Source: Gammaproteobacteria bacterium (GTDB lineage Bacteria > Pseudomonadota > Gammaproteobacteria > Pseudomonadales > Pseudohongiellaceae). Taken from it: a stretch of DNA of 35,684 nucleotides. Positions 1 to 35,684 of the stretch are shown one piece after another. The stretch is from the NCBI GenBank assembly GCA_030654835.1, contig JAURWS010000006.1:1-35684 (forward strand), read 5' to 3'. A model generated the notes under the pieces. It saw only the letters and a list, made by a program, of their open reading frames with translations, searched no databases and was not told the origin of the DNA. The position numbers and the translations under genes were made by a program. Position 1 is the first letter of the stretch. Every line of letters starts with the position of its first letter.

Positions 1-1
1 G

Positions 2-727
2 ACGGAGCAGGCAATGAGCACGATGGAGGAGGGATTGCAGCCGCTGTCGTCCGCCGACAAATATCAGGTGGTGGTTCACATCGAACTTGGCAATGAGCGT
101 AGCCATGAACAGCACTGCTCAATCGAGAGCGGCGCTCACCACGTGCCGCTGTCACCAGCCACCGCCAGACGTCTGTGCTGCGACGCTTCATTGGTCCCAG
201 TGCTGGAGGACTCCAACGGCAATGTGCTGAATGTCGGCCGCAAGACTCGCGCGATTCCGCCCTCCATCCGACGCGCGCTGCAGATTCGCGATCACGGTTG
301 CCGCTTTCCGGGCTGCTGCGAATCCCGCTACGTAGACGCGCACCATGTGCAGCACTGGTGCGATGGCGGCGAGACGAGGCTCGATAATCTCGTGCTGCTG
401 TGCAGACATCACCATCAGCTGTTGCATCAGGAGGGTTACGAGATTGTGAAACGCGGGGAGCAGCAGTTCGAGTTTTTGACCCCTGCTGGTGGCGCGCTGC
501 CCGCAGTCCTTGTCCCGCAATTTTCAGCGGCTGAGGATGTAGCGAGTGAAACTCTGGCTATCGAGCGAGAGCATGACGGGATTGGTTTGGTGATTGACTC
601 CAGCACGGCGGTGACCCGCTGGGAGGGGGAGAGGATGGATTATGATCTGGCGGTGGGGGCGATGTTGCGTGAGCGGATGCTGGGGTTCAGTGCAGGGCGG
701 TGGTACCCAGGAGCTCCGTCCCCTTGA
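2..727 (+). CDS. DUF222/HNH endonuclease, 5' part outside window
   Basis: The reading frame is open from the first bases of the window, so the ATG at 14 is probably internal and the gene is cut by the window edge. Counting from that ATG, residues 90-145 form an HNH nuclease module: a CxxPGC knuckle (C96, C101), the His pair H110-H111, N125, C130 and an HHH cluster (132-134), which is the zinc-stabilised beta-beta-alpha-metal fold. The part just before it (DGNVL-like stretch followed by R-rich IPP..RRAL) is the usual join between a DUF222 domain and HNH in REP13E12-like proteins, so DUF222 should lie upstream. Such proteins are presumed nucleases, often multicopy or element-borne; a substrate is not known. 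The last 70 residues are low in recognisable features. Family call is firm; function is not. Confidence 0.85.
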   Translation, partial: TEQAMSTMEEGLQPLSSADKYQVVVHIELGNERSHEQHCSIESGAHHVPLSPATARRLCCDASLVPVLEDSNGNVLNVGRKTRAIPPSIRRALQIRDHGCRFPGCCESRYVDAHHVQHWCDGGETRLDNLVLLCRHHHQLLHQEGYEIVKRGEQQFEFLTPAGGALPAVLVPQFSAAEDVASETLAIEREHDGIGLVIDSSTAVTRWEGERMDYDLAVGAMLRERMLGFSAGRWYPGAPSP

Positions 728-739
728 GCTTCTTACATA

Positions 740-775
740 CGCTCTGCCAAAGACTAAGTCGAATTTGGCAGAGCG
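740..775. terminator. Hairpin between convergent genes
   Basis: A perfect 12-bp inverted repeat (CGCTCTGCCAAA at 740-751, its complement at 764-775) with a 12-nt loop sits between the convergent ends of the HNH gene (727) and the ice-binding-like gene (817). The position suits a bidirectional terminator, but neither side has a clear T-run, so it could also be another kind of structured element. Confidence 0.4.
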
Positions 776-816
776 GTACGAATGAAATTGCTAGAAAAGG
801 TGTAAGCATTGCCCGT

Positions 817-1953
817 TTACGGAGCAGGCTTCACCACCGTAGTAGCATCCAGCGCCACCATCGTCTGCGCCAGCGCCCTGCCGTTCAAGGAAGAGCCCGT
901 GCGCAAAGTGATCGCTGTCTGCGAAAGGATGTTGCCTTCGAAATGCGCACCTGCGTTGATGATCACCTCACCGGATACCTGCCAGAAAATATTCTTGGCC
1001 TGCGCACCACCTTCCAGAAGGACACGGGCATTGGGGCTGACGTTCAGGTCGCCCGAGATCTGGAAAATCCACACATCGTTGGCACCGCCGGAGATGGCGA
1101 TGTCGGCAGGAACCGTCACAGAACTGCCCCAGTTGTACAGACCGCCCGTCAGGGTTTTACCGCCAAGATTGCCAGCGCCAAGATTCAGGAAGTCAGGCGT
1201 TGGGCGTCCAGCCGCATCCGTATAAGCCGTTTGCATATCGAGCACAGCAGTCGTCAGGCTGGTGCTGGTTGGGGCGGTCATGTCAGCACCGTACAGATTG
1301 CCGGTCACTTGCGGAGACGTGGCAGAGGTTGTGCCGACCATGGTCAAAGAAAAGCCGGTCAAAAATGACGTCGCGGCGGGTGACACGGCAACGTTGCCGG
1401 TGATCGCGGAAGGCGGCACGGTGGAGACAGACGATTTTGCAAGAACTGCATAATTGGCGGAAGTCCCCAGCAACACGGGGGACGGTCCGGCAGGAGGGAG
1501 GATCACTGGATCGGCAGGCACGGTGTAGACCAGCGCATTTTTACCGTTGTTGATCATGTCCGTTTGCGTACGCCCGTAACCGAGATACACCTGTGCACCA
1601 ACCAAGGCGCTCAGATCTGCATTGCTGATGACTTGGCCAGTCGCACTGGCAAGAGGGCCGTTGGCGTAAACCGGCACGGTGCCGCTGCTGTATGGCACCC
1701 ATCCCTGCTGCGTGAGAAACGCCCAGGCACCCTTGTGCTGGTAGCCGAGGTAGTAATTGCCATTGAGGCCGACATCAGCGTCAGCGACATTGACTGTCAC
1801 CGTCAAGGACAAGCGGGATGTGGTGCCGCTGGCCGCAGCAGAGAAACTGGCCGCAGGTGCGGCTGCTGCCGTATTCATGAGCAATGTCAATGACAACAGT
1901 GGCAGCACGAGTAACCGTGCCAGTCTATTGAGGGAACTTTGAAAAATATTCAT
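817..1953 (-). CDS. Exported DUF3494 ice-binding-like protein
   Basis: 378 aa. Residues 1-32 are a Sec signal peptide ending in an AAAA-rich stretch. Residues about 35-150 form a small beta-rich domain with two matching YLGY motifs (YLGYQ and YLGYG) ending in NALVYTVP. Residues about 165-375 are a DUF3494 domain: it opens LGTSANYAVLAKS, continues through ITGNVAVSP and GGLYNWGSSV, and ends in the FEGNILSQTAITL...GRALAQT stretch that forms the last coils of this beta-solenoid. Known members of the family bind ice or modify ice growth; many others are adhesin-like and untested, so the role here is open. The start has AAGG 8 nt upstream. Gene stands alone, convergent with the HNH gene and co-directional with the upstream hydrolase 150 bp away. 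Confidence 0.85.
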   Translation of the reverse strand: MNIFQSSLNRLARLLVLPLLSLTLLMNTAAAAPAASFSAAASGTTSRLSLTVTVNVADADVGLNGNYYLGYQHKGAWAFLTQQGWVPYSSGTVPVYANGPLASATGQVISNADLSALVGAQVYLGYGRTQTDMINNGKNALVYTVPADPVILPPAGPSPVLLGTSANYAVLAKSSVSTVPPSAITGNVAVSPAATSFLTGFSLTMVGTTSATSPQVTGNLYGADMTAPTSTSLTTAVLDMQTAYTDAAGRPTPDFLNLGAGNLGGKTLTGGLYNWGSSVTVPADIAISGGANDVWIFQISGDLNVSPNARVLLEGGAQAKNIFWQVSGEVIINAGAHFEGNILSQTAITLRTGSSLNGRALAQTMVALDATTVVKPAP

Positions 1954-2103
1954 GCTGATCGCCTTGGTGAAATCGAGATCGATACAGGCGAGTCTTGGGC
2001 GTACGGAGTACGCGCTGCAATCGACAGGCCTGTTACTTCACCAGTGCACTCTAACGCAGCGGAGTGCGGGCGACTGTTTGATGGCGCACATAGCCTTGCG
2101 GCC

Positions 2104-3384
2104 TCACTCCACAATCGCCTGCCCCACCGCATTCACGAAGTCGGGGCGCAGGTCATCCGCTGGCGTCTGCACCATCAGCAGTCCAACCAGGTCATTATGC
2201 GGATCAACCCAGTAGTAGGTGCCGAAGGCGCCGCCCCAGCCGAAGCTGCCCGGGCCTCTGCGCGTGTCGGCTTTGACGGGGTCCAGCACGACTTCCACGG
2301 CAAGGCCGAAGCCCAAGCCTTCGGCGCGGTTGGCGTCGGGGCCGTAGAGCTCGCCAATGTGATTGGAAGCCATCAGTTCCACGGTGCGCAGGCCGAGAAC
2401 GCGCTGGCCGTCGAGTTCACCGCCGTTGGCCAGCATTTGCGCGAAGCGGATGTAGTCATCGGCGGTGGAATACAGGCCCGCACCACCGGCGAACAGCGTC
2501 GTGGTATTCAGCCAGGCGGGGTTGCCTTCGCTGCGCTCCAGTTGTCCCTCATCGGTGCGCTCGTAGAGCATCACCAGTCGCGACTGCTTGTCGGCGGGCA
2601 CGGTGAACGCCGTGTCTTCCATCCCCAGCGGACCGAACAGACGCTCTTGCAGAAAGCGGTCAAGGGTCATGCCGGAGGCGACTTCTACAACGCGGCCCAG
2701 CACCTCGATACCGGCCAGGGCGCTGTATCTCCAGTGGGTGCCGGGCTGAAAATCCAGCGGCACCTTACCCAGCGTGGGGATGTATTGTTCCAGATTCATG
2801 GTGGTATCGCGCGGGGCGATGTTGTTGCCGATGCGTCCGCCCAACCCCCCGCTTTCCAGGCCCGACGTATGCGTCAGCAGGTCGCGCAAGGTAATCTCGC
2901 GGCTTGCGGGCACCGTGTAATGGTCCGGGATTTCTCCCGGTACGAGCCTGGCGGTTTCATCTACCGGGATGGCCACCTGGGTGTCGGCAAATTCGGGAAT
3001 GAAAGTGGAGACGGGATCGGACAGCCGCAGTTTGCCTTCTTCCAGCAACATCAGGATGGCGACTGCAGTCACGGGTTTGGTCATGGAGGCCATGCGGAAA
3101 ATGGCGTCGCGGCGCATGGGTTTCTGTTCTTCCCGGTCCATCCAGCCCTGGCTCTGCACGTGCGCAATCTGGCCGTGGCGCGCTACCATGGTGACGGCGC
3201 CTGTGATCTGCTGGTCGGCCATGTAACGCTCGATCAGATCGTTGATGCGCTCCAGCCGTTCGCTGGACAGGCCCACGCTTTCCGCGCTGGTTTCAGGGAG
3301 GGTGTCGGCCAGCAGCGGGAGGGGGGCCAGGGCGCCGAAAGCGACGAAGAAGGCAAGCAGATACACGGGAGCGGGAAGTTTCAT
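2104..3384 (-). CDS. Serine hydrolase, class C beta-lactamase fold
   Basis: 426 aa with a signal peptide (residues 1-26, cleavage near LLA-D). The penicillin-binding fold signature is complete: SMTK at 100-103 (nucleophile Ser100, Lys103), YSA at 220-222 (Tyr220 as general base; A instead of the N of true AmpC enzymes) and GWGG at 382-385 in place of the KTG box. YSA plus GWGG is the pattern of EstB-type esterases and related beta-lactamase-like hydrolases rather than of resistance enzymes. It is expected to cleave an ester or amide in the periplasm; the substrate cannot be told. A GAGG ribosome-binding site lies 6 nt before the ATG. Monocistronic by layout. Confidence 0.9.
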   Translation of the reverse strand: MKLPAPVYLLAFFVAFGALAPLPLLADTLPETSAESVGLSSERLERINDLIERYMADQQITGAVTMVARHGQIAHVQSQGWMDREEQKPMRRDAIFRMASMTKPVTAVAILMLLEEGKLRLSDPVSTFIPEFADTQVAIPVDETARLVPGEIPDHYTVPASREITLRDLLTHTSGLESGGLGGRIGNNIAPRDTTMNLEQYIPTLGKVPLDFQPGTHWRYSALAGIEVLGRVVEVASGMTLDRFLQERLFGPLGMEDTAFTVPADKQSRLVMLYERTDEGQLERSEGNPAWLNTTTLFAGGAGLYSTADDYIRFAQMLANGGELDGQRVLGLRTVELMASNHIGELYGPDANRAEGLGFGLAVEVVLDPVKADTRRGPGSFGWGGAFGTYYWVDPHNDLVGLLMVQTPADDLRPDFVNAVGQAIVE

Positions 3385-3479
3385 GGGGCGCCTCGTTTTG
3401 GTTATTGTTTTCGGACTTTTGTAGCAGGAGTATTGATGAGAGGACTATGCCCCAAATTGAATCCACAGGAAACAGCAAT

Positions 3480-3730
3480 ATGACCCGACTATTCCGTCTC
3501 CCTGCGGCCTGCGTCAACGACGCTGCGTTCGCGTATGTCGGAGTCCTCAAGGCACACGTCAATGTCGGATTCTTCAACGGCACCGAACTCACCGCCCCCG
3601 CTGGCCTGTTGGAAGGCAGCGGCAGGTTCATGCGGCATGTGAAGAACGAGAAGTCGATGCGGCCGCGCTGCAGGCACTGATTCGGATTTCTTATGCAGAG
3701 ATGAAGCGGGAGCTGAATCGGGTGTCGTAG
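3480..3730 (+). pseudogene. DUF1801 protein remnant, truncated and frameshifted
   Basis: From the ATG at 3480 (with AGGAAAC upstream) one frame reads LPAACVNDAAFAYVGV, then KAHVNVGFFNGTEL, then AGLLEGSGRFMRHVK, the most conserved part of DUF1801 (YdhG-like) proteins. That frame runs out at 3680. The expected C-terminus continues in another frame from about 3650 to a stop at 3728-3730 (DAAALQALIRISYAEM, then KRELNRVS). The normal N-terminal half is missing. I read this as a decayed gene with a small deletion near 3645-3652 and loss of the 5' part. The 66-aa piece could still be translated, but half of the fold is absent. Confidence 0.75.
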
Positions 3731-3810
3731 GGCAGGATGGCAGGACTGGAGTCTGCCACCCGCCCCGGTCGAAGCACATAATCGCGAACCGGTGCCGGTG
3801 ATGAGCGTCT

Positions 3811-4206
3811 CTAATTCTGTTTACCCAGCCAAGCCTGGCCTGCCGCTGTCAGGCGGTACTTTTGCAGGCGGCTGTTGGGTTTATCGGGGATGGTGTACTC
3901 GATAAAACCTTGTGCGAATGCGGGCTCAATATAGTGCTCCCGCACATGAGTACGATCTTTAAGTTTCATGCGATCCCTTATCTCAGCATTTGACAGCTGT
4001 CCTAAATCCACCAATAGCGCCAGCAGCGCGCTGACTGGTGGGGTGACTGGTGGGGTGACTTCCGGGGTAACCCCCTTCGGCCGCCTAACCACCACCAGAA
4101 ACTGGTTGCCAGACACTTCATCGATCAACTCAATGTTCGGCCAATTCAGCAGAGCGCGCGGAATGCCCTCTGTCTTACTCCTTCGCGCTGCTGGCAAGTT
4201 CACCAA
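3811..4206 (-). pseudogene. C-terminal stub of an AlbA_2/ATP-binding regulator
   Basis: 131 codons from a TTG that lies inside the end of the antitoxin gene. The sequence has a Pro/Val linker (TPEVTPPVTPPV) followed by a winged helix (LSNAEIRDRMKLKDR to IPDKPNSRLQKYRLT). This linker plus winged helix is the usual tail of large putative DNA-binding proteins with an N-terminal AlbA_2 domain and a HATPase-like middle. About 400 N-terminal residues are absent, and no ATG or GTG with a ribosome-binding site precedes the homologous part. An AAGGAG at the antitoxin stop might allow coupled translation, so a small functional DNA-binding protein is not excluded. Most simply it is a deletion scar. Confidence 0.6.
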
Positions 4207-4501
4207 AATTAGTAATCTTCACAGCACCATCCGGAAAGCGAGCCACGATATCAAGCTGCCCCCCCATCGCTTCAATATGGCTGCGCAAAGTTGAGATGTA
4301 CATATCCGTGCGCCTCTCAATCTTGGCAATTGAAGGTTGTTGCACGTGTAGCAATTCAGCCAGCATCTTCTGCGACAGACCTCGGGCCAGCCGTAGTTCG
4401 TTGAGTGGCATTTCTGCCAACATGGCTTGCGCTTTCGCGTCTGCCCGAGCCTGCGATGCAGGCGACATCAGCGCCCTCAGTTCCGAAAATTTCTTAGCCA
4501 C
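4175..4501 (-). CDS. XRE-family antitoxin (HigA-like)
   Basis: 108 aa. Residues about 33-80 are a Cro/C1-type helix-turn-helix: LNELRLARGLSQKMLAELL, then VQQPSIAKIERR as recognition helix, followed by the TDMYISTLRSHIEAMGGQL segment typical of antitoxins paired with Gp49-like toxins. The C-terminus is a short beta segment. It starts with GTG and overlaps the toxin stop by 8 bp, so the two are translationally coupled, toxin first, as in higBA. It should neutralise the toxin and repress the promoter at 4866-4894. HigA-like describes the layout; it is not a strict orthologue claim. Confidence 0.87.
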   Translation of the reverse strand: MAKKFSELRALMSPASQARADAKAQAMLAEMPLNELRLARGLSQKMLAELLHVQQPSIAKIERRTDMYISTLRSHIEAMGGQLDIVARFPDGAVKITNFGELASSAKE

Positions 4502-4859
4502 GAATCAGTCCCTCACTTCGAAGTTGTTCCATATGCATGTCATACAAATTGTCGGCTATCGGGATATGTCGTTCGTACCAGCGTTTGTCGCCAGTCTTGT
4601 CACCCCCAATCAACAGGATGGCACATCGGCGCGGATCAAAGGCGTACAAGGTGCGAAATGGCCTTCCATTGTGTTGAGTTCTGAGTTCTCTCATATGCTC
4701 GTGCCGCGACCCGTTGAGCCCAGAACTATGCGGAAACCCAAGCTCCGGTCCGCACTCTTCCAGAAGTCGAACAAATGTCGCCAACGATTCCTGCTCGTCC
4801 TCGCACAAATCCCCCCACCAACGACCAAACTCATCTGTGTATTCAACATCCCAGAGCAC
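4494..4859 (-). CDS. Gp49/HigB-type toxin (RelE superfamily)
   Basis: 121 aa from a GTG at 4859. The core MRELRTQHNGRPFRTLYAFD, then RRCAILLIGGDKTGD and WYERHIPIAD is the phage-derived Gp49-like (PF05973) signature, a branch of the RelE/ParE fold that includes ribosome-dependent mRNA nucleases. Family members start a few residues before WDVEYTDEF, which fits the GTG. An in-frame ATG at 4943 would add 28 residues of unrelated sequence translated through the promoter, so I reject it. First gene of a two-gene operon with the antitoxin. Whether it still kills is not visible, but no lesion is seen. Confidence 0.85.
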   Translation of the reverse strand: MLWDVEYTDEFGRWWGDLCEDEQESLATFVRLLEECGPELGFPHSSGLNGSRHEHMRELRTQHNGRPFRTLYAFDPRRCAILLIGGDKTGDKRWYERHIPIADNLYDMHMEQLRSEGLIRG

Positions 4860-4865
4860 GCCCAA

Positions 4866-4894
4866 AATATACCCTCCATGGAATATTCCGTCAA
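4866..4894 (-). promoter_or_regulatory. Toxin-antitoxin promoter with embedded operator
   Basis: On the minus strand TTGACG (4894-4889), a 17-bp spacer and TATATT (4871-4866) form a near-consensus sigma70 promoter. The spacer contains the perfect palindrome GGAATATTCC (4880-4889), and an 8-mer ATGGAATA occurs twice on the plus strand (4878, 4894), 16 bp apart. This is where an autorepressing antitoxin would bind. The predicted transcript start falls on or next to the toxin GTG at 4859. Confidence 0.7.
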
Positions 4895-5031
4895 TGGAAT
4901 AAAGACTGGCGAGGTTCAGAATTCCTATCTGGACCAGTTTCATTGGCTAACCCAAGATCAGCCTGCTGCGGTCAGACAGTGTCTGTGCAGATGCAAGGAC
5001 TATAGACCACTACAAGGTATGCCATGAATCA

Positions 5032-5153
5032 ATCGCGAGCGGGCCCGCTCCCACAGGCTGGACAAACGGCGCAAATACCACAACTATCTGTGGGAGCGGG
5101 CCTTGCCCGCGATGGTTCTGCAGAAATCATCGCGAGCAGGGCTCGCTCCCACA
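5032..5153. repeat. REP cluster, three units (BIME-like)
   Basis: Three copies of a 24-25 bp imperfect palindrome of the type ATCGCGAGCggGCCCGCTCC + CACA: 5032-5055 (forward), 5089-5113 (inverted) and 5129-5153 (forward). The alternation of orientation is that of a bacterial interspersed mosaic element. The sequence is very close to the REP elements of fluorescent Pseudomonas. It lies between the toxin-antitoxin module and the dehydrogenase gene; a matching cluster lies beyond the other end of that gene. Such elements are moved by RAYT (Y1) transposases, none of which is in the window. Confidence 0.85.
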
Positions 5154-5176
5154 AAAATGCTGACGGGAGAACAATA

Positions 5177-6403
5177 ATGAAAAGCCGGTTGCTTGAACGC
5201 GTCACACAGATTTCGTTATGGATATCATGGACTGCTCTGCTGGCGATAGCTGGCGAGTCAGCGGCGCAGCCCGTGACGAATGTGGTTGAACCGCAGATGT
5301 CGACAAGGATCAGCAAAACTTTCGAGATTCCTCAGATCGAAATTCTCGCCATTGCATCCGGCCTCGCCAATCCCTTCGCGATGGCCTTTCGCAATAGCGG
5401 CGACATTCTGATTACGGAACGCTATACGGGACAGCTGCGGGTGATCCGCGATGGCGTGTTGCTGCCGCAGTCGATCAGTGGTGTGCCCAAGGTGTATTCC
5501 GAGGTCTTTCGCGCCGGCCTCATGTCGATCGCGTTGCATCCCGATGACGACTCGCTGGTTTACCTTACCTTCACGAAAGCCATCGAGATAGAAGGCAAGG
5601 CCGCGCAGACCGTCGCGCTGGCGCGTGGTCGTCTGCAGGGAGATGCACTGGTCGAGGTGGAGGAAATTTTCGTCGCCAAGGGGAATGATGTCGGCATCGC
5701 TGGATCTGTGTTGCTGTTTGCCCCGGACAAAACCTTGTTCATGTCGGTCGGTGGCGCCTATATGTATGCGGGGGTGGGAGATTATGCACAGGATCCGACC
5801 ATTCACTTTGGCAAGTTGCTGCGCCTGAATGCCGATGGCACGGCGGCAGCGGATAATCCCTTTGTTGGCAGCGGTGAGTTTCTGCCGGAAGTGTACAGCG
5901 TCGGGCACCGCAATCAGCTGGGGATGGCGTATCACCCTGTCACCGGCGAGTTATGGGCATCCGAGAATGGTCCCCAGGGCGGCGATGAAATCAATATCAT
6001 CAAACCTGGGGCCAATTACGGCTGGCCAATCGTCTCCTTCAGCAGACAGTATCGTGGTGACTGGGTGTCCAGCGAGACGCAGAGAGAGGGCTTAATCGGT
6101 CCCGAGGCGATCTGGTGGCCATCGATAGCGGTGTCGGCCGTCATGTTTTACACCGGCGACAAGCTTCCGGAGTGGCAGGGCAATCTCTTTGTGGGGTCGT
6201 TGATGACGGGCAGAATTCCGGGCACGGGACATCTGGAGCGTATCGTGTTCAATCCCCGTGGATTGGAGATTCGTCGCGAGGGTCTGTTGCGCGAACTGGA
6301 AGCGCGTATTGTCGATGTGAAGCAAGGCGTGGACGGTTATATCTATGTGCTGACTGACGAGGAGAACGGCAGCTTGTTGCGACTCGGGCCGGTCGGCAAA
6401 TGA
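5177..6403 (+). CDS. Periplasmic sorbosone/aldose dehydrogenase-like propeller
   Basis: 408 aa from the ATG at 5177, which has GGGAGA 6 nt upstream and is followed by a signal peptide (to about residue 30, SAA-Q). An upstream ATG at 5024 only translates the REP repeats. The mature protein is a GSDH (PF07995) six-bladed propeller: GLMSIALHPDDD (114-125), GKLLRLNADGT (212-222), GHRNQLGMAYHP (243-254), ASENGPQGGDEINIIKPGAN (261-280), then YGWP. Known relatives such as E. coli YliI are soluble PQQ-dependent aldose dehydrogenases; others are sorbosone dehydrogenases. Substrate and cofactor here are inferred. No other gene shares its operon; REP clusters bracket it on both sides. Confidence 0.88.
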   Translation: MKSRLLERVTQISLWISWTALLAIAGESAAQPVTNVVEPQMSTRISKTFEIPQIEILAIASGLANPFAMAFRNSGDILITERYTGQLRVIRDGVLLPQSISGVPKVYSEVFRAGLMSIALHPDDDSLVYLTFTKAIEIEGKAAQTVALARGRLQGDALVEVEEIFVAKGNDVGIAGSVLLFAPDKTLFMSVGGAYMYAGVGDYAQDPTIHFGKLLRLNADGTAAADNPFVGSGEFLPEVYSVGHRNQLGMAYHPVTGELWASENGPQGGDEINIIKPGANYGWPIVSFSRQYRGDWVSSETQREGLIGPEAIWWPSIAVSAVMFYTGDKLPEWQGNLFVGSLMTGRIPGTGHLERIVFNPRGLEIRREGLLRELEARIVDVKQGVDGYIYVLTDEENGSLLRLGPVGK

Positions 6404-6410
6404 AATCAAG

Positions 6411-6490
6411 TGTGGGAGCGGGCCTCGCCCGCGATGACTCTGCGAAATTCATCGCGAGCAGGCTTTTATGCCCTCGGGTACGCTCCCACA
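6411..6490. repeat. REP pair downstream of dehydrogenase
   Basis: A unit of the same family as at 5089, inverted orientation, at 6411-6435, followed by a forward unit at 6451-6490 whose centre is expanded by about 15 bp (between the ATCGCGAGCAGGC half and the CGCTCCCACA half). It begins 8 bp after the dehydrogenase stop codon, so it may also act as a 3' mRNA stabiliser or terminator-like structure. Confidence 0.8.
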
Positions 6491-6572
6491 GGGTGGACGT
6501 GCCCCGCTCCGACGGTCTATTCTTACCAACGCCAGCTACACTTTAAAAAAATCATAGAACAGGTGCCGAGCA

Positions 6573-8303
6573 ATGCAGGATGATCTTTCCCCCATAAGTC
6601 CAGGCGAATGGCACTATGGAACCGCCGCCCATCTGCTGGAGCGCGCAGGGTTCGGCGGCACGCCGGAGCAGATCAGCGCGCTTGCCGCCCTCTCCCCGGG
6701 CGAGGCCGTGCGCTCACTGGTTTACTTCGAGAATGTCGACAACAGCCATCTGGCCCCTTTCGACCACTCGGGCATTCACGACCCGGGACTAGAACCCTTT
6801 CCGCCCAGCCGCCCCGCGACTACTGAGCTGGCCAAGGCCACTGGCGAGGCGCTCGGTGTCAAGGTCAAGCCGCAGGGGAATCGGCCGCTGCAGCCCGTGG
6901 TCAACAAGTTCTTCTACTGGCTGCGGGCCAGTGTGCTGGAAACCAATCGCGTCGCGTACTGGTGGGCGAACCGCATGCTCACCAGCAATGCGCCACTGCA
7001 GGAAAAGATGGCGTTGTTCTGGCACGGGCATTTTGCGATCAACGAGAGCAAGGTGCGTGACTACCGCAAGCTGCACAATGAACTGACGCTGTTTCACGAC
7101 ATGGGCACCGGCAATTTCCGCGACCTGATGGTGGCGGTGGCGCAGGACCCGGCCATGCTCTCGTTCCTGGATGCAGGCGTCAACGTCAAGGGCGCGCCCA
7201 ATGAGAACTTCGCCCGCGAGATCATGGAGCTGTTCACGATGGGCGTAGGTCACTACAGCGAGATGGATATTCGTGAGGCGGCCCGTGCCTTCACCGGCTG
7301 GAATTACGTGGATGTGAATTTCGTTGTCAATCGCGATCAGCATGACGACAGTGAAAAGCAGTTCCTCGGCCACACGGGCACTTTCGATGGCGTGCAGATC
7401 ATCGACATCATCATGGAGCAGCCCATCACTGCGGACTATATCGCTGGCAAACTCTATCGCTATTTCGTGCGCGAGGAGCTCAGCCCGACCCTGCAGAGCG
7501 CGCTCGGCAAGGTGTTGCGAAATGCGAATTACGAGATAGCGCCTTTTCTGGAAACCGTGTTCCTCTCCAAGGATTTCTACAGCGAGGCCTCGCTGGGCAC
7601 ACAGATCAAGAGCCCGATTCAACTGGCGGTGTCCACCTATCGAAAACTGGAGCTGACAGCGATTCCCGGCATCCCCGATTTCAATCGCGCGACCGGCGCG
7701 CTGGGGCAATCGCTGTTCCGTCCGCCGACTGTCGCTGGCTGGGCTGGCGGGCGCAGCTGGATCACACCCGGTCTGTTGCTGGAACGCGGCAACTTCGCGC
7801 GGGATGTGCTCTTCCCGGACTTCAACTTCGTGCCGCCGGACATCGTCAACGACGATGAGGATATCCGCGGCGTCGCTGCGCGCATCCGCCTGGGCATGGA
7901 CATCACCTCAGCCACCCAGCCGCCGAGTGCAGACGGCGTAATCATGGCGGAATCGAACGTGCTGGCGGACCGCGATGAAGACTTCAACACCCGTTATGGC
8001 AGCTACCGAGGCTGGCAGATGGCGGTGGAAAAAGTGAAGCGTATTCCGCGTGAAAGCGCATCACTGAACCTGAGCGCCTCCGTGATGGCCGAGTCACTGC
8101 AAAACACGCACGAGGTGGTGGACTATTTCAGCAGGCGTTTCATGGTAGTGCCGCCGAGCGAGGCCGCCGTTGCCAGCATGGTCGCCTTCCTCGACGGCGA
8201 GTTGGGCACCAGCAGCATCGCCGAGGCACAAACTTACATGGAAGACGGGCTGCGCCTGCTGCTGCACGTCATGATGAGCCAACCCGAGTATCAACTGAGC
8301 TAA
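6573..8303 (+). CDS. DUF1800 protein
   Basis: 576 aa. The N-terminus HLLERAGFGGTPEQ, the block WWANRMLTSNAPLQEKMALF then WHGHFAIN, and NENFAREIMELFTMGVGHYS with EAARAFTGW are hallmark motifs of DUF1800 (PF08811). The C-terminal half carries KSPIQLAVSTYR and PPTVAGWAGG, also typical. No signal peptide is visible in this copy. Function is unknown; members almost always precede a DUF1501 gene, as here with a 17-bp gap, and the pair is presumed to act together. The ribosome-binding site is weak (GGTGCCGAG). Confidence 0.92.
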   Translation: MQDDLSPISPGEWHYGTAAHLLERAGFGGTPEQISALAALSPGEAVRSLVYFENVDNSHLAPFDHSGIHDPGLEPFPPSRPATTELAKATGEALGVKVKPQGNRPLQPVVNKFFYWLRASVLETNRVAYWWANRMLTSNAPLQEKMALFWHGHFAINESKVRDYRKLHNELTLFHDMGTGNFRDLMVAVAQDPAMLSFLDAGVNVKGAPNENFAREIMELFTMGVGHYSEMDIREAARAFTGWNYVDVNFVVNRDQHDDSEKQFLGHTGTFDGVQIIDIIMEQPITADYIAGKLYRYFVREELSPTLQSALGKVLRNANYEIAPFLETVFLSKDFYSEASLGTQIKSPIQLAVSTYRKLELTAIPGIPDFNRATGALGQSLFRPPTVAGWAGGRSWITPGLLLERGNFARDVLFPDFNFVPPDIVNDDEDIRGVAARIRLGMDITSATQPPSADGVIMAESNVLADRDEDFNTRYGSYRGWQMAVEKVKRIPRESASLNLSASVMAESLQNTHEVVDYFSRRFMVVPPSEAAVASMVAFLDGELGTSSIAEAQTYMEDGLRLLLHVMMSQPEYQLS

Positions 8304-8320
8304 CCCGCGAGAGCACACTG

Positions 8321-9574
8321 ATGACCAAGCTGACGACGACGCATCCCTTGTTGCAACATTCACTCAGCCGCCGCAGGCTGCTGCAAGCCAGCCTCACCGG
8401 GATGGGGCTGACTGGCCTCGGCCTCCTGCCCTCCGGCTTCGCCCAGGCGGCGCAGGCGGTCGCTGACCAGGCCCGCGCCGATGGCAAGATACTCGTCATT
8501 CTGGAACTCTCCGGAGGCAATGACGGGCTGAACACCGTCGTGCCCTATGCGGATGATGCCTATTACCGCCATCGTCCAAACATCGGCATTCCCCAGAATC
8601 GTTTGCGGATTCTCGACGAGCATTTCGGCTTGAACCCTGGCATGACCGGATTCGAGCGCCTGTTCAAGGATGGCAAACTGGCGATTGTGCATGGCTGCGG
8701 CTATGCCAACCCTTCGTACTCCCATTTCACCTCGATGGCCTACTGGCATACCGCCGCGCCGAACAGCGGCGAGGAATACGGCTGGGTCGGCAAGCTGGCC
8801 GATGCGATGGCTCCCGATGCGCCGCCCAATTTTCTGGTCAACATCGCCACCCGACAGTCGCTGGCCGTGCGCGCCAAGGCTCACGTGCCCGTGGTCTTCG
8901 ACGAACCGGAGCGCTTCATGCGTGAGACTTTCTTCGAAGAAAAGGCAGTGCTCGCGCATGCGGCCGAGACTGGCCAAGTAAACAATGCGTCGCGCCAGTT
9001 CCTGCTGGATATCGCGCGCAGTGCCAACGATGCTTCCATTCTGGTGCGCGAGGCCTGGGACAAGTATGAGTCGCCAATCGACTACGGTATCGCCGGACTG
9101 GACCTGCCCAAAGTCGCCGCGCTGATCGATGCAGGACTGCCGACCAGCCTCTACTACGTGGCCTATCGCAACAATGCGTTCGACACTCATGTCTTCCAGA
9201 ACGACCTGCACCAGCGCCTGCTCACCTACACCTCCGATGCCGTGTCCGGTTTCATGCAGGACTTGGAACGGATCGGCCGCGCGGACGATGTGGTGGTGAT
9301 GATCTTCTCCGAATTTGGCCGCCGGGTGCCGGAAAATGTGAGCCTGGGCACCGACCACGGTGCGGCGAATGTCATGTTCGTGGTGGGCAACGGCGTCAAG
9401 GGCGGGCATTACGGGGAGATTCCCAGCCTGACCGCTCTCACCGAGGGCGACAATCTGGCCTACACAACGGATTTCCGCCGGGTCTATCAGACGCTGATGC
9501 AGGGCTGGCTGGGACAGCGGGATACCGCCGACATTCTCAACGGCGATTTCGGCAGTTTTGATATGTTTGTCTGA
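8321..9574 (+). CDS. DUF1501 protein with Tat signal
   Basis: 417 aa. The N-terminus has a twin-arginine motif SRRRLLQAS (residues 16-24) and an A-rich hydrophobic stretch ending AQAAQA, so the protein should be exported folded. The mature part is DUF1501 (PF07394), a branch of the alkaline phosphatase/sulfatase superfamily: ILELSGGNDGLNTVVPY, NPSYSHFTSMAYWHTA, VVVMIFSEFGRRVPEN, and TDHGAANVMFVVG. SGGNDGLN and TDHGAAN hold the residues that align with metal ligands of the superfamily. Activity has not been assigned. Second gene of the DUF1800-DUF1501 operon. Confidence 0.92.
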   Translation: MTKLTTTHPLLQHSLSRRRLLQASLTGMGLTGLGLLPSGFAQAAQAVADQARADGKILVILELSGGNDGLNTVVPYADDAYYRHRPNIGIPQNRLRILDEHFGLNPGMTGFERLFKDGKLAIVHGCGYANPSYSHFTSMAYWHTAAPNSGEEYGWVGKLADAMAPDAPPNFLVNIATRQSLAVRAKAHVPVVFDEPERFMRETFFEEKAVLAHAAETGQVNNASRQFLLDIARSANDASILVREAWDKYESPIDYGIAGLDLPKVAALIDAGLPTSLYYVAYRNNAFDTHVFQNDLHQRLLTYTSDAVSGFMQDLERIGRADDVVVMIFSEFGRRVPENVSLGTDHGAANVMFVVGNGVKGGHYGEIPSLTALTEGDNLAYTTDFRRVYQTLMQGWLGQRDTADILNGDFGSFDMFV

Positions 9575-9689
9575 GCAACGGCTTGACAATGCATAGCACC
9601 GAGGCAAGTATGCTCGGGCACTTCCCGAGAACTTCCCAAATGTACATCAGTGATCCAAATTCACGAAATACCCAGTAGAGGTAGTCCCA

Positions 9690-10838
9690 ATGAAACGTAC
9701 CCTGTTAGCAGCCATCGTGCTCGGCCTCAGCGCCACTTCCCTGCACGCTCAGACAGTCCCCGAAATGCCCTTCGAATCAGTGCCAAACCCCCTGAAAATC
9801 CCAGCGGACTTGCACTTTGGTGAACTCGCCGGTGTAGCGGTGAACTCCCAGGGTCATGTCTTCGTGTTCTCGCGGGGCAATTCCATTGGTCCGGCCTACA
9901 TGGCCTCGGCCTCGCAACTGCTGGAATTCGATGCCGAAGGCAATTACGTGCGTGAGATCGGCAAGAATCTGCACGCGTGGTCCTACGCCCACGCAGTTCG
10001 GATCGACCCACAGGACAACATCTGGGTTGTGGACAAAGGCTCCAACATGATTCTGCGCTTCAACCCCGAGGGCCATGTGGACTGGGTGTTTGGCAGAAAG
10101 GCGGAAGCGTCCCATCTGCAGGTGCCGCCAGACTACGAAAGTGTGATGGCCCGAATGATGGAACGCATGGGCGTGCACATGGAGGTCCCGGAGGGAATCA
10201 ACCCGCGTAATCCGCTCCCTGTCCACCGGGACAACGAGTTCAACCAGCCTACGGATGTCGCGTGGGATTCCCAGGGCAACTCCTATTTCAGTGATGGTTA
10301 TATCAACTCTCGTGTGGCGAAGGTCAATGCCAAAGGGGAGTGGGTGGCCAGTTGGGGATCGCTGGGCAGCGGCCCCGGGCAGTTCGATACGCCTCACGGG
10401 CTTGCCGTGTCGCCGGATGATGAAATCTATGTCGCGGATCGCGGCAATCGCCGCATCCAGGTGCTGGACACCGATGGCAATTTCATACGTGAATTCACCA
10501 TCGATGTGCCCGTGGATACCAGCCGCGGCAAAGTCGTGTACGGCAACGAGAACCCCAATGGCACACGCGGCTCCCTTGCCCCCGGCGCACCCGATGCGCT
10601 GTGCATGACTCCCGGACCGAACCCTGTGCTGTTTGTGGGTGACTTGTATCCCAGCAGAATCTACAAGGTCTCCTTGCAAGGGGAAATCCTGGGCGTATAC
10701 GGCCAGCCTGGTCGTGGCCTTGGGGAGTTCGGGTGGATTCACGCAATCGCGTGTCCATCAGAAGACGAGATCTGGGTGGGAGAGCTGGTGAACTGGCGCC
10801 TGCAGAAACTGGTCACCAAGGGGACCGGTGACCTGTAA
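9690..10838 (+). CDS. PAL-like NHL-repeat propeller (amidating lyase-like)
   Basis: 382 aa with a Sec signal peptide (1-20, LHA-Q). NHL repeats make a six-bladed propeller. The closest recognisable family is peptidyl-alpha-hydroxyglycine alpha-amidating lyase, the second half of eukaryotic PAM. By eye the active-site residues line up: Arg62 (FSRGN), His101 (YAHAVRID), Tyr204 in QPTDV...SDGYINSR, His236 in PGQFDTPHGLAV, His351 (WIHAIAC), corresponding to rat PAL Arg533, His585, Tyr654, His690 and His786. The Met two residues before the last His is Trp here. Zinc-dependent cleavage of an N-dealkylatable carbinolamide is possible but unproven; bacterial members lack tested substrates. Monocistronic, closed by the terminator at 10880. 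Confidence 0.82.
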   Translation: MKRTLLAAIVLGLSATSLHAQTVPEMPFESVPNPLKIPADLHFGELAGVAVNSQGHVFVFSRGNSIGPAYMASASQLLEFDAEGNYVREIGKNLHAWSYAHAVRIDPQDNIWVVDKGSNMILRFNPEGHVDWVFGRKAEASHLQVPPDYESVMARMMERMGVHMEVPEGINPRNPLPVHRDNEFNQPTDVAWDSQGNSYFSDGYINSRVAKVNAKGEWVASWGSLGSGPGQFDTPHGLAVSPDDEIYVADRGNRRIQVLDTDGNFIREFTIDVPVDTSRGKVVYGNENPNGTRGSLAPGAPDALCMTPGPNPVLFVGDLYPSRIYKVSLQGEILGVYGQPGRGLGEFGWIHAIACPSEDEIWVGELVNWRLQKLVTKGTGDL

Positions 10839-10879
10839 GGCTCGCACTCGCACTCGCGCACGCGCTTGTCTGCTCACAC

Positions 10880-10907
10880 AAAACCCCGCCGCACCAGGCG
10901 GGGTTTT
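10880..10907. terminator. Bidirectional rho-independent terminator
   Basis: AAAACCCCGCC (10880-10890) and its exact complement GGCGGGGTTTT (10897-10907) around a 6-nt loop, lying between the stop of the NHL gene (plus) and the stop of the PQQ dehydrogenase (minus). The A/T tails make it work in both directions. Confidence 0.9.
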
Positions 10908-10925
10908 CCTTATCTCCCCCCTCCC

Positions 10926-12893
10926 TTACGGCAACGCAAACACAATCAACTCCGGCACTGGATTCACCAGAACAGTCAGCGCAATGTACTGCTTGCCATT
11001 GACCGAGTAGGTCATCGGAGCGCCGACGCCATTGGCAGGCAGCGGAATTGTTTTCAGCACCTCACCCGTCATCTTGTCGCGCGCCACCAGCACCGCCCCA
11101 TCAAGCCTTGATTGCGCATGAATCAACAGCGTCGACGTCACCAGCATGGGCTGTCGTCCACCACCACCCAGTGGCGGCAGATCGATACCGGCCAGGTCCG
11201 GGTGATTGGTGACTGCCGCAAAGTCGTCCCCGTTGATCTGCTGCCACAGGATCTCGCCCTTATTCATGTCGATGGCCGTTATGGTGGAATACGGCGGCTT
11301 CAGGATGGGCAGGCCGCGCGGACCGCGCACGGCCTGATTGGACAGCCGCAGGAAGTTGAAATTGGATTCGTTGGACTCCAGCGTGGTGATCAGCGGTGCG
11401 TTCGGGCTGTCACTCGACGGCACGTAGAGAATACCTGTCTCTGGATCGACACCTGCGCCCGACCAGTTGGCACCGCCACCAGCGCCCGGCAGAATGATCG
11501 TGCCACGGTGGCCGCCCTCGATCGTCTCGGTCGGCGCCGTGAACAACGGGCCATAGGTGTAGTTCTGCAGGATCGCTTCGGCTTCCGCACGAAGCTCCGG
11601 CGTGAAATCAATCAGAAAATCTTTCGACATGCCCTGCCGTGCAAAAGCGGGGGGCTTGGAGGGAAAAGGCTGCGTGGGTGACAGACGTTCACCCGGCAGC
11701 GCTTCCTGCGGCACCGGCAATTCGTTGATAGGCCACACCGGCTCGCCGGTCACGCGATCGAAAACATAGGTGAAGCCCTGTTTGGTTACCTGAGCCACGG
11801 CTTTGATGACGCGACCATCGACATTGATATCGATCAGGTTCGGTGCTGCGGGGTTATCGAAGTCCCAGACGCCGTGGTGCACCATCTGAAAATGCCAGAC
11901 TCGTTCACCGGTGCGCGCGTCCAGGCAGACAATACTCTCACTGAACAGGTTGTCACCGGGACGGTGCCCACCATAGAAGTCATTGGTAGCGGCTTCCATC
12001 GGCAGATAGATGTAGCCCAGCTCCAGGTCGGCGGTCATCATCGACCACACGCCGCCATTGCCAGCGGTGCGCCAGGAATCCTCTTCCCAGGTCTCATTGC
12101 CGAATTCGCCTTCCAGGGGAATCGTATGGAAGGTCCAGGCGACCTCACCGGTGCGGATGTTGTAGCCCCGAATCCACAGGGGCGGCCGCTCGACGTAGCG
12201 CTCCCTGTTGGAGGTGATCTGGGACACCACCAGAATGTCGCCCACCACGATGGGTGGTGATACCGCGCCCAGTGGCTGTGCGCCCTGCCAGTCCAGCTCA
12301 TCGCGTGCTGCGCGAGGAATGCCGTCGGTCAGGTCCACCCTGCCGTTGGCAAAGCTGGTGTCAATCGAACCATCCTCGGCTTTCAACGAATACACAAAAC
12401 CATCATTGGTGCTGAACAGAATCCGTTTCTGATCGCCATCTTCCCAATACGCCACCCCGCGCTGGTGAAACCCCAGAGCGCCGACCGCAGAGCCACTCAG
12501 ATAGGCCTCCGGGTTGAAACTCCACAGGGTCTGACCGCCGACGGCATCGATTGCGGCAACCTGATTCAGCGACGTAATCATGTACAGAACACCGCCCACC
12601 ATCAGCGGCGTGCCCTGCATGCGTCCGAAGGAAACGTCGTAGTCGATGTTTTCAAGATTCAGACCGCCGTCCAGGGATTGCCAGCGCCATGCCGTTTCCA
12701 GCTGATCGAAATTGTCGGCGTTGATCTGATCCAGCGCGCTGTACTTGGTCGATCCCGCATCACCGGCATAGTGTCGCCACTCCCCGTCAGTGACTCCGTA
12801 TTGGGCCCATACGGGGGTGCAGACAGTACAGACACTGCACAGACTCACGAGGCCCGCGCTGACCAGCTGCCGTACCTTGAATGTATTTTTCAT
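10926..12893 (-). CDS. PQQ-dependent propeller dehydrogenase
   Basis: 655 aa from the ATG at 12893; the frame extends 68 codons further up, but a signal peptide begins exactly here (MKNTFKVRQLVSAG... to VWA-Q, about 30 residues). The mature protein starts GEWRHYAGDAGSTKYSALDQ, the conserved opening of the quinoprotein glucose/alcohol dehydrogenase family, and has the tryptophan-docking repeats (LDARTGERVWHFQ, IDMNKGEILWQ) and HHGVWDFDNPAAPNLID, which is the active-site loop of the glucose dehydrogenase-like branch. There is no C-terminal haem c domain and no vicinal Cys pair in the mature part, so it is not a quinohaemoprotein alcohol dehydrogenase. Substrate unknown. No PQQ synthesis genes are in the window. 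Divergent from the DUF442 gene. Confidence 0.88.
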   Translation of the reverse strand: MKNTFKVRQLVSAGLVSLCSVCTVCTPVWAQYGVTDGEWRHYAGDAGSTKYSALDQINADNFDQLETAWRWQSLDGGLNLENIDYDVSFGRMQGTPLMVGGVLYMITSLNQVAAIDAVGGQTLWSFNPEAYLSGSAVGALGFHQRGVAYWEDGDQKRILFSTNDGFVYSLKAEDGSIDTSFANGRVDLTDGIPRAARDELDWQGAQPLGAVSPPIVVGDILVVSQITSNRERYVERPPLWIRGYNIRTGEVAWTFHTIPLEGEFGNETWEEDSWRTAGNGGVWSMMTADLELGYIYLPMEAATNDFYGGHRPGDNLFSESIVCLDARTGERVWHFQMVHHGVWDFDNPAAPNLIDINVDGRVIKAVAQVTKQGFTYVFDRVTGEPVWPINELPVPQEALPGERLSPTQPFPSKPPAFARQGMSKDFLIDFTPELRAEAEAILQNYTYGPLFTAPTETIEGGHRGTIILPGAGGGANWSGAGVDPETGILYVPSSDSPNAPLITTLESNESNFNFLRLSNQAVRGPRGLPILKPPYSTITAIDMNKGEILWQQINGDDFAAVTNHPDLAGIDLPPLGGGGRQPMLVTSTLLIHAQSRLDGAVLVARDKMTGEVLKTIPLPANGVGAPMTYSVNGKQYIALTVLVNPVPELIVFALP

Positions 12894-13086
12894 TTTTATT
12901 TTTATTCTCACGACCACTCTCTCCGGATAAGCGCTGTTGCGCAGAAAGTTCAAGGCGCCCAGTGTAGCGAACTCAATGGACTCAAAGTAGTTTGAACACC
13001 AAATTTCAAATGCACTCGCCCCTGCTTTCTGGCAGATTAGCGCGTACAAGCAAGCCCCCCATTTTTTTATCCACCAAGGAGTTCCC

Positions 13087-13650
13087 ATGCACCACATACT
13101 GAATGTACTGGCAGCATCTGCCGCATGCAGGGCCAGCCGGTTCGCCCGCCTCTATGCCATTGCCGCATTCACGCTGCTGGCGTCGTTCGCTACTGCGCAA
13201 CAAGTCGACACAGCCGCAATCGCCAACGCCGAGATCACGAACCTGAGCACTCCGGCCGAGAACGTGCTTGCCAGCGGGCAGCCTACTCAAGAGCAGCTGC
13301 AGCTGCTGGCTAACTCAGGCGTCAAACACATCATCAACCTGCGTCCGACCAGTGAGCAGGAATGGGACGAGGAAGCCTACGTCAAATCCCTTGGCATGGA
13401 ATATCACTCCATTCCAGTGGCCGGTGCCGATGGCGTGACCAGCGACAACGCGAAAAAACTGGATGATCTGTTGACCAGCCTGAATGGCCAGCCGCTGCTG
13501 GTGCACTGTTCGAGCAGCAACCGCGTTGGAGCCCTGCGAGCGCTAACGGCGAGTGCCAATGGCGAAGCGTTGGAAGCGGCCATTACGACTGGAAAATCCT
13601 GGGGGCTGGTAGGCCTGGAACCTGCAGTGAGAACCAAACTGTCCCGATGA
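13087..13650 (+). CDS. Exported DUF442/phosphatase-like protein
   Basis: 187 aa with an excellent ribosome-binding site (AAGGAG, 6 nt before ATG). Residues 1-38 hold a signal peptide with a long n-region. The rest matches the DUF442 (beta-lactamase-hydrolase-like phosphatase) group: LASGQPTQEQLQLLANSGVK (61-80), HIINLRP, and a P-loop HCSSSNRVGAL with Cys141 and Arg146. That is a C-x4-R spacing, usual in this group (commonly HCASGNRVGA) but one residue shorter than classic tyrosine phosphatases. The Gly of the common loop is Ser144 here. Likely a periplasmic phosphatase-fold protein of unknown substrate. The cupin gene follows after 65 bp and may share the transcript. Confidence 0.82.
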   Translation: MHHILNVLAASAACRASRFARLYAIAAFTLLASFATAQQVDTAAIANAEITNLSTPAENVLASGQPTQEQLQLLANSGVKHIINLRPTSEQEWDEEAYVKSLGMEYHSIPVAGADGVTSDNAKKLDDLLTSLNGQPLLVHCSSSNRVGALRALTASANGEALEAAITTGKSWGLVGLEPAVRTKLSR

Positions 13651-13715
13651 CAAGCAGTCCCTATGAGTAACCCTAACGAGAGAACAGCACTTCACAATAA
13701 AAAAAGGAGAACGCC

Positions 13716-14354
13716 ATGAACACATGCTTGAAGTTCCTTCTGGTGACACCATTGCTGGCAGCGGCTGTCGGGGCAAACGCCCAGACAGACGAAGCCTATG
13801 CCACGTACATCATGCAAGAAGAATGGCAGAAGGTGAATGAGCTGCCAGGGGTCGACCGGCAGATCGTCAGCCGCGATATCGGCAAGCTGAATCTGTCGGT
13901 GGGGATTATTCATCGGGGGGCAGTGACTGCCCCCAGCGCCACGACCAGTGCCGAGCCTGCGGAACGCCCCTGCGGCGTGACCAGCACCACCCGCGACAGT
14001 GGCGCGAGAGGCATTCTGCACATGCATCAGACCGAGACCTACATTGTCGTGTCCGGATCGGGCACCCTCGTCACCGGCGGCACCATCATGAACGGCAATG
14101 AATCGGAGGAGGAGAGCAATGTGACGCAGGTGCTCAATGGTCCGTCTTGCAGCGGCACCATTGTCGGTGACTGGGTTGCCAAGCATGTGAGCGAGGGAGA
14201 CATCATCATTATGCCGGCAGGCACGCCGCACGGCTGGTTGGAAGTGCCGGTGCATGTGGATTACCTGAGCGTGCGGCCCGATCCGGATCGCGTGCTGGCC
14301 GACGATTACATCAATCCTGCACTTGGCGCCGATTTCAAGATGAAGACGCAATAG
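13716..14354 (+). CDS. Exported cupin protein
   Basis: 212 aa, ribosome-binding site AAGGAG 6 nt before ATG, signal peptide 1-22 (ANA-Q). A single cupin_2 barrel: first motif around H102, H104 and E107 (LHMHQTETYIVVSGSGTLVT), second motif PAGTPHGWLE with H172. These four residues are the usual 3-His-1-Glu metal site. Extra loops with C86 and C145 lie between the motifs. Reaction unknown; could be a dioxygenase, isomerase or simple binding protein. Follows the DUF442 gene; downstream is the divergently controlled MarR operon. Confidence 0.82.
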   Translation: MNTCLKFLLVTPLLAAAVGANAQTDEAYATYIMQEEWQKVNELPGVDRQIVSRDIGKLNLSVGIIHRGAVTAPSATTSAEPAERPCGVTSTTRDSGARGILHMHQTETYIVVSGSGTLVTGGTIMNGNESEEESNVTQVLNGPSCSGTIVGDWVAKHVSEGDIIIMPAGTPHGWLEVPVHVDYLSVRPDPDRVLADDYINPALGADFKMKTQ

Positions 14355-14404
14355 TACTTCGTGCAATGAGACATTAAATTCTCTGGCAAGTTTTCGTCAA
14401 ACGC

Positions 14405-14447
14405 CATATGCTTTAGTCACTAAATTATTTAATGACTAAAGCATATG
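14405..14447. promoter_or_regulatory. Double palindromic operator of the MarR operon
   Basis: A 43-bp near-perfect inverted repeat: the 15-bp arm at 14405-14419 is the exact complement of 14433-14447, and the right arm includes the start codon of the MarR gene (14445). Inside are two copies of a 13-bp palindrome, TTTAGTCACTAAA (14412-14424) and TTTAATGACTAAA (14428-14440), whose starts are 16 bp apart. Two tandem MarR dimer sites that cover promoter and start codon would give tight autorepression. No separate Shine-Dalgarno is visible, so translation may be leaderless or weak. Confidence 0.85.
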
Positions 14448-14939
14448 ACGACCTGCATATCCCCACCCTCACAGTCCCCGACCTCAGCCGCCGAGGCACT
14501 GCTGCTGGCCACACGCCGGTTCAGCAAGGCCAATTTCGCGCGTGGCCAGGCGCTGACCAATGGCGAGCTGAGTCCTTCTGAATGGCATCTGTTGACGCTG
14601 CTGCAGCACTGGCCCGACGCGTTGGGCGCCAAACCGTCCGAGCTGGCCCGCCGCCAGCGGGTCACTGCAGCCAATGTGACTCACCAATTGCGCAACCTTG
14701 AGAGTCAGCAGCTGATTACCCGTGTGCTGGACGATTCGGATCGCCGGGTGGTGCTGGTCAAGCTGACGCCGTCCGGGGAGCAGAAGCTCACACAGGTACG
14801 CGACGCTTTCGTCCATCACTACGAACAATTCATCACGCATCTGGGGGCAGCCGAGGCCGATCATTTCATTCGTCTGCTCACGCACGCAGCGGACTTTCTG
14901 GAACAAGAGCTGGAAAAACAGGAACCCTCCTCATGCTGA
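14445..14939 (+). CDS. MarR-family regulator
   Basis: 164 aa. Winged helix-turn-helix typical of MarR: LSPSEWHLLTLLQHWPDA (helices 2), KPSELARRQRVTAANVTHQL as the DNA-reading helix region, then the wing ITRVLDDSDRRVVLVKLTPS with the conserved D-x-D-R-R. N- and C-terminal helices (dimer interface) are present. The N-terminal ATG lies in the operator arm; no other start fits. The next gene overlaps the stop by 7 bp, so this is the first gene of a MarR-ABC-ABC operon, and it is expected to be relieved by a drug-like ligand. Confidence 0.9.
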   Translation: MTTCISPPSQSPTSAAEALLLATRRFSKANFARGQALTNGELSPSEWHLLTLLQHWPDALGAKPSELARRQRVTAANVTHQLRNLESQQLITRVLDDSDRRVVLVKLTPSGEQKLTQVRDAFVHHYEQFITHLGAAEADHFIRLLTHAADFLEQELEKQEPSSC

Positions 14940-16657
14940 AAATCATCAAATTTCTGCGGCCCTGGCGCTGGCACATTGCACTCCTGTTGCTGCTGGTGTT
15001 CATTCAGGTGCTGGCAGATTTGTTTCTCCCCACGCTGATGGCCGACATCATCGATCAGGGTGTGATGCGTGGCGACACGCCCTTCATTCTGCGCACCGGC
15101 GGCTTCATGTTGCTGATCACGTTGTTCAGCATTGTGTGTGCCATCGCTTCGAGCTGGCTGTCTTCGACCATTGCCTCGGGCTATGGCCAGAGTCTGCGCT
15201 CGGCCGTGTTCGACAAGATCTCACAATTCTCTCTGCATGAGTTCGATCAGTTTGGTGCGTCGACCTTGATTACTCGCGCCACCAATGACATTACGCAGGT
15301 GCAAATGGTCACCATCATGATTGCGCGAATGTTGCTGATGGCGCCGATGATGGCGGTGGGTGGAATCGTCATGGCGTATTCCAGAGATCCCCAGTTGACC
15401 TGGGTGCTGGCGGTATCAGTACCCGCATTGGTGGTGCTGGTCGTCGCCATTGCCAGCAAGGCGATCCCGTTGTTCTCCTCCATCCAGCTCAAGATTGACC
15501 ACCTCAACGCCACGCTGCGGGAAACCCTGAGCGGCGTGCGAGTGATCCGCGCCTTCAACCGTGTCGATCATGAACAACAGCGCTTTCATCACGCCAACAC
15601 CGATCTGGCGGAGACCTATATCGCGGTCAACCGCTTGGTGGCTTACATGATGCCGGGGCTCATGTTGATCATGAACCTGACCACACTGGCCGTGCTCTGG
15701 TTCGGGTTTCAGCGCATTGAAGCGGGCACGCTACAGCTGGGAAGCCTGATCGCGTTCACGCAATACGCGATGCAGATTCTGTTCGCCTTCATGATGATGT
15801 CGATGATGTTCAACATGCTGCCACGCGCGCAGGCTGCAGCAGCCCGTATCCATGAAGTGCTGCAACTCACACTCAGCATTGTCGATCCGGCCGCCCCGCA
15901 AACGTCGGCAGAGCCTGCGGTGGTCGAATTCCAGTCCGTGAACTTTCGCTATCCGGGTGCAGAAGCACTGGCGTTGAAAGATCTCAGCTTCCGCGCCGAG
16001 CCCGGCAAGGTCACCGCCATCATCGGCTCCACCGGGTCTGGCAAGTCGACGCTCATGCGGATGATTCCGCGCTTCTACGATGTGGAAAGCGGCAAAATTC
16101 TCGTGGGCGGTGTGGATGTGCGCGACTGTTCTCAGCACGCGCTGCGCCAACGCCTGGGGTATGTCCCGCAGCAAGCCACTCTGTTCAGCGGCACAGTGCG
16201 CAGCAATTTGCTGATTGCCAATCCCGAGGCCAGCGAAGAGCAGTTGACTCAGGCAATGAGCACCGCTCAGGCCTTGCCCTTCGTCACCGAACTGGAAGGC
16301 GGTGCAGATCACGAGCTGAAGCAAGGCGGCCGCACGTTGTCCGGTGGGCAGAAGCAACGGTTGTCGATTGCGCGCGCGTTGCTCAGACCCGCCGAGGTGT
16401 ATTTGTTCGACGACAGTTTTTCAGCGCTGGATTTCAAGACCGACGCCAGACTGCGAGCGGCGCTGAAGCAGGAAGTGCGCGACGCCACCATCATCATCGT
16501 CGCACAGCGCATCGGCACCGTGATGGATGCCGATCAGATACTGGTCATGGAGGAAGGAGAAATCATCGGGCGTGGCACTCATGAGCAACTGCTGGCGCAC
16601 TGCGAGACCTATCAGGAAATTGTCGCATCGCAATTGCGTGCGGAGGATGCAGCATGA
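14933..16657 (+). CDS. ABC exporter half with degenerate ATPase site
   Basis: 574 aa, six-helix exporter domain (about 1-310) plus ATPase domain. Walker A GSTGSGKST 365-373, Q-loop 411-414, signature LSGGQ 469-473, Walker B VYLFDD 489-494. The catalytic glutamate after Walker B is Asp494, and the switch His is Gln525 (AQRIGT). These two changes are those of the non-catalytic half in heterodimeric exporters such as TM287/288. Partner is the next gene, which overlaps by 4 bp. The complex likely exports lipophilic drugs or lipids across the inner membrane. Confidence 0.92.
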   Translation: MLKIIKFLRPWRWHIALLLLLVFIQVLADLFLPTLMADIIDQGVMRGDTPFILRTGGFMLLITLFSIVCAIASSWLSSTIASGYGQSLRSAVFDKISQFSLHEFDQFGASTLITRATNDITQVQMVTIMIARMLLMAPMMAVGGIVMAYSRDPQLTWVLAVSVPALVVLVVAIASKAIPLFSSIQLKIDHLNATLRETLSGVRVIRAFNRVDHEQQRFHHANTDLAETYIAVNRLVAYMMPGLMLIMNLTTLAVLWFGFQRIEAGTLQLGSLIAFTQYAMQILFAFMMMSMMFNMLPRAQAAAARIHEVLQLTLSIVDPAAPQTSAEPAVVEFQSVNFRYPGAEALALKDLSFRAEPGKVTAIIGSTGSGKSTLMRMIPRFYDVESGKILVGGVDVRDCSQHALRQRLGYVPQQATLFSGTVRSNLLIANPEASEEQLTQAMSTAQALPFVTELEGGADHELKQGGRTLSGGQKQRLSIARALLRPAEVYLFDDSFSALDFKTDARLRAALKQEVRDATIIIVAQRIGTVMDADQILVMEEGEIIGRGTHEQLLAHCETYQEIVASQLRAEDAA

Positions 16658-18564
16658 GTCAGAATCAACGCACGGCCGTCTCTTCGTCCGCCTCCTCTTC
16701 TGCCCCCGCTGCCGCCCCCACGATGCACCGCAGCCCGATGGGAATGATGGGGCAACCTGCGCGCAAGGCGAAGAATTTTCGCCCCACCTTGAAACGCCTG
16801 CTGACGTGGTTCAATCCCTTCAAAGCGCGTTTGATCGTCGTCTTTGTGCTCGCCATTCTCAGCACCACGTTCACCATCTTCAGCCCCAAGCTGGTCGGGC
16901 AGGCCATCGACCTGATTACCCAAACCTTGATGCTGCGGCTGCAGGGCCAGAGCGCCGAATTCGACAATCAAGCCATCGCGCAGGTGTTGCTGTGGCTGCT
17001 CGCGTTCTATCTGCTCTCGTCGCTGTTCATGCTGGGCACGCAATGGATCATGGCCGCCGTGTCACAGCGCACTGTGCAGGGAATGCGCGACGCCGTGGGC
17101 GACAAACTGCGCCGCCTGCCGCTGTCCTATTACGACAGTCACTCGCATGGCGATATCCTGTCGCGGGTTACCAATGACCTGGACACCATTTCGACCACGC
17201 TGCAGCAGAGTGCCACACAGGCCATTACCTCGGTGGTGCAGCTACTCGGCTTCATCATCATGATGCTGACGATCAGCCCGGCACTGACTCTGGTAGTTCT
17301 CGCCACGTTGCCGCTGTATGCCGTCGCCACGGTCTTCATCGCCAAAAAATCACAGGCGCACTTTGCCGCACAGCAAAAGCATCTGGGGCAGTTGTCTGGA
17401 CACGTCGAAGAAATGTTCTCCGGCCAGGTCGTCGTCAAGGCCTTTGGTCACGAGGGCAATTCCATCGAAAAATTCAGAGGCATCAACGAGGAGTTTTCTC
17501 AAGCCTACCGCCGCGCCAACTTCATCTCCGGCATCATCTTCCCGGCCATGAACTTCATCTCGAACCTTGGTTATGTGTTGATTGCTGTGGTGGGAGGGCT
17601 GTGGATCAACAGCGGCCGCCTGACCGTCGGCAGCATCGTCGCCTTCATCCAGTATTCACGATCCTTCACGCAGCCCATTCTACAAACCGCCAACATTGCC
17701 AACGTGCTGCAAAGTGCCGTTGCCTGTGCCGAGCGCGTTTTTGAAATTCTGGATGAGAAAGAAGAGCAGGATCCGGTGCTGAATCGCTTCACCCCCGAGG
17801 CTCAAAAGCCAGAACAAGCGCGCGGTGCCGTAACGCTGAACAACATTTCGTTCCGCTACAAACCCGACCAGCCCTTGATTGAAAATCTGTCTTTGACAGT
17901 GCAGCCACGCCATGTGGTGGCGATTGTCGGCCCGACTGGTGCGGGCAAAACCACACTGGTCAATCTGCTGATGCGGTTCTACGAGCTCGACGGAGGTGAT
18001 ATCTCCATCGACGGCCAGCCGGTGCAGACCTTGTCGCGCGCACAGTTACGCAGCCACTTTGGCATGGTGCTGCAGGACACCTGGCTGTTCGGCGGCACGA
18101 TTTACGAAAATATCGCTTTCGGCCGACCGGATGCCAGCCGTGAGGAAGTCATCGCTGCCGCGACAGCGGCCCATGCCGACCACTTCATTCGCACCTTGCC
18201 GGAAGGTTATGACACGGTGCTGAACGAAGATGTCACCAATCTCTCCCAGGGGCAGAAGCAACTCCTGACCATTGCGCGGGCGATACTCGCCGATCCCGAT
18301 ATCCTCATTCTGGACGAAGCGACCTCCAACGTGGACACTCGCACGGAGATGCAAATTCAGCAGGCCATGAAAAAACTGATGAGCAACCGCACCAGCTTCG
18401 TGATCGCTCATCGCCTTTCAACCATCAGAGACGCGGAAAAGATTCTGGTGATGAACGAAGGCAAGATCATCGAGCAAGGCACGCACGCGGAACTCATGGA
18501 GAAGAAAGGTTTCTATCACGAGTTGTTTCTGGCGCAATTTTCAGAACTGGAGACTGCTGCATGA
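16654..18564 (+). CDS. ABC exporter half with consensus ATPase site
   Basis: 636 aa. A Ser/Ala/Pro-rich N-terminal tail of about 45 residues precedes the exporter helices (50-340). ATPase domain: Walker A GPTGAGKT 426-433, signature LSQGQ 530-534 (second Gly of LSGGQ replaced by Gln), Walker B ILILDEA with Glu555, switch His586 (AHRLST). With a consensus Glu and His it is the catalytic partner of the preceding degenerate half; the relaxed signature LSQGQ is also typical, since it faces the partner's degenerate site. ATGA overlap (4 bp) with the first half. Last gene of the operon. Confidence 0.92.
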   Translation: MSQNQRTAVSSSASSSAPAAAPTMHRSPMGMMGQPARKAKNFRPTLKRLLTWFNPFKARLIVVFVLAILSTTFTIFSPKLVGQAIDLITQTLMLRLQGQSAEFDNQAIAQVLLWLLAFYLLSSLFMLGTQWIMAAVSQRTVQGMRDAVGDKLRRLPLSYYDSHSHGDILSRVTNDLDTISTTLQQSATQAITSVVQLLGFIIMMLTISPALTLVVLATLPLYAVATVFIAKKSQAHFAAQQKHLGQLSGHVEEMFSGQVVVKAFGHEGNSIEKFRGINEEFSQAYRRANFISGIIFPAMNFISNLGYVLIAVVGGLWINSGRLTVGSIVAFIQYSRSFTQPILQTANIANVLQSAVACAERVFEILDEKEEQDPVLNRFTPEAQKPEQARGAVTLNNISFRYKPDQPLIENLSLTVQPRHVVAIVGPTGAGKTTLVNLLMRFYELDGGDISIDGQPVQTLSRAQLRSHFGMVLQDTWLFGGTIYENIAFGRPDASREEVIAAATAAHADHFIRTLPEGYDTVLNEDVTNLSQGQKQLLTIARAILADPDILILDEATSNVDTRTEMQIQQAMKKLMSNRTSFVIAHRLSTIRDAEKILVMNEGKIIEQGTHAELMEKKGFYHELFLAQFSELETAA

Positions 18565-18664
18565 ACGTGGGAGAATTTCGAGGTCGAGATGGTTTACAAT
18601 TCCAATCAATTGCGATGACAATTCCGCCGTATTTTAAACACTTGTTCGCAGAAGGAGATAACTC

Positions 18665-19072
18665 ATGAGAATGTTACTGCCCGCCCTGTCGCTATTGATC
18701 CTGGCCTGCCCTCAGGTTGGTTTCAGCGTCGAATACACCATGACCGAATGCAACGACAAGACTGCAGAACTCAACAAAGAATTGCCCATGGAGCTGGACA
18801 ACGTCACCACTTGGACAAACACAACCTGTGTGGAGAAAGAGAACAATACCATACAGATCGTGTACGAAAATGTGATCGCCGATGGCAACGACATTACCCA
18901 GGACAATCTGGAGAGATTGCGTCCCAGCATGATAGGCACATGGTGCACAGGTCCGAACCTGGTACCGATTCTGAACGGCGTGGACACCGTCAACTATCAA
19001 TACGATTTCAAGAATGGCCAACACATCGGCGAGCTGACCTTCTCGAAGGCAGAGTGCCCGGTTAGTCCATGA
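18665..19072 (+). CDS. Small secreted protein of unknown function
   Basis: 135 aa with a perfect AAGGAG 7 nt before the ATG. The N-terminus is a short signal: either a lipobox ending ILAC (Cys15) or signal peptidase I cleavage near residue 21. The mature part has conserved-looking features of a small exported family: LNKELPMELDNVT, a paired-Cys pattern (WCTGP... and ...AEC at the end), and YQYDFKNGQHIGELTF, a beta hairpin of the Y-x-Y-x-F type. I do not recognise a named domain. It stands alone, with an 8-bp direct repeat ACAATTCC at 18596 and 18618 upstream, two helical turns apart. Confidence 0.75.
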   Translation: MRMLLPALSLLILACPQVGFSVEYTMTECNDKTAELNKELPMELDNVTTWTNTTCVEKENNTIQIVYENVIADGNDITQDNLERLRPSMIGTWCTGPNLVPILNGVDTVNYQYDFKNGQHIGELTFSKAECPVSP

Positions 19073-19099
19073 TTCTGCAGTGCCGAGACATCAGGCGCC

Positions 19100-20227
19100 T
19101 TAGTTGTCCCCGCCGATCTCCAGCAGCTCGATCTCGAAGATCAGTGGTGTATTGGCGGGCACTGGCCCTCTTCCAGCTTCGCCATAGGCAAGCTCCGGTG
19201 GAATGAAAAAGCGGAACTTGTCCCCCGGATTCATCAATTGCAGGCCCTCGGTCCAGCCGCGAATTACCTGATTCAGGGGAAACACGGCGGGTCGGCCACG
19301 CTCTACCGAGCTGTCAAACACGCGGCCGTCGACGAAGGTGCCGTGGTAATTCACAGTCACCCTGCTGGACGCCGTTGGGCTTTGTGCATCCGCAATCGCA
19401 CTGCCGCTGATGACCTCGTACTGAAGACCTGACGAAGTGGTGATGACACCCGGCCTCGTCGCATTCTCTGCCATGAAATTCAGTGAGCCATCTGCAAGCT
19501 GTTGCGTGAAGGAAGTGTTGTCGGCTTCGACAATGCCCAGCTGAATGCCTTCCTCCGGTTGTATCGTCCAACCTCGGGCCGCCGTGCAGTTGCTCATGGC
19601 ACGTTCGTGCAGCAGGCCGCCATTTTCACTCCCGAGCCGCGCAGCAAAATAGTCCTTCAGCGCGGAGACCTCGTTCGCGTTCTCACAATCAATCCCGATG
19701 CCAGGCCGTCGAACGGGCGATTGCAGAACCAGCCACGCGTTCTCCAGCATGTAACGTGGGCTTCCCCCGAGAAAAGCCGCGACGCATGCCGATGCACAGA
19801 CCTGCCCCTGCACCAACGCGACTGCCACACCGTATTGAGTCAACAGCTCTCCCAACGCATAGCCATCGGCCATCTCCCCGCCACCTGAACTCAGAATCAC
19901 GGCGCCGCGCGAGGCGCTGCTGCCGCAAGGCTGCATGGCATTGAGGAAGGGCTCGATGACTGACGTCGTGTCCGGCCCCAGAGGACCAGAGAATTCCAGA
20001 AAGTCTCTGGCTCCACAGTCCGCATCATCCACACGGGTGTGCCGGATGCGCAGACCATCGACATCGGTCTCGGACACAAACGTCGCGCGACCAGTCGGCC
20101 AGCTAGCCGTAGAACCCAGAATCGTCAGGTTCTGCTGTTCTTGCGCGAACAAAGCTGTCGTGAAAAGCAGTGTGGCAAGTGCAGGCAGCGCGGAGCGTCG
20201 CAGGCGCAGCCAAGAGTCAATGATCAT
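19100..20227 (-). CDS. ClpP-fold/FKBP fusion protein, periplasmic
   Basis: 375 aa from the ATG at 20227 (signal peptide to about residue 28, LFA-Q). Residues about 60-210 resemble COG3904, predicted periplasmic proteins of the ClpP/crotonase fold: VILSSGGGEMADGYALGEL (113-117 for the SGGG core) and QVCASACVAAFLGGSPR with the CASAC at 144-148, where the Ser occupies the nucleophile position. Residues 267-370 are a complete FKBP-type peptidyl-prolyl isomerase (VTVNYHGTFVDGRVFDSS, VIRGWTEGLQLMNPGDKFRF, IPPELAYGE). So a putative serine-hydrolase-like domain is fused to a prolyl isomerase or chaperone. The start overlaps the upstream stop by 11 bp, indicating coupling with the DnrO-like gene. Confidence 0.85.
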   Translation of the reverse strand: MIIDSWLRLRRSALPALATLLFTTALFAQEQQNLTILGSTASWPTGRATFVSETDVDGLRIRHTRVDDADCGARDFLEFSGPLGPDTTSVIEPFLNAMQPCGSSASRGAVILSSGGGEMADGYALGELLTQYGVAVALVQGQVCASACVAAFLGGSPRYMLENAWLVLQSPVRRPGIGIDCENANEVSALKDYFAARLGSENGGLLHERAMSNCTAARGWTIQPEEGIQLGIVEADNTSFTQQLADGSLNFMAENATRPGVITTSSGLQYEVISGSAIADAQSPTASSRVTVNYHGTFVDGRVFDSSVERGRPAVFPLNQVIRGWTEGLQLMNPGDKFRFFIPPELAYGEAGRGPVPANTPLIFEIELLEIGGDN

Positions 20228-20729
20228 GTTCTGTCGACCAGTCTGGATGGTTGAAGTAGTACGCGTAACTTTCAAGCGCGCCGTGAATCCGTGGCAAGCC
20301 AACCGCTGATTGTGGCTCACTCTTGAGCACACTGGAGGCATTCAGAATTTCGGCGAGAATGACGTGCAGATTTGCATCAGCCTCAGGCTCCAGCTTGCAC
20401 TGTTCTATGATGAAGTTGACGTTCTCATCAATCACCAGCGTCAACACTTCGGCCTGCTGCGCACTCAGAGCCCCGGTGCTGAAATCGAGAGATGCTTTCT
20501 CGACGGCATGACGAATTTCAAGCATGCCCTTGCGCAGTGGCTCATCGGTCTCCCAGCGCTCACCTTGGTTTAAATTGAGAGTGGAACTATGAGCCTCGTG
20601 AGCATCATGAGCGTCGTGCGCAGAGGAATCGGCTGCTTGAGCAAACGCGGAACCGGAGGCAACCGCGAATACTGTCACGGTACACGCGAGGGTTCGTGCA
20701 ATCAGAGTTGGCAACTTGAAACTCGTCAT
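20217..20729 (-). CDS. DnrO-like exported protein
   Basis: 170 aa from the ATG at 20729, chosen because TAGGAG lies 7 nt upstream and a signal peptide follows (to AFA-Q, about residue 31). A His/Asp/Ala-rich segment (HDAHDAHEAH) could bind metal. The rest matches by eye proteins labelled DnrO in Xanthomonadales: LNLNQGERWETDEPLRKGM, then EQCKLEPEADANLHVILAEI, then ESYAYYFNHPDW. Cys of the CKLEP motif and spaced His residues resemble a small four-helix bundle. Function not established; the name gives no activity. First gene of an operon with the ClpP/FKBP fusion. Confidence 0.75.
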   Translation of the reverse strand: MTSFKLPTLIARTLACTVTVFAVASGSAFAQAADSSAHDAHDAHEAHSSTLNLNQGERWETDEPLRKGMLEIRHAVEKASLDFSTGALSAQQAEVLTLVIDENVNFIIEQCKLEPEADANLHVILAEILNASSVLKSEPQSAVGLPRIHGALESYAYYFNHPDWSTEHDH

Positions 20730-20890
20730 CGTATGGCTCCTAGCGTCTATTAAAACCGCATTATCTCTCAAACGTTAAGAATGGACACCTGTAGCATCGT
20801 CGGATCAATCCATGCCGGGCCTGTCGATTGTTTCGCCTCACACGATGCCGTACCATGCTCGCCCAACTCCCCGTCATCCCGATAGCGCCC

Positions 20891-22267
20891 ATGTCATACC
20901 GCTTCCATTTCAACAGCGCCACGCTGCGCACCCTCTTTGAAATCGCCTTGCCGATGGTGGTGTCGCAAGGGGCGTTCGCGGTGATGACATTCACCGACCG
21001 CTATTTCATGTCACAGATTGACCCGGCGCACATGGCGGCGGCACTGGGCGGCAGCGTGGCGACTTTTTTCTCGGTGTGTTTTTTCCTGGGCGTCATCTCT
21101 TACGCGAATGCCCTGGTCGCTCAGTATCTGGGAGCAGGGGAACTCGACAAGTGCCCGCGGGTGGTGACGCAAGGAGTGTTGATGGCCGTCTTGTGCCAGC
21201 CCCTGATGATGCTGATAGCGCTGTATGTCGTTCGCATCTTCTCAGCCATGGACCACGACCCGCAAGTGGTGGCGCTGGAAAGCACCTATTATCGAATCCT
21301 GATGTTTGGTGCGGCCATCACACTCTTCAAAGCGTGCCTGGCCTCCTATTTTGCTGGCATAGGGCGCACCCGGGTGGTAATGGTGTGCGACGTGGCAGGG
21401 CTGCTTTTGAATGTCCCATTGTGCTGGGCGATGGCATTCGGGGAGCTTGGTCTTCCGGCCATGGGTATCAGCGGTGCCGCCTGGAGCACGGTGATTTCCT
21501 CTCTATTCTCGCTGGCCTTGTTTGGCGTGTTCTACCTCGCCCGCCATAACCGCGAGAAGTTCCAGGTGCTGGCATCGTTCCGCGTGGACCTTGCGATTGT
21601 GCGGCGCTACCTGCGCCTGGGGCTGCCCTCAGGGCTCGAGCTGTTTCTGAATGTGGCAGCCTTCAACCTCTTCCTGCTGATGTTCCAATCCTACGGTGTT
21701 GTACATGGCGCCTCGGCGGCAATCGTATTCAACTGGGACATGCTGTCTTTCGTCCCCATGATTGGCCTGAACATCGGCCTCGTCAGCCTGATTGGCCGCT
21801 CGGTAGGCGCACGCAACATGGACAGGGCCAACGAGGTCATCACGGCAGGCTTCGTGATCGGCATTGGCTACTCGGCAGTGCTGGGCCTGATTTACATTGT
21901 GTTCCGCTTTCCGCTGGTGGATGTGTTCGCGCCGCCGACCGGGGATTTTTCAGAGATCCGGCTGCTTGCCACCTTCATGATGGTGGGGCTTTCCTGCTAC
22001 ACCATGGCCGATGCCACCATTCAGGTCTGCGGCGGGGTATTACGCGGTGCGGGCGACACGCGCTGGGTGATGCTCACCTCTACCGCACTGCACTGGATCA
22101 TGCTGGTGATTCAATATCTGGTGATCCGTGTGTGGAACTTCGGGCCGAAGGCATCATGGATCGTTTTCTGTGTCCTGATCGTCGCCATTGCCGCCGCGTT
22201 CCTTTTGCGACTGCTCGGCGGCCGCTGGCGCGATGCCGAGGCCCTGCGACAAGTCATGGCGGAGTGA
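20891..22267 (+). CDS. MATE-family efflux transporter
   Basis: 458 aa from the ATG at 20891 (in-frame ATGs at 20828 and 20855 are possible; none has a good ribosome-binding site). Twelve hydrophobic segments in the MatE arrangement: N-terminal [18 protein letters not shown], then [11 protein letters not shown], mid [20 protein letters not shown] and the [16 protein letters not shown] loop. It should be a Na+- or H+-coupled exporter of cationic compounds or drugs in the inner membrane. Divergent from the DnrO-like operon. Its TGA overlaps the GTG of the Ugd fragment. Confidence 0.87.
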
Positions 22268-22677
22268 GCAATCCCAAAGACACCAGACAATTGCTGGCCA
22301 ATTATCGGGACGTGCCGCAGAACCTCATTCACGCAATCGTGGATTCCAATACGACACGCAAAGACTTCATCGCCCAGACCATTATCCAGAAGAACCCCAA
22401 TGTAGTCGGTGTTTACCGCCTGATCATGAAATCCCAATCGGACAACTTCAGAACATCGAGCGCTCAAGGAATCATGAAGAGAATCAAGGCCAAGGGCATT
22501 CAAGTGATCGTCTACGAGCCAGCACTGCAGTCGACTACCTTTTTCCGCTCCCCCGTCGTCAATGACCTTGAGGAATTCAAGCACAGAAGTGACGTCATCA
22601 TCGCCAACCGGATGACCTCCGCCCTGAACGACGTGGCATCCAAGGTGTTCACGCGCGATTTGTTTGGGAACGACTGA
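22264..22677 (+). pseudogene. ugd: C-terminal fragment of UDP-glucose 6-dehydrogenase
   Basis: 137 codons from a GTG that overlaps the MATE stop (GTGA). The whole stretch is the C-terminal UDP-binding domain of Ugd: [18 protein letters not shown], then [10 protein letters not shown], then [17 protein letters not shown], then [28 protein letters not shown] and the terminal [11 protein letters not shown]. It is nearly the enterobacterial sequence word for word, but the Rossmann NAD domain and the catalytic Cys region (about 250 residues) are missing. The frame is still open, so the loss looks recent or the piece is kept. It cannot be a working dehydrogenase on its own. Confidence 0.8.
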
Positions 22678-22846
22678 CGTTCGCCGACCTCCACTTCTTT
22701 GCCCGGTTCTGCCTCCATCACATCGCCGTTACAATTTGCAATTTTTCGAATCTGGACTTTGCGAAAATTTGCCGATATATATCAAGTGTTCTTTATGATT
22801 TATAGGATCAACTCAACTCAACGCGATGCAATGAAAGGAGACAAGA

Positions 22847-24232
22847 ATGAGAATAAATCCGTATTGCAGTAGGCAAATCAAAAGCAAAGGCGCATTAGGC
22901 CTGGCAGTGCTCGCCATTCTGGGGATGGCGGGAGAGGCCCAGGCTCAGGCCCAGTCCGCCTTATCGATCAACACTGGCGAAGTGACGTATGCCGATCACG
23001 TTGCCCAGATCATCACGGATAACTGTGTGGTCTGCCACCGTGAGGGCGGCGTCGGTCCCATGCAGCTCACGAATTATGAGCAGGTTCGCCCTTGGGCGCC
23101 GCTCATTCAATATCGTGTTGAAAACAGGGAAATGCCTCCCTACGCCTACGATCACGGCATCGGCATTCAGGAACTGCAAGGCGACTGGAGACTGGAGCAG
23201 AGCGAAATCGACACTATAGTGGCCTGGGTTCAGCAAGGAGCGCCGGAAGGCGATTGGGGCGACCGCTCACATCCTGTTGCCAATCTGCCCGATCCCGATC
23301 AGTGGAGTTTCGCGCCGCAATTCGGCGAGCCCAGCCTGGTGCTGGATTCTGCACCGATCGATGTGCCCGCACTGGGTAATGACATGTGGCACCGTCCCTA
23401 TGTGTTGACCGGTCTGACCAGTGACCGCTGCATCAAGGCAATTCAGGTGAAGCCATCAGGCAATGCGAAGGCTGTTGTCCACCATGCCAACTCCTACGTG
23501 GAAACCCTGAATGAGGAAGGCGAGTACGAAGAGTATGGGATGTTCACTGAGTACGCGATGGGCAAATGGGGCGAGATTGCACCGGAAGGTGTGTGCCGCA
23601 CGCTGCCTGAGAACGCGCGCATTCGCTGGGACATTCACCTCTTCCCGGGCGGTGTTGGTGCAACGGCGCCTGGCACCGTGATTGAGGACAATGTCGTCGA
23701 GATCGGCGTCTGGCTGCATCCCGAAGGCTATGAGAATCAAGTCAAATACAAACAAGATCTCAAGTCTTACCGTCTGGATCAGGGAGAACTGATCGTTCCT
23801 CCGAATGCAACAGCGATGACTCAGGGGATTCACTCCTTCGATCACCCGGTGCGCATCGACAGCTTCCAGCCACACGGTCACCTGCGTATGCGCCAGGCAT
23901 CACTGGAGATCTTCTATCCAGCCACCGGCCGCACAGAGCAGATCAGCCAGATCTCCAACTGGAGCGCCACCTGGCACCACAGCCACCTGTACCAACCGGA
24001 CGTCGCGCCGTTGCTGCCCACCGGTGCCGTGTTGATCATCAAGCAGTGGTACGACAATACTGCCAACAACCCGAACAATCCGGATCCGGATTTCTGGGTC
24101 GTGAACGGCAGCCGCACCGCCGATGAAATGACTCACGCCTGGATTGCCGTGACCCATCTTGACCAGCAGGGTTACGATGAGATTCTGGCACAGCGTGAAG
24201 CCGCGAAGCAGCGCTCAGTGGCCGCTGAGTAG
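22847..24232 (+). CDS. Haem c/type II copper monooxygenase-like protein
   Basis: 461 aa, AAGGAG 7 nt before ATG, signal peptide to about residue 33. Residues 45-135 are a cytochrome c-like domain: CVVCH at 60-64 and a likely axial Met (MQL or MPP) downstream. The C-terminal two thirds resemble the peptidylglycine alpha-hydroxylating monooxygenase (PHM) fold: HH pair 212-213 (VVHHANSY) and His264 (WDIHLFPGG) for the CuH site; HxH 343/345 (QPHGHLRM) and Met428 (DEMTHAW) for the CuM site. A built-in haem could feed electrons in place of ascorbate. Substrate unknown. An AT-rich promoter region (TATGAT at 22794) precedes it. Confidence 0.82.
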   Translation: MRINPYCSRQIKSKGALGLAVLAILGMAGEAQAQAQSALSINTGEVTYADHVAQIITDNCVVCHREGGVGPMQLTNYEQVRPWAPLIQYRVENREMPPYAYDHGIGIQELQGDWRLEQSEIDTIVAWVQQGAPEGDWGDRSHPVANLPDPDQWSFAPQFGEPSLVLDSAPIDVPALGNDMWHRPYVLTGLTSDRCIKAIQVKPSGNAKAVVHHANSYVETLNEEGEYEEYGMFTEYAMGKWGEIAPEGVCRTLPENARIRWDIHLFPGGVGATAPGTVIEDNVVEIGVWLHPEGYENQVKYKQDLKSYRLDQGELIVPPNATAMTQGIHSFDHPVRIDSFQPHGHLRMRQASLEIFYPATGRTEQISQISNWSATWHHSHLYQPDVAPLLPTGAVLIIKQWYDNTANNPNNPDPDFWVVNGSRTADEMTHAWIAVTHLDQQGYDEILAQREAAKQRSVAAE

Positions 24233-24258
24233 CTGACAGGAAAGTAACAGGTATGAAT

Positions 24259-24292
24259 GACTCCCGGTTTCTCTCAGCAGAGACCGGGAGTC
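24259..24292. terminator. Hairpin between convergent genes
   Basis: GACTCCCGG (24259-24267) pairs with CCGGGAGTC (24284-24292), and an inner TCTC/GAGA extends the stem around a short loop. It sits 27 bp after the monooxygenase stop and 55 bp from the end of the convergent ATPase gene. No clear T-run follows, so it may be a bidirectional stem acting with Rho or as mRNA end protection. Confidence 0.55.
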
Positions 24293-24346
24293 AGAACCTC
24301 CCAGAAGTGGACTTGACCCCATACATGCATCGCTCCAGGGTTTCCT

Positions 24347-26851
24347 TTAGAGTTTTGCCTCGGCAAGCATCTCCTTCAATGCCTCTTCCACATCTACCAA
24401 CGCCAGAGTATTCAGCAACGCACCTGAGGCGTGTTCCAGCTTCGCCACCCGCTCGGCATGCAGCTCGACAGTCCGCTCGAAAAGATTACGAACGAAGCGG
24501 CCATTGTCAGCGGTACGACCCTGCGCAAACAGCTGCCGCAGACTCTCCTGCAGAGCCAGGTGGGTTCCCTCCTCCAGCACGTATTCGGAATCCCGCACAA
24601 AGCGTTCGTAGATGCTCAGCAATTCCTCCGGGCGATAATCTTCGAATTCGATGTAATGGTTGAACCTCGACCGCAGGCCGGGGTTGCTGTCGATGAACCG
24701 CGCCATCGGTGCAGGGTAGCCAGCCACAATCACGGTCAGCTGGTCGCGATAGTCCTCCATCGCCTTGAGCAGGGTATCGATAACCTCGTGGCCAAAGTCC
24801 CGTTCATCGCCCTCTTTGGCGAGCGCGTAAGCCTCGTCGATGAACAGCACACCTCCCAAGGCAGACTCGATGACCTCCCGGGTTTTCAGTGCCGACTGGC
24901 CAACATATTGCGCCACCAACCCGGAGCGATCCACCTCGACAATGCGGCTGGAGGGCAGGATACCGAGATTGAAGTAGAGATCGGCCACGATGCGTGACAC
25001 GACCGTCTTGCCCGTGCCCGGATTGCCGGTGAATACCAGATGTTGCGAGAATCCAGCCGCCGTCTTGTATCCCGCACTCGCGCGCTCGCTCTGCACCTGC
25101 ACAAAGCTGCACAGGCGCCGCACCTGTTGTTTGACGCGCTGCAGACCCACGAGAGCGTCGAGTTTCGCCAGCGCGGCCGCATAGTTCTCGGCTACACCGT
25201 CCTGGTCGGCAAGCGATTCGCCCAGAGCACTTTCAATATCGACTGGAAGAATCGTCCCCAACTCATGCGCCGACGCCTCGGCCAAGGCATATACGCGCTG
25301 GGCGTGGGCCTCCAGCACCTTTTCGAAGAGATTGCGCACGTAGCGGGCATTACCGAAGTGCTCCCGCCGGGCCTGAATCTCCCGCGCGAATATGCGCTTC
25401 AAGCCGTGCTGAATCGAGTCGCTGACTGCATACCCATGCTGACGGCAAAAGCCCTGAAAGATCGACAGCAGCTCATCTGGGGTGTAATTGGAGAAATGGA
25501 GGAAGCGATTGAAGCGCGAGGACAATCCAGGATTCGATTGAATGAATTCGTCCATCTCGGCGCCATAGCCAGCCACGATGACGACCAGATTATCGCGATG
25601 GTCCTCCATCATTTTCAGCAGAGTCTCGATGGCCTCGCGGCCAAAGTCCTGCTGGGTGGCCCTCGCCAGTGCGTAAGCCTCGTCGATGAACAGAATGCCT
25701 CCGAGGGCGGATTCGACCAGCGCCCGAGTCTTCAGCGCGGTCTCGCCGATGTGGGAACCAACGAGTCCGGCACGATCGGTTTCCACAATCCTGTCCGTTT
25801 TGAGGATGCCGAGCTTGAGATACAGCCCAGCGATAATGCGGGCGACCATCGTTTTGCCTGTGCCAGGATTGCCGCTGAACACGAGATGACGTGATGGCCA
25901 GTCGGGCACAGGCATCCCTTGCTTCGCCCGCAGTTGCTGCACGTGAATGTAACTGGCCTGGCGGAAAATCTCCTGCCTCACCATGTCCAGCCCGACGACA
26001 CCGGCGAACGCCGCTTCCAGATACTCATTGATGGCGTCGTTGCGCGCCAGTGGTCGTGCCAGATCTGGCTGCGAACCGCTGGGCATGCCGCTCAAGTGCG
26101 CAAGGCGCTGCTGAGCCTCGGCATAATCTTTGTGTATCGCCACCTCGTACCAGTGCCGCGCCTGTTGCAGGTCTTTCTCCACCCCGAGACCGTTTTCGTA
26201 CAGCCAGCCCAGGTTGCTGCAGGCCTCGGGATAACCCTGCTCCGCCGCCTGCCGCGTCCATCTGGCACTGGCCTTATAGTCTACGGGCACGCCGAGCCCC
26301 TGTTCATAGACAGCGCCAAGACCGCACTGCGCCGCCGGCAGACCCTGCTGCGCGGCCAGCGTCAGCCAGTGAATGGCCCAAGCCTGGTCCATCTCAACAC
26401 CGCTGCCGTGCGCAAAGGCGTAGGCGAGATTGTACTGAGCCATGTCGTCACCCTGCTCGGCAGCCAGCTGAAACCAGTGCACACCTTCGACCTCGTCCTT
26501 GGGAACCGAGGCCCCCGTGACATAACGGAAACCAAGCTGACGACGGGCCACCGCGTCACCCCACTCTGCTGCAATGCGCAGGCGCCGAATGCCCTCCGAC
26601 TCGTTCTTTGGGACGCCAATGCCGTGCAAGTAAGCGAAGGCAAGCAGACGTTGTGCATCCGTATCACCTGCCTCTGCAGCGCGCTCGAACCACTGCGCCG
26701 CCATGGTGTCGTTGCGGGAAACCCCTTCGCCACGCTCATAGCGCAGCCCGAGATTATACTGAGCGCGGGCATCAGGCTTGTGCCCCGCGCGCCCTTGCGC
26801 GAGCTCGAGGAGTTCGTGCAGGGAAAGATCACGGTAACGGTGACTGGACAT
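24347..26851 (-). CDS. Sel1-repeat, double CbxX-type AAA+ ATPase
   Basis: 834 aa, cytosolic. Residues about 28-250 are six Sel1-like repeats of 36 residues (pattern A-x-YNLGLRYERGEGV...A-x-x-WFERAAE-x-G). Then two CbxX/CfqX-type AAA+ domains: D1 with Walker A GNPGTGKT 327-334 and Walker B LFIDE 387-391; D2 with Walker A 609-616 and Walker B 669-673. Both have the NPGL-x-SRFN arginine-finger block. The pore loop of D2 is QYVG (aromatic Tyr649), whereas D1 has SHIG (His368 where CbbX-type proteins have Tyr). Relatives include SpoVK, EccA and the Rubisco activase CbbX, which remodel protein partners. No Rubisco or ESX gene is nearby; the client is unknown. Start ATG at 26851 has only a weak ribosome-binding site. 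Confidence 0.9.
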   Translation of the reverse strand: MSSHRYRDLSLHELLELAQGRAGHKPDARAQYNLGLRYERGEGVSRNDTMAAQWFERAAEAGDTDAQRLLAFAYLHGIGVPKNESEGIRRLRIAAEWGDAVARRQLGFRYVTGASVPKDEVEGVHWFQLAAEQGDDMAQYNLAYAFAHGSGVEMDQAWAIHWLTLAAQQGLPAAQCGLGAVYEQGLGVPVDYKASARWTRQAAEQGYPEACSNLGWLYENGLGVEKDLQQARHWYEVAIHKDYAEAQQRLAHLSGMPSGSQPDLARPLARNDAINEYLEAAFAGVVGLDMVRQEIFRQASYIHVQQLRAKQGMPVPDWPSRHLVFSGNPGTGKTMVARIIAGLYLKLGILKTDRIVETDRAGLVGSHIGETALKTRALVESALGGILFIDEAYALARATQQDFGREAIETLLKMMEDHRDNLVVIVAGYGAEMDEFIQSNPGLSSRFNRFLHFSNYTPDELLSIFQGFCRQHGYAVSDSIQHGLKRIFAREIQARREHFGNARYVRNLFEKVLEAHAQRVYALAEASAHELGTILPVDIESALGESLADQDGVAENYAAALAKLDALVGLQRVKQQVRRLCSFVQVQSERASAGYKTAAGFSQHLVFTGNPGTGKTVVSRIVADLYFNLGILPSSRIVEVDRSGLVAQYVGQSALKTREVIESALGGVLFIDEAYALAKEGDERDFGHEVIDTLLKAMEDYRDQLTVIVAGYPAPMARFIDSNPGLRSRFNHYIEFEDYRPEELLSIYERFVRDSEYVLEEGTHLALQESLRQLFAQGRTADNGRFVRNLFERTVELHAERVAKLEHASGALLNTLALVDVEEALKEMLAEAKL

Positions 26852-27003
26852 CAGGGAGCATTCTCGGAGGTGTGCCCCGAACTCTAGCCGAGAACTGACT
26901 TTGGAGGCAACGCTCTTCTAAAGTAAGGGTGCTAAAAATCTGCAATTTCTCGTATTATCCAGAACCACTTTCCAACGCTGGAACTTCTTGGGGCGACACT
27001 ACC

Positions 27004-27336
27004 ATGAGCAACGAAACCTCAACCTCCAATCACGGTAGTAACACCTGCCAATCGGAGGTCAGCACGACCCTTGCCATGCTTATCTCTGTCTTCGGGGCAC
27101 CCTTTCGGGCAGAAGCAGAGGCCAATATTTACGAATGGCGTCTCGAGCTTGAAGACGGTGACCGGGGGCGCATTATCAATCTACCGGGGGTCGCCGACAA
27201 AACCGCGAAGCTGCAGCGCTGGAGCATTACCGCAGACTCGAAGAAATCTCTTGAGCAGATACAGACGGCGCTGTCGAGCGGCGAGAATTACTATGACGGC
27301 GTTCTGCATCCAGAGCTGTTCATCCAGCGCAAATGA
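27004..27336 (+). CDS. Small protein of unknown function
   Basis: 110 aa from the ATG at 27004; an in-frame ATG at 26929 would add 25 residues but has no ribosome-binding site. The N-terminal 20 residues are Ser/Thr/Asn-rich and look disordered. The rest is predicted alpha/beta by composition (YEWRLELEDGDRGRIINLPG, LQRWSITADSKKSLEQIQTA). No domain recognised and no signal peptide. It is divergent from the Sel1-AAA+ gene, with 152 bp between starts, and is followed 28 bp later by the multicopper oxidase region. Candidate partner of the ATPase by position only. Confidence 0.6.
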   Translation: MSNETSTSNHGSNTCQSEVSTTLAMLISVFGAPFRAEAEANIYEWRLELEDGDRGRIINLPGVADKTAKLQRWSITADSKKSLEQIQTALSSGENYYDGVLHPELFIQRK

Positions 27337-27388
27337 GCGCCAGCAAAACTGACTGATAAAAAAGATGATCGATAGGAAGAATGACCGC

Positions 27389-28945
27389 ATGCTGAACCGC
27401 CGTAAGCTCCTCAAGGCCCTGAGTTTGGGGACCACCGCATTGGCAGCGGGCTTGCGCTGGCCACGACAGGCCTCCGCGCAAACCGCCCCAGCTCCAACGC
27501 CAATCCACGAGGGCAATTCATTGACGATTCCGCCGCTGCTGGAGGGCATTAGCGATGGCATGGAAAAGCGCTTCGAACTACAGCTCCAGCAAGGTGAGAC
27601 GGAATTTTTCCCCGGGGTGAAGACCCCGACGCTTGGCATCAACGGCAGCTTTCTGGGCCCCACCCTGCGCTGCTCCCGCAATGATCTGATCCGCCTGCAA
27701 GTGAACAATCAGATTGGAGAGCCAACCACATTGCATTGGCACGGGTTGCACGTCCCCGCCCGCTCCGATGGCGGACCGCATCAGACCATTGAGCATGGAG
27801 AACGCTGGGAACCCTTGATTCGAATCATGCAACCGGCGGCCACGCTGTGGTACCACTCGCACATGATGCACAAGACCGGTGAGCAGGTGTACCGAGGGCT
27901 GGCTGGCATGCTGATTCTGGATGATGACGTCAGCAAGGGTCTGGCACTGCCTTCCGAGTATGGCGTGGACGACATTCCCGTCATCATTCAGGATCGCCGC
28001 TTCAAGAAAGACGGCACGCTGGCCTACATGACTATCTATGACGACATGGTGCAGGGCATGCAGGGTGACATCAAGATGGTCAACGGCGTGGTAGACCCGT
28101 ACTTCGTGCCCACCACGACCAAAGTGCGTCTGCGCATTCTCAACGCCGCCAACGCCCGCAAGTACATGCTGGCGTTCAGCGACCACCGCCCCTTTCAGGT
28201 CATCGCCAGCGATGGTGGCCTGCTGACAGCGCCAGTGACCATGGACATGTTGATGCTGGCCTCTGGCGAACGAGTCGAGATCATTGCCGATTTCAGTGAT
28301 GGGCAACCCGTGACGCTGGTGAACGTACCAATGGTCTCCAACTATCAGGATTCCCCCGGCGCCATGAGCCGCATCATGCGCGCCATGGGCAGTGAAGGCT
28401 TTGACATCCTGCGTTTCTTTCCGGCTGCCGAACTGCGCGCGTCCGCGCCGGTGCCGGAAGCGCTTACCACCATCAAGCGCCGCCACGCCGATGAAGCCGT
28501 GAACACGCGCACGTTCCGTCTGCAGATGGGCACTGGTTCGCGCGGTGGTGGTGATCGCGGGCCGACGACGGGCTACCGCAACGGTTTCGGTGGCGGACAT
28601 GGCGGCGGCGACTATTTCATCAACGGTCGCCAGATGACCATGGATTACATCAACGAGCGCGTGAAGCTTGGCGATACCGAGATCTGGGAGGTGTTCAACA
28701 GTTCACCGATGCCGCACCCGTTTCACATCCACAGTGGGCAGTTTCAGATTCTTGATCGCGACGGCATTGCTCCGCCGCCCCATGAGCTGGGTTTCAAGGA
28801 CACGGTGCTGGTCAAGGGCAGGGAGACGGTGCGGGTCATCCTCAGCTTCACCGATTTTTCCGACGCGGAACATCCTTACATGTATCACTGCCACATGCTT
28901 GAGCATGAGGATCGCGGCATGATGGGACAGTTTCTGGTGGTCTAA
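27389..28945 (+). CDS. Multicopper oxidase (CueO/CopA-like), Tat-exported
   Basis: 518 aa from ATG 27389 (AGGAAGA 8 nt upstream; an ATG at 27365 would add 8 residues). Tat signal LNRRKLLKA near the N-terminus, cleavage after about residue 31 (ASA-Q). All four copper-binding blocks are present: HWHG 116-119, WYHSHMMHKTGEQVYRGLAG (HSH 156-158), HPFHIH 443-448 and HCHMLEHEDRGMM 500-512, with the type 1 axial ligand Met. It should oxidise Cu(I) or phenolics with four-electron reduction of O2 in the periplasm. A Gly/Arg/Asp-rich loop about 382-408 lies between the cupredoxin domains. Its stop overlaps that of the convergent methyltransferase by 4 bp. Confidence 0.9.
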   Translation: MLNRRKLLKALSLGTTALAAGLRWPRQASAQTAPAPTPIHEGNSLTIPPLLEGISDGMEKRFELQLQQGETEFFPGVKTPTLGINGSFLGPTLRCSRNDLIRLQVNNQIGEPTTLHWHGLHVPARSDGGPHQTIEHGERWEPLIRIMQPAATLWYHSHMMHKTGEQVYRGLAGMLILDDDVSKGLALPSEYGVDDIPVIIQDRRFKKDGTLAYMTIYDDMVQGMQGDIKMVNGVVDPYFVPTTTKVRLRILNAANARKYMLAFSDHRPFQVIASDGGLLTAPVTMDMLMLASGERVEIIADFSDGQPVTLVNVPMVSNYQDSPGAMSRIMRAMGSEGFDILRFFPAAELRASAPVPEALTTIKRRHADEAVNTRTFRLQMGTGSRGGGDRGPTTGYRNGFGGGHGGGDYFINGRQMTMDYINERVKLGDTEIWEVFNSSPMPHPFHIHSGQFQILDRDGIAPPPHELGFKDTVLVKGRETVRVILSFTDFSDAEHPYMYHCHMLEHEDRGMMGQFLVV

Positions 28946-29697
28946 GGTCGGCGAGCCGCGACCAACGCGTTGAAACTCTTGCCATCCCAGGGAAGCAGGC
29001 GCTGGTAATCATGCTCCAGGAGCGTGACCTCGAAGCCAATATCCGTAAGCATGGTCTGCAGTTGCAGCAAAGATATTGCCGTCATGGTGTGATGATCCGT
29101 CCAACGTTTGAGCCCGTCTGCAGGGGACTCACGGGTAATGCCAAGCAACAGATCAAGCGCCTCCCCTTCCCCTCGATAGCGCCAACCTGACTCGAAACTC
29201 AGCCGCTGTTCGCCATCAACGACACTGGTGATGGTGCTGCGCTGATTACTGATGCCGCCGACGTCGACTGCGTTGAAAAGCAACAGGCCGCCGGGCTTGA
29301 GGGCACACCAGGCGCGCATCAGAGTTTGCTGCAGCGCGGAGGTGGGATGACTGTAGTGGATCGAATAGAGGAAGCAGGTGATGAGATCGAACTCAGCGGC
29401 CTGCTCGAAGGCCGCCAGATCACAGAGCAGAAATCGCGCAGCCGGGCACCTTGCCTCGGCCAACTCCAGCATCGCCGCACTGTTGTCCAGCCCAGTGCCG
29501 GCGAATCCTCGCTTCACCATGTGCAACAAATGCTGGCCTGTGCCACAGGCCAGGTCCAGATAGTCGCGCCCGTCGGACGCGACAAAGCAGTCGAAAGCAC
29601 GCTCGGCAAATGCGCACTGCTCTGCATAGTCCACTTCGGCACAGAACTGGTCGTAGTAGCCGGAAAGGTCGGCGTAGAGGTTTCCGTTGTCAGTCAT
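28942..29697 (-). CDS. Class I SAM-dependent methyltransferase
   Basis: 251 aa from the ATG at 29697 (the frame extends 25 codons further; the family start MTDNGNLYADLSGYYDQFC fits here). Motif I YLDLACGTGQHLLHM (SAM-binding GxG), acidic loop LDNSAAMLELA, motif II region FLLCDLAAF and post-motif FDLITCFLYSIHY. This is a methyltransferase_25-like fold of the small-molecule type. Substrate unknown. It lies between the multicopper oxidase (convergent) and the molybdenum hydroxylase operon, with a strong terminator upstream, so it is transcribed on its own. Confidence 0.85.
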   Translation of the reverse strand: MTDNGNLYADLSGYYDQFCAEVDYAEQCAFAERAFDCFVASDGRDYLDLACGTGQHLLHMVKRGFAGTGLDNSAAMLELAEARCPAARFLLCDLAAFEQAAEFDLITCFLYSIHYSHPTSALQQTLMRAWCALKPGGLLLFNAVDVGGISNQRSTITSVVDGEQRLSFESGWRYRGEGEALDLLLGITRESPADGLKRWTDHHTMTAISLLQLQTMLTDIGFEVTLLEHDYQRLLPWDGKSFNALVAARRP

Positions 29698-29760
29698 AGC
29701 GGTGATCAGGCTGGCTGCGCGCGCGAAAGGGAGATGCGGTTTCAGGACACCAGAAAGCAA

Positions 29761-29796
29761 CAGGCCCGCCAAGGCATTTGAGCCTTGGCGGGCCTG
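29761..29796 (-). terminator. Terminator of the molybdenum hydroxylase operon
   Basis: A perfect 15-bp stem (29761-29775 with 29782-29796, extendable by one pair) with the loop ATTTGA, 26 bp after the stop of the FAD subunit. On the minus strand the stem is followed by TTGCTTTCTGG, a moderate T-rich tail. Confidence 0.85.
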
Positions 29797-29822
29797 TCAG
29801 CAGATCTGAACTTAGCGGAGCA

Positions 29823-30812
29823 TCACACGGTCAGTGCGCGCTTCACCAGATTGTCCATCAACGGCATCTTGAAGTGGTTGTAGTTCAAAGGCTTGGCACC
29901 CTGGCTAGCCAAAGACGCTACCGCATCAGCAGTTTCCTGGTTGCGGGCACGGCCTTGAATCGCCTGCTCTACAGAGGTCAGTCGACGTGGTGTGCACTCC
30001 ACCGCGCCAGCGACCATGCGTGACTCCTCAATCGTTCCGTTAGTGACTTTCATGGCAGCAGAGATGCTCACCAGTGCGAAGTCCCAGACATTGCGGTCGG
30101 CTACTTTCTCGAAGTAGAACTCTGCGTTCGCCCACTTGGCTGGAATACGAACAGCTGTGAGAACGTCACCGGCGCGCAGTACAGTAGTATGGCGGATGTC
30201 GACATCGGGTCCGATGAAGAAATCTTCCGCCGCCACGACGCGCTCGCCGCTGGCATTGCGAATCACCATCTGTGCTTCCAGAGCAACCAGTGCAGGAGCC
30301 GTATCGCTTGGTGAAACCGCTACACAGCGGCTGGCACCAAACAGGGCGTGCTCACGGTTCTGGCCTTCCGGCGTGTCGGCGTAGCAGAGATTACCCCCGG
30401 CGCGGTAGCAGTTCAGCCCGCGTCGGTAGTACCAGCAGCGTACGTCTTGAGCCACGTTGCCGCCCAGCGTGCCGATGTTGCGAATCTGCGGACTGGCTAC
30501 ACGGCCAGCTGCAGACGACAGCAGTGAATAGCGCTCTTTTACCAGCGCGTTGTTGGCCAGCTCGGTCAGCGTGACCAGGGCACCAATTTCGATACCGTCG
30601 GCCGTTTCGCTGATACCACGCATGGACTCAATGCCGTTCAGATCAATCAGGGCTTCCGGGCGCTTGGCGCGGTCCTTGATCCATCCGTACGTGTCTTGTC
30701 CACCGCCTACCAACCATCCCCTCTCGGCCAAAGTACCGGCAAGGCTTATTGCATCCTCCACCTGCACAGGCTGGTAGAGGCTCATTTCTGGCATATTGTC
30801 ATTTGATGGCAT
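29823..30812 (-). CDS. Molybdenum hydroxylase FAD subunit
   Basis: 329 aa, CoxM/PaoB-like. N-terminal FAD-binding domain: WLVGGGQDTYGWIKD (33-47), GALVTLTELANN and SPQIRNIGTLGGNVAQD (107-123). Four Cys follow (C126, C135, C143, C163) in an inserted loop, like the 4Fe-4S loop of 4-hydroxybenzoyl-CoA reductase beta and similar subunits, so an extra cluster is likely. The C-terminus is CO_deh_flav_C-like. Starts with GAGG that overlaps the stop of the upstream Moco gene (10-bp gap). It takes electrons from the Moco and Fe-S subunits; last gene of the operon. Confidence 0.9.
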   Translation of the reverse strand: MPSNDNMPEMSLYQPVQVEDAISLAGTLAERGWLVGGGQDTYGWIKDRAKRPEALIDLNGIESMRGISETADGIEIGALVTLTELANNALVKERYSLLSSAAGRVASPQIRNIGTLGGNVAQDVRCWYYRRGLNCYRAGGNLCYADTPEGQNREHALFGASRCVAVSPSDTAPALVALEAQMVIRNASGERVVAAEDFFIGPDVDIRHTTVLRAGDVLTAVRIPAKWANAEFYFEKVADRNVWDFALVSISAAMKVTNGTIEESRMVAGAVECTPRRLTSVEQAIQGRARNQETADAVASLASQGAKPLNYNHFKMPLMDNLVKRALTV

Positions 30813-30822
30813 TTTAAAAACC

Positions 30823-33270
30823 TCAGAATGTATTCGTTTTCAATTCGCCGGTATTGAAGCCATTCTGCGCGACATGATTCACGATCATGTCCGGAGTGAC
30901 CGGCGTGCGGTTGAACAAATGTCCATCAAGTGCGTCGGAGATGGCGCTCATCAGTGCTGCAGCACCACAGCCTTGTGCAGGCTCGCCGATACCACGGGCG
31001 CCCACTGGGCTCTGCGGATCGGGCATATCCATGCCAGCTGTCAGCATCTGTGCAGGCACGTCGAGGTATGTCGGCGGCTTGGACTGATAAAGCCCCACGT
31101 TGGCAGGCAGACCGTTTTGTGGGTCATAGACGTGGCGCTCGTAGCCTGCCATGCCGATACCCCACACACCGCCACCGTTCATGGCCTGACTCAGGCCCTG
31201 TGGGTGCACCACGGTGCCACACTCGGCAACAGCGGTGTAGTCGGTGATGTCGTACTTGCCTGTGTCCAGATCCATTTCGATCTCGACGAAAGCGATCGCG
31301 AAACCAGGAGCAGTGCCCTGCTTGGGCAGCGTGTCCTTGGCGACACCGATCAGACCGGTGCCTTTCATCGCTTCAACTGAACGCTTGGTAGTGGCGTTGA
31401 TGTCTTCCGGGTAAACCTGACCGCTATACTCGCCGCCCAGATCAATGGCTTTCTGCGCCGCTTCCGCAAACGTCAGACCTTTGGCCTGGTCGCTGGTCAG
31501 GAACACACGCTCACCGCCAACACTGTAATCGTCCGCAGCACCACCGAGATCTGCGGCTGCGATTTCCTTCAGTTTCCTGATGGCATCGAGCGCAGCAACG
31601 TGGCTGGAGCGAGTTTCGGTGAACATGGTGTTACTGCCACCCTGATAGGTACTGTGCGGCAGGTTCAGATCGCTGTTACCGTGTACCACGACGCAATTTT
31701 CCCAGCTGCACTGCAGAGCTTCAGCAGCCGCTCGCAGAACACCTGCGTAAGAGTAGGTGCCGAGGTTACCAACACCGGTATGCAGGTAGATCTTGCCGTC
31801 AGTGGCAATACGCAACAGACCGTCGTAACCATTGGCGCCGGCAGAGTGGAAACCCATGCCGAGACCGATTCCGCGTACTTTGTTGTTGGCCGTTACCTTG
31901 GGCTGAGCGACTCGCTCGTCCCAACGGAACATGGCGGCCGCCTTCTCGATAGCCTCCGGCATATAGGAGCTGGAGAGACCACCCTGACGGGGACCGAACT
32001 TCGCATCCGGACGTGGAGCATTGGCACGACGCATGGCAAGGCGGTCGAAACCACCCTCTCTGGCGGCCTTGTCCATGATTGGAGCAAGCACAGAAGCCAT
32101 TTCGTTCTGGCCCGGGCCACGCTGCGCACCGCGCGGAGTGGTATTGGTGTACAGAGCAACGCCACGGAAACGCATGGCTGTCGGCTGATACATAAGGGAG
32201 ATGTGTTCAGCTGAGGAGCCGGCACTACCGCCACCGCCTGAACCTGCATCGTTGATGATGATCACGTCAACTGCGCCGACCTTGCCGTCGTCCTTCAGAC
32301 CGACCTTGAGCCAGCCCTGCATACCAGAGCGAGCGGAGCCAATGTAGAACTCTTCTTCGCGGGTAATACGCATTTGCAGCGGACGGTTCAGTTTACGGGC
32401 GAATTTGCCGGTCACCGCCATTATCGGATACGGGAAAATCTTGGAGCCGAAGCCGCCACCAGTGTTTTCGTTGATGAAAACCAGGTTGGCAGGGTCGATC
32501 TCAAGCATCGCCGACAACTGTGCATGACCCACTGTGTGGCTCTGCAGCGAACCGTGGAAGTAGCACTTGCCGTTTTCCCAGAATGCCATGCCAGAGCGAG
32601 GCTCCAGGGAATGGTGCGGGTAACCGATAGTCACAAAGGGCTCTTCAACGATGGTCTTGCACTGAGCGAACTCTGCGGCAACATCACCATACGCCCACTC
32701 TTCACCGAAGGTGGCGCCCACTGGCTCGCGGCCATTGCGGAAGGCTGTGACCTGATCCAGAGACCACTTGATGCGACCAACGTCAGTACCGGAAGCCGTC
32801 GTACCAGCAGCAGCCGCGCCCGCAGCTGCGTTTCTGATCAGAGTATTACCGGTCGGATAGGGATCGGGGCCGCCTTCCAGCAGTGTATCCAGAGGGTCAG
32901 TCACGAAAGGACGACGCTCGAATACGATCTTGATCTTCTCGATCGCGTTTTCGGCGATCAGATCGCTTTCAGCAGCCACAGCCAGAATGGGCTGACCGAT
33001 GTAAGTGATGAAGTCTTTGGCCAGCGCGGGGTTGGCAGGAGGCAGTGAGGGCGGCAGATCGTCTGCGGTGAAGACACCGAGTACGCCTTCCATTGCCAGT
33101 GCCTCAGAGGCGTCAATACTGACAACACGACCACTTGGCAGCGGACTGGTCAGCAGACGGGCGAAGACCATGCCGTCTCTACGGAAATCTTCAGTGTAGC
33201 GAGCCGCACCAGTAACTTTGGCTTCTACATCCGGTGGAGTGAAATTTTTACCAATGTGCATATAGGTCAT
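30823..33270 (-). CDS. Molybdopterin (Moco) catalytic subunit, xanthine oxidase family
   Basis: 815 aa. Two-domain Ald_Xan_dh architecture: residues 10-120 (KVTGAARYTEDF start), GGGFGSK at 271-277 for Moco binding, TTPRGAQRGPGQNE as the second Moco loop, and GARGIGEPAQ near the end where Glu763 is the catalytic base. An Ala/Gly-rich insertion at about 145-190 is longer than usual. Substrate (aldehyde, heterocycle, purine) cannot be told. It has no own signal, so it is probably carried out with the Tat-bearing 2Fe-2S subunit. Overlaps the upstream gene by 4 bp (ATGA). No XdhC/PaoD-type chaperone gene is adjacent. Confidence 0.92.
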   Translation of the reverse strand: MTYMHIGKNFTPPDVEAKVTGAARYTEDFRRDGMVFARLLTSPLPSGRVVSIDASEALAMEGVLGVFTADDLPPSLPPANPALAKDFITYIGQPILAVAAESDLIAENAIEKIKIVFERRPFVTDPLDTLLEGGPDPYPTGNTLIRNAAAGAAAAGTTASGTDVGRIKWSLDQVTAFRNGREPVGATFGEEWAYGDVAAEFAQCKTIVEEPFVTIGYPHHSLEPRSGMAFWENGKCYFHGSLQSHTVGHAQLSAMLEIDPANLVFINENTGGGFGSKIFPYPIMAVTGKFARKLNRPLQMRITREEEFYIGSARSGMQGWLKVGLKDDGKVGAVDVIIINDAGSGGGGSAGSSAEHISLMYQPTAMRFRGVALYTNTTPRGAQRGPGQNEMASVLAPIMDKAAREGGFDRLAMRRANAPRPDAKFGPRQGGLSSSYMPEAIEKAAAMFRWDERVAQPKVTANNKVRGIGLGMGFHSAGANGYDGLLRIATDGKIYLHTGVGNLGTYSYAGVLRAAAEALQCSWENCVVVHGNSDLNLPHSTYQGGSNTMFTETRSSHVAALDAIRKLKEIAAADLGGAADDYSVGGERVFLTSDQAKGLTFAEAAQKAIDLGGEYSGQVYPEDINATTKRSVEAMKGTGLIGVAKDTLPKQGTAPGFAIAFVEIEMDLDTGKYDITDYTAVAECGTVVHPQGLSQAMNGGGVWGIGMAGYERHVYDPQNGLPANVGLYQSKPPTYLDVPAQMLTAGMDMPDPQSPVGARGIGEPAQGCGAAALMSAISDALDGHLFNRTPVTPDMIVNHVAQNGFNTGELKTNTF

Positions 33271-33869
33271 GACAGTTGCCCCGAGGCGCGCATTACGCCG
33301 TTCAGATAGTGATCATAAGCCCCGCAACGGCAGAGGTTTCCTGACATTGCCTCGCGTGCCTGCTGGCGTGTTGGTTTCGGATTGGCTTTCAGCAGCGCCA
33401 CAGCAGACATGACCTGACCTGAAGTACAGAAACCGCACGCTGGACTGAGCTCCTGTATGAATGCCGCCTGCACCGCGTGCAGGGTACCGTCTTCAGCGCG
33501 CAGCCCTTCTACTGTCAGCACTGCGCGATCCTTGACGTTATGCGTCAGGGTAGAACAGGAATAGTAGTTGACGTCGTCGATCAACACGGTACACGCGCCG
33601 CATTCGCCACGGTTGCAAGCAACCTTGGTGCCGGTCAGACCGAGCTTGTATCGAAGAGTGTGCGCAAGAGTTTCTTGCGGGAGTACGTCAACGCGCCGCA
33701 CGCGGCCATTGACGTTGATGGATACCAGGCGCTCTACGCCGCCTGCCGGATTTGATGCGGCAGAAGCCATATACCATCCCGCGCCGCTGCTGGCGGCAGC
33801 GGCAGAGAAGATAACGCTCTTGATGAATCGTCTGCGTGTTAGGGTGATGTTCACTTTGTTGGGCCCCAT
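33267..33869 (-). CDS. 2Fe-2S subunit with Tat signal
   Basis: 200 aa, CoxS/PaoA-like. Twin-arginine signal TRRRFIKSV (residues 11-19) followed by an Ala-rich hydrophobic stretch to about 39. Fe-S I: C85, C90, C93, C105 (plant-ferredoxin type). Fe-S II: C145, C148, C180, C182. So both clusters are intact. It is the first gene of the operon S-L-M and would export the folded complex to the periplasm, as in E. coli PaoABC. Start ATG at 33869 has only a weak ribosome-binding site. Confidence 0.92.
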   Translation of the reverse strand: MGPNKVNITLTRRRFIKSVIFSAAAASSGAGWYMASAASNPAGGVERLVSINVNGRVRRVDVLPQETLAHTLRYKLGLTGTKVACNRGECGACTVLIDDVNYYSCSTLTHNVKDRAVLTVEGLRAEDGTLHAVQAAFIQELSPACGFCTSGQVMSAVALLKANPKPTRQQAREAMSGNLCRCGAYDHYLNGVMRASGQLS

Positions 33870-34121
33870 GTCTGATTTTTCTAACTAAATGGAGTTTCAG
33901 CGTCTAAGGCGCTGAGATACTTTGTATTTCCATGCTTCCGCCCTGAATCTTGTCAGCGAGGAGCAATTGCAAACGACGGTAATGTACCACCGTCGCCAAG
34001 GCGAATCCATCTTCCGGCAGTAATTCAGTTGGCTAACTTATGATAATCCCTGATAAATTCAGGGTTATTGTTGTGACAATCTGTATCGACAATGATGACT
34101 GGCACGTCCTTCGATTGCAGA
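33870..34121. other. Intergenic region, no gene seen
   Basis: 252 bp between the start of the 2Fe-2S gene and the end of the glycosyltransferase gene. It must hold the promoter of the molybdenum hydroxylase operon. A bulged stem (34043-34053 with 34059-34068, CCCTGA/TCAGGG core) lies 54 bp after the glycosyltransferase stop and may be its terminator, though no T-run follows on that strand. A short TCAGCG/CGCTGA stem at 33897-33915 lies in the probable leader. No recognisable reading frame. Confidence 0.5.
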
Positions 34122-35252
34122 CTAGCGCTGAAGTTGCTTCAGCATCGACATATTGCCATCAAACAATTCATCAAGTTTTGCCTTGATTTCATGGTTGCAG
34201 CAATCCTTCGGCGGGGGTTTTTGCGAGAAATCCTGCGAGACCTCCTGTGAGGTGCTCTGTTGCTCTCGCAACTTTGCCGCAAGAACAGGCATTCGCAAGA
34301 AGAACTCGGCAAGAGTCTCGCTGCCAGCGGTGTTGGCAGCCATTCCCACGCCCAGGCGCTCCAGACATAACGCATTCAGCTTCTGCTCAAACTGCCCGTG
34401 CATGGGAAACGCCAGATAGGGCTTCTGCAAATGCATCGCCTCACTGATCAGCGTGAATCCGGCCGTGGCGATCACCGACTGACAGGCAGCCAGATCCTGC
34501 AGAAACCCGTCCGTACTGAATTCGCGATACTCCAGATTGGTGGCGCCGTCTTGATCGCTGCTTCCGTGATCGTTGTATCCGTAAACAACAAAGCGGTGTG
34601 AGGGGAACTGCTTGAGAGTCGCAACAAGAGAATCAAACCGGCCCGTCATATAGACCAAGTGAAAATTCCCCGGCGATGTCTGCAGCGAACACACTTCCCG
34701 GCGCAGAATCGGAGCAAACAAAAAGGTTCTGTCATTGGAGACCTCCCCGCGAAAGAAAGTGATTGCCAATGCCACATCCGGCTCGGGAATCATCAGGCGA
34801 ATGATAGTCCGGGTCTGCCATTGCTCGAATCGCAACCAACCTGGCACATCGAATTTCATATAGCGCATGCGATGCTGATTATCCAGACTGATCAGTGGCA
34901 ACTTGTGTATTCGCGCCAGCCAGGCTGTTGACGGCTCAAAATCCGTAATCACACAATCGGGACAAAAGCCTGCAAACAGCGCGCGCAGTTCACGAAGACG
35001 CTGCCACGCACGGCGACCTCTGCGCAAATTGTCCCAGATCGTGCCCAATGCGCTCACACGATTGTTACGACTGATAATGCGCAGACCTTCCACCTGCAGA
35101 CAATCGAAATCCGCAGCCAGATTTCGATAGCCCCGATCGTAAGATACGATCTTTACCTCGTGGCCACGCTCTTGCAGATGTCGCACCATCTCTCTGGCGC
35201 GCGATGAATGCCCCGAACCCTCGCCCGAGACTCCGTAAATGATTCTGCTCAT
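34122..35252 (-). CDS. MJ1255/VC2487-type glycosyltransferase
   Basis: 376 aa from the ATG at 35252 (AGGAGG 11 nt upstream; 27 further codons upstream are rejected). N-terminus MSRIIYGVSGEGSGHSSRAR is the nucleotide-sugar/acceptor loop of this GT28-like group; CVITDFEPSTAWLA closes the N domain. C-terminal half has VYMTGRFD, then CQSVIATAGFTLISEAMHL, then KPYLAFPMHGQFEQ, the usual donor-binding block of the GT-B fold. A Ser/Gln/Pro/Cys-rich tail of about 35 residues ends the protein. Function inferred: glycosylation of a lipid. It is divergent from a PlcP-like phosphoesterase with PHO-box-like sites between them, so a glycolipid made on phosphate starvation is a fair guess. Confidence 0.8.
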   Translation of the reverse strand: MSRIIYGVSGEGSGHSSRAREMVRHLQERGHEVKIVSYDRGYRNLAADFDCLQVEGLRIISRNNRVSALGTIWDNLRRGRRAWQRLRELRALFAGFCPDCVITDFEPSTAWLARIHKLPLISLDNQHRMRYMKFDVPGWLRFEQWQTRTIIRLMIPEPDVALAITFFRGEVSNDRTFLFAPILRREVCSLQTSPGNFHLVYMTGRFDSLVATLKQFPSHRFVVYGYNDHGSSDQDGATNLEYREFSTDGFLQDLAACQSVIATAGFTLISEAMHLQKPYLAFPMHGQFEQKLNALCLERLGVGMAANTAGSETLAEFFLRMPVLAAKLREQQSTSQEVSQDFSQKPPPKDCCNHEIKAKLDELFDGNMSMLKQLQR

Positions 35253-35284
35253 TGCGGTACACGCCTCCTGCCTTATGCTCGCAA

Positions 35285-35307
35285 ATATTAGCGAGCAATT
35301 GTGACAG
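35285..35307 (-). promoter_or_regulatory. Possible PhoB promoter of glycosyltransferase gene
   Basis: On the minus strand CTGTCAC (35307-35301), which is a perfect PHO-box half, is followed after 10 bp by TAATAT (35290-35285), a good -10. That is the spacing of class PhoB promoters. Only one clear half site is seen on this side, so support is modest. Confidence 0.45.
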
Positions 35308-35326
35308 TTCGCGTCATGCTGTTGCG

Positions 35327-35387
35327 CGGTCACACGACCGCCATCAGAGTGTCATGCGGCCGTCATAAGCGACGGTTACCTTATGCT
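35327..35387 (+). promoter_or_regulatory. Four-unit PHO-box-like array and -10
   Basis: Four 7-mers recur every 11 bp: CGGTCAC (35327), CCGCCAT (35338), GTGTCAT (35349), CCGTCAT (35360), each separated by 4 bp. The consensus PhoB half site is CTGTCAT with 11-bp period. TATGCT at 35382-35387 gives a -10 15 bp after the array, as in PhoB-activated promoters that lack a -35. It drives the truncated PlcP-like gene at 35415 and may serve the divergent gene too. Confidence 0.65.
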
Positions 35388-35414
35388 GCAAATCTGCAAC
35401 CATGAGGTCATGTA

Positions 35415-35549
35415 ATGATTGCTGAAAAGCCCTCGCGCAAACTGAAATACCGCAGCATTTTCATCTCCGACGTGCACCTTGGCTTCCGAGGCTGCCAGGC
35501 AGAATTCCTCCTCAACTTTCTGCACTCCACCAAATCTGATTACCTCTAG
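35415..35549 (+). pseudogene. PlcP-like metallophosphoesterase, interrupted
   Basis: Starts at ATG 35415 (GAGG 7 nt upstream). 44 codons: the first calcineurin-type motif ISDVHLGFRGCQAEF (Asp19, His21 metal ligands) is followed by LLNFLHSTKSDYL, where homologues continue with the YLVGDIID motif. Here a TAG stop comes instead and IS-like sequence begins at 35549/35550. The SDVHLG-x-RGC wording is that of the PlcP/LpxH-like branch; PlcP is a phosphate-starvation phospholipase C. The remaining gene, if present, lies beyond the element outside the window. Confidence 0.75.
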
Positions 35550-35684
35550 GGCACCTCCGGAAATTAACCAATTCCTGTAAACTATCGCAAAATCTTTACA
35601 CATGCGAGTGACTCATGGCCCACCCCGGATTTTTCGATCTTGATGATCGCTTCAAGAAGCTGGATGAACGAGATGCTTTGCTGC
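35550..35684 (+). mobile_element. Left end of an IS5-like insertion sequence
   Basis: Sequence changes abruptly after CTAG (35546-35549): GGCACCTCCGGAAATTAACC starts here, looking like a terminal inverted repeat. 65 bp further a transposase starts. CTAG fits the YTAR target of classical IS5 elements, but boundary and target duplication cannot be proven because the right end is outside the window. Confidence 0.65.
35615..35684 (+). CDS. IS5-family transposase, start only
   Basis: 23 codons from ATG 35615 to the window end: MAHPGFFDLDDRFKKLDERD, a characteristic start of IS5-family DDE transposases (commonly ...PGFFDLDDRY..L). The catalytic part lies outside. The frame has no stop in the visible part. 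Confidence 0.7.
   Translation, partial: MAHPGFFDLDDRFKKLDERDALL

Follow-up and report, generated by a model that had tools for sequence, protein, structure and literature searches.

We consider it likely that the window carries a Pho-controlled lipid-remodelling module made of a PlcP phosphoesterase and a PF13528 glycosyltransferase, the latter standing in the place of Agt, and that the PlcP half is broken in this genome. The window, the whole stretch of DNA analyzed here, is the entire contig C8 (35,684 bp) of the 3.84-Mb genome G000, which is assembled in 60 contigs. The glycosyltransferase gene and plcP are divergent, with start codons 162 bp apart (Table 1), and we propose that this gap would hold two back-to-back PhoB-dependent promoters. 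The sequence-only reading had suggested a variant of the PlcP lipid-swap module. That suggestion is partly supported: the genus shows Pho-type control of the two genes and PlcP is linked with the transferase, but plcP is interrupted in this genome. The rest of the window includes, between 5024 and 33869, a GSDH dehydrogenase, a DUF1800/DUF1501 pair, a PQQ dehydrogenase, two ABC transporters, a Sel1-AAA protein and a multicopper oxidase. At 29823-33869, a 2Fe-2S subunit adjoins a molybdenum dehydrogenase-like operon.

Table 1. Features of the divergent plcP/transferase locus, in window coordinates
Feature	Position	Strand	Remark
PF13528 glycosyltransferase, 376 aa, intact	34122..35252	-	Pfam and TIGR00661 profiles; AlphaFold2 model, GT-B predicted
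Transferase promoter -10 TAATAT, 10 bases after half-site	35285..35290	-	Rank 4 in window (half-site plus -10 model)
PhoB-type half-site CTGTCAC, transferase promoter	35301..35307	-	Invariant in four nearest genomes
PHO array unit 1 CGGTCAC	35327..35333	+	
PHO array unit 2 CCGCCAT	35338..35344	+	
PHO array unit 3 GTGTCAT	35349..35355	+	Units 3-4 plus -10 rank 1 of 71,302 positions
PHO array unit 4 CCGTCAT	35360..35366	+	
plcP promoter -10 TACCTT, 10 bases after unit 4	35377..35382	+	TA...T at same place in all four nearest genomes
PlcP-like phosphoesterase 5' remnant, 44 codons	35415..35549	+	Remaining 226 codons on G000:C51 from base 143
Target-site duplication TCTA, 4 bp	35545..35548	.	Second copy at other IS junction, C51
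IS5-type left end, terminal repeat GGGCACCTCCGGAAAT, transposase start 35615	35549..35684	+	Contig ends inside

Upstream of plcP, four PhoB-like 7-mers with an 11-bp period are located exactly where the sequence-only reading had placed them. To score them, we used a half-site matrix of 21 distinct sites in the genus, taken from the promoters of pstS (11 sites from 11 genomes) and phoB (10 distinct sites from 12 of 13 loci). Locus L088 was left out of the phoB sites because it has no site that fits the pattern. The pstS set leaves out the distant paralogue loci L067-L069, which have no site, and G011, in which the start is off the stretch. The pstS and phoB promoters share an 11-bp period and N10 spacing to the -10. 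The plcP promoter resembles them in both, which agrees with the earlier claim that its -10 is placed as in PhoB promoters. They contain two stronger units, whereas the plcP promoter contains four that are individually weaker. A scan of the window with the matrix placed units 3-4 plus the -10 at the top with 9.2 bits. This is far below the 24-35 bits of the training sites, indicating that the site is degenerate.

The four units together score 20.5, compared to 3.6 for the window's second-best place at 11-bp spacing that does not overlap them. At other spacings, the best places in the window reach 3.0 to 7.1 (8, 10, 12, 13 and 14 bp) and 14.7 (9 bp). Among spacings of 8-14 bp, 11 bp is the best in the plcP promoter and likewise in the whole window. 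A score of 12 is reached at 4 of 1,222,510 background positions, all within about 120 bp upstream of transferases; these positions come from loci around transferases of other genomes and are hence not random DNA. The four-unit model was picked after the promoters had been inspected, and the half-site matrix is independent of that inspection. Based on the matrix rank and the spacing and background controls, a chance repeat was rejected as the origin of the array. A sigma-70 promoter scan found no match at the array. The exact pattern TGTCAC-N4-TGTCAC, which has a 10-bp period, matches once in the genome. The genome contains a PhoB gene (G000:C30:57498-58184) above the TIGR02154 cut-off, and PhoB scores above this cut-off in 13 of the 14 genus genomes. 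On the same contig, a PHO-type site with 11-bp half-sites is found before a porin-like ORF beside phoB-pst (L107, ~4100-4160, minus strand).

The array is conserved among relatives. In the three nearest genomes, the core CA of every unit is invariant. A four-unit array precedes plcP at all 15 loci from the genus (13), G023 and G032, with a score that no more than 1 of 300 shuffles attains at each. These 15 are part of 43 plcP upstream regions scored, many of which are from close relatives. The 11-bp spacing is the best of seven in 33 of the 43; in 31, no more than 1 of 300 shuffles attains the four-unit score, and the remaining 12 are unconvincing. This set leaves out L221 (uncertain start), L225 and L237 (duplicating the genes of L055 and L054) and L235 and L236 (no plcP start). 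The array is also found before plcP on a P. aeruginosa plasmid and in the clusters of family f24. When a two-unit model is used, L042, L048 and L049 are weak (7-12 of 300 shuffles) among 13 plcP regions of the genus or Pseudohongiella type.

Two side observations concern the array and the region following it. In the Thermodesulfovibrionia loci L145 (~3437) and L146 (~3881), a strong four-unit 11-bp array is located on the minus strand, and the adjacent transferase is on the opposite strand; in L146 the array faces a 204-aa ORF without an assigned function. In the window, the plcP leader at 35390-35430 (GCAAATCTGCAACCATGAGG..CATG.AATGATTGCTGAAAA) hardly differs between four genomes despite their diverged promoters; it contains the likely ribosome site, and a frame of 7 codons in it overlaps the start.

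Our analysis also revealed a second PhoB-type promoter-like site, CTGTCAC-N10-TAATAT on the minus strand, which faces the transferase and was absent from the earlier reading. Its spacing from half-site to -10 equals that in the pstS and phoB promoters of the genus. In the three nearest relatives its -10 reads TATTAT, TAGAAT and TAAAAT, with the spacing unchanged. This promoter has one good half-site, and a clear second one is present in some relatives only. The motif NTGTCAY occurs upstream of all 15 transferase orthologues with more than 50% identity, including those with plcP located elsewhere. In 13 of these 15, no more than 3 of 300 shuffles attain the score of the half-site plus -10; L011 (23/300) and L012 (18/300) have a poor -10 but two half-sites each. 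L018 has no upstream sequence and was left out of this test. None of 14 distant homologues (L019-L032) is significant for the same model. In a named collection, of which 79 of 80 loci have enough upstream sequence, NTGTMAY-N10-YAnnnT is found within 200 bp upstream of 16/16 clade orthologues (L113 and L115 were put in the clade by sequence alone) and of 1/63 others. Among control blocks, which include coding sequence, 19 of 2,795 (0.7%) contain it. Pho regulation of both genes is thus well supported at the level of sequence.

The phosphoesterase was described in the sequence-only reading as PlcP-like. This type assignment is upheld, and the gene in the window is a remnant cut by an insertion sequence (IS). 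Its intact orthologue in G012 has 271 residues. The orthologue scores 46 bits against the LpxH model, for which the cut-off is 134, and another gene in the genome encodes LpxH itself (276 bits); LpxH was therefore rejected as its identity. The orthologue shares 48% identity with a PlcP-type protein encoded on a P. aeruginosa plasmid, where a GT4-type gene follows. We equate this plasmid protein with PA3219 by the neighboring GT4-type gene, not by accession. In 16 aligned PlcP sequences (alignment A3), D19, H21, D49, N89-H90, H125, H209 and H211 are invariant, and we take these residues to be metal-binding, as in the calcineurin-like family. The orthologue is 59% identical to a Thiodictyon homologue, whose gene is divergent from a transferase and has no array; the neighbor there is 31% identical to an Agt1-type protein. 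On a Parabacteroides plasmid, a PlcP-like gene (40% identity) has a 4-bp overlap with the gene of a distant transferase homologue (22%).

The PlcP frame in the window ends after 44 codons at the start of GGGCACCTCCGGAAAT. Contig C51 opens with an inverted copy of GGGCACCTCCGGAAAT followed by the rest of plcP, and TCTA flanks both sides. The element is presumably of the IS5 type; terminal repeats, a 4-bp duplication and a DDE transposase are present. Its left end has eight matches with 100% identity in the genome, in the window and on contigs C5, C10, C11, C20, C24, C41 and C49. Seven of the eight are located at contig ends, suggesting that the element probably explains several of the assembly breaks. 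The full copy on C49 measures 1,245 bp, and its transposase, 343 aa long, has DDE_Tnp_1 and DUF772 domains; matching 4-bp flanks were not found for this copy. D19 and H21 are in the C8 piece of PlcP, whereas D49, N89-H90, H125, H209 and H211 are in the C51 piece. Because the insertion parts the D-x-H motif from the remaining conserved residues, the PlcP half is very probably dead, and the step it would catalyze very probably lost in this strain. The module in this genome is therefore probably not working.

The transferase is intact. It scores 355.6 bits against PF13528 (Glyco_trans_1_3), for which the gathering cut-off is 25. Against TIGR00661, the MJ1255/VC2487 family, it matches positions 1-307 of 321 (E = 2.5e-53) with 181.4 bits, below the cut-off of 195.9, which places it just outside the curated subfamily. 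The earlier assignment to the MJ1255/VC2487 type thus falls just short of the curated cut-off. The AlphaFold2 model of the transferase has a mean pLDDT of 88.5, and among PDB structures it comes nearest to GT1-kind UDP-glycosyltransferases (TM-score about 0.65); no lipid-acceptor enzyme is among the matches listed. Both the fold search and a sequence search of solved structures returned mostly GT1-kind UDP-glycosyltransferases, and neither indicates the acceptor. Compared with one P. aeruginosa Agt1-type protein, the transferase shows no significant similarity (best E = 0.04). In the parts of PMC11856585 available to us, a ChIP peak of ChiS is reported upstream of VC2487 of Vibrio cholerae; this peak beside the family member points to chitin. 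We found no paper on the enzymology of VC2487, MJ1255, PF13528 or TIGR00661 in the open-licence literature searched. One locus with a transferase 54% identical to that in the window, L119, is on a contig titled as a Klebsiella pneumoniae MAG, probably a mislabelled record.

How far are the two genes linked elsewhere? Immediate divergent adjacency is found only in G000, G012, G010 and G009, and in G009 plcP runs off the contig. At the 12 other orthologue loci, L007-L018, no plcP was found in flanks reaching up to 1.5 kb (for L018, the downstream flank). In 7 of the 8 mapped loci among these, the divergent neighbor of the transferase is what we take to be xseB-ispA-like. In the named collection, where flanks of up to 4 kb were covered, plcP is found at 2 of 80 transferase loci, with a 37-residue fragment in L110 falling below the size limit used. 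A wide adjacency of plcP to close transferases was therefore rejected.

The genes co-occur well beyond this adjacency. Among 36 genomes of the family, 23 have both genes, 11 neither, two the transferase only and none PlcP only, so that 34 of 36 are concordant. G009 is counted as having both on the basis of a fragment; the two genomes with the transferase only are G006, which is 76% complete, and G028, where the hit is at a contig end. Among 244 genomes of the order, the transferase is found in 92, PlcP in 91, both in 58 and neither in 119 (Fisher p = 1.5e-10, with kinship ignored). This count keeps 92 of 95 genomes with a transferase match and 91 of 160 with a PlcP match, dropping 3 at E >1e-4 and 69 at E >1e-12, respectively. 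The order-level transferases are homologues of the window protein, mostly with about 30% identity; those checked with Pfam, the window protein and that of L226 (f24), both belong to PF13528. In 15 of the 58 genomes with both, the two genes are within 6 kb of each other, in six families, with 8 of the 15 in f24. Neither outcome that would have refuted the sequence-only reading was observed: the 11-bp sites are conserved in relatives, and the two genes recur together in other genomes, linked statistically and physically. Immediate divergent pairing is confined to the four genomes.

PlcP genomes tend to have either this transferase or Agt. Of the 91 genomes with PlcP, 58 have the transferase and 33 lack it; an Agt-like GT4 protein (E ≤1e-30, scored from the best 8 first-look candidates per genome) is found in 1 of the former and 23 of the latter (p = 9e-13). 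At a stricter cut-off of 1e-80, the numbers are 1 of 58 and 11 of 33. When families are collapsed by majority, 15 have the transferase, 8 Agt, 3 neither and none both (p = 1e-4); phylogeny is handled in these p values by the family collapse only. Collapsed by genus, 29 have the transferase, 11 Agt, 4 neither and none both. Genus g16 contains two genomes with the transferase and four with the Agt type. Agt-like matches also occur apart from PlcP, which is missing in 20 of the 44 genomes that have one. Two other candidates for the genus of the window were rejected. For a close Agt homologue elsewhere in the genus, weak partial matches (E ≤0.001) were found in 10 of 14 genus genomes, the best at 9.1e-10. 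For a betaine-lipid route, BtaA (PF11899) was found in 0 of 14.

The gene neighborhoods of the linked clusters add further lipid genes. Of the 14 linked clusters L221-L234, 10 have a PAP2-motif ORF adjoining the transferase or its position; the one in L225 is confirmed by Pfam. A protein of about 570 residues is located beside plcP in the clusters of f24 and f30. The one in L226 has Acyltransf_2 and GNAT domains, presumably the architecture of OlsF; the others are judged OlsF-like by the start of their sequence only. An OlsF-like sequence start is also found beside PAP2 in L225 (f18). PHO-like pairs precede PAP2 in 10 of 11 cases (≤11/500 mononucleotide shuffles) and cluster plcP in 8 of 13 (≤3/500 shuffles). 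Directly before cluster transferases they were found in 0 of 7 (best 15/500 shuffles). Loci L226-L234, from f24 and other families, hold islands of plcP, the OlsF-like acyltransferase/GNAT gene, PAP2 and a PF13528-type transferase, possibly a phosphorus-free lipid island.

These results suggest a model for the module in its intact form. Under low phosphate, PhoB would bind the four-unit array and turn on plcP, and would bind the minus-strand CTGTCAC and turn on the PF13528 glycosyltransferase. PlcP would strip the head groups from phospholipids to give diacylglycerol, to which the transferase would add a sugar, yielding a phosphorus-free membrane glycolipid. In this scheme the PF13528 enzyme would hold the position of the GT4-type Agt in the plcP-agt pathway. 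We infer the binding of PhoB, diacylglycerol as the acceptor, the sugar and the lipid swap itself. With less assurance, we lean towards a broader view, in which most PlcP-bearing families of the order (15 of 26 sampled) have a PF13528 transferase as the missing second enzyme in PlcP remodelling. It would be an independently recruited diacylglycerol glycosyltransferase that excludes Agt and in several families shares an island with plcP, PAP2 and a gene for an OlsF-like ornithine-lipid synthase, and the four-unit PHO array at plcP would be ancestral.

The alternatives differ in which part of this model they dispute. Both genes could belong to the Pho regulon and serve separate pathways, with PlcP recycling diacylglycerol and phosphate and the transferase decorating LPS core, ornithine lipid or an undecaprenyl-linked glycan. 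The closest solved GT-B folds are not diacylglycerol enzymes, and the open-licence literature searched gave no enzymology for the family, both of which fit this alternative. So do the 34 of 92 transferase-bearing genomes of the order that have no PlcP, which indicate that the transferase family also works outside the PlcP pathway; with most homologues only about 30% identical to the window protein, a single function shared across the order is an assumption. The near-exclusion of Agt-like GT4 proteins in PlcP genomes, which holds at the family level too, speaks against separate pathways. The linkage within 6 kb in 15 of 58 genomes, the adjoining PAP2 and OlsF-like genes and a genus without a close Agt homologue or BtaA also argue for a common pathway, and we regard separate ones as rather unlikely.

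Much less probable is that the locus is a decaying remnant, in which plcP is dead, the transferase may have no substrate and nothing but the recency of the insertion accounts for the survival of the array. The IS with its 4-bp duplication, the parted conserved motifs and the identical IS ends elsewhere in the genome favor this, whereas neither the transferase nor either promoter is disrupted. If the assembly comes from a mixed population, intact copies of plcP could also be hidden. Moreover, decay describes this strain and does not compete with an ancestral function of the module. We give marginally less weight still to the possibility of an ordinary divergent pair in which only plcP is controlled through the array and the minus-strand site arose by coincidence. 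The single strong half-site on the transferase side and the divergent arrangement in only four genomes are compatible with it. However, the half-site is at a fixed distance from a -10 in 15/15 orthologues (13 of them significant), also where plcP is elsewhere, and the pattern is present in 16/16 clade orthologues compared to 0.7% of control blocks. The preferred reading therefore remains a PlcP/PF13528 module under Pho control.

Parts of this module are familiar. In the portions of PMC4796936, PMC8528852 and PMC9239053 available to us, the plcP-agt remodelling pathway and PHO boxes before plcP are already published, with examples in Phaeobacter MED193, SAR11, P. aeruginosa (PA3219/PA3218) and Methylosinus. 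Our locus shares with this pathway a PlcP-type phosphoesterase, PHO boxes and an adjacent glycosyltransferase. Unlike in it, the transferase belongs to PF13528 and not to the GT4-type Agt, the genes are divergent and not co-directional, and plcP is interrupted. Transferases other than Agt beside plcP are described in the same portions of PMC4796936 (types 3 and 5) and PMC9239053 (type Ia methanotrophs), and our locus is similar in having a different transferase in place of Agt. Those partners are described as related to other known diacylglycerol glycosyltransferases (a di-/triglycosyl-diacylglycerol synthase and a Bacillus-type enzyme), and the same portions make no mention of PF13528. In line with the sequence-only reading, which had seen no MJ1255/VC2487-type transferase described in this role, the open-licence papers searched did not name the PF13528 family in PlcP or lipid remodelling.

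For genomes that have plcP and no agt, the phosphorus-free lipid is not easily assigned at present. If PF13528 transferases are the partner of PlcP, glycolipid remodelling would become predictable in many more Gammaproteobacteria, and a poorly described transferase family would gain a substrate. The near-exclusion between Agt and PF13528 would then be a clear case of enzyme replacement in a phosphate-saving pathway.
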